Shown: one piece after another, positions 1 to 43,161 of the stretch | Numbering within the stretch: the stretch's first letter is position 1 | How the letters are laid out: every line of letters starts with the position of its first letter | Source: Chitinophagaceae bacterium | GTDB taxonomy: Bacteria > Bacteroidota > Bacteroidia > Chitinophagales > Chitinophagaceae | NCBI GenBank assembly: GCA_022841365.1 | Contig: JALHRP010000002.1 | Coordinates: forward strand, 1-43,161 | DNA: 43,161 nucleotides | Direction: 5' to 3' | Made by a program: the position numbers and the translations under genes | Notes under the pieces: generated by a model | What the model was told of the DNA's origin: nothing | Seen by the model: only the letters and a program-made list of their open reading frames with translations | The model's database searches: none

Positions 1-2
1 AT

Positions 3-263
3 AGTATCACTTATTTCAGAATGCTTGAATTACCAACTCAAACAGATATTAAAGATTTTAAAATTAGGCCAACCCTCGATGGTTATGGATATGCTTTTGA
101 ATTCGCAACTCCCAATTCTTATCGCTTTATCACTTACGGAAATCCAAATATTTATAGTTATGATGAATGTAAATTAGTTTATGGATTTATTGAAATGCTG
201 AAACGCCAATTAGGGAATGATTTTGTATGGCCCTCAAATATAAAAGTCCCGCCAAGAAATTGA
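3..263 (+). CDS. Hypothetical protein, C-terminal part (cut by window edge)
   Basis: The reading frame is open to the left edge of the window, so this is probably the 3' part of a longer gene; an internal ATG at 21 would give 80 residues. The visible part has no motif that I recognise. It is fairly acidic and aromatic and mixes short strand-like and helix-like stretches. The last codons, encoding roughly KVPPRN, lie inside a hairpin (245-270) that also occurs as a downstream copy near 523-550, so the present C-terminus may have been set by arrival of that repeat. Function unknown. Confidence 0.45.
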   Translation, partial: SITYFRMLELPTQTDIKDFKIRPTLDGYGYAFEFATPNSYRFITYGNPNIYSYDECKLVYGFIEMLKRQLGNDFVWPSNIKVPPRN

Positions 264-270
264 CGGGACT
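245..270. terminator. Hairpin, decayed copy of the atpC-side terminator
   Basis: AGTCCCG (245-251) pairs with CGGGACT (264-270) around a 12-base loop that contains the stop codon of the preceding gene. The same arrangement, a hairpin followed by an atpC 3'-end fragment, recurs at 523-550 and at the real atpC terminator (713-742). It may terminate transcription in either direction. Confidence 0.45.
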
Positions 271-297
271 ATCTATGAGAATTTTGACTTCTGATTA

Positions 298-374
298 TAC
301 AGCTTCCGTTCCTTCAACCAACACGGCCTCTCCTCTCTTATCTCCTCTCCAAAAGAGAGGAGACGGTGCTGCAT
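298..374 (-). repeat. atpC 3'-end fragment plus GC-rich palindrome, copy A
   Basis: Positions 302-324 are identical over 23 bases to 770-792, the last codons of atpC. Read on the minus strand they encode VLVEGTEAV followed by TAA. The fragment is joined to a palindromic block (about 325-374) with complementary CTCTCCTCTC / GAGAGGAGA runs. A second copy of the whole unit lies at 580-656. It has no start codon of its own and looks like a duplicated gene end, not a gene. Confidence 0.7.
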
Positions 375-487
375 TACATAATTCAACATTTAGAACTACC
401 ACATCAATACCTGATTTCTAATCGTCACATTTTAAACTATCAATAGTTCAATTAAGCAATTAGAAAAGTAAGGGCTGTGGATTGAAA

Positions 488-515
488 GCCCCTCCTTTGG
501 AGGGGTTTGGGGAGG
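488..515. repeat. GC-rich palindromic repeat
   Basis: GCCCCTCC, a TTTGG turn and GGAGGGG followed by TTTGGGGAGGC form a strong hairpin in otherwise AT-rich DNA between the two atpC-end copies. It belongs to the same general class (CCCCTCC...GGAGGGG) as the repeats in the nuo spacers. Confidence 0.6.
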
Positions 516-522
516 CAATAAA

Positions 523-550
523 AAGTCCCGCTAAGTATTTAGCAGGACTT
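523..550. terminator. Hairpin, second copy of the atpC-side terminator
   Basis: AAGTCCCGCTAA (523-534) pairs with TTAGCAGGACTT (539-550) with one mismatch. It lies beside atpC-end copy B in the same relative position as the true terminator lies beside atpC. Confidence 0.45.
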
Positions 551-579
551 CAATTATTTGCTGTGTTGAATAATTATGA

Positions 580-656
580 TACAGCTTCCGTTCCTTCAAC
601 CGATACGACCTCTCCTCTCTTATCTCCTCTCCAAAAGAGAGGAGACGGTGCTGCAT
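580..656 (-). repeat. atpC 3'-end fragment plus GC-rich palindrome, copy B
   Basis: Positions 584-606 match the atpC end (770-792) at 21 of 23 bases, and on the minus strand encode VEGTEAVS followed by TAA. The adjoining palindrome (607-656) is almost identical to the one in copy A (325-374). Together with copy A and the intact gene this makes three consecutive atpC ends. Confidence 0.7.
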
Positions 657-712
657 AATTGATTTAAACTATAAAAGCTACCATATCGTCATTAGTACAA
701 TATTCAACAAAA

Positions 713-742
713 AAAATCCTGTTGAAGAATCAGCAGGATTTT
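713..742 (-). terminator. Terminator of the atpD-atpC operon
   Basis: AAAATCCTG (713-721) pairs with CAGGATTTT (734-742), about 20 bases beyond the atpC stop codon. Read on the minus strand the stem is followed by a T-rich tract, as expected for a Rho-independent terminator. Confidence 0.65.
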
Positions 743-762
743 CATTTATGTAATATTCTTTT

Positions 763-1014
763 TTATACCGCTTCCGTTCCTTCAACCAACACAGTTACTT
801 TGTTGTTCAGCACTTCTACAAAGCCACCTTGTATTTTATACAGTTCGTTGCGGTTTTTTTCAACCAGGATTTTTAATTGCCCTGCTTTTAATGCACTCAC
901 CAATGGAGCATGGTTATCCAATACTTCAAAGCTGCCGGCAATACCGGGTAACTGTACACCAATTACCTCGCCGCTGTATGTTTTTCCGAGTGGAGTTAAT
1001 ATTTCTAAATTCAT
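763..1014 (-). CDS. atpC: F1Fo ATP synthase epsilon subunit
   Basis: Central-stalk subunit of F1, coupling rotation to catalysis in the beta subunits and contacting gamma and the c-ring at the inner membrane. The 83-residue product begins MNLEILTPLGKTYSGEV and contains GSFEVLDNHAPLVSALKAG, the typical N-terminal beta-sandwich of epsilon with its DNHAP motif. The length covers only this domain; the regulatory C-terminal helical hairpin of longer epsilons is absent, which is common in this phylum. It lies downstream of atpD in the same direction, separated by a 253-bp repeat-filled spacer. The ATG follows an AGGAGG sequence by 10 bases, a rare clear ribosome binding site for this window, and that site lies within the repeat. 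Confidence 0.95.
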   Translation of the reverse strand: MNLEILTPLGKTYSGEVIGVQLPGIAGSFEVLDNHAPLVSALKAGQLKILVEKNRNELYKIQGGFVEVLNNKVTVLVEGTEAV

Positions 1015-1267
1015 AAGAAAGGCCCCTCCTGACCTCCCCGGAGGGGAGGAATACCACTCACAGCCCTAAAGAAGTGAGTGTTTGATTTTTGGTTGAAAAT
1101 TATGATGATGCAAGTAATACTGTACAAGAGTGCGACGCAACCGAGGATACATAGCAGCAAATGTGCCGGTAACAAAAACCATCATCAACTATTATTAAAG
1201 AACTGTTCAATCTATTTTTTATGCTGCCTTTCCAAGTCCTCCCTCCGGGAGGATTTAGGTGGGCTTC
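1015..1267 (-). repeat. Composite two-hairpin spacer element between atpD and atpC
   Basis: Read on the minus strand, a GC-rich hairpin (CCTCCCGGAGGGAGG core followed by ACTTGG) starts a few bases after the atpD stop. An AT-rich middle follows, then a second hairpin (CCTCCCCTCCGGGGAGG, then TCAGGAGGGGCC) that ends 8 bases before the atpC ATG. This order matches the elements in the nuo operon spacers, the left part being closest to that at 9594. No gene is seen in it. Confidence 0.75.
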
Positions 1268-2791
<1,524 letters not shown>

Positions 2792-2806
2792 TTATAATTC
2801 AGGCCG

Positions 2807-2837
2807 CAAAGGTAAGGGAGGAGGGGTAATTGTCCAA
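2807..2837 (-). promoter_or_regulatory. Bacteroidota-type promoter of atpD-atpC
   Basis: On the minus strand TTGG (2837-2834) is followed after exactly 19 bases by TACCTTTG (2814-2807). This fits the primary sigma consensus of the phylum, TTTG/TTG-N19-TAnnTTTG. Transcription would start near 2800, leaving a leader of about 30 bases before the atpD ATG. Confidence 0.7.
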
Positions 2838-3030
2838 TTAGAAGATCTGAAAATTTGAGATTGGGGAAAATTTGGGGGCTGGCCGGGATTTTGCTCTGAT
2901 TATTTGTGTTGTTGGATGGATAACTAAAGCTGTATAACCCGTTTCTTTTGCCTGACAGCACTTTCGCTGAAAACTTTTTACTCCCTTTGTGGTTATAATT
3001 TTTCTCTATAAAATTTATAAACCGAATTGT

Positions 3031-3861
3031 ATGAAAAAGAAATTCCACTTGCTGATTGCATTGCCGTTGTTGCTTGTAAGTTTTGTTGCCTGTAATGATG
3101 AAACAGACAAAGCAGCCGAAGTAAAAGAACCCATGCTGAAAGAAGAGAACATTACTTACACAGCAGACGGTGTAAGCATGAACGGTTTTGTAGTGTATGA
3201 TGAAAGTATGGAAGGCACCCGCCCTGCTGTATTGGTTGTACCCGAATGGTGGGGGCTGAATGAATATGGTATGATGCGTGCCCGTGAGCTGGCGAAGCTG
3301 GGTTATATTGCCATGGCGATTGACATGTATGGTAATGGTAAAAAAGCGGAGACGCCGGATAGTGCCGGAGCATTTGCCACTCCGTTTTATCAAAATCCGC
3401 AAATGGCTAAGACAAGAATTGAAGCTGCCATTGCAAAAATAAAATCATACACACAAACCGATGCGGCCAATGTTGCAGCAGTGGGTTACTGCTTTGGCGG
3501 TGCCATGGTGCTGAACACAGCACGTATGGGTATTGATTTAAAAGCAGTGGTAAGTTTTCATGGCAACCTGGTTGGTACGCCGTTGAATAAAGAGTTGCTG
3601 AAATCACAGGTATTGGTTTGTCATGGTGCTGCCGATCCGTTTGTACCTGCAGAAGAAGTGACGAAGTTTAAAACAGAAATGGATTCTGCCGGAGTTGCGT
3701 ATGCGTTTAAAGCATATCCAGATGCAGTGCATGCATTTACTAATCCCAATGCAACAGCGATGGGTGAAAAATTTAAGATACCAATCAAGTATAACGCTGC
3801 TGCAGATACTGCCAGCTGGAAGGATATGAAAGAGTTTTTGAGTGGGGGGTTTAAGAAGTAA
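3031..3861 (+). CDS. Dienelactone hydrolase family lipoprotein
   Basis: An alpha/beta hydrolase, probably anchored to the membrane by lipid. The 276-residue product starts MKKKFHLLIALPLLLVSF and has a lipobox ending at FVAC, followed by a mature domain of the dienelactone hydrolase family (PF01738). The catalytic triad is visible: Cys154 in GYCFGG, Asp202 in HGAADPFVP and His234 in AVHAF. The Cys nucleophile is typical of this family. The substrate cannot be read from the sequence. The ATG at 3031 is preferred because it gives a clean signal peptide; an upstream in-frame start would add 14 residues ahead of it. The gene ends at a shared terminator with the convergent gene at 3917. Confidence 0.88.
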   Translation: MKKKFHLLIALPLLLVSFVACNDETDKAAEVKEPMLKEENITYTADGVSMNGFVVYDESMEGTRPAVLVVPEWWGLNEYGMMRARELAKLGYIAMAIDMYGNGKKAETPDSAGAFATPFYQNPQMAKTRIEAAIAKIKSYTQTDAANVAAVGYCFGGAMVLNTARMGIDLKAVVSFHGNLVGTPLNKELLKSQVLVCHGAADPFVPAEEVTKFKTEMDSAGVAYAFKAYPDAVHAFTNPNATAMGEKFKIPIKYNAAADTASWKDMKEFLSGGFKK

Positions 3862-3880
3862 GATGAGATAATTATTTAGG

Positions 3881-3902
3881 AAGCCTCCCGGATGGGAGGC
3901 TT
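3881..3902. terminator. Bidirectional terminator
   Basis: AAGCCTCCC (3881-3889) and GGGAGGCTT (3894-3902) form a perfect 9-bp stem with a 4-base loop, followed by T-rich sequence. It lies between two convergent genes. Confidence 0.8.
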
Positions 3903-3916
3903 TTATATTATTTTCT

Positions 3917-4891
3917 TTAGAATTTCCAAAAATCTCCCGCTACAGTTGCTTTTAATGTATACACCCCTCCCCATAAGGGCGACTCTTTTAAGTAATTACC
4001 TTGTAGGTCTTCGATGATAAACGAAAACAAGAATCGATTGATTTGCAGTCCTACGCTTAATCCTAGAAAATTAACTTTTGAAGGACTTTGTTTTTTTAAA
4101 GTTTTGTCAAAGATATTTCTATATACACCTAATGTGCCATCGGTTAAAACAACAGTTTTATGAAACCCAGCAACCTGAAGTCCAATAGAATTATTTTCTT
4201 TTTCTGAAATCCATGAAAAATTAATTCCCTTTATCCATGTACTTGTTTGGATACTCGAAGAATCTTCAACCGCCTGCTTAATATTAATTTTATTGAAGTT
4301 ATACTCAATGAATAAATTTAGTTGAGTTGAAAATTGATACCCATTTTCTTTTTCAACGCTACCTTTCGATTTGATTTTTGTTTTGATTAATGAAAGCATG
4401 TCGTATTCAATTCGTCCTAAAAAACCATACTGACCCCTATCTGGCAAAAAAAGCTTACCAAGTTTAATTGAATCAAGGTTAGTTGAATCAAGGTTTGACC
4501 CTAAATTAAATCCAGCGTAAATTTTGAAAACAGGATGATCTGGAATTGGCTTTATTCCTACAAAAATATTAGCGGAAGGACTCAGCCCTTGCCCGTTTTG
4601 GGAATTACTAATATTTCCTAATCCATCAATTTCTGCAACATAAGAAGGTCGTTCAAAATTTGAAATATGCTTCGAATACTTGGACGCTAACTCTTTTAAT
4701 TTATTCTCATTTGTTGCACTAATTTCTATTCGATTTGCTTTAAGTATACTATCAAGTATTAATTCAAGACTTTTGTCTTTTGTGGATTTAATTATTGGCT
4801 TAGTGTCAATTCTTGGTATCATGATTTGACTATTTGCCATTCCATATGTTATGATCATTATGATGAGAACTATAATTTTCTTATTTAGCAT
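3917..4891 (-). CDS. Secreted protein of unknown function, possibly outer-membrane associated
   Basis: Not recognised. With the ATG at 4891 the product is 324 residues with a signal peptide (KKIIVLIIMIITYGMANSQ, cut probably before Q or I). An earlier start at 4930 would put 13 residues before the signal and is less likely. The C-terminal two thirds alternate polar and hydrophobic residues and end in KATVAGDFWKF, a terminal aromatic as in many outer-membrane beta-barrels, but this is only suggestive. The gene is more AT-rich than its neighbours. A GC-rich patch near its 3' end (3961-3984), encoding ESPLWGGVY, resembles the palindromic repeat found in frame in nuoM, so it may carry a repeat remnant. 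Confidence 0.6.
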   Translation of the reverse strand: MLNKKIIVLIIMIITYGMANSQIMIPRIDTKPIIKSTKDKSLELILDSILKANRIEISATNENKLKELASKYSKHISNFERPSYVAEIDGLGNISNSQNGQGLSPSANIFVGIKPIPDHPVFKIYAGFNLGSNLDSTNLDSIKLGKLFLPDRGQYGFLGRIEYDMLSLIKTKIKSKGSVEKENGYQFSTQLNLFIEYNFNKINIKQAVEDSSSIQTSTWIKGINFSWISEKENNSIGLQVAGFHKTVVLTDGTLGVYRNIFDKTLKKQSPSKVNFLGLSVGLQINRFLFSFIIEDLQGNYLKESPLWGGVYTLKATVAGDFWKF

Positions 4892-4977
4892 AATTGAAAT
4901 TTTATCTCTAAATAAAAAAATCAAAATCACTCCTTATACCGTCGTTTCCCCTTTTAAGCACAGGTTAAATCACCCTT

Positions 4978-5307
4978 TCACAACAACCCCCACCCCAACG
5001 CCTTGTTCACCACTTTGGCAATGGAGCCCAATGCAGCATTGATGGTTCCTTCAACGGCAATCAAGCCCAGTCCTTTAATGGAAAGCAGCACCGTACAGAA
5101 AGCACTTTTCTGTATGTCAATATGCAGCAGCGCTTCTTCTTTGGTGATTTTGCCTTCCAGTTTCAGCTGTTCAATCATGAGCAGTTTGTTGGCCATGTTC
5201 AGTGTTTCATTTTCTGCAAAAGGTTTTGCCTGTTTCCAAAATTTACCTAAATGCAGTTTGGCAGCTCCAAGCATATCCTGTACTAATTGTTGTGTATCGA
5301 GTGGCAT
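4978..5307 (-). CDS. Conserved-looking hypothetical protein
   Basis: A 109-residue product, mostly helical by composition, with a hydrophobic glycine- and alanine-rich C-terminal half (LLSIKGLGLIAVEGTINAA) that could be a membrane-associated segment. No signal peptide and no known motif. It follows the lipoprotein gene at 5356 in the same direction after 48 bases, so the two may be co-transcribed. Function unknown. Confidence 0.55.
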   Translation of the reverse strand: MPLDTQQLVQDMLGAAKLHLGKFWKQAKPFAENETLNMANKLLMIEQLKLEGKITKEEALLHIDIQKSAFCTVLLSIKGLGLIAVEGTINAALGSIAKVVNKALGWGLL

Positions 5308-5355
5308 AGTATAAAGTTGAAAGTGAAAAATGGAAAATAAAAAATAGAATCAATT

Positions 5356-5820
5356 TCAGAAAGCCTTTGCCCGTTGTTTCAACGCCATTAAAAAATAGAT
5401 GATTGCGCCGTACTGCGTTTCAAAGGTTTCTTTCAGCAGTTTTACTTCTTCCGGAATCAGCATACCGTTTGGTTTTCCTTTATGCAGTTGCTGCAGCCGC
5501 CCAATGTTTGCTTCCAGCTCATTGATCATACTCACCATGATTTTGTTTTTATCAATGGCTGCATTACGGATACGCACAGTTGCAGCTTTTACTTTTAACT
5601 GCTGATAGAATTGTTTTTGATTGTCGTATTTCAGATTTGTATTCTCCGGTTCACTTTCCAGAGCAACAAAAAAAGTGGAAGTCATTTCCTGCATCTCCGT
5701 GATGGTCTTGTCGGTTATTTCATCATATGGAGCAAGCAGGGTTACTTTACAGGAACACAGAAAAATAAGCAGTGTAATGGAAACAGAAAACCTTCTGCAT
5801 GTAAAAATGGAGTTGAACAT
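5356..5820 (-). CDS. Small lipoprotein of unknown function
   Basis: The ATG at 5820 gives 154 residues with a lipoprotein signal peptide (FSVSITLLIFLCSC). A longer frame runs to 5907, but its extra N-terminus is not signal-like. The mature part is highly helical and charged (KVKAATVRIRNAAIDKNKIMV), possibly forming a coiled-coil or helical bundle. It is probably the first gene of a pair with 4978-5307 and is divergent from the respiratory operon starting at 5981. Confidence 0.6.
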   Translation of the reverse strand: MFNSIFTCRRFSVSITLLIFLCSCKVTLLAPYDEITDKTITEMQEMTSTFFVALESEPENTNLKYDNQKQFYQQLKVKAATVRIRNAAIDKNKIMVSMINELEANIGRLQQLHKGKPNGMLIPEEVKLLKETFETQYGAIIYFLMALKQRAKAF

Positions 5821-5906
5821 TGTAATAAGGTTTATCCAACAAACTACAACTGATCTTTGAAAAATAAAAGCAGAGATGCTGCACAAATAAAGACAGAATA
5901 TCCCCA

Positions 5907-5920
5907 ATGATTAAAATCAT
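5907..5920. promoter_or_regulatory. Palindrome with FNR/CRP-like spacing upstream of the respiratory operon
   Basis: ATGATT-AA-AATCAT is a perfect inverted repeat that contains TGAT-N4-ATCA, the core spacing of FNR-type sites. It lies 61 bases before the start of the flavin reductase gene that heads the nuo cluster and in front of the divergent lipoprotein gene. AT-rich palindromes of this size also arise by chance. Confidence 0.3.
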
Positions 5921-5980
5921 GAAAAAGTTTTAGGAAATACCCTTCAGATAAAATAAATTGGACTATTAAACTAAAAACCA

Positions 5981-6700
5981 ATGGCGCTTCAACCCTGGCG
6001 AACGGGTACCATCATCCGTATTGTTGATGAAACTCCTAATACAAAACGTTACTGGATAAAGCTTGCTGAGCTGGATGCATTTGAATATAAACCGGGTCAG
6101 TTTGTTCAGCTCGAATTTCCCATTCACGAACAGCAGAGCAAGCGTTTACGCAGCTACAGCATTGCATCGTGGCCTGATGGCAGCAATGTGTTTGAACTGC
6201 TGATTGTATTAAATGAAGCTGGTGCAGGTACTACCTGGCTCTTTGCAAATGCAGTGGTGGGAACAGAATTGCCTGTGCGTGGTGCCATGGGTGTTTTTAC
6301 CTTGCCCGATGTAATTGATACCGACATCTTCTTTATATGTACAGGCACCGGCATAGCACCTTTCCGCAGTATGAGCCGGCATATTCAGTTACATAACATA
6401 CCGCACAAAAATATTTATCTGCTGTTTGGCACACGTAAACGGGAAGATCTGCTTTATTATGAAGAGCTCACTCAATTACAGAAAGACTGCCCAGGCTTTC
6501 ATTATATTCCTACACTATCGAGAGAGCAATGGGAAGGGCGCAGTGGTTATGTACATCCCATTTATGAAGAACTGTGCAGCAATAAGCAGGATGCAAAATT
6601 TTATTTGTGCGGATGGAAAGCCATGATTGATGAAACAAAAAAACGCATCATGGAAATGGGGTACGATAAAAAAGCAATTCATCAGGAACTTTACGGGTAA
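5981..6700 (+). CDS. Ferredoxin-NADP reductase-type flavoprotein
   Basis: A 239-residue oxidoreductase of the FNR superfamily, moving electrons between NAD(P)H and a one-electron carrier through FAD. The FAD-binding motif RLRSYSIAS is near residue 52, the pyridine-nucleotide-binding glycine motif CTGTGIAPFRS is near residue 118, and the C-terminal CGWKAMID segment matches the FNR CGxxxM region. There is no attached ferredoxin domain. The gene lies 107 bases ahead of nuoA in the same direction. Since the NADH-oxidising subunits of complex I are absent from the operon, it might serve as an alternative electron entry or exit partner. That is inference; members of this family have many other partners. 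Confidence 0.88.
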   Translation: MALQPWRTGTIIRIVDETPNTKRYWIKLAELDAFEYKPGQFVQLEFPIHEQQSKRLRSYSIASWPDGSNVFELLIVLNEAGAGTTWLFANAVVGTELPVRGAMGVFTLPDVIDTDIFFICTGTGIAPFRSMSRHIQLHNIPHKNIYLLFGTRKREDLLYYEELTQLQKDCPGFHYIPTLSREQWEGRSGYVHPIYEELCSNKQDAKFYLCGWKAMIDETKKRIMEMGYDKKAIHQELYG

Positions 6701-6807
6701 GAGAAACAGAATGTTTAAAAAATGATCCTGAACATATCCACAGTTAATATCAATCAGTTCTGTTTATAAAAACTAGTCGTTATATTCGTCTAACTTAAAA
6801 AAAAATT

Positions 6808-7158
6808 ATGGGTGCATCTTCACTCATTGTATTAATGATTGCTGCTGTTGCCTTTGCCGGCATTGCATTGCTTATTTCAAAAGTGGTGTTGAAAGCAACA
6901 AAGAATAAGCAAAAAGGTGAAGCGTATGAATGTGGTGTGCCTACCCGTGGCCCAAGCTGGATTCAGTTTAACGTAGGTTACTATCTGTTTGCACTTCTCT
7001 TTTTAATTTTTGATGTAGAGTTGATTTTTTTATATCCCTGGGCAGTAGTGGTAAAAGGTACCGGCTGGGTGGCGTTGGTTGAAGCAGTGATTTTTCTGTT
7101 CATTCTGTTTATGGGTTTTTTATACGCACATAAAAAAGGTGCGTTGAAATGGCAATAA
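6808..7158 (+). CDS. nuoA: NADH-quinone oxidoreductase subunit A
   Basis: Membrane subunit of complex I near the quinone site. The 116-residue product has three hydrophobic segments and the family signature YECGVPTRGPSWIQFNVGYY, followed by ALLFLIFDVELIFLYPWA, with the conserved acidic residues of the second helix. First of the eleven nuo genes in this cluster. The ATG follows an A-rich run, typical of starts here. Confidence 0.96.
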   Translation: MGASSLIVLMIAAVAFAGIALLISKVVLKATKNKQKGEAYECGVPTRGPSWIQFNVGYYLFALLFLIFDVELIFLYPWAVVVKGTGWVALVEAVIFLFILFMGFLYAHKKGALKWQ

Positions 7159-7165
7159 GAAAAAA

Positions 7166-7191
7166 CCCCGCCGCCCCTGTGGGGAACTTGG
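7166..7191 (+). repeat. Half-element relic in the nuoA-nuoB spacer
   Basis: CCCC...CCCCTGTGGGG followed by AACTTGG resembles the left hairpin of the composite spacer elements (compare the ACTTGG after the hairpin at 9594). No right-hand hairpin follows, and the spacer is only 80 bases. Confidence 0.45.
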
Positions 7192-7238
7192 ATACGGATG
7201 AAATAATATAAGTGCTCATTAAACGAGTTTGTAAAAAA

Positions 7239-7790
7239 ATGGATGAAGTAAAAAATATTGAGACGATTACAGGAGGCTTTCCCGGCGAAGTGCATCAAAC
7301 TCCAACAGGTGGTATATTAACCAGCCGTTTGGATGATGTGATCAATTGGGCACGCAGCAACTCATTATGGCCATTGGTATTTGGCACCAGTTGTTGTGCT
7401 ATTGAAATGATGAGTACGGCTGCAGCAAAATACGACTGGAGCCGTTTTGGTTTTGAAGTGGCAAGGGCAACACCTCGCCAGGCTGATGTAATTATTATTG
7501 CCGGCACCATTGTAAATAAAATGGCTCCTGTGTTGAAACGTTTATATGATCAAATGGCCGATCCGAAATATGTAGTGGCCATGGGCGCATGTGCTACCAG
7601 TGGTGGCCCGTTCTTTTATAATACTTATTCAGTTGTAAAAGGTGCCGATCATGTGATTCCGGTTGATGTGTATGTGGCGGGTTGTCCGCCAAGACCTGAA
7701 GCGTTGCTGCATGCCATGATTCAACTGCAGGAAAAAATAAAGAGTGGCATGACGAGAGAACAGATCAGAAACGAAATGAAAGTTGCATAA
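7239..7790 (+). CDS. nuoB: NADH-quinone oxidoreductase subunit B
   Basis: Peripheral-arm subunit that carries iron-sulfur cluster N2, which hands electrons to quinone. The expected ligands are present: adjacent Cys52 and Cys53 in GTSCCAIEM, Cys118 in MGACATSGG and Cys149 in [10 protein letters not shown]. The ATG at 7239 (183 residues) is preferred; a GTG at 7212 would add nine residues with no family match. The stop is 14 bases before nuoC. Confidence 0.97.
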
Positions 7791-7804
7791 CAGTTGTACA
7801 GAGA

Positions 7805-8272
7805 ATGTATATTATGACGAAGGAAGAATTAAAAAACAAGCTTACTGAAATCATCCCCGCAGCTGCACTTGATGAAAGTGGCGAATGGCTCAGTATGACT
7901 GTTGCTGCTGATGCATTACTATCAAATGCAGAGGTCCTGCGTAACAATGCAGATCTCAATTTCGATTACATGTTTTCCTTAACCTGTATTGATTGGAAAA
8001 CAAATTTGCAGATGGTGTATCATCTTACATCTACTGCACATCATCAACCATTGGTATTGAAAGTTGAATTGAACAGAACAAATCCGGAAATAGAAACCGT
8101 TTCACATATCTGGCGTACGGCAGAGTTTCATGAACGTGAAGTGTATGAATTGTTTGGCGTTATTTTTCTCAATCATCCCGATTTGCGTTTATTGATTTTG
8201 CCCGATGGATGGGAAGGAAAAAATCCGTTGAGGAAAGATTTTGAAGATGCGGTGAATATGATAAAGCTGTAA
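7805..8272 (+). CDS. nuoC: NADH-quinone oxidoreductase subunit C
   Basis: Peripheral-arm (30 kDa-type) subunit. The 155-residue product contains the family signature WRTAEFHEREVYELFGVIF and then HPDLRLLILPDGWEGKNPLRKDF. It is separate from nuoD, unlike the fused nuoCD of some bacteria. An internal ATG at 7814 (MTKEEL) is an equally reasonable start. Directly followed by a composite repeat spacer. Confidence 0.96.
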   Translation: MYIMTKEELKNKLTEIIPAAALDESGEWLSMTVAADALLSNAEVLRNNADLNFDYMFSLTCIDWKTNLQMVYHLTSTAHHQPLVLKVELNRTNPEIETVSHIWRTAEFHEREVYELFGVIFLNHPDLRLLILPDGWEGKNPLRKDFEDAVNMIKL

Positions 8273-8276
8273 AAGC

Positions 8277-8468
8277 CGGCCCCCTCTAACTCCCCCAAAG
8301 GGGGAGAATCACAGCACACCAGGCCAGCTTTTTGAAGAGTTTAAGTATTTGAATGATTATATAAAGATGAATAGATTTTTATTGCTGAAATGCTTAATTA
8401 CAAGCGAACATTAAAAAATAAAAAAGCCCGGCCTCCCTCTCTACGGGAGAGGGAACGAGGGTGAGGCT
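8277..8468 (+). repeat. Composite two-hairpin spacer element between nuoC and nuoD
   Basis: The left hairpin (CCCCCTCTAACTCCCCC / GGGGGAG) begins 4 bases after the nuoC stop and is followed by the GCACACCAGGCCAGCTT block. An AT-rich middle of about 95 bases contains GAAATGCTTAATTA. The right hairpin (8426-8468: GCCCGGCCTCCCTCTC, then GAGAGGG, then AACGAGGGTGAGGCT) ends directly at the nuoD ATG. It accounts for the whole spacer; there is no gene in it. Confidence 0.85.
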
Positions 8469-9593
8469 ATGTACAGAGAAACAGAAATATTACAGGAAGC
8501 AGTTGCCGGCGATCTCATCATTAATGTAGGTCCGCAACATCCATCTACACATGGCGTGTTGCATTTGGTAATTACATTAAATGGTGAAACCATAAAAAAG
8601 GTAGAACCGCATCTTGGTTATATTCATCGTTCCATTGAAAAAATGTGCGAAAGCTTAACCTTCCGCCAGTTTATTTATGTAACGAGTAAAATGGATTATC
8701 TCTCTTCACATATCAACAATCATGGTTGTTCTTTATGTGTAGAAAAAGGTTTGCAGATAGAAGTTCCCGAACGTGCACAGGTGATTCGTGTATTAATGGA
8801 TGAATTAACCAGACTTGCTTCGCATCAACTCTGGTGGGGAGCATTGGGTATGGATGTGGGAGCACTTACTCCTTTCTTTCATGCCTTTCGTGAACGTGAA
8901 CTGATCAACGATATTTTTGAAGAAACCTGTGGCACAAGGTTAACGATGAATTATATGGTGCCCGGCGGTGTTATGGCCGATCTGCATCCTAACTTTCAAC
9001 GCAGGGTGCATGAGTTCATCAAACAATTCAAACAAAAGTTTGATGAGTATGATGAATTGTTAACCGATAATATCATCTTTAAAAACAGAATGCAGGGTGT
9101 TGGTGTGTTATCTGCAGCAGATGCCGTTTCTTATGGATGTACCGGTCCTGTTGCAAGAGCCAGCGGCGTTTCATCCGACATACGCAAATTATATCCTTAC
9201 GAAATATATAACAAGCTGCAGTTTGATGAAGTAATTGAAACAGCAGGTGATTGTTATTCACGGTATATGGTGCGGATGAAAGAAATGCGTCAATCACTTT
9301 CTATTATTGAACAATTAATTGACCAGATTCCTGAAGGTGAGTATCAGGCAAAAACAAAAGCCGTATTAAAATTACCAAAGGGCGAATACTACAGTCGTGT
9401 TGAAACAGCACGTGGTGAGTTTGGTGTTTATATTGTAAGTGAAGGCGGAACAACGCCGTACAGAATCAAATTCCGTTCACCCGGTTTTAGTAATTTAAGT
9501 GCGTTGGATCATATGGCAAGAGGTGGAAAGATTGGAGATTTGGTGGCCATCATGGGATCACTTGATTTAGTGATACCTGATATTGACAGATAG
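8469..9593 (+). CDS. nuoD: NADH-quinone oxidoreductase subunit D
   Basis: Peripheral-arm (49 kDa-type) subunit that forms the quinone cavity with NuoB. The 374-residue product starts close to the conserved PQHPSTHGVLHLV motif, contains CSLCVEKG, and ends in the family's terminal LDLVIPDIDR. It is slightly short because the N-terminal extension is brief. The start codon abuts the repeat element. In fourteen-gene nuo operons nuoE, nuoF and nuoG normally follow; here nuoH follows after a repeat spacer. Confidence 0.97.
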   Translation: MYRETEILQEAVAGDLIINVGPQHPSTHGVLHLVITLNGETIKKVEPHLGYIHRSIEKMCESLTFRQFIYVTSKMDYLSSHINNHGCSLCVEKGLQIEVPERAQVIRVLMDELTRLASHQLWWGALGMDVGALTPFFHAFRERELINDIFEETCGTRLTMNYMVPGGVMADLHPNFQRRVHEFIKQFKQKFDEYDELLTDNIIFKNRMQGVGVLSAADAVSYGCTGPVARASGVSSDIRKLYPYEIYNKLQFDEVIETAGDCYSRYMVRMKEMRQSLSIIEQLIDQIPEGEYQAKTKAVLKLPKGEYYSRVETARGEFGVYIVSEGGTTPYRIKFRSPGFSNLSALDHMARGGKIGDLVAIMGSLDLVIPDIDR

Positions 9594-9782
9594 GCCCCTC
9601 TAAATCTCCCCGGAAGGGAGACTTGGCAAGGCACAAGGCCAGCTTATTTAAGCTATAGTTGATTGGCAAATGATTGATGATATAAGATGAAATGCTGAAA
9701 CGTAGAATAGTAAAGTAAAATTCATAAAAACAAAGCCCGGCCTCCCTCTCTTTTGGAGAGGGATTGAGGGTGAGGTCTAAGA
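9594..9782 (+). repeat. Composite spacer element between nuoD and nuoH, at the site of the missing nuoEFG
   Basis: The left hairpin (CCCCTCTAAATCTCCCC, GGAAGGGAG, ACTTGG, then GGCACAAGGCCAGCTT) starts immediately after the nuoD stop. The right hairpin (9735-9778, ending TTGAGGGTGAGGTCT) ends 4 bases before the nuoH ATG. The middle includes GATGAAATGCTGAAA, related to the nuoC-nuoD and nuoK-nuoL copies. No remains of nuoE, nuoF or nuoG are recognisable. Confidence 0.85.
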
Positions 9783-10859
9783 ATGCCCAGTTTAGAAAAC
9801 ATAACCGATGATCTTGATGTATGGTTGTACCAGCAGTTTGGTGCAACAGCAACGTTCCTTATTGAAAGTGTACTCATTGCACTTTTAGCTATTGGTTTGT
9901 TTTCCATTCTTGGATTGGTGTTGATCATGATGGAGCGAAAAGTATCGGCTTATATGCAGGTGCGTTTAGGACCCAACCGTGTTGGGCCCAAAGGAATGTT
10001 CCAGACTGTTGCTGATACTTTAAAGCTGATTGTAAAAGAAGGAATGACGCCCGATGGTGCAGATAAGTTTCTTTTTAATCTTGCGCCGTTTATTGTTATG
10101 ATCATTGCCATGGTGATTCTTGCACCGCTTGCTTTCTCCAAAGGTTTTCAGATATGGGATATAAATATTGGTGTATTATTTATTACAGCGGTTTCTTCAG
10201 TAAGTGTGATTGGTATTTTAATGGCGGGATGGGCCAGCAACAATAAATATTCGTTGTTGGGTGCTATGCGCAGCGGTGCACAGATCGTAAGCTATGAGTT
10301 AAGTGCAGGTCTGTCTGTGATTGCTATTGTAGTATTAACAGGTAGTTTACGCATGTCGGATATTGTTGCTTCTCAGGAAAATGGCTGGTGGTTATTTAAA
10401 GGACATATCCCTGTGCTGATTGCCTTTGTGATTTTTATTATTGCTATCACTGCCGAAACTAACCGTGCCCCATTTGATCTGGCAGAAGCGGAAAGTGAAT
10501 TAACAGCGGGCTTTCATACAGAATACTCAGGAATGAAATTCGCCTTGTTCTTCCTGGCTGAGTACGTGAATATTTTTATTGTATGTGCAGTTGGTGCTAC
10601 ATTATTTTTAGGTGGATGGATGCCTCTGCATTTTGGAACGAATACGCAGTTTAATCATGTAATGGATTATATACCCGGCATAGTGTGGTTTATGGGTAAG
10701 ACGTTCTTTTTAATTTTTGTGATCATGTGGTTCAGGTGGACCTTCCCCCGGCTCCGTATTGATCAGTTGCTGAATCTTGAATGGAAATATTTATTACCCA
10801 TCAGTTTATTTAATTTATTACTGGTTACGTTGATGGCAATTATGGGGTGGCATTTTTAG
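9783..10859 (+). CDS. nuoH: NADH-quinone oxidoreductase subunit H
   Basis: Membrane subunit that joins the peripheral and membrane arms and lines the quinone tunnel. The 358-residue product has about eight hydrophobic helices and the signatures MQVRLGPNRVGPKG and ETNRAPFDLAEAESELTAGF, with the conserved acidic residues of the loop facing NuoD and NuoB. Flanked on both sides by composite repeat elements. Confidence 0.97.
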   Translation: MPSLENITDDLDVWLYQQFGATATFLIESVLIALLAIGLFSILGLVLIMMERKVSAYMQVRLGPNRVGPKGMFQTVADTLKLIVKEGMTPDGADKFLFNLAPFIVMIIAMVILAPLAFSKGFQIWDINIGVLFITAVSSVSVIGILMAGWASNNKYSLLGAMRSGAQIVSYELSAGLSVIAIVVLTGSLRMSDIVASQENGWWLFKGHIPVLIAFVIFIIAITAETNRAPFDLAEAESELTAGFHTEYSGMKFALFFLAEYVNIFIVCAVGATLFLGGWMPLHFGTNTQFNHVMDYIPGIVWFMGKTFFLIFVIMWFRWTFPRLRIDQLLNLEWKYLLPISLFNLLLVTLMAIMGWHF

Positions 10860-10866
10860 AGGCCAG

Positions 10867-11053
10867 AAGCCCCCTCTAACTCCCCCGGTAGGGGAGAATT
10901 TCAACGCACAGGGCCAGCTTGTCAAAGAGTATATTGAATTGATAAAAGTTTGATGAAGAGAATGAAAAAGATGAAAAGTCTATTTACAATTGTTGAACAA
11001 AAAAAATAAAGTCTGGTTTCCCCTCTTGGGAGGGGTGCAGGTGTGGGTTGCTT
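10867..11053 (+). repeat. Composite spacer element between nuoH and nuoI
   Basis: The left hairpin (CCCCCTCTAACTCCCCC, GGTAGGGGAG) starts 8 bases after the nuoH stop and is followed by GCACAGGGCCAGCTTGT. The right hairpin (11011-11050: GGTTTCCCCTC, TTGGGAGGGG, TGCAGGTGTGGG) is the most divergent right half, but it has the same place, ending 3 bases before the nuoI ATG. Confidence 0.8.
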
Positions 11054-11533
11054 ATGTTTTTAAAAGAATACATAAAAGAAGTATTTGGTGCGGTAAAGTC
11101 GCTGGCAACAGGTATGCGCCGGACCGGTTATTATTTTACACACCATAAAGAAATCATTACACAACAGTATCCTGATAACAGAGATACGTTGCAGTTACCT
11201 GAACGTTTCAGAGGTGAGGTAGTAATGATTCATGATGAAAACAATGAGCATGCCTGCACCGGTTGTACTGCCTGTGAGCTGGCATGTCCTAACGCAACCA
11301 TCAAGATTGTAACCAAGTTTGATGTTGATGAAGAAACAGGCAAGAAGAAAAAAGCCATTGACACATTTGTGTATCATCTGGAGCTCTGTACGTTTTGCAA
11401 TTTGTGTATTGAAGCTTGTCCAACCGGCGCCATTAAAATGGATCAGACATTTGAACATAGTGTGTTTGACAGAAGTAAGCTGACGAAGAAATTGAATCAT
11501 GATGGATCGAAGATCAGGGCGGGCGTGGAATAA
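11054..11533 (+). CDS. nuoI: NADH-quinone oxidoreductase subunit I
   Basis: Ferredoxin-like subunit carrying two [4Fe-4S] clusters (N6a, N6b) that pass electrons to NuoB. The 159-residue product has two CxxCxxCxxxCP motifs, with Cys68/71/74/78 (CTGCTACELACP) and Cys112/115/118/122 (CTFCNLCIEACP). The ATG at 11054 is chosen over an in-frame TTG two codons earlier. In the absence of NuoEFG from this operon, NuoI would be the outermost cluster-bearing subunit encoded here. Confidence 0.96.
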   Translation: MFLKEYIKEVFGAVKSLATGMRRTGYYFTHHKEIITQQYPDNRDTLQLPERFRGEVVMIHDENNEHACTGCTACELACPNATIKIVTKFDVDEETGKKKKAIDTFVYHLELCTFCNLCIEACPTGAIKMDQTFEHSVFDRSKLTKKLNHDGSKIRAGVE

Positions 11534-11537
11534 GGGA

Positions 11538-11760
11538 GGCCCCCTCTAACTCCCCCGGAGGGGGAGAATGTCTTTGCACAAGGGCCAACTTGTTAAACAG
11601 ATTGACTAGAAATAAAGCTGTTATTAATTGATGAATAAACAGAAAATGTTGAAATGCCCGCCTGAATGAATAATTCGGGCAGGCCTAATTACAAAAGATA
11701 ACTAATAAAATAAAGCCCGGCCTCCCTCTCTACCGGAGAGGGAACGAGGGTGAGGCTATT
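11538..11760 (+). repeat. Composite spacer element between nuoI and nuoJ, with a nested palindrome
   Basis: The left hairpin (CCCCCTCTAACTCCCCC, GGAGGGGGAG) starts 4 bases after the stop and the right hairpin (11715-11757) ends 3 bases before the nuoJ ATG. The middle is longer than in the sister copies because a second palindrome (11656-11684) interrupts the GAAATGC / CTAATTACA stretch that is continuous in the nuoC-nuoD copy. Confidence 0.85.
11656..11684. repeat. Short palindrome nested in the nuoI-nuoJ element
   Basis: GCCCGCCTGAAT pairs with ATTCGGGCAGGC around a 5-base loop, allowing two wobble pairs. Comparison with 8390-8402, where GAAATGCTTAATTACA is uninterrupted, shows that it was inserted into an existing spacer element. 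Confidence 0.7.
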
Positions 11761-12276
11761 ATGACTGCATCACAAATCATATTTTATATTCTTTCTGCCT
11801 TTATTCTTGGCATGGGCATCCTGTCTGTTACCAGCAGGAAGATCTTTCGTTCTGCCATTTGGTTGTTGTTTTCACTTATAGGCATTGCAGGCTTATACTT
11901 CTGGATGGAAGTTGAGTTTATTGCAGCCGTTCAGATTGTGGTGTATGTGGGAGGTATTGTAGTCCTCATTATTTTTTCCATCTTCCTTACACAGCAATCG
12001 GGAAAGGAAATGCAAAAAGCACCATTGATGCGCAAGATTGCAGGTGCGTTGGCAGTTGTATTCGGCTTCGCATTTACCTATATGCTTATTGACCGCTATG
12101 GATTTAAACCAAAGTCAGTAGTATTTGATAATAGTGTTGCAAGAATAGGCAATGCCATGCTCAATACAGAACAGGGCGGCTTTTCACTTCCTTTTGAAGT
12201 AGTGAGTATTTTATTACTGGCTGCCATGATCGGTTGTATTGTAATTGCACTAAAGATAAAACCAACAGAACAATGA
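11761..12276 (+). CDS. nuoJ: NADH-quinone oxidoreductase subunit J
   Basis: Membrane-arm subunit (ND6-type). The 171-residue product has five hydrophobic segments. The family motif YVGGIVVLIIFSIFL, containing the pi-bulge helix region, is near residue 62. The last bases overlap the nuoK start (ATGA), indicating translational coupling. Confidence 0.95.
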   Translation: MTASQIIFYILSAFILGMGILSVTSRKIFRSAIWLLFSLIGIAGLYFWMEVEFIAAVQIVVYVGGIVVLIIFSIFLTQQSGKEMQKAPLMRKIAGALAVVFGFAFTYMLIDRYGFKPKSVVFDNSVARIGNAMLNTEQGGFSLPFEVVSILLLAAMIGCIVIALKIKPTEQ

Positions 12277-12587
12277 GCGAAGTACCCATCAGTCATATTT
12301 TATTTGTAAGCACAGCCTTATTTTTCATCGGCATGTATGGATTGTTCACACGTCGGAACATGATCACCATGCTCATGTCCATTGAATTAATGCTGAACAG
12401 CGTTAACATCAACTTTGTAACGTTCAATAAATATTTATATCCTGAGAAATTAGACGGCATCTTCTTTACCATCTTTATTATTACGATTGCAGCTGCAGAA
12501 GCAGCCGTAGCGATTGCCATTATCATCAATCTCTACCGCAGTCATAAATCCATTGATGTAGAAGATGCAACGGAAATGAAATATTAA
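12273..12587 (+). CDS. nuoK: NADH-quinone oxidoreductase subunit K
   Basis: Membrane-arm subunit (ND4L-type) of the proton pathway. The 104-residue product has three helices with the conserved glutamates in LMSIELMLNSVNINFV and in TIAAAEAAVAIAI. The ATG at 12273 overlaps the nuoJ stop by four bases; a frame from 12234 would start inside nuoJ and lacks family similarity in its extra part. Confidence 0.96.
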   Translation: MSEVPISHILFVSTALFFIGMYGLFTRRNMITMLMSIELMLNSVNINFVTFNKYLYPEKLDGIFFTIFIITIAAAEAAVAIAIIINLYRSHKSIDVEDATEMKY

Positions 12588-12589
12588 GA

Positions 12590-12859
12590 AGCCCCCTCTA
12601 ACTCCCCCGGAGGGGGAGAATGGCAGAGCACAAAGCCAACTTGATGAAAAAGTTGATAAATAATAAACGGTTCGTTGATTAAAAATAAAAAGATGAAATG
12701 CTTAATTAATAAAGATAAATCAGTTGACAAAGTTTGGCCTCCCTCTCTACGGGAGAGGGAACGAGGGAGAGGCCGACACGTGTAAAAACTATTGCTCAAT
12801 AAAAAAATAAATGCCCGGCCTCTCCCGAAACTTCGGGAGAACGAGGGTGAGGCCTTTAT
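12590..12859 (+). repeat. Composite spacer element between nuoK and nuoL with two right-hand hairpins
   Basis: The left hairpin (CCCCCTCTAACTCCCCC, GGAGGGGGAG, then GCACAAAGCCAACTT) starts 2 bases after the nuoK stop. The middle carries GATGAAATGCTTAATTA as in the nuoC-nuoD copy. Two right hairpins follow, at 12736-12774 (GGCCTCCCTCTC, GAGAGGG, AACGAGGGAGAGGCC) and 12813-12854 (TCTCCCGAA, TTCGGGAGA, ACGAGGGTGAGGCC). Only the second is beside the nuoL ATG, 5 bases away. Confidence 0.85.
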
Positions 12860-14812
12860 ATGAATTACTCATCATACATCGCATTGATTCCTTTACTGCC
12901 ACTGGCAGCATTTGTGTTGCTGGGGTTGTTTGGAAGAAAATATTTCAACCAATCAGCAGGAATTATTGCAACCGGTTTATTGTTGATTTCAACTGTGCTT
13001 TCTGTTTACACAGCATACCAGTATTTTTTTGTTGACGGAAAGCTGCCTGTCCCGGCAAATCCGGGAGGTGATACTTATCAAACAATCACTGCATTAAAGT
13101 TTACATGGTTATCATTTACTGAAAATGTATCCATTGATATGGGTATCATCCTTGATCCTATTTCAGTGATGATGCTGGTGGTGGTAACCTTTGTGTCTTT
13201 GATGGTGCACATCTTCAGCCTTGGTTATATGAAAGGCGAAGAACGCTTTGCAACTTATTATGCATTTCTCGGATTGTTTACCTTTTCAATGTTAGGATTA
13301 GTAGTATCCTCCAATCTTTTCCAGATCTACATGTTCTGGGAATTGGTTGGCGCATCATCTTATTTGCTCATTGGTTATTATTTTCAGAAACCATCAGCAG
13401 TGGCTGCATCAAAGAAAGCATTCATTGTTACACGCTTTGCTGATCTGGGTTTTCTCATCGGCATTTTAGTATTGGCATTTTATGGAGAAAGTTTAGACTT
13501 CAACACGATCATCCAAAAATTAACTGCACAGCAAGCATCGCAGTTTGTCGCCATTACTTCTGCATCATTCGTTGGAGTATCAGCTTTAACATGGGGATTA
13601 ACCCTCGTGTTCATGGGTGGTGCAGGTAAGAGTGCGATGTTTCCATTACACATCTGGTTACCCGATGCAATGGAAGGCCCCACTCCTGTTTCTGCATTGA
13701 TCCATGCTGCAACAATGGTTGTGGCCGGTGTGTATTTAGTTGCAAGATTATTCCCATTGTTCGATGTGAATGAAGAAGCATTGTCTATTGTTACAATTGT
13801 TGGTTTAGTCTCCGCATTATTTGCTGCAGTGATTGCCTGTACACAAACAGATATCAAACGTGTACTCGCCTACTCTACCATGAGCCAGATCGGTTACATG
13901 ATGTTTGCTTTAGGTGTAAGTGGCACAGGTGGCGAAGATGGATTAGGTTATACCGCTTCCATGTTCCATTTGTTTACACATGCGTTCTTTAAATCATTAT
14001 TGTTCCTCGGAGCAGGTGCGGTGATTCATTTTGTACACAGCAACGAGATGAAAGATATGGGTGGATTGAGAAAGTACATGCCCATTACACATATCAGCTT
14101 TTTAATCGCTTGTTTGGCGATTGCAGGTGTTCCACCATTTGCAGGCTTCTTCAGCAAAGAAGAAATTCTTTTGGCTGCATATAATTCAAGTATGGTTGTT
14201 TATGTGATTGCATTGCTTACATCCGGACTAACTGCTTTCTATATGTTTCGATTGTATTTCTCTATCTTCTGGAATAAAGAGATTGAAGTACATAATAACC
14301 ATGGTGAAGGAACTTTCTCCATGAAACTTCCGTTGATCCTTTTAGCCATATGTACTCTTGCTGCAGGTTTTATTCCATTTGGCGAATTTGTTTCTGCAGA
14401 TGGCAAAGCACTCGAATCGCATTTTCATTTAAGTTTTTCTATTGCACCTGTAGCAATTGGATTGGCGGGCATTGGTCTTGCCATGTATTTATTTCTTTAT
14501 GAAAATGAGTGCCCGGAAAAATATTCGAGAATGTTGGGTGGCTTTTATAAAGCAGCGTACAAAAAATTTTATATTGACGAAATCTACTTGTTCATTACTA
14601 AAAAAGTCATTTTCAATTTTATTGGCCGGCCTGCTGCATGGATTGATCGGAATATTGTGGATGGTTTAATGAATGGTATTGCAACAACAACAGCAACTAT
14701 ATCGAGTATCATCAAAGGTGTACAATCAGGTAAAGTTCAAAACTATGCCCTGTACTTTTTTGGAGGTATTGCCACATTAGTCATTGTCTTTATTTATTTA
14801 TGGAAACAATAA
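12860..14812 (+). CDS. nuoL: NADH-quinone oxidoreductase subunit L
   Basis: Large antiporter-like proton-pumping subunit at the end of the membrane arm. The 650-residue product has many hydrophobic helices, the conserved WELVGASSYLLIGYY motif with its key glutamate, GGAGKSAMFPLHIWLPDAMEGPTPVSALIHAATMV (seen in part as FPLHIWLPDAMEGPTPVSAL), and a C-terminal stretch compatible with the long lateral helix. Length is within the normal range. Confidence 0.97.
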   Translation: MNYSSYIALIPLLPLAAFVLLGLFGRKYFNQSAGIIATGLLLISTVLSVYTAYQYFFVDGKLPVPANPGGDTYQTITALKFTWLSFTENVSIDMGIILDPISVMMLVVVTFVSLMVHIFSLGYMKGEERFATYYAFLGLFTFSMLGLVVSSNLFQIYMFWELVGASSYLLIGYYFQKPSAVAASKKAFIVTRFADLGFLIGILVLAFYGESLDFNTIIQKLTAQQASQFVAITSASFVGVSALTWGLTLVFMGGAGKSAMFPLHIWLPDAMEGPTPVSALIHAATMVVAGVYLVARLFPLFDVNEEALSIVTIVGLVSALFAAVIACTQTDIKRVLAYSTMSQIGYMMFALGVSGTGGEDGLGYTASMFHLFTHAFFKSLLFLGAGAVIHFVHSNEMKDMGGLRKYMPITHISFLIACLAIAGVPPFAGFFSKEEILLAAYNSSMVVYVIALLTSGLTAFYMFRLYFSIFWNKEIEVHNNHGEGTFSMKLPLILLAICTLAAGFIPFGEFVSADGKALESHFHLSFSIAPVAIGLAGIGLAMYLFLYENECPEKYSRMLGGFYKAAYKKFYIDEIYLFITKKVIFNFIGRPAAWIDRNIVDGLMNGIATTTATISSIIKGVQSGKVQNYALYFFGGIATLVIVFIYLWKQ

Positions 14813-14817
14813 AAGAA

Positions 14818-14830
14818 GCCCTATAAGGGC
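14818..14830. repeat. Short palindrome after nuoL
   Basis: GCCCT-ATA-AGGGC, a perfect stem 5 bases beyond the nuoL stop. It is one of at least four different palindromes packed into the nuoL-nuoM spacer and could act as a weak terminator or processing site. Confidence 0.5.
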
Positions 14831-14863
14831 GTAATGTCAGTAGAAAATTCAAAAAATAAACCA

Positions 14864-15388
14864 AGCTCCGTAGGAGCGATATGTAAACAATAAGCTGATG
14901 CCCAACACATATTCTCAGATATACATTCAGATTGTGTTTGCTGTAAAAGGCAGGGAGCATTTTATTAAAGAAACATTCAGAGAGGAATTACAAAAGTATA
15001 CGACGGGTATTATAAACAATAAGAAGCAAAAATTATACGCCATCTATTGCATGCCGGATCATTCCCATTTGTTTGTCAGTATGAAGCCCGATTTATCTAT
15101 ATCAGACTTAACAAGAGATATTAAATCAAATACTTCTTCATTTCTGAAAGACAAAAAATTTGTTTCGGAGTCATTTAGCTGGCAGGAAGGGTTTGGGGCT
15201 TTCAGCTATTCAAAATCGCAGGCACCTACTGTTGTAAACTATATTGTGAATCAGCCTGAACATCATAAGAGAAAAACCTTCCAACAGGAATATCTTGAAT
15301 TTCTGGAAAAATTTGAAATTGATTACAACCCAAAATATCTATTCGAATTCTATGATTGACAAATTCAACATATCGCTCCTACGGAGCT
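14864..15388 (+). mobile_element. REP-associated transposase unit between nuoL and nuoM
   Basis: A 21-bp sequence at 14864-14884 (starting AGCTCCGTAGGAGCG) recurs as a perfect inverted copy at 15368-15388 (ending CTCCTACGGAGCT). Each end contains its own hairpin, GCTCC-GTA-GGAGC. Between them lies only the transposase gene 14898-15359. This fits a REP/RAYT unit: a Y1 transposase flanked by REP-like hairpins. It points in the direction of the operon and replaces the composite spacer element expected here. Confidence 0.75.
14898..15359 (+). CDS. REP-associated / IS200-like tyrosine transposase
   Basis: A 153-residue protein of the Y1 transposase family (PF01797), single-strand DNA endonucleases that cleave at hairpin-marked sites through a covalent tyrosine link. 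The metal-binding HUH motif is in MPDHSHLFVSM, and a tyrosine in the YSKSQAPTVVNYIVNQ region fits the catalytic helix. The beginning, MPNTYSQIYIQIVFAVKGRE, is typical of the family. It appears intact. Flanking inverted hairpins at 14864 and 15368 support a RAYT. Its reading direction would let nuoM and nuoN transcription pass through it. Confidence 0.9.
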   Translation: MPNTYSQIYIQIVFAVKGREHFIKETFREELQKYTTGIINNKKQKLYAIYCMPDHSHLFVSMKPDLSISDLTRDIKSNTSSFLKDKKFVSESFSWQEGFGAFSYSKSQAPTVVNYIVNQPEHHKRKTFQQEYLEFLEKFEIDYNPKYLFEFYD

Positions 15389-15425
15389 CAACAACTCCTT
15401 TTCCATTTGGGGCTACTAACATGGC

Positions 15426-15438
15426 GTGCCGATGGCAC
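15426..15438. repeat. Short palindrome before nuoM
   Basis: GTGCC-GAT-GGCAC, a perfect 5-bp stem 23 bases before the nuoM start, of a different sequence family from the other palindromes in this spacer. Confidence 0.45.
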
Positions 15439-15461
15439 TTTACTAAAATGAATTACAGAAT

Positions 15462-16982
15462 ATGAACCTCACGTTACTGCTCATATTGCCCCTTGCATTT
15501 TCACTCCTCTTATTAATTGTAAAAGGATTGAAACAAGTTCGTACTGTTGCACTGGTTGCTGCTGTTGCACAACTTGGGCTCAGTCTTTTTTTAGTGTATC
15601 AATTTTTGCAGGAAAGAGTTGCCGGCAGCGCTGCATTTTTGTTCGAACAGAATTACACCTGGTATAAGGCGCTGAATATCCGTTATCATGTTGGTGTAGA
15701 CGGAATCTCCATTGCTATGATCTTATTAACCGCCTTTGTTGTATTGGCAGGAGTGCTTGTTTCATGGAACCAGGAAAAATTACACAAAGAGTTTTTCTTC
15801 CTGCTGCTCTTTTTAAGTTTAGGTGCTTATGGTTTCTTTATATCTCTCGATCTGTTCACCATGTTCTTCTTCCTTGAAGTAGCTGTGATACCGAAATTTT
15901 TATTGATCGGTATCTGGGGAAGCGGAAAGAAAGAATACAGTGCATTGAAACTGGCGCTGATGCTGATGGCCGGTTCAGCGTTGGTATTTGTAGGACTCTC
16001 CGGATTATACTTTAATACAAGTATCAACGGTGCTCATTCATTTGATCTTGTTGAAATTTCACAGCAGAATATTCCTGCCACACTTCAGAATTTATTTTTC
16101 CCGTTTGCTTTTATTGGCTTTGGCATTTTCACCGCATTGTTTCCATTTCATACATGGGTGCCCGACGGACACTCAAGTGCACCAACAGCAGCTTCTATGT
16201 TCCTCGCCGGCATATCCATGAAACTCGGTGGCTATGGTTGCTTACGTGTTGCTACTTATTTAATGCCTGATGCTGCTGAACATTATTCAACCATCATCAT
16301 CATCTTATCCTGCATTGCTATTTTATACGGTGCATTTGCTACCATGATGCAGACCGATCTGAAATACATCAACGCCTACTCATCAGTAAGTCATTGCGGT
16401 TTTGTATTACTTGGGATTGGTATGTTAACCAAAACATCCATCAACGGCGCTGTGTTGCAAATGGTGAGTCATGGGTTGATGACAGCTCTTTTTTTTGCTG
16501 TGATTGGTATGATCTATGAACGTACACATACCAGACAGGTTGCACAACTGGGCGGCTTATTAAAAGTAATGCCGTTTATTTCATCGGTATTTGTGATTGC
16601 AGGTTTGTGTTCACTCGGCTTGCCCGGCTTGAGTGGATTTGTTGCGGAGATGACGGTGTTCATGGGCAGCTGGCAAAGAGCCGGTGCGTTTTATCATACA
16701 GCAACGATTGTTGCCTGTGCTTCTATTGTTGTAACCGCAGTATATATTTTAAGAGCGGTGGGTTCTGTTATTAACGGACCACTTAAAATTCCGGAGACAA
16801 GCTCTCCTCTCCTTTGGGGAGGAGTTGGAGGAGGGGCTGATGCAGGATGGAATGAAAAAACAGCAGCCGTTTTGTTGCTGGTTGGAATATTGTTGATGGG
16901 ATTGGTACCTTTCTGGTTTACCGATCTCATTAATCCGGGAACAGAAATGCTGATGCAAAAAATTGGATCAACGGTAAAGTAA
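15462..16982 (+). CDS. nuoM: NADH-quinone oxidoreductase subunit M
   Basis: Antiporter-like proton-pumping subunit of the membrane arm. The 506-residue product has the conserved FFLEVAVIPKFLLIG motif with its glutamate, FPFHTWVPDGHSSAPTAASM and MQTDLKYINAYSSVSHCGF. Near residues 447-459 the frame runs through a GC-rich palindromic repeat and gains a glycine-rich stretch (SSPLLWGGVGGGADAG) in a loop between late helices. This is likely tolerated there, but is unusual. The stop is 9 bases before nuoN. Transcription must cross the transposase unit upstream or start from it. Confidence 0.96.
   Translation: MNLTLLLILPLAFSLLLLIVKGLKQVRTVALVAAVAQLGLSLFLVYQFLQERVAGSAAFLFEQNYTWYKALNIRYHVGVDGISIAMILLTAFVVLAGVLVSWNQEKLHKEFFFLLLFLSLGAYGFFISLDLFTMFFFLEVAVIPKFLLIGIWGSGKKEYSALKLALMLMAGSALVFVGLSGLYFNTSINGAHSFDLVEISQQNIPATLQNLFFPFAFIGFGIFTALFPFHTWVPDGHSSAPTAASMFLAGISMKLGGYGCLRVATYLMPDAAEHYSTIIIILSCIAILYGAFATMMQTDLKYINAYSSVSHCGFVLLGIGMLTKTSINGAVLQMVSHGLMTALFFAVIGMIYERTHTRQVAQLGGLLKVMPFISSVFVIAGLCSLGLPGLSGFVAEMTVFMGSWQRAGAFYHTATIVACASIVVTAVYILRAVGSVINGPLKIPETSSPLLWGGVGGGADAGWNEKTAAVLLLVGILLMGLVPFWFTDLINPGTEMLMQKIGSTVK
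16800..16838 (+). repeat. GC-rich palindromic repeat inside nuoM, in frame
   Basis: AGCTCTCCTCTCC, TTT, GGGGAGGAG, then TTGGAGGAGGGGCT is the same type of palindrome as those in the operon spacers and near atpC. It contributes an in-frame peptide to NuoM without stop codons or a frameshift. Confidence 0.75.
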
Positions 16983-16991
16983 AATAAAGTA

Positions 16992-18395
16992 ATGAGTAAT
17001 TTTTTTCTTTTAATGCAACAGGAATTGCTGTTAACAGCAATCATTTTTATTCTTCTGTTCATGAAGCTGAGTGCTGTTGAATGGAAACCAAAGAACCTGT
17101 TGCTGATTGTAAATATATTATTGACCATTAATCTGGCTGCAGGATTTTTCTTTAATGGATTTGGTTATCTGTTTGGCGATATGTTTCAAACTAATGAACT
17201 GTTGCGGTTAGAAAAGAACATGCTCAATCTGGGCACACTCATTATTTCCCTGCAATCGTACAACTGGTTAATGAAGCATGAACATATCGTTGAGTTTTAT
17301 CTGCTTATGCTTTCTACTTTGCTTGGTATGTTTTTTATGCTGAGCAGTCATAATCTGTTGATGTTTTATGTGGGTCTTGAGCTTGCAAGTATTCCGCTGG
17401 CAGCATTGGCAAACTTCGATCTGGACAAACGACGATCATCTGAAGCTGCCATGAAATACATCATGTCATCTGCTTTTGCATCAGGTCTTTTATTGTTTGG
17501 CATTTCCATGATTTATGGTGTAGCAGGCAGTTTAAACTTTTCCGATCTGCAGGCAGCAGCATCTACCCAGCCATTGTTTTTGTTTTCTTTTATTCTGTTA
17601 ATTGCCGGGTTTGGTTTTAAAATTTCAGCAGTTCCATTTCATTTATGGACGGCTGATGTGTATGAAGGATCACCTGTTGCTGTTACATCTTACTTATCTG
17701 TTATCTCAAAAGGCAGTATGATCTTTGTAATGACGAGTGTGTTATTTACAGTCTTTGATAAACTGTTTTACAACTGGTATAACATGATGGCAGTGCTGGC
17801 CGTGTTATCCATGCTCATCGGAAATTTATTTGCCATTCGTCAGCAAAACATCAAACGATTCCTTGCCTTCTCATCCATTGCACAAGTAGGTTTTATTTTA
17901 ATTGGTGTAACAGGTGGCGATCATGCAGGTTTTAGTTCTGTGGTATATTTTGTATTGATCTATCTGTTTTCAAACCTCGCTGTATTTGGGGTGATCAGTT
18001 TAGTGAGTGCCGAAAAAGGAAAAGAAAATATTGATGACTACAAAGGGTTTTACAAAACCAATCCAATGTTGACATGGATATTGGCCATTGCTTTGTTTTC
18101 ATTGGCCGGCATACCACCCACTGCAGGTTTCTTTGGTAAGTTCTTTTTATTACTGGCAGGTGCAGGAAGAAACAATTACCTGCTCATTACAATTGCAGCT
18201 TTAAATATGGTTGTATCTCTCTATTATTATCTGCGGATCATCAAAGCTATGTTTATGGATGCGAATGAAAGGCCGATTGAAAAAGTGGAGATGACCTGGA
18301 GTCCGAAACTGGCAATGGGCATTTGTGTTGCTGGTATTGTGATCACCGGAGTTGTTAGTGGTGCCTATGAATATATTTATTCGTTGGTGAAATAA
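16992..18395 (+). CDS. nuoN: NADH-quinone oxidoreductase subunit N
   Basis: Third antiporter-like subunit of the membrane arm. The 467-residue product has FYVGLELASIPLAALANF with the conserved glutamate, KISAVPFHLWTADVYEGSPV with the conserved lysine and histidine region, and IKRFLAFSSIAQVGFILIG. Last gene of the complex I cluster. Length is normal. Confidence 0.97.
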   Translation: MSNFFLLMQQELLLTAIIFILLFMKLSAVEWKPKNLLLIVNILLTINLAAGFFFNGFGYLFGDMFQTNELLRLEKNMLNLGTLIISLQSYNWLMKHEHIVEFYLLMLSTLLGMFFMLSSHNLLMFYVGLELASIPLAALANFDLDKRRSSEAAMKYIMSSAFASGLLLFGISMIYGVAGSLNFSDLQAAASTQPLFLFSFILLIAGFGFKISAVPFHLWTADVYEGSPVAVTSYLSVISKGSMIFVMTSVLFTVFDKLFYNWYNMMAVLAVLSMLIGNLFAIRQQNIKRFLAFSSIAQVGFILIGVTGGDHAGFSSVVYFVLIYLFSNLAVFGVISLVSAEKGKENIDDYKGFYKTNPMLTWILAIALFSLAGIPPTAGFFGKFFLLLAGAGRNNYLLITIAALNMVVSLYYYLRIIKAMFMDANERPIEKVEMTWSPKLAMGICVAGIVITGVVSGAYEYIYSLVK

Positions 18396-18410
18396 AATGT
18401 AAAGAATTAG

Positions 18411-18450
18411 GTTTCACGCAAAGGGAGCAAAGAAGCAAAGGCGCAAAAAA
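18411..18450. repeat. Low-complexity repeat after nuoN
   Basis: GTTTCACGCAAAGGGAGC followed by AAAGAAGCAAAGGCGCAAAAA is a purine-rich direct repeat of CAAAG/GCAAAG units, about 15 bases after nuoN. I recall similar blocks between genes of other Bacteroidota, but cannot check this here. Confidence 0.45.
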
Positions 18451-18516
18451 TAAGCTTGTTTTTGATTCTTTCCATTAAGGTTTGCAAAACGAACATCATA
18501 AATCGTACTTTATATT

Positions 18517-18927
18517 ATGGCTATCAATAAAAATCATGAATTTGAAGATCTGGATGGAGTGAAATGTGCCATCGTGCAAAAGAATGCATCAAAGGAACGT
18601 GTTGCTTTTTTAAAAGACTTACTTGAATTCAACCGGTATAACGTAATTGTTGTTCCATCTCCTCCCCCAAAAGTTGCTGCTCCTCCTAAACCTGTTGAGG
18701 GAGAAACGGCATCTGCCTTCGCTGAAGCTCCGGCAGACATGCCTGAAACCTTCACCATTGGCGTTACAGATGTGATGTTTAATGCTACGAATGCTATCTT
18801 CGGCAGATTATTGAAAACAAAAGAGGGGCATACTGTTACTCTGGCTTACTGGCAACAGGAAGAAACAACCAGCAGCGATCATATCCCTTATTTTTCTTTA
18901 GACGAAAACAGCCAACAATGGAAGTAA
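18517..18927 (+). CDS. Hypothetical protein with an in-frame palindromic repeat
   Basis: A 136-residue soluble protein that I cannot assign. An N-terminal part (residues 1-47, EDLDGVKCAIVQKNASKERV) and a C-terminal part (from about residue 78, FTIGVTDVMFNATNAIFGRLL) are joined by a proline-rich linker. The linker contains SAFAEAPAD, encoded by a palindromic repeat at 18711-18738. Its last 10 bases overlap the start of the next gene, so the two are probably co-translated. Confidence 0.7.
   Translation: MAINKNHEFEDLDGVKCAIVQKNASKERVAFLKDLLEFNRYNVIVVPSPPPKVAAPPKPVEGETASAFAEAPADMPETFTIGVTDVMFNATNAIFGRLLKTKEGHTVTLAYWQQEETTSSDHIPYFSLDENSQQWK
18711..18738 (+). repeat. Palindromic repeat within a coding region
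   Basis: TCTGCC (18712-18717) pairs with GGCAGA (18732-18737), and CTTC pairs with GAAG inside. It encodes SAFAEAPAD in the proline-rich linker of the surrounding gene. I recall this peptide type from other Bacteroidota repeats translated in frame. Confidence 0.6.
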
Positions 18928-19370
18928 AAAATTTATTTGATCAACAGGCGTATAATGAGATCATGATCCGTCTGCAAAACCTGTCGGCAACCAGTGAACG
19001 CAAATGGGGCAAAATGACAGCTGCACAAATGCTGGCACATTGCAAAGAAGCCTACAAGGTTCCGCTTACCAGTAAAAAATTAAAACGAAAACTCATCAGT
19101 TATATCGGATGGATCTTCAGCCCGATGTTATATAACGACCGGCCTTACCGGCAAAGCTTACCTACTGCGCCCAATTTTATTATTAAAGATGATCGTGATT
19201 TTGATAAAGAAAAAACAGAAATGCTTTCTATTGTAAAAGCGTTTCATGAAAGAGGATCCAGTGGTATTGGTGATAAAATGCATCCAACATTTGGAAGATT
19301 AACGGCTGAGCAATGGGGCAAGAGTATGTGGAAGCATCTCGATCATCATTTAAGGCAGTTTGGGGTTTGA
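18918..19370 (+). CDS. DUF1569 / DinB-like helical protein
   Basis: A 150-residue protein resembling DUF1569, a four-helix bundle related to the DinB/YfiT group of putative metal-dependent proteins. Conserved-looking features are KMTAAQMLAHCKEAY near residue 34 and the C-terminal MWKHLDHHLRQFGV, whose histidines would match the metal-ligand positions of the DinB fold. Activity unknown. The ATG lies inside the end of the preceding gene. Confidence 0.75.
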   Translation: MEVKNLFDQQAYNEIMIRLQNLSATSERKWGKMTAAQMLAHCKEAYKVPLTSKKLKRKLISYIGWIFSPMLYNDRPYRQSLPTAPNFIIKDDRDFDKEKTEMLSIVKAFHERGSSGIGDKMHPTFGRLTAEQWGKSMWKHLDHHLRQFGV

Positions 19371-19374
19371 CACA

Positions 19375-19427
19375 GCCCCTCTAAATCTTCCGCCGAGGCG
19401 GAGAAACTTGCCAACCATAGCCCATGC
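19375..19427 (+). repeat. Solitary left half of the composite spacer element
   Basis: GCCCCTCTAAATCTTCCGCC, GAGGCGGAG, then AAACTTGCCAACCATAGCCC begins 4 bases after a stop codon, like the left hairpins of the nuo spacers. No right-hand hairpin precedes the next gene. Confidence 0.6.
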
Positions 19428-19499
19428 TATTACAATCTCAACTTATATTTATTTTAGCGTATTATAAAAACAACCAGCACAACCAAAACTTACAAATAC

Positions 19500-19745
19500 A
19501 TGGCGCAAAAGCAACTTTCAGAAATGTCCGAAGAAGAATTAAAGAAAAACATTAAACTGGTTACAGTTGCAGTAGCTGTTATTACAGCATCTATACTGAT
19601 CATGTTTATTTCTGCTGTTTACTCTTATGCAAAAAAAGGATTTACGGCTACTGTTGTTTTACCATTTGCATTTATGCCCATTGCCATCATGAATTTTATG
19701 AATCTGAAAAAGATTAAAGCGGAGCTTGATTCGAGAAATAAATAA
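19500..19745 (+). CDS. Small membrane protein of unknown function
   Basis: An 81-residue product with a charged N-terminus (QLSEMSEEELKKNIK), two hydrophobic helices (about 20-42 and 48-65) and a charged tail (KKIKAELDSRNK). No recognisable family. It lies just ahead of a lipoprotein gene in the same direction. Confidence 0.65.
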   Translation: MAQKQLSEMSEEELKKNIKLVTVAVAVITASILIMFISAVYSYAKKGFTATVVLPFAFMPIAIMNFMNLKKIKAELDSRNK

Positions 19746-19768
19746 AGTGTCAGGCACAATTTTAACCA

Positions 19769-20311
19769 ATGACAATTCACAACCTAATTCTCACCTCTAT
19801 TATTTTGATATTGTTTTCGTGTTGCACAAACAATTCGGCAAATAGTTCACAAATTAAAAGTGACACTAATTCAAGGCAGTCAAACAACCTGCCTGAGGCA
19901 AAGGTTGACACACTGGTGAATGCAATGGAGCAATATGCAGAAATCATTAGAATAATTCAAAAAGGGAACACTGCATTTATAGATGTTGATTATATACAAT
20001 TTTTAACTGGAGATGCTGCAATAGAGGCTGCAAAAAAAGTACATGAAGCTGATACTTTTGTAACAAAAGATGGCAAGATTGAATTTGCTGTACTTAACGA
20101 CTATTTTATAGTAAACGAGAGCAAAAAAATCAGACAATTGCTTGTGTCCAAAGATTGTGTGTTTGATTTAATAATGAATCCCGACAGGCTCCATCCAATC
20201 TCCGGGAACTCATTAAAAAGCTTGCTTTTGATTTATAAAGACAGCCCTTTTATTCTGACACTGAATGACAAAGGAGTTATCGTAAAAATTAAGGAAGTGT
20301 TTGTACCATAA
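19769..20311 (+). CDS. Lipoprotein of unknown function
   Basis: A 180-residue product with a lipoprotein signal peptide ending LILFSC and a serine/asparagine-rich linker. The mature part (IIRIIQKGNTAFIDVDYIQFLTGD, quoted in part: GNTAFIDVDYIQFLTGD) has mixed strands and helices and no known motif. It follows the small membrane protein by 23 bases. More AT-rich than the nuo genes. Convergent with the PFOR gene. Confidence 0.65.
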   Translation: MTIHNLILTSIILILFSCCTNNSANSSQIKSDTNSRQSNNLPEAKVDTLVNAMEQYAEIIRIIQKGNTAFIDVDYIQFLTGDAAIEAAKKVHEADTFVTKDGKIEFAVLNDYFIVNESKKIRQLLVSKDCVFDLIMNPDRLHPISGNSLKSLLLIYKDSPFILTLNDKGVIVKIKEVFVP

Positions 20312-20353
20312 TTTCAAAAGTTTTACAGCCGATTTTTAATTGCTGTTAATTCT

Positions 20354-23300
20354 TTATAATCCTTTCAATGTTTCCAAACGTTCCCACTTGCTCACTTTTG
20401 CATCCTGTGCCTGATCCATAAAACGTGCAGCGAGTTCAGGATCTTTTGCTTTAATAATGTTGAAACGGTTTTCATGATACATAAACTCACTCAGGTCCAT
20501 TGAAGGATCTTTTGAATCAACCACAAAGCGTTGTCCTTTTGGTTTCATCGGATTGTAATGAAACAACGGCCAGTAACCACTCTTCACTGCAAAATCCTGT
20601 TCTTCTGCACCATGTGCCATATCAATACCATGCGCAATACAATGACTGTATGCAATGATCAACGAAGGACCGGGATATGCTTCTGCTTCAAGAATAGTGC
20701 GGATGGTATGCATATCATTTCCACCCATCGCAATTTGTGCAACATAAGCAGTGCCATGTGCAATGGCCTGCAGTGCCAGATCTTTCTTACCGGTTGTTTT
20801 TCCATTTACACTAAACTTTGCACTGGAACCTAATGGTGTTGATTTTGATTTCTGTCCACCGGTATTGCTGTACACTTCGGTATCTAATACCATGATGTTT
20901 ACATTTTCACCAGTGCTCAGCACATGATCCAATCCACCATAACCAATATCATAAGCCCAGCCATCACCACCAATAATCCAGATGGATTTTTCTTCTAAGA
21001 AATCTGCCAGATGGAACAGATTCAATGCAGCCATGGAACGCTCATGCTTTAAACGATTTTTCAATTCAAGAACCAATTCATGTTTTTCATGCAGACCTGC
21101 TTCCGTTGTTTCTTCGGTATTGATAATCTTATCAACCAACTCTTCTCCAATCATCGGTCGTAACTCATCCATCAACTGCATTGCCATTTCTTTTTTCTTA
21201 TTACTTGCCATGGAAATGCCCAAACCAAACTCTGCATTATCTTCAAATAAACTGTTAGCCCAGGCAGGTCCAACACCTTCGTTATTTTTTGTCCATGGTG
21301 TTGTTGGCAAGTTAGCACCAAAGATGGATGAACACCCTGTTGCATTTGCAACGATCATACGCTCACCGAACAACTGTGTTAAGAGTTTTATATAAGGTGT
21401 TTCACCACAACCGGCGCATGCACCACTAAACTCAAACAACGGTTGAAAGAACTGTGAACCTTTCACGGTATTCTTATTCACTCTTGTACGATCTACTTCC
21501 GGAATGGTTAAGAAAAAATCCCAGTTCTCTTTTTCTTTTTCCCGGATGGGGGTTTTATCCATCATGTTGATGGCTTTGTGGGCAGGATCTGTTTTGCTGC
21601 TAATAGGACAAAACTCAACACACAATGTACAACCGGTGCAATCTTCTGTTGACACCTGCAACGTGTATGCTTCAGTTTCTTTGTTCCATTCTTTACCAAT
21701 TGGATCTGTATGTTGAAAACCTGGAGGTGCATTTTCTAATAACGATTTGTCATACACTTTCGGACGAATAGCTGCATGCGGACAAATGATAAAACATTTA
21801 CCACACTGTGTACACAACGATGTATCCCAAACCGGCACTGCATCTGCAATGTTGCGTTTCTCCCATTTGGTGGTACCACTTGGGAAGGTTCCATCAATCG
21901 GGAATGCACTCACCGGTAATTCATCACCTTCGCCTGCAATAATTTTACCCAATACTTCTTTTACAAAGTCAGGAGCAGCATCAGGCACAGCATCTCCAAT
22001 TGGTCTGTTACCGATCAGATATGTTGAATAATCAACTTCATATAAATTCGCCAGTGTTTGATCTACTGCTTCATAGTTCTTTTGCAGCACTGCTTCACCT
22101 TTTTTCCAGTATGTATCATAAATGGCTTCTTTAATTTTGGCAATGGCTTCTTCTCTCGGCAATACATTGCTGATGGCGAAGAAACAGGTTTGCAGAATAG
22201 TATTGATGCGGTTGCCCATTCCCGCTTCTTTTGCTACGGTGTAGGCATTAATGGCATAGAACTTTAATTTTTTATGAACAATCTCCTCCTGAATTTTCTT
22301 CGGCAGCTTATCCCACAACTCTTCCTGCTCATACGGAGCATTCAATAAAAACACTGCACCTTCTTCAGCATCTTTCAGAATATCATACTTAGTGAGATAA
22401 TTAAAATGATGACAGGCAACAAAATTTGCAGATTGCACCAGGTAAGTTGAATGAATAGGATTTTCACCAAAACGCAAATGCGATACAGTTAAGGATCCTG
22501 ATTTTTTTGAATCGTACACAAAGTATCCCTGCACATGATCGTTGGTTTTCTCACCAATAATTTTAATGGAGTTTTTGTTTGCACTCACAGTACCATCTGC
22601 ACCTAATCCAAAAAACAAACCACGGAATTGATGTTGCTTTTCAAGATTAAATGTTTTGTCGTACTCCAGACTTGTATGCGTAACATCATCATCAATACCA
22701 ATGGTAAAGTGATTTTTTGGTTTGTCTTTTTTTAATTCACGGAACACTGCTTTCACCATGGCCGGTGTAAATTCTTTGCTCGATAAACCATAACGTCCGC
22801 CAATCACATGCGCATGATGATTTTCCTGTGCTTCGTTCAATGCATTCACCACGTTCATGTACAAGGCTTCACCAATACCGTTTGGTTCTTTATATCTGTC
22901 GAGCACAGCAATACTCACCACACTTTTCGGCATTGTTTTAATAAATGCCTGTACATCCAACGGACGGAACAAACGCACCACAATCATTCCCACATGCGAT
23001 CCTGCCTCATTCAAATAATCAACCGTTTCTTTTACTGCACCTGCACCCGAACCCATGATCACAATGACACGATCAGGATGTGCATGTCCGTAGTATTCAT
23101 ATAAATTGTATTGACGACCGGTGAGTTTTGCAAACTCATCCATAGTTGATTGTACAATGGAAGGAACATTTGCATGATAGGTATTCGCCGCTTCCCTGTT
23201 TTGGAAAAACACATCCGGATTTTGTGCCGTACCACGAACAGAAGGATTGCTAGGATTCAATGCACGGTTACGATGTGCATGAATGGCTTCCATATCCATC

Positions 23301-23911
23301 ATTTGTTCAATCACATCATCAGCGATCACTTCAACTTCATTCAGTTCATGCGAAGTACGGAAGCCATCAAAAATATTCAGAAACGGAACTCTTGCTTTTA
23401 ATGTAGCCGATTGAGCGATCAACGCCATATCCATTACTTCCTGCGGATTGTTACCAAACAACATCGCAAAACCGGTTGAACGTACTGCCATCACATCACT
23501 GTGATCACCAAAAATAGAAAGCGCATGCGTTGCCAAACTACGTGCGGCAATATGAAAGACTGCAGGTGTTAATTCACCTGCAATTTTATACATGTTGGGA
23601 ATCATGAGCAACAAACCCTGTGAAGCTGTAAATGTAGAAGCCAATGCACCGCCCTGCAATGCACCGTGGATAGCACCTGCTGCGCCGGCTTCACTTTGCA
23701 TTTCCATAATACGGGGAACAGTACCAAAAATATTCTTCATGCCTTTGGCACTCCATTCATCGGCCCACTCGCCCATTGTACTCGATGGTGTAATGGGATA
23801 AATGGCGCACACTTCATTGCATTTATACGCAATGTATGCGGCTGCTTCGTTGCCATCCATTACCTCGTACAATGCTTTGTCCTGTTCAGCCGGTTTGGTT
23901 GTTGCTTCCAT
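20354..23911 (-). CDS. nifJ: Pyruvate:ferredoxin (flavodoxin) oxidoreductase, single-chain
   Basis: Oxidises pyruvate and CoA to acetyl-CoA and CO2, reducing ferredoxin or flavodoxin; thiamine diphosphate and three [4Fe-4S] clusters. The 1185-residue product has all expected domains: N-terminal DGNEAAAYIAYKCNEVCAIYPITPSS (seen in part as YPITPSSTMGEWADEW), two CxxCxxCxxxCP motifs (Cys700/703/706/710 and Cys758/761/764/768), proximal-cluster cysteines 832, 835 and 860, and a thiamine-diphosphate site GGDGWAYDIGYGG. The ATG at 23911 is preferred over a TTG two codons upstream. The enzyme is oxygen-sensitive, so it suggests anoxic or microoxic phases. It could supply reduced ferredoxin to the complex I encoded nearby. 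Confidence 0.97.
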   Translation of the reverse strand: MEATTKPAEQDKALYEVMDGNEAAAYIAYKCNEVCAIYPITPSSTMGEWADEWSAKGMKNIFGTVPRIMEMQSEAGAAGAIHGALQGGALASTFTASQGLLLMIPNMYKIAGELTPAVFHIAARSLATHALSIFGDHSDVMAVRSTGFAMLFGNNPQEVMDMALIAQSATLKARVPFLNIFDGFRTSHELNEVEVIADDVIEQMMDMEAIHAHRNRALNPSNPSVRGTAQNPDVFFQNREAANTYHANVPSIVQSTMDEFAKLTGRQYNLYEYYGHAHPDRVIVIMGSGAGAVKETVDYLNEAGSHVGMIVVRLFRPLDVQAFIKTMPKSVVSIAVLDRYKEPNGIGEALYMNVVNALNEAQENHHAHVIGGRYGLSSKEFTPAMVKAVFRELKKDKPKNHFTIGIDDDVTHTSLEYDKTFNLEKQHQFRGLFFGLGADGTVSANKNSIKIIGEKTNDHVQGYFVYDSKKSGSLTVSHLRFGENPIHSTYLVQSANFVACHHFNYLTKYDILKDAEEGAVFLLNAPYEQEELWDKLPKKIQEEIVHKKLKFYAINAYTVAKEAGMGNRINTILQTCFFAISNVLPREEAIAKIKEAIYDTYWKKGEAVLQKNYEAVDQTLANLYEVDYSTYLIGNRPIGDAVPDAAPDFVKEVLGKIIAGEGDELPVSAFPIDGTFPSGTTKWEKRNIADAVPVWDTSLCTQCGKCFIICPHAAIRPKVYDKSLLENAPPGFQHTDPIGKEWNKETEAYTLQVSTEDCTGCTLCVEFCPISSKTDPAHKAINMMDKTPIREKEKENWDFFLTIPEVDRTRVNKNTVKGSQFFQPLFEFSGACAGCGETPYIKLLTQLFGERMIVANATGCSSIFGANLPTTPWTKNNEGVGPAWANSLFEDNAEFGLGISMASNKKKEMAMQLMDELRPMIGEELVDKIINTEETTEAGLHEKHELVLELKNRLKHERSMAALNLFHLADFLEEKSIWIIGGDGWAYDIGYGGLDHVLSTGENVNIMVLDTEVYSNTGGQKSKSTPLGSSAKFSVNGKTTGKKDLALQAIAHGTAYVAQIAMGGNDMHTIRTILEAEAYPGPSLIIAYSHCIAHGIDMAHGAEEQDFAVKSGYWPLFHYNPMKPKGQRFVVDSKDPSMDLSEFMYHENRFNIIKAKDPELAARFMDQAQDAKVSKWERLETLKGL

Positions 23912-23955
23912 GTTCAATTGATTTATTGCAACGAAATTACCCGAGCCTGCATGGG

Positions 23956-23974
23956 TGATGAATGACGTTCATCA
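23956..23974. promoter_or_regulatory. Possible operator upstream of PFOR
   Basis: TGATGAA-TGACG-TTCATCA is a perfect inverted repeat with 7-base arms, 45 bases before the PFOR start codon. The symmetry and position fit a dimeric regulator site. A weak -7-like sequence (TAATTTCG) lies between it and the gene. The regulator is unknown. Confidence 0.4.
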
Positions 23975-24062
23975 GTAAAAAGACTAATTGCGGTGAGGAA
24001 AATCAGGAATGCAAAGGTGTTGGTCAGCAGTTGTATTCTATGGCATCAATTGTTGCAGTTTA

Positions 24063-24081
24063 CCCTGAGCTTGTCGAAGGG
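24063..24081. repeat. Interspersed palindrome
   Basis: CCCTGAGCTTGTCGAAGGG, a hairpin (CCCT...AGGG with inner GAGCTTGTC). I recall it as a short repeat in many bacterial genomes, lying here in a 413-bp non-coding stretch. Confidence 0.6.
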
Positions 24082-24135
24082 CTCGTTTCATAGTTCCGGT
24101 TTCATGGCGTCAAGAATTAGCGGCAGAATGATGTT

Positions 24136-24198
24136 AGGTATGCCATACTTTGTGCAGCTTACTGAAATTAATCATGCATTTGCAAGTATGGCATACCT
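24136..24198. repeat. Perfect inverted repeat, 15-bp arms
   Basis: AGGTATGCCATACTT (24136-24150) and AAGTATGGCATACCT (24184-24198) are perfect inverted copies 33 bases apart. Each arm is itself palindromic (GTATG-C-CATAC). There is no convincing gene between the arms. The rest of 23912-24324 holds only this repeat, the palindrome at 24063 and the possible PFOR operator. Confidence 0.7.
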
Positions 24199-24324
24199 GT
24201 AGCCGTGCAGTTATGCAACTGATGATCATGAATATGAAGTTGAGTTATTGGTACGTCTCATTACCTTCTCATAAAAATCATTATTTTACAAAAGGATTTC
24301 GATCATTAACAACAAACGAAAAAA

Positions 24325-24804
24325 ATGAAATCTTTTGGCATAGTCATAATTTGTATACTACTTGGAGGAGGACTTGGATTATTGATTGGAGGAGGTGAAT
24401 CTACATACACAAAGAAAAGCGTCAGAGAAATAACAGTCCCTTTATTTTCAATAATAGGATGTGTCACAGGTGCATTTTTAGGAATTATCATTGCAAGTAA
24501 AATAATCACAGAAGAAAAAGATATTAAACAATTCGGTTTTGATTCATTTCAAACATTTGAAGGGAAAGCAGGAAGAAAATGGTTATTACAAACCAAGTGG
24601 GTGAATCCAGTAACAAAAAATGAAAACAATATTACGACAGAGTACTTAAATGAATACAATTCCGTAGTTACCAAATTAAATAATTCTATAGTCTATAACT
24701 ATGGAGTTACAGATGGCAGTAAAACCTATATTCGAAAGACACATTTAGAAGCTGTAAATACTATTAAAGAAAATATTTCAAATGGAGTTCTGCAATTAAT
24801 TTAA
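24325..24804 (+). CDS. Small membrane protein of unknown function
   Basis: A 159-residue product with two N-terminal glycine-rich hydrophobic segments (about residues 4-24, LGGGLGLLIGGG, and 37-60) followed by a polar soluble domain of about 95 residues (GKAGRKWLLQTKWVNPVTKN). No known motif. It is noticeably more AT-rich than neighbouring genes and stands alone between repeat-rich spacers, which may point to acquisition, but this is weak. Confidence 0.6.
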   Translation: MKSFGIVIICILLGGGLGLLIGGGESTYTKKSVREITVPLFSIIGCVTGAFLGIIIASKIITEEKDIKQFGFDSFQTFEGKAGRKWLLQTKWVNPVTKNENNITTEYLNEYNSVVTKLNNSIVYNYGVTDGSKTYIRKTHLEAVNTIKENISNGVLQLI

Positions 24805-24857
24805 AGAAGATTTCTGTACCTAGACTTACGCCAGCAAAGAAATTGCTTAAGCTCAAA

Positions 24858-24882
24858 CTTGAGGTCACAAATAGTGACCTCA
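24858..24882. terminator. Hairpin, probable terminator
   Basis: TTGAGGTCAC and GTGACCTCAA form a perfect 10-bp stem with a 5-base loop, 54 bases beyond the stop of the gene at 24325. There is no strong T-run, so it could equally be a repeat or an operator for the gene at 24974. Confidence 0.5.
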
Positions 24883-24973
24883 AAATACAAAGCCCATTTG
24901 CAAGAAATTAATTTACCAGTTCCTGACATCAGCGTAATATTGCTATCAATTAACTACGCACAAATCAAGAAAA

Positions 24974-25588
24974 ATGTTTCAGTCTATACAAGAACGCTGC
25001 GATGCACTTGCAAACAATTTTAAAGAAATCCCCAGCGACCGTAAAGATCTGCTGGAAAAAATTGCAGCTTACATCAGCGGCAAAAGAACAGCGAAAGAAG
25101 CTATCAATCTCGTATATGTATGTACGCACAATTCCCGTCGCAGTCATTTAGGACAGGTATGGGCGGCAGTAGCAGCAGCGTATTACAACATTGACAACGT
25201 GCACACATTTTCAGGCGGCACCGAGGCAACGGCATTTAACCCCAATGCGATCAAAGCCATTACAGCAGCAGGTTTTACGGTAAAGAAAACAACGGAAACA
25301 ATGAATCCTGTGTACGAAGTGCACTTTGCTGAAGACAAATTCAGCACTTGTTTCTCGAAAGTATATAACCATGAAAAAAATCCCTCGCAAAACTTTGCAG
25401 CGATTATGACCTGCTCTGATGCAGAAGATAATTGTCCGTTCATTCCCGGATGTGATCTGCGTATTGGCACCACCTACAATGATCCGAAAGCATTTGATTC
25501 GACCATTCTGCAGGATGAAAAATATACTGAACGCAGCAACCAGATCGCCATGGAATGCCTGTATGTGTTTTCGAAAGTTGTTGGTTAA
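24974..25588 (+). CDS. Low-molecular-weight phosphatase / arsenate reductase-like protein
   Basis: A 204-residue protein of the LMW protein tyrosine phosphatase fold. The phosphate-binding loop is VCTHNSRRSH with Cys50 and Arg56-Ser57 (C-x5-R-S). The CTHNS form resembles arsenate reductases more than classical phosphatases (CLGNICRS). Further cysteines at about 115, 145 and 152 could take part in a thiol relay, although the exact ArsC cysteine pair is not evident. An N-terminal helical extension of 45 residues precedes the domain. It converges on the aquaglyceroporin gene, with three bases between their stop codons. Substrate undecided between arsenate and a phosphoprotein. Confidence 0.75.
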   Translation: MFQSIQERCDALANNFKEIPSDRKDLLEKIAAYISGKRTAKEAINLVYVCTHNSRRSHLGQVWAAVAAAYYNIDNVHTFSGGTEATAFNPNAIKAITAAGFTVKKTTETMNPVYEVHFAEDKFSTCFSKVYNHEKNPSQNFAAIMTCSDAEDNCPFIPGCDLRIGTTYNDPKAFDSTILQDEKYTERSNQIAMECLYVFSKVVG

Positions 25589-25591
25589 GTA

Positions 25592-26302
25592 TTAAGACTG
25601 CAGCAACTGAAATACAAATGCTGCAATCACAGCACCAATAATCGGACCCACAACAGGTATCCAGCTATAACCCCAGTTACTGTTTCGTTTGTTTTTAATG
25701 GGCAATAAGAAGTGCATGACTCTTGGCCCAAGGTCACGTGAAGGATTGATGGCATAACCGGTTGGTCCGCCTAAACTCAAACCAATACCTAATACGAGCA
25801 ACGCTACGGGCAAAGCATCCAACGCTCCTAAACTGTTTTGCGGTGCAGCAATGAACAATACACCCAACATCAATGCAAACGTTCCGATGGCTTCTGTCAG
25901 TAAATTATAAAACAAATTTGGAATTGCAGGTGAGTTACAGAATACACCCAATTTATCATCAGCATTATCAGTTGCATCAAAATGCTGTTTGTAGGCCAGC
26001 CACATCAAACCTGAGCCCGTCATAGCGCCAAGAAATTGAGCAGCAATATAAGAGGGAACAGAGGTCCATTCAAATTTTCCTATACTTGCCAGTGCAATGG
26101 TAATGGCAGGATTTAAATGTGCTCCGCTTACTGTTGCACTGCTGTACACGCCAACAAACACAGCTATTGCCCAGCCAAAAGTGATGACAATTAAGCCACT
26201 GTTATTGCCTTTTGTTTTAGTGAGTACAACATTTGCTACAACACCGTTACCCAGTAACAGCAATAACATAGAACCGATAAATTCAGCAATGAAGGGAGTC
26301 AT
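25592..26302 (-). CDS. glpF: Glycerol facilitator (aquaglyceroporin)
   Basis: A 236-residue channel of the MIP family in the inner membrane, passing glycerol and similar small neutral solutes. The first pore motif is GAHLNPAITI; the second is INPSRDLGPR, an NPS in place of NPA. The aspartate after NPSR is the mark of glycerol-type rather than water-only channels. Six hydrophobic helices are visible. It is the last gene of a glpK-glpD-glpF order, 121 bases after glpD. Because related channels can pass arsenite, the adjacent arsenate reductase-like gene is worth noting. Confidence 0.93.
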   Translation of the reverse strand: MTPFIAEFIGSMLLLLLGNGVVANVVLTKTKGNNSGLIVITFGWAIAVFVGVYSSATVSGAHLNPAITIALASIGKFEWTSVPSYIAAQFLGAMTGSGLMWLAYKQHFDATDNADDKLGVFCNSPAIPNLFYNLLTEAIGTFALMLGVLFIAAPQNSLGALDALPVALLVLGIGLSLGGPTGYAINPSRDLGPRVMHFLLPIKNKRNSNWGYSWIPVVGPIIGAVIAAFVFQLLQS

Positions 26303-26314
26303 ATAACAGTCGTT

Positions 26315-26416
26315 TAGTTTGTAGTTTATAGTTGGAAGTTATCCCTGCAATTCAAATCATACAAATTAACATTAACAGCTGAGAGTGTAGTTAACTAAAA
26401 ACTACAAACTATCAAC
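26315..26416. repeat. Paired inverted repeat filling the glpD-glpF spacer
   Basis: TAGTTTGTAGTTTATAGTTGG (arm about 26315-26334, quoted here in full at 21 minus its last base: TAGTTTGTAGTTTATAGTTG) is mirrored by AACTACAAACTATCAACT at about 26400-26416. The arms lie at the two ends of the spacer, 12 bases from glpF and 7 from glpD, and could fold the whole spacer into a long hairpin. Confidence 0.65.
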
Positions 26417-26423
26417 TCTGTAC

Positions 26424-27974
26424 TTACTTCAACACATATCCTTCAGCCACTTTATTAAAATCTTTTATCTGCTGTTGTTTCCACTGTTCATCTTTATTCA
26501 ATTCTTTCATCATAATATCTGCAACCAGTGGCGCTGCTTCAATGGCAGCTTTTGCATCAAGGATCAATGCTCTTGTTCTTCTGCTCAATACATCTTCCAC
26601 TGTCATCGCCATTTCATTACCCACAGCCCAAAAAACTTCTGCAACAGTATATGGAAGATCGGGATGAATAAGTTGAGAATAACCCTGGTGTTGCAGATAG
26701 CGAATGGCAGCAGCATCGCTTCCATAATAATGAAGCGGATCTTCAAAATCTACTTTCTTCATCCAGCCATGCAGCTTCATCGTTTCGGTTTGGCAACGGG
26801 TGTATGCCAAACCGCCTTCGTAGTGTGCTTTTAAAATGACTTCCTGCGCCATCTTGCGATAAGTGGTCCATTTACCTCCGCTGATATTGATCATACCACC
26901 TTTCGATACCCAAATGGTATGATCACGGGGAAGCACAGCTGTTTTCTTTTTACCCGGAATTTTCACCAGCGGACGCAAACCGGCGAACACACTTTTTACA
27001 TCGCTGCGTTTTAATCCGGTATGCACATAACGGTTAAAATGACTTATGACAAACTCCACTTCCTCTTCCAAGGGTAATGGTTCAATCACTGCCGTTTCAA
27101 CACTGGTATCGGTTGTACCAATGATCACTTTATCATGAAACGGTACAGCAAACAATACACGACCATCATCGGTACGTGGTATAAACAAAGCCTGATCGCC
27201 GGGAAAAAATGTTTTATCAACCACAATATGTATTCCCTGCGAAGGTGATACTGTTCTTGTTAATCCATCATCATCCATCTTCAACACATCATCTACAAAC
27301 ACACCGGTTGCGTTGATCACAACGGTTCCTCTTGCTTCGTATGTTTCATCGGTTAAACAATCATGAATGTGTACACCTGCTACTTTGCCCTGCTCATGAA
27401 TTAAGTTGGTGACCTTGCAGTAATTCAAAACCGTTGCACTTACATCAGTCGCTGTTAACGCAAGCGATACACACAAACGTGCATCATCAAACTGACCGTC
27501 GTAATACGCAACACCACCGCTTAGTTTTTTTCCATCGAGACCTTTAATGTATTCCTGTGTTTTTTTAATGGATAATATTTCACTCGGACCAATGCTTAGT
27601 TTGGCCGAAAGAAAATTGTACACTTTCAAACCAAGTCCGTAGTATAATTTCTCCCACCAGCGATATGCCGGTAAAACTAATTTCAACGGATGTGCAATAT
27701 GTGGCGCATTCTTCAGTAACAATCCACGTTCACGCAGTGCATCACGCACCAAACGAAAATTTCCTTGTTGTAAATACCGAACGCCGCCATGTATGAGTTT
27801 AGTGGAACGACTCGACGTTCCTTTACCAAAATCATGTTGTTCGAGTAACAGTGTTTTGTAGCCACGTGCTGCCGAATCAACGGCTGCACCTAATCCTGTG
27901 GCGCCACCACCAATAATGATGATATCCCAATGGTTGGTGGTTTTTAATTGTTGTATTTGTTGTGAACGATTCAA
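26424..27974 (-). CDS. glpD: Glycerol-3-phosphate dehydrogenase (FAD)
   Basis: Oxidises sn-glycerol 3-phosphate to dihydroxyacetone phosphate, feeding electrons to the quinone pool at the inner membrane. The 516-residue product has the FAD-binding DIIIIGGGATGLGAAVD motif at the N-terminus, KGTSSRSTKLIHGGVRYLQ and FAGLRPLV. The only plausible start is TTG at 27974: there is an in-frame stop six codons upstream and no ATG between. The repeat arm in the upstream spacer ends only a few bases before it. Middle gene of the glp operon. Confidence 0.95.
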   Translation of the reverse strand: MNRSQQIQQLKTTNHWDIIIIGGGATGLGAAVDSAARGYKTLLLEQHDFGKGTSSRSTKLIHGGVRYLQQGNFRLVRDALRERGLLLKNAPHIAHPLKLVLPAYRWWEKLYYGLGLKVYNFLSAKLSIGPSEILSIKKTQEYIKGLDGKKLSGGVAYYDGQFDDARLCVSLALTATDVSATVLNYCKVTNLIHEQGKVAGVHIHDCLTDETYEARGTVVINATGVFVDDVLKMDDDGLTRTVSPSQGIHIVVDKTFFPGDQALFIPRTDDGRVLFAVPFHDKVIIGTTDTSVETAVIEPLPLEEEVEFVISHFNRYVHTGLKRSDVKSVFAGLRPLVKIPGKKKTAVLPRDHTIWVSKGGMINISGGKWTTYRKMAQEVILKAHYEGGLAYTRCQTETMKLHGWMKKVDFEDPLHYYGSDAAAIRYLQHQGYSQLIHPDLPYTVAEVFWAVGNEMAMTVEDVLSRRTRALILDAKAAIEAAPLVADIMMKELNKDEQWKQQQIKDFNKVAEGYVLK

Positions 27975-27978
27975 AAAC

Positions 27979-28081
27979 CAAGTTTGTAGTTAATAGTTTG
28001 TAGTTACAAAGCCAAGAGTGCAATATTAGTGAAACAGTTTGAAGTTTGAGAAACCACAAACTACAAACTATGAACTACAAA
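27979..28081. repeat. Paired inverted repeat filling the glpK-glpD spacer
   Basis: AAGTTTGTAGTTAATAGTTT (from 27979) is mirrored by ACAAACTACAAACTATGAAC (near 28056). The same motif family occupies the glpD-glpF spacer with the same geometry: arms at both ends, AT-rich middle. Confidence 0.65.
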
Positions 28082-28087
28082 AATTCT

Positions 28088-29575
28088 TTAATAACTCATA
28101 GCCGCCTTCACTGCTTTCTTCCAGCCATTCATCAGGGTTTCCCGTTTTTCTTCGTTCATGCTGCTTTCAAATTTCCGATCGACCTGCCATTGTTCCTGTA
28201 TTTCGTCAATACTGTTCCAGTAACCTGTTGCAAGTCCTGCAAGATAAGCAGCACCCAATGCCGTTGTTTCAGTAATACGGGGACGCACAACCGCTGTATT
28301 CAACAAATCGCTTTGAAACTGCATCAACAGATTGTTGACTGTTGCGCCGCCATCAACTCGTAATTCTTTAATGCTGATACCCGAATCTGCTTCCATGGCT
28401 TTTAACACATCGGCCGTTTGATAAGCAATGCTGTCCAATGCTGCTTTTGCAAAATGTGCGGCAGTTGTTCCTCTTGTAATTCCAACAATCGTTCCTCTTG
28501 CATGTTGGTTCCAATAGGGTGCCCCCAAACCTGTAAATGCCGGCACCATATATACACCATCGCTGTCAGTTACTTTCGCCGCCAGTTTTTCGATATCTGT
28601 TGACGAACGGATAATTCCGAGTCCATCACGCAGCCATTGCACCACAGCACCAGCAATAAACACACTGCCTTCTAACGCATATTCTGTTTTGCCATTGATC
28701 TTCCATGCAACAGTGGTTAATAAATTATTTTTTGAGACCACTGCTTTCTCTCCTGTATTCATCAACATAAAACATCCTGTGCCGTAAGTATTTTTTACCA
28801 TTCCGGGATGCGTACACAACTGACCAAACAAGGCGCTTTGCTGATCGCCTGCAATTCCTGCAATGGGTATGTTGGTAGCAGTCAGAATGTTTTGTGTGGT
28901 ACCGTACACTTCGCTGCTGCTGCGGATCTGTGGCAACATATTTCCCGGAATGTTGAATATTTTTTCCAGTTCACCATCCCATTGCAGTGTTTGTAAATTC
29001 ATGAGCATGGTGCGGCTGGCATTGCTTACATCGGTTGCGTGTACCTGTCCTTTGGTAAGATTCCACAACAACCATGTATCAACTGTACCAAAACAGAGTT
29101 CACCTTTTTCTGCCCTTGCTCTTGCACCTTCTACATTGTCTAAAATCCATTTCACTTTTGAAGCACTGAAATAAGCATCAACAACCAATCCTGTCCGTTG
29201 TTGAATAAGAATGTGCAGATTTTTTCGTTTCAATTCATCACAGAAATCTGCCGTGCGCCTGTCCTGCCAAACAATGGCATTGTAAACAGGTTTACCTGTG
29301 TTACGATCCCACACCACGGTTGTTTCCCGTTGATTGGTGATGCCAATGGCATGAATATTTTCAGTGCTTAGTCCTGCTTTTGTAATTGCTTCTGCGGCTA
29401 CACCCAATTGTGTACTCCATATTTCTTCGGGATCATGCTCTACCCAACCGGGCTGCGGGAATATCTGTTTAAATTCTTTTTGTGCAACCGACACAATGCT
29501 TCCATCATGCGCAAACACAATGGCACGGCTGCTGGTAGTTCCCTGGTCGAGAGCGAGTATAAAGGATGGCATCAT
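28088..29575 (-). CDS. glpK: Glycerol kinase
   Basis: Phosphorylates glycerol with ATP to sn-glycerol 3-phosphate, trapping the substrate brought in by GlpF. The 495-residue product has FGGY-kinase signatures: [16 protein letters not shown] at the N-terminus, [28 protein letters not shown] and the C-terminal [18 protein letters not shown]. First gene of the operon; two adjacent ATG codons are possible starts. A near-perfect 28-bp palindrome abuts the start codon and may control expression. Confidence 0.97.
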
Positions 29576-29603
29576 ATTCAGATGATTTTAAAATCACCTG
29601 AAT
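29576..29603 (-). promoter_or_regulatory. 28-bp palindrome directly before glpK
   Basis: ATTCAGATGATTTT and AAAATCACCTGAAT are inverted copies with one mismatch and no spacer. The palindrome ends at the base next to the glpK ATG. It could be the operator of a glycerol regulator or an RNA hairpin that limits translation. It does not resemble the GC-rich interspersed repeats. Confidence 0.55.
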
Positions 29604-29638
29604 ATACAGTTTTCATTGAAATCCTGTTACGGGAAATA

Positions 29639-30139
29639 CTATTGTCTGATTAAAGTAATGGTTTTTGAATCAGAATCAACCCCGGAGCAGTAAAGACCGC
29701 AAAATTTATCAAAGGTTGAATTAAAATCACCGGTTAAAATATCACTGGTAAAACTGAACGATCCAACAATTCTTCCCTGTTGATCTGTGAGTGTAAGTTG
29801 CGATGAACTGATTTCTCCATTAACCGATATAGGAAACGTAAGCGGAACATATTGTGCACAACTGGTAGAAACAAGTAAAGTAACAGAAGAAGAGCTGGTA
29901 CGATAAATATCAATACTTATCGTATTGGTTCCTGTTTTTGTAATTTCCCATCGTAATCCAATTTGCTGTTTAGCCACACGGCGATAAGTGCCGCAAAAAT
30001 CACTGTTATAATACAATGTGGGCGAAATTTGAGTTACCCAGTTTCCTTCCAGATCTCTGGCCGGAGAAAGAAGTTTTTTACATGCCCCCAAAAAAATTAT
30101 ACTCAGGAACAATGCAAAAAGAAAATATACGCTTTTCAT
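29639..30139 (-). CDS. Lipoprotein with lipocalin-like composition
   Basis: A 166-residue lipoprotein with a lipobox ending IIFLGAC. The mature part starts with DLEGNWV, followed by alternating polar and hydrophobic strands (TISIDIYRTSSSSVTLLVS), a pattern seen in lipocalin-like Bacteroidota lipoproteins. Besides the lipidated cysteine there are four others (YNSDFC, STSC, FCGLYC). It follows two cysteine-rich lipoprotein genes in the same direction, 15 bases after the second, so the three are probably one unit. Function unknown. Confidence 0.7.
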   Translation of the reverse strand: MKSVYFLFALFLSIIFLGACKKLLSPARDLEGNWVTQISPTLYYNSDFCGTYRRVAKQQIGLRWEITKTGTNTISIDIYRTSSSSVTLLVSTSCAQYVPLTFPISVNGEISSSQLTLTDQQGRIVGSFSFTSDILTGDFNSTFDKFCGLYCSGVDSDSKTITLIRQ

Positions 30140-30154
30140 TTTTTTATGTTGATG

Positions 30155-30499
30155 TTAGAAATCGCCCACTTTAAAACAGCTTCTGCCACCCGGAGGAGTT
30201 CCACCTCTTACAGGTGAATAAGCCGCAGTTTCTTCACAATTGCAATTCCCCGGAATATACTTTTGCTTCCATGCATTACAATCACTGAGCGAACAAAATG
30301 GTCCGTTAGTACCCCGTGAGGCTCCCATAACAGAAGCACACTGGGCAGAGCTTCCGCAACTCCAGTTGGCATAATACTTTTTCTCACCGGTGCCGGTTTT
30401 AATACAGGAACTTCCGAAAAAAGAGACAATCGTAATCAGTGTACTAAACACAATAAACAGTCGGTAAATAGTTGTGCTGTAAGCAGGTTTTTTTTCCAT
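30155..30499 (-). CDS. Small cysteine-rich lipoprotein
   Basis: A 114-residue protein with an N-terminal hydrophobic segment and a probable lipobox ending FFGSSC. The mature part carries eight further cysteines: WSCGSSAQC, PFCSLSDC, GNCNC and SC near the end. The spacing suggests disulfide bonds or metal binding outside the cytoplasm. I do not recognise the family. The C-rich core (C-x4-C-x10-C-x-C) is loosely like that of the neighbouring upstream gene. Probably co-transcribed with it and with the lipoprotein that follows. Confidence 0.65.
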   Translation of the reverse strand: MEKKPAYSTTIYRLFIVFSTLITIVSFFGSSCIKTGTGEKKYYANWSCGSSAQCASVMGASRGTNGPFCSLSDCNAWKQKYIPGNCNCEETAAYSPVRGGTPPGGRSCFKVGDF

Positions 30500-30575
30500 T
30501 GATTTTATTTGATGTGTATTTGGGAAACGACCTTCTATCTTATTCAGTAAAAAAAATCAGTGATCGTACTGCTGA

Positions 30576-30836
30576 TTAATAACATTGTGTACAGCGGTTA
30601 TTTCCTGCAGCCAGACACTCGTTTGATGTTGGATAACATCTGTTGGTATTATTGCCCAGCCAGTTTCTTCCGCAACCTGTGGCAGGACAGCAACCCATAA
30701 CTGTTCCGCATCCGGAACTTGCAGGCGGATCGTCTTCGGGTATACAGCCAACAAAATTTGTTATAATCAGAAATACACAGAGAACAATTGTGCTAAAGCC
30801 CATTGCGAGGCCGTGCTGTAAGGATTTTGGTTTCAT
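30576..30836 (-). CDS. Very small cysteine-rich lipoprotein
   Basis: An 86-residue protein with a hydrophobic N-terminal segment and a lipobox ending NFVGC. The 56-residue mature part has eight more cysteines (SGC, GCC, TGC, RCYPTSNEC, RCTQC), an extreme density, with asparagine and glycine in between. No known family. It is the first gene after the response regulator, in the same direction, with a set of inverted half-sites in the 101-base gap. Confidence 0.65.
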   Translation of the reverse strand: MKPKSLQHGLAMGFSTIVLCVFLIITNFVGCIPEDDPPASSGCGTVMGCCPATGCGRNWLGNNTNRCYPTSNECLAAGNNRCTQCY

Positions 30837-30892
30837 AACTGATCATTTTTAAGAAAATTAGATCAGTAAATAACAACATCAAATGCCAACAT

Positions 30893-30924
30893 CTTGGTAT
30901 TTTTTCATACCAAGATTTTGGTAG
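30893..30924 (-). promoter_or_regulatory. Cluster of three TTGGTA half-sites before the cysteine-rich genes
   Basis: CTTGGTAT (30893-30900) and ATACCAAG (30907-30914) form a perfect inverted repeat with a 6-base spacer, and a third half-site, TTTGGTAG, follows at about 30917-30924. Position (57 bases before the gene at 30836, just after the response regulator stop) and symmetry fit either a binding site for a LuxR-type regulator or a terminator. Confidence 0.4.
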
Positions 30925-30937
30925 ATGAAACTGGTTT

Positions 30938-31594
30938 TCATTTCAGCAAACCCTTTGAGTAGGCAAAATTCAACAGTCCGGCAAGATTGTGAGCTTTTGT
31001 TTTCTGCATCATATTTTTTCGATGTGTTTCAACGGTTCGGTAACTGATGTGCAGCATCTCTGCAATTTTTTCATTGGAATATTCTTTCGATAGTAAAATC
31101 AAAATCTCTTTTTCCCTTTCTGTGAGGATAACCGCTTCCTCAGGGGATTTCATCACTATTTCTGCAAAACCTTTTATAATCGTTTCCTGCACTGCATCAC
31201 TGAAATATTTTTTACCGCTCACAACCTGATGTATAGCATCAATCAATTCACGCCTTGTACTGTTCTTGAGTAAATAGCCATCTACTCCTGTCTGTATCAT
31301 TTCTGCAATGATCTCTTTCTCATCATACGTTGTAAGAATAATTACTTTCACCTCTTTGTATTTCGCTTTAATCACTTTTGCTACATTCATACCATCCATG
31401 TTTGGCATATTAATATCCAGCAGACAAACATCAAAATGACGGATTTTCATTTGCTCAAGCACTTCATATCCATCCCCTGCCGATCCGCCCACTTCAAAAT
31501 CTGCATGTGTTTGTAACAATGAAATAAGACCTTCCCGCAATACGTGATGATCATCTGCTACAAGTAACTGTATTTTTTTATCCTGTTGTTCCAT
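30938..31594 (-). CDS. Response regulator, NarL/LuxR type
   Basis: A 218-residue cytoplasmic regulator. The receiver domain (about 8-125) has acidic residues Asp14-Asp15, the phosphorylation site Asp60 in CLLDINMPNMDG and a conserved lysine in LLKNST. A LuxR-type helix-turn-helix (about 150-215) contains LTEREKEILILLSKEYSNEK (exactly the domain start) and HISYRTVETHRKN. It follows its sensor kinase after 47 bases. The targets are not known, but the cysteine-rich lipoprotein genes directly downstream are candidates. Confidence 0.95.
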   Translation of the reverse strand: MEQQDKKIQLLVADDHHVLREGLISLLQTHADFEVGGSAGDGYEVLEQMKIRHFDVCLLDINMPNMDGMNVAKVIKAKYKEVKVIILTTYDEKEIIAEMIQTGVDGYLLKNSTRRELIDAIHQVVSGKKYFSDAVQETIIKGFAEIVMKSPEEAVILTEREKEILILLSKEYSNEKIAEMLHISYRTVETHRKNMMQKTKAHNLAGLLNFAYSKGLLK

Positions 31595-31641
31595 ACGTAC
31601 ATTTTGTTGTTCTGTTCGTTGCCTTATATATCAGCAACTGT

Positions 31642-33630
31642 TTACACTGGAATATCAATCACAACTGTTGTCCCGCTGTTTTCGGCCGAATCTATTTCAA
31701 TAACTGCTTTTAACATTTCTACTCTTGAATAAACATTACCCAGTCCCATTCCCTGTCTTTGCTTTACAGACTGACCAATGTTAAATCCCTTCCCGTTATC
31801 TTCTACAGTAATGTTAATCCGTTCGGGATACCGAATCAATTGAACAGTTGCATTTGTTGCATCAGCATGTTTTACGATATTATTAATCAATTCAAGTACG
31901 ATCCTGTAAATACTGATTTCAACTTCTTCATTTAATCTGCTTAAAAAACCATGAGATGTAAACTGTATCTGCAAACCACCCTGCATGGATACATTATCGG
32001 TTAAATTTTTTATTGCTGCTACTAACCCCAGTTTTGATAAAGATGCCGGCATAATGTTATGAGAGATATTTCTTAACTCGTCTGAAGCCTCATCGAGTAA
32101 ACTCAGCGCTGAGTGATAAAATGCATCGGCCGAAGAAGAATTCGCCATTCTCTGCTGTGGATCCAATGCCGAAAGCTTTAGTTTGGCAGCCGACAGTACT
32201 GACCCCAGTGTATCGTGCAGATCCTGTGCAATCCGCTTGCGCTCACTATCCTGCAACTTAATCATGGCAGTAAGCATTTCCTTTTTTTGCTCATTCAACT
32301 GTTGTTGAAAATGATGTTTTTGCTGTAATCTGTACCGGTAATAAAGAAAAGAAAAGCAGAGAATTAAAAAGCAGAATACAATTATAATTGCTGTACGAAG
32401 TTTCTGCTGCCGCTGAATTTCCTTGTCTTTTTTTTCAACATCAAACCGGTGTTTCACTTCTTCTACCATGTATTGCGACCGTTCATTTACAATGGAGTCT
32501 CTTACCGCATTATAAAACCGGTTATAAAAGAATGCACTGTCATATTTTTTTTCTGCTGCATAGGTTTCGGAAAGAAAAAAATATGCATCTCTCCCATCTT
32601 CCTTGTGTTTTATTTCATTGGCGATAGACAAGCCTGTAAATAAATTTTGTTTGGCCAGGCGATATTGTTTCTGCAACCGGTAAATATCACCTGCCTGCAG
32701 ATAATAATTGGCAATATCAAACTTATCACAGGCGGCTATTGTTGTATAATACAAAGCCATCCGGGTATGGTTCATTGCCTGTTTAAGATCACCAAACACT
32801 TTACTTGCATAACCCAGTTTGTAATATACAAAGGCCACTTTGTGCCTGTACATGTGATTGTAATGATCAAATAACTTAACTGCAAGCTGATGCGCTTTTT
32901 TTAAATTAGTAAATGCATGTGCGGAATCTCTCCCCGCAATATAAATATCAGCCGATCCCAGATAAATGTAAAAAAGCTGCTGTTCATTTTTTGATTTAAG
33001 TGCTGTTTGCCATAACCGTTGATAGATAGACATCGCAACAGGATAATTCTGCTGCCGCACATTAATATCTGCCATCAGATTGTTATACAGAAAAATCAGG
33101 TTCAAATCATTTTTTTGCTCTGCAGATGTTAGGGCTTTTACAACAGTTTGCATGGCGCTGGGATAATCGCCCAGATAAAAATAACAATTGATGATGGCCG
33201 AATAAGTATCATGCAGTTCCTGATACAATCCATTCTTCTCTGCAATTTTTGCTGCTTCGGTATAGAACAGCTTTGCCTGGCGCCAGTCTTTATAAACAGA
33301 CTGTTTCACAAATCCTTCAAACACATAACTTTTGATTAACGCTTTTTTATTCCCTGATTGTAATGCCAGTTTTTTTAAGAGGTCGGAAAAATAAATTGCA
33401 GAGTCAAACGAAAAATGAAGCATGTGAGGAGCGAGCATGCCGGCAAGCTTCAGCCTGGATGTATCGCTATTATCCTGCAGAAAAAGTTGAACAAGTGAAT
33501 CTGTAATCCTGCGTTCAACCTGCAAACTAGCTGATAACTGAGGCGGTAATTTATTCTTTACTGTTTGTGCAGTGATTTGCTGATAGATGCAGACAAACAA
33601 AATCAACTTTAGGAATAAACGAAGCCGCAT
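31642..33630 (-). CDS. Sensor histidine kinase with periplasmic TPR-like region
   Basis: A 662-residue membrane sensor. Signal peptide at the N-terminus; residues about 40-390 are helical repeats of TPR type (for example ALTSAEQKNDLNLIFLYNNL); one membrane helix near 412 (IIIVFCFLILCFSFLYY); a coiled segment; a HisKA_3 domain with phosphorylated His472 in AQDLHDTLG; and a C-terminal ATPase domain with NNIVKHADATNA, DNGKGF and GMGLGNV. This layout is a common Bacteroidota sensor type paired with LuxR-type regulators. The ligand is unknown. First gene of its operon, divergent from 33745. Confidence 0.94.
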   Translation of the reverse strand: MRLRLFLKLILFVCIYQQITAQTVKNKLPPQLSASLQVERRITDSLVQLFLQDNSDTSRLKLAGMLAPHMLHFSFDSAIYFSDLLKKLALQSGNKKALIKSYVFEGFVKQSVYKDWRQAKLFYTEAAKIAEKNGLYQELHDTYSAIINCYFYLGDYPSAMQTVVKALTSAEQKNDLNLIFLYNNLMADINVRQQNYPVAMSIYQRLWQTALKSKNEQQLFYIYLGSADIYIAGRDSAHAFTNLKKAHQLAVKLFDHYNHMYRHKVAFVYYKLGYASKVFGDLKQAMNHTRMALYYTTIAACDKFDIANYYLQAGDIYRLQKQYRLAKQNLFTGLSIANEIKHKEDGRDAYFFLSETYAAEKKYDSAFFYNRFYNAVRDSIVNERSQYMVEEVKHRFDVEKKDKEIQRQQKLRTAIIIVFCFLILCFSFLYYRYRLQQKHHFQQQLNEQKKEMLTAMIKLQDSERKRIAQDLHDTLGSVLSAAKLKLSALDPQQRMANSSSADAFYHSALSLLDEASDELRNISHNIMPASLSKLGLVAAIKNLTDNVSMQGGLQIQFTSHGFLSRLNEEVEISIYRIVLELINNIVKHADATNATVQLIRYPERINITVEDNGKGFNIGQSVKQRQGMGLGNVYSRVEMLKAVIEIDSAENSGTTVVIDIPV

Positions 33631-33744
33631 GATTTGCTGTTTTATGCTTGCTTGAGAAAAGCTGTCACTTTAAATATAAAAAAAACTAATCATGTTTCAT
33701 ACACACAACAATGCACACAACCGTATTTTTCATTCCTTTGTGGC

Positions 33745-34905
33745 ATGCAACTAATCACTGTAGTGAACAAATCCACAGCAAAAGAATTTTTACAGGTTGC
33801 TGTAGAAATCTATCAACAGGATGCCAACTGGATCAGGCCGCTGGATAAGGATATTGAACAGGTATTTGATGAAAAAAAGAACAAAGCTTTTCGATATGGG
33901 GAAGCCATCCGCTGGATTTTAAAAAATGCCGATGGGAAATTAATTGGACGAATTGCTGCATTCGTCAATAAAAAATACAAATCAAAAGATGATGATGTAC
34001 CGGTTGGAGGCGTTGGTTTTTTTGAATGCATCAACGATCAGGCCGCAGCCAATTATTTATTTGATACTGCAAAAACCTGGTTACAAAGCAGGGGCATGCA
34101 AGCCATGGACGGGCCCATCAACTTTGGTGAACGTGACCGCTGGTGGGGTTTACAGGTGGAAGGATTTCAGCAACCGCTTTATTGCATGAATTATAATCTG
34201 CCTTATTATCAACAGTTGTTTGAGAACTATGGTTTTCAATTATTCTTTAACCAGTATTGTTATTCATTAAAAGTAAAAGACAAGCTGGATGAAAAATTTT
34301 ATGAACGTCACAAGCAGGTAGCAGAAGATCCCAACTACAAAGCGGTTCACATAAAAAGGAATCAACTGGAAAAATTTGCAAAAGATTTCTGTGTAGTTTA
34401 TAACAAGGCATGGGCCGGTCATGCCGGTTTAAAACAGATGGAAGAAAAAACAGCCATTCTCATGTTCAATGCCATGAAGCCGGTGATGGATGAACGAATT
34501 TGCTGGTTTACCTATTATAAAGATGAACCGGTTGCTGTGTGGATGAACCTTCCCGACCTGAACCAATGGTTCAGGCATCTCAATGGACGACTGGATCTGA
34601 TTGGCAAGCTGAAATTCTTATGGATTAAAGCAACCAGACGAAACAAAAAATTCACCGGAATTATTTTCGGTATTGTTCCGGAGCATCAGGGCAAGGGTGT
34701 TGATGCGTTTATGATTATTGAAGCATCAAAGGTTATTCAGCAAAGACAACTGTATGATGATTATGAAATGCAATGGATTGGTGACTTTAATCCAAAGATG
34801 ATGAATATTGCAGCCAGCCTCGGTACATATATCAGCCGAAGGTTAATTACTTATCGTTATTTATTTGACCGCAAGAAAGAGTTTAAGCGGCATCCTGTGT
34901 TGTAA
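33745..34905 (+). CDS. GNAT-fold acyltransferase-like protein
   Basis: A 386-residue protein. The segment GIVPEHQGKGVDAFMIIEA matches the acyl-CoA-binding loop of GNAT acetyltransferases (Q/R-x-x-G-x-G/A), and the overall layout recalls the YghO-type proteins of unknown function. The ATG at 33745 (MQLITVVNKSTAKEF) is chosen; the frame extends further upstream, but that part is rich in residues atypical for a start and overlaps the promoter region. A CCTTTGTGG sequence just upstream resembles a -7 element, so the transcript may have a very short leader. Substrate unknown. Confidence 0.8.
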   Translation: MQLITVVNKSTAKEFLQVAVEIYQQDANWIRPLDKDIEQVFDEKKNKAFRYGEAIRWILKNADGKLIGRIAAFVNKKYKSKDDDVPVGGVGFFECINDQAAANYLFDTAKTWLQSRGMQAMDGPINFGERDRWWGLQVEGFQQPLYCMNYNLPYYQQLFENYGFQLFFNQYCYSLKVKDKLDEKFYERHKQVAEDPNYKAVHIKRNQLEKFAKDFCVVYNKAWAGHAGLKQMEEKTAILMFNAMKPVMDERICWFTYYKDEPVAVWMNLPDLNQWFRHLNGRLDLIGKLKFLWIKATRRNKKFTGIIFGIVPEHQGKGVDAFMIIEASKVIQQRQLYDDYEMQWIGDFNPKMMNIAASLGTYISRRLITYRYLFDRKKEFKRHPVL

Positions 34906-34962
34906 GGCTGGATGAATATGATTGATAAGTATTTAAATTAAATCACAAAAAAACCTGCATAT

Positions 34963-35973
34963 TTATTCCTTTAATTTTTTTCTGCGTTCCATTAACTCCC
35001 GCCAGGTAGTTAAGATAATTTTCTCTTTACTGATAAATGCTTTCAATACGGGATCGGTCATTGCAAGTAAATCACCATACCGTGTTGTTGCAGAATTACT
35101 GATAGCAGGAAACACCTCTGTTTTTGTTGTGCAATGCATGATGACCATTGTAATTCCTGGTTTCAATGTTTGCAGTGCATTAATATATTGCTGTGTTTTA
35201 AATTTACGTAACGCATGAACAGTTGGCTGAACTCCTGCTGGAAAATTCCAGTCATAACTCCGGCCATGCAGATCATCAAGAACAGGCAGCCCTGCATTCC
35301 ACAGTATGGAACCCATCTCCCGCATTTGTGCAGCCATGGCAGGAGAAGTTCTGCTTTCTGCTGCAATATTGGTTCCATGCCCACCAACAAACATCACCGG
35401 AATCTGATATTCTATGCCCACTTTCACATAGCGTTCTAAAAAAAGCGGCGAAGCAAATAATGCACCCATATGACTATCGAGATGTGTTGGTTCAAATCCC
35501 ATGTTTCTTGCACGTTGCACCTGTGCTCTCATTTCAATTTCAACTTCATCGGGTGTTGCATATTTTACAGTACTGTCAACAATGCTCCACAGCGCCCCTT
35601 CTGCATCAACCATACCGGGTACTTTTTCTTTACCGCTCAGTGGTCCCCAACGATAAGCTTTCCATTCGCTGTTAAGTGTTAAATGCAAACCGGCATCTGT
35701 TGCTGGATTATTTTTGAGATACTGAAAAAATCCGGGTATCCAGCCGCAAGGCATCATCATACTGCAGCTGTTTGCAATGCCTTTTGTCATTGCTTCAACA
35801 GCACCTGCATTTGATTCGTAACTCATACCAACATCATCTACATGTAAAATAACCACCTTACTCCCTTTAGGATAACCCAACCGTTCTGCATAGGTAGGCT
35901 GTTGTGTTTGTGCTGATGCATAAGCAACAAAAAACAACGACACCATTATAGTGATGCGATATATACTTCTCAT
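34963..35973 (-). CDS. Secreted YdjC/ChbG-type carbohydrate deacetylase
   Basis: A 336-residue protein with a signal peptide (MVSLFFVAYASAQ). The mature domain resembles the YdjC/ChbG family (PF04794), metal-dependent deacetylases acting on acetylated oligosaccharides. The metal-site motifs are visible: VILHVDDVGMSYESN with the double aspartate, DAGLHLTLNSEW and THLDSHMGALF. Natural substrate unclear; periplasmic or secreted location fits sugar scavenging. A complex hairpin lies about 43 bases upstream. Confidence 0.88.
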   Translation of the reverse strand: MRSIYRITIMVSLFFVAYASAQTQQPTYAERLGYPKGSKVVILHVDDVGMSYESNAGAVEAMTKGIANSCSMMMPCGWIPGFFQYLKNNPATDAGLHLTLNSEWKAYRWGPLSGKEKVPGMVDAEGALWSIVDSTVKYATPDEVEIEMRAQVQRARNMGFEPTHLDSHMGALFASPLFLERYVKVGIEYQIPVMFVGGHGTNIAAESRTSPAMAAQMREMGSILWNAGLPVLDDLHGRSYDWNFPAGVQPTVHALRKFKTQQYINALQTLKPGITMVIMHCTTKTEVFPAISNSATTRYGDLLAMTDPVLKAFISKEKIILTTWRELMERRKKLKE

Positions 35974-36015
35974 AACAACCTGTTTAAATATTTTTCTGAT
36001 CTAAAGAAATACAGA

Positions 36016-36054
36016 GCAGATTTCAACTGATTTTGTTCAGTTAAAAAAATCTGC
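36016..36054 (-). promoter_or_regulatory. Two-tier inverted repeat upstream of the deacetylase gene
   Basis: GCAGATTT (36016-36023) pairs with AAATCTGC (36047-36054), and inside it AACTGA pairs with TCAGTT around TTTTGT. It lies 43 bases before the start at 35973, so it is either an operator region or a 5' leader structure. The spacer 35974-36169 holds nothing else except the terminator at 36144. Confidence 0.4.
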
Positions 36055-36143
36055 CGCTTGCTTAAATGTAATGCAATATTACAGTTTCCGATAAAGAAAA
36101 TAAATCAGCAGAACTGGTTTGGATCTATCAAATTTTATTGAAC

Positions 36144-36164
36144 AAAACACGCATGCAGTGTTTT
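36144..36164 (-). terminator. Terminator of the M48 peptidase gene
   Basis: AAAACAC (36144-36150) pairs with GTGTTTT (36158-36164), starting 6 bases beyond the stop codon at 36170. On the minus strand the stem ends in a T-rich tract. Confidence 0.55.
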
Positions 36165-36169
36165 AAAAT

Positions 36170-38296
36170 TTAAGCAGCTGCAACATTTAAATACAGCTTG
36201 TATTGATATTCGAGAATGTTTTTAAAACTTTTGAACTGTACTACTGCTAACTCATCAATAACATCATTTACCAGTTTATGAATTGCCGATAACTCAAAAT
36301 CAATAAAACTGTCGCCTGCAAAATATTGATATTGTGCATTAATAAAATGAGCAGCTTTCTCTTTTAACGCAGCATTTGCATCAAAAAATCCGTTATCTAA
36401 CCAATAACCGAACTGGAGCTTTAATTCAGTACTTACCTGCCTTAGTTCAGATGCCATTTTTTCTGCAGCTTCAATACTTACCTGCTGACCTTGTAACAAA
36501 GGCGAAAGTGTATTTACAACCAGTTGTGCAGTTTCATAATGTTTATCAGCTCTGTTTCTTTTCTCAAAATGTGCCGCATACAAATGCTTTAATGTTTCAA
36601 ACTCTGCATCGCTGTTCATCTTTGCCGCCTTAAAAAAGAACGACATGATTTCTTCCTCATCACTTTGCTCTTGCTTTTTCTGTTGTTCAATCTCTATTTT
36701 TAACTTGGCGAGAACATCAACAGCTTCTCTCTTCTCATACTTAACACCATCATAATCAAAAGTCTTTGTATCAATGCCGCCATCTGTGATGGCCTCCAAC
36801 AAACCTGCATCAGATTCATTTGCGAGTAATAGTTTCCCCAACCCTACTTTTTCATCGCTGAACAAAGTATTAAATTTCTCCTTACAGATTGCTTCATCAT
36901 ATGGTTTTGCAGTTAGTGTCTCAAGGTCAACATTGTTAATCCGCTTGTCATCATAATAACCGTTATACTCAGCCGGCAAGCGATATAGTTTTATTTCATT
37001 GACATATTTATCTCTGAATACCTGCTCATCAATTATTTGCTCTTTCATTTCTTCAGGTACAGCCACATAGATGATCTGAGATAATTGTTGCTGCAATTTT
37101 TCCGGATTGGAAAACAGAACCCAGGCAGAACGTTCATCTGTTTCTGCATGTATACCCAATTCATCCAATCTCTTCTCACGGTCTTCAGTTGCAGGATGTG
37201 AAGCCCATTGATTTTTAATATTGAGTTTGCTTAATTGAAAACGCTTTATAAACTCATCGCTTACTAACGGAACCCCGTTCTGCAGAGGCAAATTATAATC
37301 AACTGCATATTGATGCATGACTACTTTATGATTGCCGTAAATATTTTCAAAAACCTGTTTGTTATTCAACCATACATCGGCTTTTTGTATAACTGAATTA
37401 TAACAGGCATCACTGATCTCCAGTTTTTTTAATGCGCTTGCAAGGTTATTACCGCCGCTGACACTTGCTGCAACAGCATCGGCATGAAATTCCATTTCAC
37501 GGGACAGGCTCATGTAATTTTTATTAATGAAACTGTACATGCCTTGTAAAACAGATTGAATTCCCTTGATTATTTGAACAGTGATCCAGACAAAAATGCC
37601 GATTGCCCAGTGAAGGTTACCCCATGTATGCAGAAATTTTCCAAAGTCATTATTTTCGTACAACATGTTGTAAACAGCTTTATTTACATTGTATACAAAG
37701 CTCCCCAGCTTCATACTGCGTTGTGAAAAATGACCGAATTCATGTGCCATTACAGCTTTAAATTCACTGAGTGTAACTGTATTCACCAATCCAAGCCCTA
37801 TCATTAAATTCTTTTTTACAGGAAAGAACATGCTCCAGAAACTGTCATTATAAAAAACAGATGCATTTACTTCGGGTGAGAGCACAATTTTTTTAGGGAA
37901 ATGGGTTTGCGTATCTTCTGTAAGTTGTTTTATAAATGCAAATAGTTCCGGTTGATCGCCTTCTGAAACAGTCAGCATTCCTCCTTCATCTACTTTCTTA
38001 ATTGAAAAAATAAACTTGATGAGGAAGATTACAACCATCACCCCAATACTCATAATACCTGCTCCTGCAATAATGATAAGTAAATGAGTAGAGGCGGTAA
38101 TAACTCCCCAGCCTAACAGTACACAGCCAATAGCTAATGCTACTGCCAGCAACATGATAATAATATACACAGCAAAAAAAAGAAAGATGGAAGTCATTAC
38201 TTTCTTTACCTCTCTCTTAAATGAGGCCGAAGGTTCCGTTACTGAATCACTAACTCCTGCAGGATTTATTGGGTACAATCGGGATGTTTGGTTCAT
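36170..38296 (-). CDS. M48 family membrane metallopeptidase
   Basis: A 708-residue zinc peptidase of the Ste24/HtpX family. Two hydrophobic helices near residues 35-60 and 70-100, zinc motif HEFGH at 185-189 in VMAHEFGHFSQRS, further hydrophobic segments near 235-255, and the third ligand region SREMEFHADAVAAS. A long C-terminal extension (about 300-708) is mostly helical and not assigned, so the protein is much longer than HtpX (about 290). Likely role in membrane or envelope protein turnover. Single gene, divergent from dnaX. Confidence 0.92.
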   Translation of the reverse strand: MNQTSRLYPINPAGVSDSVTEPSASFKREVKKVMTSIFLFFAVYIIIMLLAVALAIGCVLLGWGVITASTHLLIIIAGAGIMSIGVMVVIFLIKFIFSIKKVDEGGMLTVSEGDQPELFAFIKQLTEDTQTHFPKKIVLSPEVNASVFYNDSFWSMFFPVKKNLMIGLGLVNTVTLSEFKAVMAHEFGHFSQRSMKLGSFVYNVNKAVYNMLYENNDFGKFLHTWGNLHWAIGIFVWITVQIIKGIQSVLQGMYSFINKNYMSLSREMEFHADAVAASVSGGNNLASALKKLEISDACYNSVIQKADVWLNNKQVFENIYGNHKVVMHQYAVDYNLPLQNGVPLVSDEFIKRFQLSKLNIKNQWASHPATEDREKRLDELGIHAETDERSAWVLFSNPEKLQQQLSQIIYVAVPEEMKEQIIDEQVFRDKYVNEIKLYRLPAEYNGYYDDKRINNVDLETLTAKPYDEAICKEKFNTLFSDEKVGLGKLLLANESDAGLLEAITDGGIDTKTFDYDGVKYEKREAVDVLAKLKIEIEQQKKQEQSDEEEIMSFFFKAAKMNSDAEFETLKHLYAAHFEKRNRADKHYETAQLVVNTLSPLLQGQQVSIEAAEKMASELRQVSTELKLQFGYWLDNGFFDANAALKEKAAHFINAQYQYFAGDSFIDFELSAIHKLVNDVIDELAVVQFKSFKNILEYQYKLYLNVAAA

Positions 38297-38500
38297 GGTT
38301 TATTTTATAGTTCGAATATAATATAGGCAGGTTAAAGAGCAAAAAATATCATACGTACGGAACCAATAGTTCGTGCATGAAACATGAAACGGTATTGTTG
38401 CAGTTATACATCCAATAAACAGCACAAAAAAATCTCCGGAGTTGTGTTAGTATTCTTATTCACGGGATATTTACCTAAATAGTAAATTGCACCCGTAGTT

Positions 38501-40297
38501 ATGGATAAATTCATTGTTTCGGCACGCAAGTACAGACCCCAGACTTTTGATACAGTGGTGGGGCAATCGCATATTACAACCACACTTAAAAATGCCATCA
38601 GCCACAACCAACTGGCGCATGCGTTTTTATTTTGCGGTCCACGTGGCGTGGGCAAAACCACCTGTGCACGTATTTTGGCAAAGACCATCAACTGCGAAAA
38701 CATTCAACCCAACGGTGAGGCTTGTGATAAATGTGTGAGCTGCCGTACGTTTAATGAAGGCACATCGCTCAACATTCATGAACTCGATGCGGCCAGCAAC
38801 AACTCGGTAGATGATATCCGTTCACTCATTGAACAGGTTCGTTTTGCACCGCAGATGGGGAAATACAAAGTGTACATTATTGATGAGGTACACATGCTCA
38901 GCTCCAGTGCCTTCAATGCATTTTTAAAAACACTGGAAGAGCCTCCCTCCTATGCCATCTTTATTTTAGCTACAACAGAGAAGCATAAGATCTTACCAAC
39001 CATCTTAAGCCGTTGCCAGATCTTCGATTTCAAACGCATTACCACCAACGATACGGTTGATCATTTGCAGGAGATTGTTGACAAAGAAGAAATTAAAGCA
39101 GAGAAACCGGCTTTACAGGTAATTGCACAAAAGAGCGAAGGTTGCATGCTTGATGCACTCAGCATCATGGATAAGATTGTAAGTTTTACTAATGGCGAAC
39201 TGACTTACCAGAATACATTAGAACATCTCAATATTCTCGATGCCGATTATTTCTTTAAACTGTTAGATGCCATGCAGCAACAGCAATTGGCCGATGCCAT
39301 GTTGTTGTTTGATGATATTAACCGTAAAGGGTTTGAAGGTGACATGGTGCTGAATGCCATGGCTGAGTTTTTCAGAAACTTGCTCGTTTGCAAAGATGAA
39401 AAAGTTGCCAACCTGTTAGAAGTAGTAGAAAGCTTTAAAGACAAATATATTGCTGCTGCTAAAAAAACATCTGCTTCCTATATCATCAGCGCATTAAATG
39501 TATTGAACGAAGCTGAGATTAATTATAAACTGGCACGCAACAAACGTTTACATGTTGAGCTGGCGTTGATTAAACTCACCTTCCTGCAACAGGCCATTGA
39601 TTTATCAACTGATAAAAAAAAAGTAACGGATAAAGTAAAAGCTGTTCAGTTCAGGGCATTGAAACCTCTGGAAGTAAAAGAGAAAACGGAAGGCACAAAA
39701 AACAAGGTACAAGGAACAGGCGAAGCAAGGTTAATGGTTGAAGAGCAGCAGGAAAATTATAAAACTCAAATCTCAAAGCCCAAAACAGAAAGCAGTACTG
39801 CAGGCAACGTTCAAGCTGCTGTGCAAACTGCAACAACTACAAGTGGTGTACGAGGCGGGCTTTCAAAGATCCGTCAGAAAATTGCAGACGATAACAATCT
39901 CAATATTAAACAGGCAAAACCTTTAGATGAAGAACAATTAAAAGTTGCCTGGCAGGAATACTTACTGAAACTGAAAACATCCAGCAAACATTCCGTTGCT
40001 TCTAATTTTGAAATGATGGATTGCCGAATGAAAACTGAAGAGATGTTTGAAGTGATCTGCACCGGAAATATTCAGCTTGGTTTTCTGAAACAGGAAAAAA
40101 TGCAGTTGCTGGAACATGTGCAGCAGTTTTTTTACAACCCGGCTATTAACATCCACATTGAACTGATTGAAGCGCCGGAAGAAAATAATCCGGTTGACCG
40201 TCCGCTCTCTACTAAAGAACAGTTTATGCGGATGGCCGAAAAATATCCATTGGTAAAAGAATTAAAAGACCGGTTGAATATGGAGCTTGATTATTAA
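38501..40297 (+). CDS. dnaX: DNA polymerase III subunits gamma and tau
   Basis: Clamp-loader ATPase of the replisome. The 598-residue product has YRPQTFDTVVGQ at the N-terminus, Walker A GPRGVGKT (46-53), four zinc-binding cysteines (65, 75, 78, 81), the DEVH box in VYIIDEVHMLSSSAFNAFLK and sensor-1 ATTEKHKILPTILSRCQ (seen as ATTEKHKILPTILSRC). The linker at about 385-455 is low-complexity (EKTEGTKNKVQGTGEA, TQISKPKTESS) and its DNA looks like short direct repeats, which may be inserted material. No obvious frameshift site for a short gamma form was recognised. Confidence 0.96.
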   Translation: MDKFIVSARKYRPQTFDTVVGQSHITTTLKNAISHNQLAHAFLFCGPRGVGKTTCARILAKTINCENIQPNGEACDKCVSCRTFNEGTSLNIHELDAASNNSVDDIRSLIEQVRFAPQMGKYKVYIIDEVHMLSSSAFNAFLKTLEEPPSYAIFILATTEKHKILPTILSRCQIFDFKRITTNDTVDHLQEIVDKEEIKAEKPALQVIAQKSEGCMLDALSIMDKIVSFTNGELTYQNTLEHLNILDADYFFKLLDAMQQQQLADAMLLFDDINRKGFEGDMVLNAMAEFFRNLLVCKDEKVANLLEVVESFKDKYIAAAKKTSASYIISALNVLNEAEINYKLARNKRLHVELALIKLTFLQQAIDLSTDKKKVTDKVKAVQFRALKPLEVKEKTEGTKNKVQGTGEARLMVEEQQENYKTQISKPKTESSTAGNVQAAVQTATTTSGVRGGLSKIRQKIADDNNLNIKQAKPLDEEQLKVAWQEYLLKLKTSSKHSVASNFEMMDCRMKTEEMFEVICTGNIQLGFLKQEKMQLLEHVQQFFYNPAINIHIELIEAPEENNPVDRPLSTKEQFMRMAEKYPLVKELKDRLNMELDY

Positions 40298-40301
40298 AGT
40301 G

Positions 40302-40748
40302 CTACTGTTTCACCATGATTAAATCAACATCCATCACGGATTGAATGGTCATTGTTTTTCCACTGATGCTGTAGGTTGGCTGTTTACAGGGTGCAATGGA
40401 TTGTAATTCGCAACTGTGGAGCACCGATGTAAACTGAATGCCCCATTCATCTTCCATTACTTTGGTTGAAGCAAAACTTTCAAAAATCAGGTTGTTGTTC
40501 ACCGTTGTCCGGTAGCGTCCTTCGCTTAAAAGATTATACAGTGTGTTTCCGTAAAACTCTCCGTTGGCAAGAAAAGTAAGTGATACAGCTTTGAATGCTC
40601 CCGCAGGAGGCAGCACTACTTCGCCCGTACTTTTTCGTACCATTTTTGTTAAATGCCAGGTGCCTGTTAACGTTGTATCGGGTACTTCTTTTTGAGGAGT
40701 ACAGGAAAACATCAGCAAAACAAAAAGAGGTGTAAGGAAGAGTTTCAT
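40302..40748 (-). CDS. Lipoprotein with META/HslJ-like domain
   Basis: A 148-residue lipoprotein; the ATG at 40748 gives a clean signal (MKLFLTPLFVLLMFSC). The mature part has TGTWHLTKM, LTFLANGEFYGN, FESFASTKV and YSISGKTMTIQS, the strand pattern of META/HslJ-type domains found in envelope lipoproteins. An upstream frame to 40808 adds a non-signal extension and is rejected. It converges on dnaX, with 4 bases between the stop codons. Confidence 0.75.
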   Translation of the reverse strand: MKLFLTPLFVLLMFSCTPQKEVPDTTLTGTWHLTKMVRKSTGEVVLPPAGAFKAVSLTFLANGEFYGNTLYNLLSEGRYRTTVNNNLIFESFASTKVMEDEWGIQFTSVLHSCELQSIAPCKQPTYSISGKTMTIQSVMDVDLIMVKQ

Positions 40749-40991
40749 GAAAAGGTATTTTTTAGTTTGACATCCTGAGCAAAGAAACTGTTGCATATTC
40801 AATGCCATTTTTTGTAAAAAGATTTGTCATATCTTATAAATAACGGACACCCATCCTTCAAAAAACAATCACCCTAAGCACTCTCTGTACCTCAAAATAA
40901 CAGGTGGGGCAGCAGCAATGGAAGGATTGGTTCTTATTTCCCTATTTTGCCTTAATTTCACGCCCTTATTACGACTCAAAAAACTGAACAT

Positions 40992-42635
40992 ATGGCTGAA
41001 GTTATTCGTATGCCGCTGCTGAGTGATACCATGACCGAAGGTAAAATAGTGAAATGGAACAAGCAGGTTGGCGATAAAGTAAAAAGTGATGATGTGCTGG
41101 CAGATGTGGAAACCGATAAGGCGACCATGGAAGTAGTTGGTTATGCAGACGGCACTTTATTATACATCGGCGTGCCCGAAGGTAAAGCTGCACAGATCAA
41201 TGAAATTATTGCCATTGTTGGTAAAGAAGGGGAAGATTATAAAAATCTGCTGGATGGCGGTTCGGCCCCTGCTCCTGCGGCTGCAACTGAAACATCAACA
41301 CCACAACCTGCTGTAACAAGCGCTACATCGGGTGCAGATGCAGAAAGTCTGGCAAAAAATTTAGGCGTTACAGTTATCCGCATGCCGTTGCTGAGCGATA
41401 CCATGACGGAAGGAAAAATTATAGCATGGAGCAAGAAAACAGGTGATGCAGTGAAGGCAGATGAAAGTCTGGCTGATGTGGAAACGGATAAAGCCACCAT
41501 GGAAGTGATTCCTTATGTGGATGGTACATTATTGTATACCGGGGTTGAAGCAGGTACTGCTGCAAAAGTGAATGATGTTATTGCAATTATTGGTAAAGCA
41601 GGTACAGATATCAGTGGGTTGTTGAGTGCATTAAAAAATCCGGGAGCTCCGGCAGCTGCAAAGCAACAGGCAGCAAGCAATACTGAAGTTGCTGCAAGTG
41701 CTCCAACAACAACTGCAACTGCTTCTTCAACCGAAGCAGGTTCTAACGGCAGGTTGAAAGCATCACCGCTTGCAAAGAAAATTGCAGCTGAAAAAGGAAT
41801 TGACTTACATGCTGTACAAGGCAGTGGCGATGGCGGACGTATTGTAAAAGCTGATGTTGATAATTATAGAGCGGCTGCTCCGGCTACGGCTGCTGCAAGT
41901 AAGCCTGCGGCAACTGCTGCTCCTGTAGTTGCATTTACTCCGGGCGCAGGTGAAGGTTTTGTTGATACACCCAATGGCAGTATGCGCAAAACCATTGCAC
42001 GTCGTTTGGGCGAAAGCATGTTTACAGCTCCGCATTTTTATTTGAAAATGGAGTTGAACATGGATAATGCCATGGCAGCCCGTGCACAAATGAATGCAGT
42101 CAGTCCGGTAAAGATCAGTTTCCAGGATATGATGATCAAAGCATGTGCTATGGCTTTGCGTAAACATCCTGCAGTGAACAGCAGCTGGATGGGAGAATTC
42201 ATCCGCACGTACAATCATATACATATTGGCAGTGCTGTTGCAGTTGATCAGGGATTGATTGTGCCGGTGTTTAAATTTGCAGATCAAAAAAGTTTAAGTC
42301 AGATTGCTGCTGAAGCAAACGGACTGTACGATAAAGCAAGAACAGGCAAACTTCAACCGCAGGAGTTTACAGGTAATACATTTACCATTTCAAACCTGGG
42401 TATGATGGATATTGAAGATTTTACTGCCATCATCAATCCACCCGACAGTTGTATTCTTGCTGTTGGCCGCATTAAAGAGATCGTTATTAAGAAAGCTGAT
42501 GGAAGTTTTGGAACAACCAATGTAATGAAAGTAACCCTGAGCTGCGATCACCGCAGTGTAGATGGTGCAGTTGGTGCAAGCTTTTTACAAACACTCAAGA
42601 AGTTTATTGAGAATCCGGTTACGATGCTGGTGTAA
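40992..42635 (+). CDS. pdhC: Pyruvate dehydrogenase complex E2 (dihydrolipoamide acetyltransferase)
   Basis: Core of the pyruvate dehydrogenase complex, moving the acetyl group from lipoamide to CoA. The 547-residue product has two lipoyl domains with lipoylated Lys43 and Lys167, both in ETDKATMEV; Ala/Pro linkers; a peripheral-subunit-binding domain (KASPLAKKIAAEKGIDLHAV); and a catalytic domain ending with His520 and Asp524 in SCDHRSVDG. The two lipoyl domains are very alike, implying internal duplication. No E1 or E3 gene is adjacent. A branched-chain or 2-oxoglutarate role is less likely because of the PDH-like MPLLSDTMTEG motif. Confidence 0.93.
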   Translation: MAEVIRMPLLSDTMTEGKIVKWNKQVGDKVKSDDVLADVETDKATMEVVGYADGTLLYIGVPEGKAAQINEIIAIVGKEGEDYKNLLDGGSAPAPAAATETSTPQPAVTSATSGADAESLAKNLGVTVIRMPLLSDTMTEGKIIAWSKKTGDAVKADESLADVETDKATMEVIPYVDGTLLYTGVEAGTAAKVNDVIAIIGKAGTDISGLLSALKNPGAPAAAKQQAASNTEVAASAPTTTATASSTEAGSNGRLKASPLAKKIAAEKGIDLHAVQGSGDGGRIVKADVDNYRAAAPATAAASKPAATAAPVVAFTPGAGEGFVDTPNGSMRKTIARRLGESMFTAPHFYLKMELNMDNAMAARAQMNAVSPVKISFQDMMIKACAMALRKHPAVNSSWMGEFIRTYNHIHIGSAVAVDQGLIVPVFKFADQKSLSQIAAEANGLYDKARTGKLQPQEFTGNTFTISNLGMMDIEDFTAIINPPDSCILAVGRIKEIVIKKADGSFGTTNVMKVTLSCDHRSVDGAVGASFLQTLKKFIENPVTMLV

Positions 42636-42675
42636 AGTTCAAAAATTTCAATTGCTCAAAATAGTTTAATAATTA

Positions 42676-42702
42676 AATCCCGCTTTACTGGCGGGATTTT
42701 TA
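42676..42702 (+). terminator. Rho-independent terminator of the E2 gene
   Basis: AATCCCGC (42676-42683) pairs with GCGGGATT (42691-42698), followed by TTTT, about 40 bases after the stop codon. Confidence 0.85.
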
Positions 42703-42770
42703 TTATCAGATATTTACAAGTTGATGAATCATGTTCAATAGTAATTCACTACACCTGTCCCGTCTCATGC

Positions 42771-42872
42771 GGGAGTAGTACAAATGCTTCATCAGGGCGC
42801 AAACCGAAAACCAGGCTGTATATTGGTTTTCGGGCTCCTTTTTGGTTACTTTTTGGAGAAGCAAAAAGTAAC
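42771..42872. repeat. Cluster of three inverted repeats in a 310-bp non-coding stretch
   Basis: Three hairpins stand in line: CCCG-TCTCATG-CGGG near 42774; CCGAAAACCA (42804-42813) with TGGTTTTCGG (42824-42833); and GTTACTTTTT (42845-42854) with AAAAAGTAAC (42863-42872). The last two have perfect 10-bp arms. No gene is seen in 42636-42945. Confidence 0.65.
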
Positions 42873-42945
42873 AAACAAGCTATTCATTAAGAAAGAATCC
42901 GTTATCTGTAAAGGGTTCTTCTTTTTTAGACACTATCTTCGTTCC

Positions 42946-43161
42946 ATGCTGTTACGGCTTGTTCATTTGATGTTATTCAGTGTTATGCTTTCTGCATCAG
43001 CACAGGTTGATACAGCATCTCCTTCCAAGCCGTTTACATTAAAACCTGCTGCTTACATTATTCCATCAACCATGATCGTTTATGGATTTTTGGCGTTGAA
43101 AAGTCCGGCATTGATCAAACTCAACCAAAATGTAAAGCAGGCCGTTTGGGTAAACAATCCG
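42946..43161 (+). CDS. Probable PAP2 family phosphatase, N-terminal part (cut by window edge)
   Basis: The frame from ATG 42946 is open to the right edge (72 codons). It encodes a signal peptide (MLLRLVHLMLFSVMLSASAQ) followed by PSTMIVYGFLALKSPALIKL and NVKQAVWVNNP, the beginning I recall for Bacteroidota membrane-associated PAP2 phosphatases. The catalytic motifs would lie beyond the window, so the assignment is tentative. The ATG is preceded by TATCTTCG, a possible -7 element giving a very short leader. Confidence 0.55.
   Translation, partial: MLLRLVHLMLFSVMLSASAQVDTASPSKPFTLKPAAYIIPSTMIVYGFLALKSPALIKLNQNVKQAVWVNNP

Follow-up and report, generated by a model that had tools for sequence, protein, structure and literature searches.

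Two-hairpin cassettes at the gene junctions of a Chitinophagaceae nuo operon: probable mobile repeats with ends resembling those of some DUF559 genes

Vsr-like homing endonuclease elements carry a small nuclease gene and reside in conserved genes. The GTAG/CGTC REPs are high-copy intergenic palindromes whose termini often supply a TAG stop codon, with some copies inside open reading frames; between same-direction genes they lie near the 3' end of the upstream ORF and at varying distance from the downstream ORF, and they also form pairs and clusters, termed BIMEs (excerpts of PMC3733652). Rickettsia palindromic elements (RPE), as cited in the same excerpts, are palindromes within protein-coding genes. 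The BOX repeats of Streptococcus pneumoniae are modular, a variable middle lying between outer modules; they vary among strains and occur at operon borders (excerpts of PMC3049150).

The window, meaning the whole 43,161-nt stretch analysed, comprises positions 1 to 43,161 of contig JALHRP010000002.1 from Chitinophagaceae bacterium GCA_022841365.1. It encodes complex I: the nuoA-D and nuoH-M products match NCBIfam NADH-quinone oxidoreductase subunit models, several matches falling short of the curated cut-off. The initial annotation described five nuo spacers as each consisting of one two-hairpin element of about 190-270 bp, and all five are present as described: C-D, 8273-8468 (196 nt); D-H, 9594-9782 (189 nt); H-I, 10860-11053 (194 nt); I-J, 11534-11760 (227 nt); and K-L, 12588-12859 (272 nt). 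Each cassette, of approximately 180-270 bp and oriented as the operon, contains a left unit (L), a GC hairpin plus a GCACAAGGCCAGCTT-like block, and a right unit (R), an AT-rich stretch with GAAATGCTTAATTAC plus a GC hairpin. Direct-repeat families of 65-74 nt recur across the five spacers, above chance.

Separate models were built for L (R1) and R (R2), and both recover the nuo-spacer copies among dozens found genome-wide. All five cassettes lie on the plus strand: C-D at 8278-8468 (L 8278-8338, R1 72.8 bits; R 8387-8468, R2 90.5 bits); D-H at 9593-9777 (L 9593-9653, 64.1 bits; R 9697-9777, 79.1 bits); H-I at 10868-11049 (L 10868-10928, 77 bits; R 10973-11049, with a variant stem, 54.4 bits); I-J at 11538-11757 (L 11538-11599, 70.1 bits; R 11678-11757, 85.3 bits); and K-L at 12590-12854 (L 12590-12650, 75.4 bits; tandem R units 12695-12774 and 12775-12854, 83.8 and 78.6 bits). 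In this order, L starts 5, 0, 8, 4 and 2 nt after the upstream stop codon, and R ends 0, 5, 4, 3 and 5 nt before the downstream ATG; these model coordinates agree with the distances first read by eye (0-8 and 0-5 bases), and at D-H the L model overlaps the last base of the nuoD stop. Two details refine this picture: K-L has its two tandem R units and I-J an extra palindrome. This third palindrome (about 11657-11684, read in the sequence) is nested in a GAAATG/CTTAATTA motif, and palindromes resembling it by eye occur at the same motif in the relatives G004, G009 and G012. The GAAATGCTTAATTA motif begins R at plus-strand positions 8387-8400 and 12695-12708; among the five spacers, exact matches are limited to C-D and K-L.

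The other nuo junctions are different. The A-B spacer (7159-7238) contains only a degenerate L-like hairpin behind the nuoA stop (7165-7190, plus strand), read in the sequence and without an R1 call; nuoJ and nuoK overlap by 4 nt; and B-C and M-N measure 14 and 9 nt. An IS200-like Y1 transposase gene occupies the nuoL-nuoM junction (14898-15359, plus strand; Pfam PF01797, E 7.5e-24). The window has no Rfam match. Sigma-70-type promoter hits (22) show no excess over the 26.8 in shuffles.

Searching the whole 4.56-Mb genome with the two models identified at least 81 L and at least 46 R units (150 candidates scored). A same-strand R lies downstream of L for 23 of the 81 called L units, with a gap of 39-57 nt in 17 of the 23 pairs; the other three L/R arrangements are absent within 400 nt among the 81 L and 46 R called. 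Another GC hairpin lies behind 15 of 37 further intergenic L units, against 0.1 expected. One such cassette, outside nuo, spans 320-517 of the window on the minus strand (low end approximate), with L at 458-517 (R1 38.1 bits) and a type-B right hairpin 94 nt behind. Single or decayed halves also occur: no second strong hairpin accompanies 22 of those 37 L units, and for 16 of 20 unpaired R units there is none upstream. This search had been set beforehand as the test of a composite element, and independent, randomly placed halves did not emerge from it. The original observation is confirmed and extends genome-wide; the element is not specific to nuo, and the family is found at many other gene junctions. 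The ends of the cassette are the hairpins, mutually only loosely inverted by eye. Target-site duplications show no excess, the mean longest shared flank word being 4.04 against 4.03 when shuffled (23 pairs).

Placement was evaluated genome-wide with a home-made gene caller. The upstream gene is on the same strand for 27 strong L units (50 bits or more) and on the opposite strand for 4, and L starts between -12 and +11 nt from the stop codon end in 25 of the 27. (One tabulated distance of 1411 is an artefact: at C7:13962, L lies within the called gene, whose end is 8 nt beyond it.) The left end follows the stop or itself supplies it, as the TAA within CTCTAA. For R, the downstream gene is on the same strand in 39 cases versus 7; the R end lies within 17 nt of the called start in 19 of the 39, often just before and sometimes just after a usable ATG. 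Exactness at both junction ends had been proposed: the left end bears this out genome-wide, but the right end is tight in only about half of the cases.

The same pattern is seen at 80 named nuo loci, where the operon strand holds 22 of 25 L hits and 18 of 18 R hits. In 18 of 20 listed distances L lies -2 to +6 nt from the stop, whereas spacers without a cassette at the seven junctions concerned have medians of 18-73 nt. Stop-locking is tighter than predicted by uniform insertion into the spacers of relatives (joint P 1e-6, 15 events), a test in which four A-B cases were merged to one event, two J-K cases at -37 nt were left out, and the relatives' present spacers, which may contain other repeats, served as the basis. 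Tolerance alone therefore may not suffice, and the element might actively target gene 3' ends, in the region of the stop codon, beyond merely surviving there. The locked left end and broad right distance are consistent with targeting, as is the J-K junction, replaced near the nuoJ end in both G009 and G012; in G012 the last nuoJ codons and first nuoK codons give way to the L unit and its surroundings. On the other hand, no common target sequence (by eye) or duplication marks the ends, two of the 20 distances, both at J-K, are -37 nt, and DUF559 members (see below) insert inside genes. Moreover, relatives' spacers may already hold other repeats, so that ancestral lengths may be overestimated: in G003, G007 and G013, K-L measures 3 nt and H-I 9 nt. 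Targeting is, on balance, rather doubtful.

The R hairpin also bears the marks of folding. Nine of 14 pairs in the R hairpin show changes on both sides, a level reached in 0 of 500 shuffles, and these changes are compensatory. In 42 rows outside the model, G-U cells outnumber A-C cells 81 to 4 (14 other), which indicates that the gene-sense strand is the folded one. Single-strand transposition is likewise expected to give same-strand folding.

Such folding, together with the orientation bias at both units and at the nuo loci, could reflect a selected RNA device, in which L would cap the 3' end of the upstream message, R would shape the downstream 5' end, and the AT-rich middle would be a cleavage site, providing subunit-specific expression. 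The right half of the H-I cassette is almost identical between the window and L198, and orthologous cassette parts are more alike than 4-fold sites (H-I, 0.91 versus 0.70); this conservation may denote a selected function. Against a device stand the transposition reading of the fold, the 21 of 81 L units that lie within called genes, the unrelated palindromes that occupy the trpB/trpA junction in other genomes of the genus (below), and strong turnover, all five junctions being free of cassettes in G003 and G007, and C-D, H-I, I-J and K-L free of them in G013. We consider it unlikely. Intrinsic terminators or attenuators between genes are a very improbable reading. On the reverse strand the R hairpin precedes a T-rich run, and by the gene caller R lies within 2 nt of the stop of a facing opposite-strand gene in 4 of 7 cases; in operon orientation, however, no T run follows R, and a terminator scanner called only one L (plus strand, I-J) and one R (minus strand, K-L) in the five spacers.

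Turnover is also seen among the relatives, in which a given nuo junction may hold a cassette, have none or hold a different one. Across 14 genomes of the genus, counting the own one, L copy number ranges from 0 to 90, and of the 63 relative loci measurable at A-B, 8 have an L call there. The sisters G004 and G010, 94% identical across nuo, differ at D-H, I-J and K-L, and their H-I cassettes are different. Comparison of G004, G010 and G001 for co-conversion at nuo found local identity drops near the ends of nuoI (0.78) and nuoD (0.85); no conversion tract is claimed, because the drop is absent on the other side of these junctions.

A clue to mobility comes from genes of the DUF559 endonuclease-type family. 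Some, lying between trpB and trpA or in frame within leuS, acs and aroC, are flanked by L/R-like ends; insertions at these four sites recur in different genomes. A survey covered 32 loci of 36 places, with an edge defined as same-strand L upstream or R downstream at E<=0.1. Twelve of the 32 have L or R at an edge and 20 are without a modelled unit; an upstream L is found in 6 and a downstream R in 10, 4 of these ten with E 0.01-0.1. After merging repeats of a site, the 12 represent five host sites: leuS, acs, aroC, trpB/trpA and adenine deaminase. Similar ends and kinds of site are common to cassettes and some DUF559 genes. The trpB/trpA junction of G002 reads stop, hairpin, DUF559 gene, R unit (60.3 bits) and ATG; in other genomes of the genus it is filled, by eye, with unrelated palindromes. 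Across the 14 genomes, higher L counts go with higher DUF559 counts (rho 0.68, p 0.007, uncorrected for phylogeny).

One orthologous junction holds a DUF559 element in G012 and G001 and a DUF559-less cassette in G000; the ends differ, so this is not a simple internal deletion, and no cassette was found to be a clean internal deletion of a DUF559 element. A tblastn search with six DUF559 domains from the own genome detected no such gene in the relatives' 80 nuo loci. At one locus, leuS, G004 is closer to G000/G012 (0.92, 0.88) than to G010 (0.87, 0.78) over the 40 codons flanking the insert on either side; in 13 other leuS intervals, the closest to G004 is G010 in 9, and G000 or G012 in 4.

The DUF559 ends also bear on whether an IS200-like (RAYT) Y1 transposase moves L and R as ordinary REP singlets, paired by chance as in BIMEs. 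A Y1 gene with palindromes does sit in this operon, and REP pairs and clusters are documented (excerpts of PMC3733652). Nevertheless, the pair order is fixed, R forms the right edge of some DUF559 elements, and the palindromes beside the window's Y1 gene, the one such gene inspected, are unlike L or R by eye. This origin is improbable.

Presence/absence turnover, together with the ends in common with DUF559 elements, favours a mobile repeat over a built-in operon device. At a probability of roughly 0.68, the cassettes are a Chitinophagaceae family of small modular mobile repeats, BIME/BOX-like and probably non-autonomous members of a DUF559 family, that persist at junctions because they do least harm there. 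Gene-carrying members would have similar ends, with a DUF559 endonuclease-type protein encoded between them. The elements would enter or recombine into sites, replacing a short sequence, and would persist where harm is least: stop/start junctions of compact operons, or in-frame protein loops. Presumably the cassette itself moves as DNA, DUF559 proteins would mobilise it, and its position would reflect tolerance rather than benefit. A bolder and quite tentative version would be a new class of free-standing homing-like element, in which a palindrome-bounded DUF559 gene spreads by the cutting of cognate alleles and copying into them; it would enter operons exactly at stop/start and genes in frame, with neither intein nor intron. 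The nuo cassettes would then be gene-less derivatives spreading in trans and rewriting neighbouring protein ends.

This reading links three usually separate things: palindromic repeats that hug junctions, palindromes lying in frame within proteins, and an orphan endonuclease-type family, DUF559. If the link is true, DUF559 is the motor of a repeat family, and the Chitinophagaceae offer natural replicates, the same junction holding a cassette, an endonuclease element, another palindrome or nearly nothing, in which the effect of a two-hairpin insert on an operon could be asked. The junctions also exhibit one way in which a mobile repeat takes the place of a spacer and alters the ends of core proteins.

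No published description of these repeats was found in the open-licence papers searched. Like Vsr-like homing elements, DUF559 elements place a nuclease-type gene in conserved genes, at the same host site in several genomes; unlike them, they are bounded by palindromes, and their homing is putative. The 23 pairs show no excess of the target-site duplication expected of a MITE. RPE lie within genes, whereas 60 of the 81 L units lie outside called genes and an endonuclease-type gene is present in some of the in-frame inserts. BOX repeats, as far as excerpts of PMC3049150 describe them, are likewise modular composites, but are enriched between convergent genes with a gradually decaying gene distance; the left end of the cassette is locked to a same-strand stop. 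REPs and BIMEs resemble the cassettes as high-copy, short, mostly intergenic palindromes. The differences are the absence (by eye) of a GTAG or CGTC tag from the L and R consensus, the two distinct half-elements in fixed order, and ends shared not with Y1 genes but with some DUF559 genes. (The R loop of L199 contains a CGTC-like insert.) The novelty initially accorded to junction-exact repeats was too strong, since stop-hugging, stop-supplying REPs (excerpts of PMC3733652) and modular BOX repeats (excerpts of PMC3049150) have been published; the cassettes are a variation on that theme.

A modular, probably mobile family of repeats, living at stop/start junctions, explains most of the observations. 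Direct reading of five nuo spacers in the window (C-D, D-H, H-I, I-J, and K-L) bears out the layout proposed in the initial annotation: a left GC hairpin, mostly CCCCCTCTAACTCCCCC..GGGGGAG, 0-8 nt past the stop codon; a GCACAAGGCCAGCTT-like block followed by an AT-rich middle; and a right GC hairpin terminating 0-5 nt ahead of the ATG. The K-L spacer comprises two right units, and the I-J spacer has a third palindrome in its middle. Genes nuoA-D and nuoH-M match complex I subunit models. The window is contig 2 of a draft genome (4.56 Mb, 326 contigs, listed contamination 4.09%), and the closest nuoD is that of a Chitinophagaceae metagenome genome (93%). Elsewhere in the window, a gene for an IS200-like Y1 transposase (14898-15359) occupies the nuoL-nuoM junction, with palindromes close by. 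Near the window start, a 122-nt stretch occurs in two direct copies (284-405 and 566-687, 84% alike), which flank another, minus-strand left unit.

Search models for the left (L) and right (R) units, termed R1 and R2, rest on 34 copies of L and 24 of R, taken from this and related genomes; six of the model-building rows contain typing errors. The genome holds at least 81 L and at least 46 R units (E<=0.01), lower bounds because just the best 150 of 872 (L) and of 5067 (R) candidates were scored. The initial annotation had called for a genome search for the composite, and the composite is found: 23 of the 81 L units are followed on their own strand by an R no more than 400 nt away, at a gap of 39-57 nt in 17 of the 23, and within 400 nt none has an R on the opposite strand, or upstream on either strand. 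A second GC hairpin (stem >=7) lies within 200 nt of 15 of the 37 intergenic L units without a modelled R (shuffles, 0.1); in ten of these 15 the hairpin is of a single type (ACCG.. stem ..GGAG/GGG..), and in eight of the ten it follows L at 91-96 nt. An upstream counterpart is rarer: 4 of 20 R units without a modelled L have an upstream GC hairpin. The composite is therefore common, yet single or decayed halves exist. Called genes contain 21 of the 81 L units. The top-scoring L copy (G000:C6:54497-54557) adjoins the upstream side of a distant nuoI paralogue (31% identical).

The right hairpin is paired in 97.5% of cells over 53 distinct copies, with both-sided changes in 9 of 14 pairs (0 of 500 shuffles). 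The 42 R rows outside model building show 81 G-U versus 4 A-C cells, which indicates that the folded strand is the gene-sense strand; fitting of the alignment to the model somewhat favours these results.

Were the ends truly exact at stop and start codons, as first proposed? Genes were called with a codon-score script over 333 kb of fetched stretches, and two nuo starts were hand-corrected. The left lock proves general. Among 35 L units of at least 50 bits, 3 lie inside genes and 32 outside, the latter with a same-strand (27), opposite-strand (4), or absent (1) upstream gene. In 25 of the 27, L begins between -12 and +11 nt from where the stop codon ends; the remaining two are one at -34 and one script artefact. 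For 16 of 27 weaker L units (35-50 bits) the upstream gene is on the same strand, and 12 of these fall in the same range, with two at -34 and others at 182 and 245. At -12, a TAA within L itself serves as the stop codon. The right lock, however, is only partial. A same-strand gene follows 39 of the 46 R units, but the R end lies 0-6 nt before the called start in 15 and within 17 nt in 4 further (19 of 39); two are within the ORF, and the remainder are 25 to 362 nt from the start. For hit-free same-direction spacers (n=129), the median length is 87 nt.

R1 matches (E<=0.001) occur in 12 of 39 genomes, this one included: at least 74 here, 78 in G012, 90 in G009, 35 in G004, and 18 in G017, and 1-7 in each of seven others, counts that rest on no more than 139 scored candidates in any genome. 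Cassettes occupy nuo junctions in G000 (this genome), G012, and G009, which group together in the nuo tree, and variably in G004, G001, and G010. They are absent from the nuo junctions of G003 and G007, whose spacers measure 3 (C-D), 9 (H-I), 28 (I-J), and 3 nt (K-L), with D-H at 79 and 70 nt, respectively. G013 shares these short spacers apart from D-H (545 nt), which holds another ORF and a stretch resembling a decayed L block. Even G004 and G010, neighbours in the tree, differ at D-H, I-J, and K-L, and their H-I cassettes are not alike. By eye, the empty-spacer sequence is often untraceable in filled junctions. In G012, an L unit lies across the former J-K overlap, and the ends of both proteins are altered.

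Among 80 named family nuo loci (E<=0.1), 22 of 25 L and 18 of 18 R matches are on the operon strand. Eighteen of 20 listed L-to-stop distances fall between -2 and +6, the other two, both at J-K, being -37; if insertion into the relatives' spacers were uniform, the joint P for 15 L events (J-K left out) would be 1e-6. In the nuoA-nuoB junctions of loci L262, L264, L267, and L221, a cassette lies across the nuoB start (by eye), with the ATG between the hairpins and the right hairpin within the reading frame. At two loci (L199, 12151-12261; L224, 12463-12564), different palindromes, one of which contains CGTCATTGCGA, sit in the R hairpin loop: repeats within repeats.

Similar ends bound some genes of the endonuclease-type DUF559 family. 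The genome has seven DUF559 matches, bordered by GC hairpins. Two lie between genes (by eye), and five are in open frames running through housekeeping genes: chorismate synthase, adenine deaminase, acetate-CoA ligase, leucyl-tRNA synthetase, and methionine synthase. In these five (L031, L032, L033, L034, and L036), the hairpins encode Pro/Gly/Ser-rich borders. A flank scan of 32 of the genus's 36 DUF559 places (E<=0.1) finds R1 at the upstream edge of 6, R2 at the downstream edge of 10, and either at 12, which represent just 5 host sites.

The trpB/trpA junction, read by eye, illustrates the range of fillings. In G002 and G003 the order is stop, hairpin, DUF559, right hairpin, ATG; G009 has the same arrangement preceded by some 200 nt of other sequence. 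The spacer is 26-55 nt in G005, G006, G007, G008, and G011. G000 has a GC hairpin pair, the second within the trpA frame; unrelated palindromes fill the junction equally neatly in G001, G010, and G012; G013 has another repeat; and a search of G004 for the junction gave no match. Fillings across the genus (L317-L329) include CCACAGAGGCACGG-type palindromes.

In leuS, the DUF559 element replaces a loop roughly five to eight residues long. The same site is found again in G012 and G004. Near the element, G004 is more like G000 and G012 than like its nuo sister G010; away from it, G010 is nearer to G004 in 9 of 13 windows. A second leuS-like stretch (G000:C107:5298-5684, 68% identical) is present in the G000 assembly, with its 4.09% listed contamination.

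A link between the cassettes and DUF559 elements is supported but not proven. At one junction, G012 and G001 carry a DUF559 element where G000 has a cassette, and the ends differ. A G001 DUF559 protein matches both Pfam DUF559 and 3hrl, an endonuclease-like protein of solved structure.
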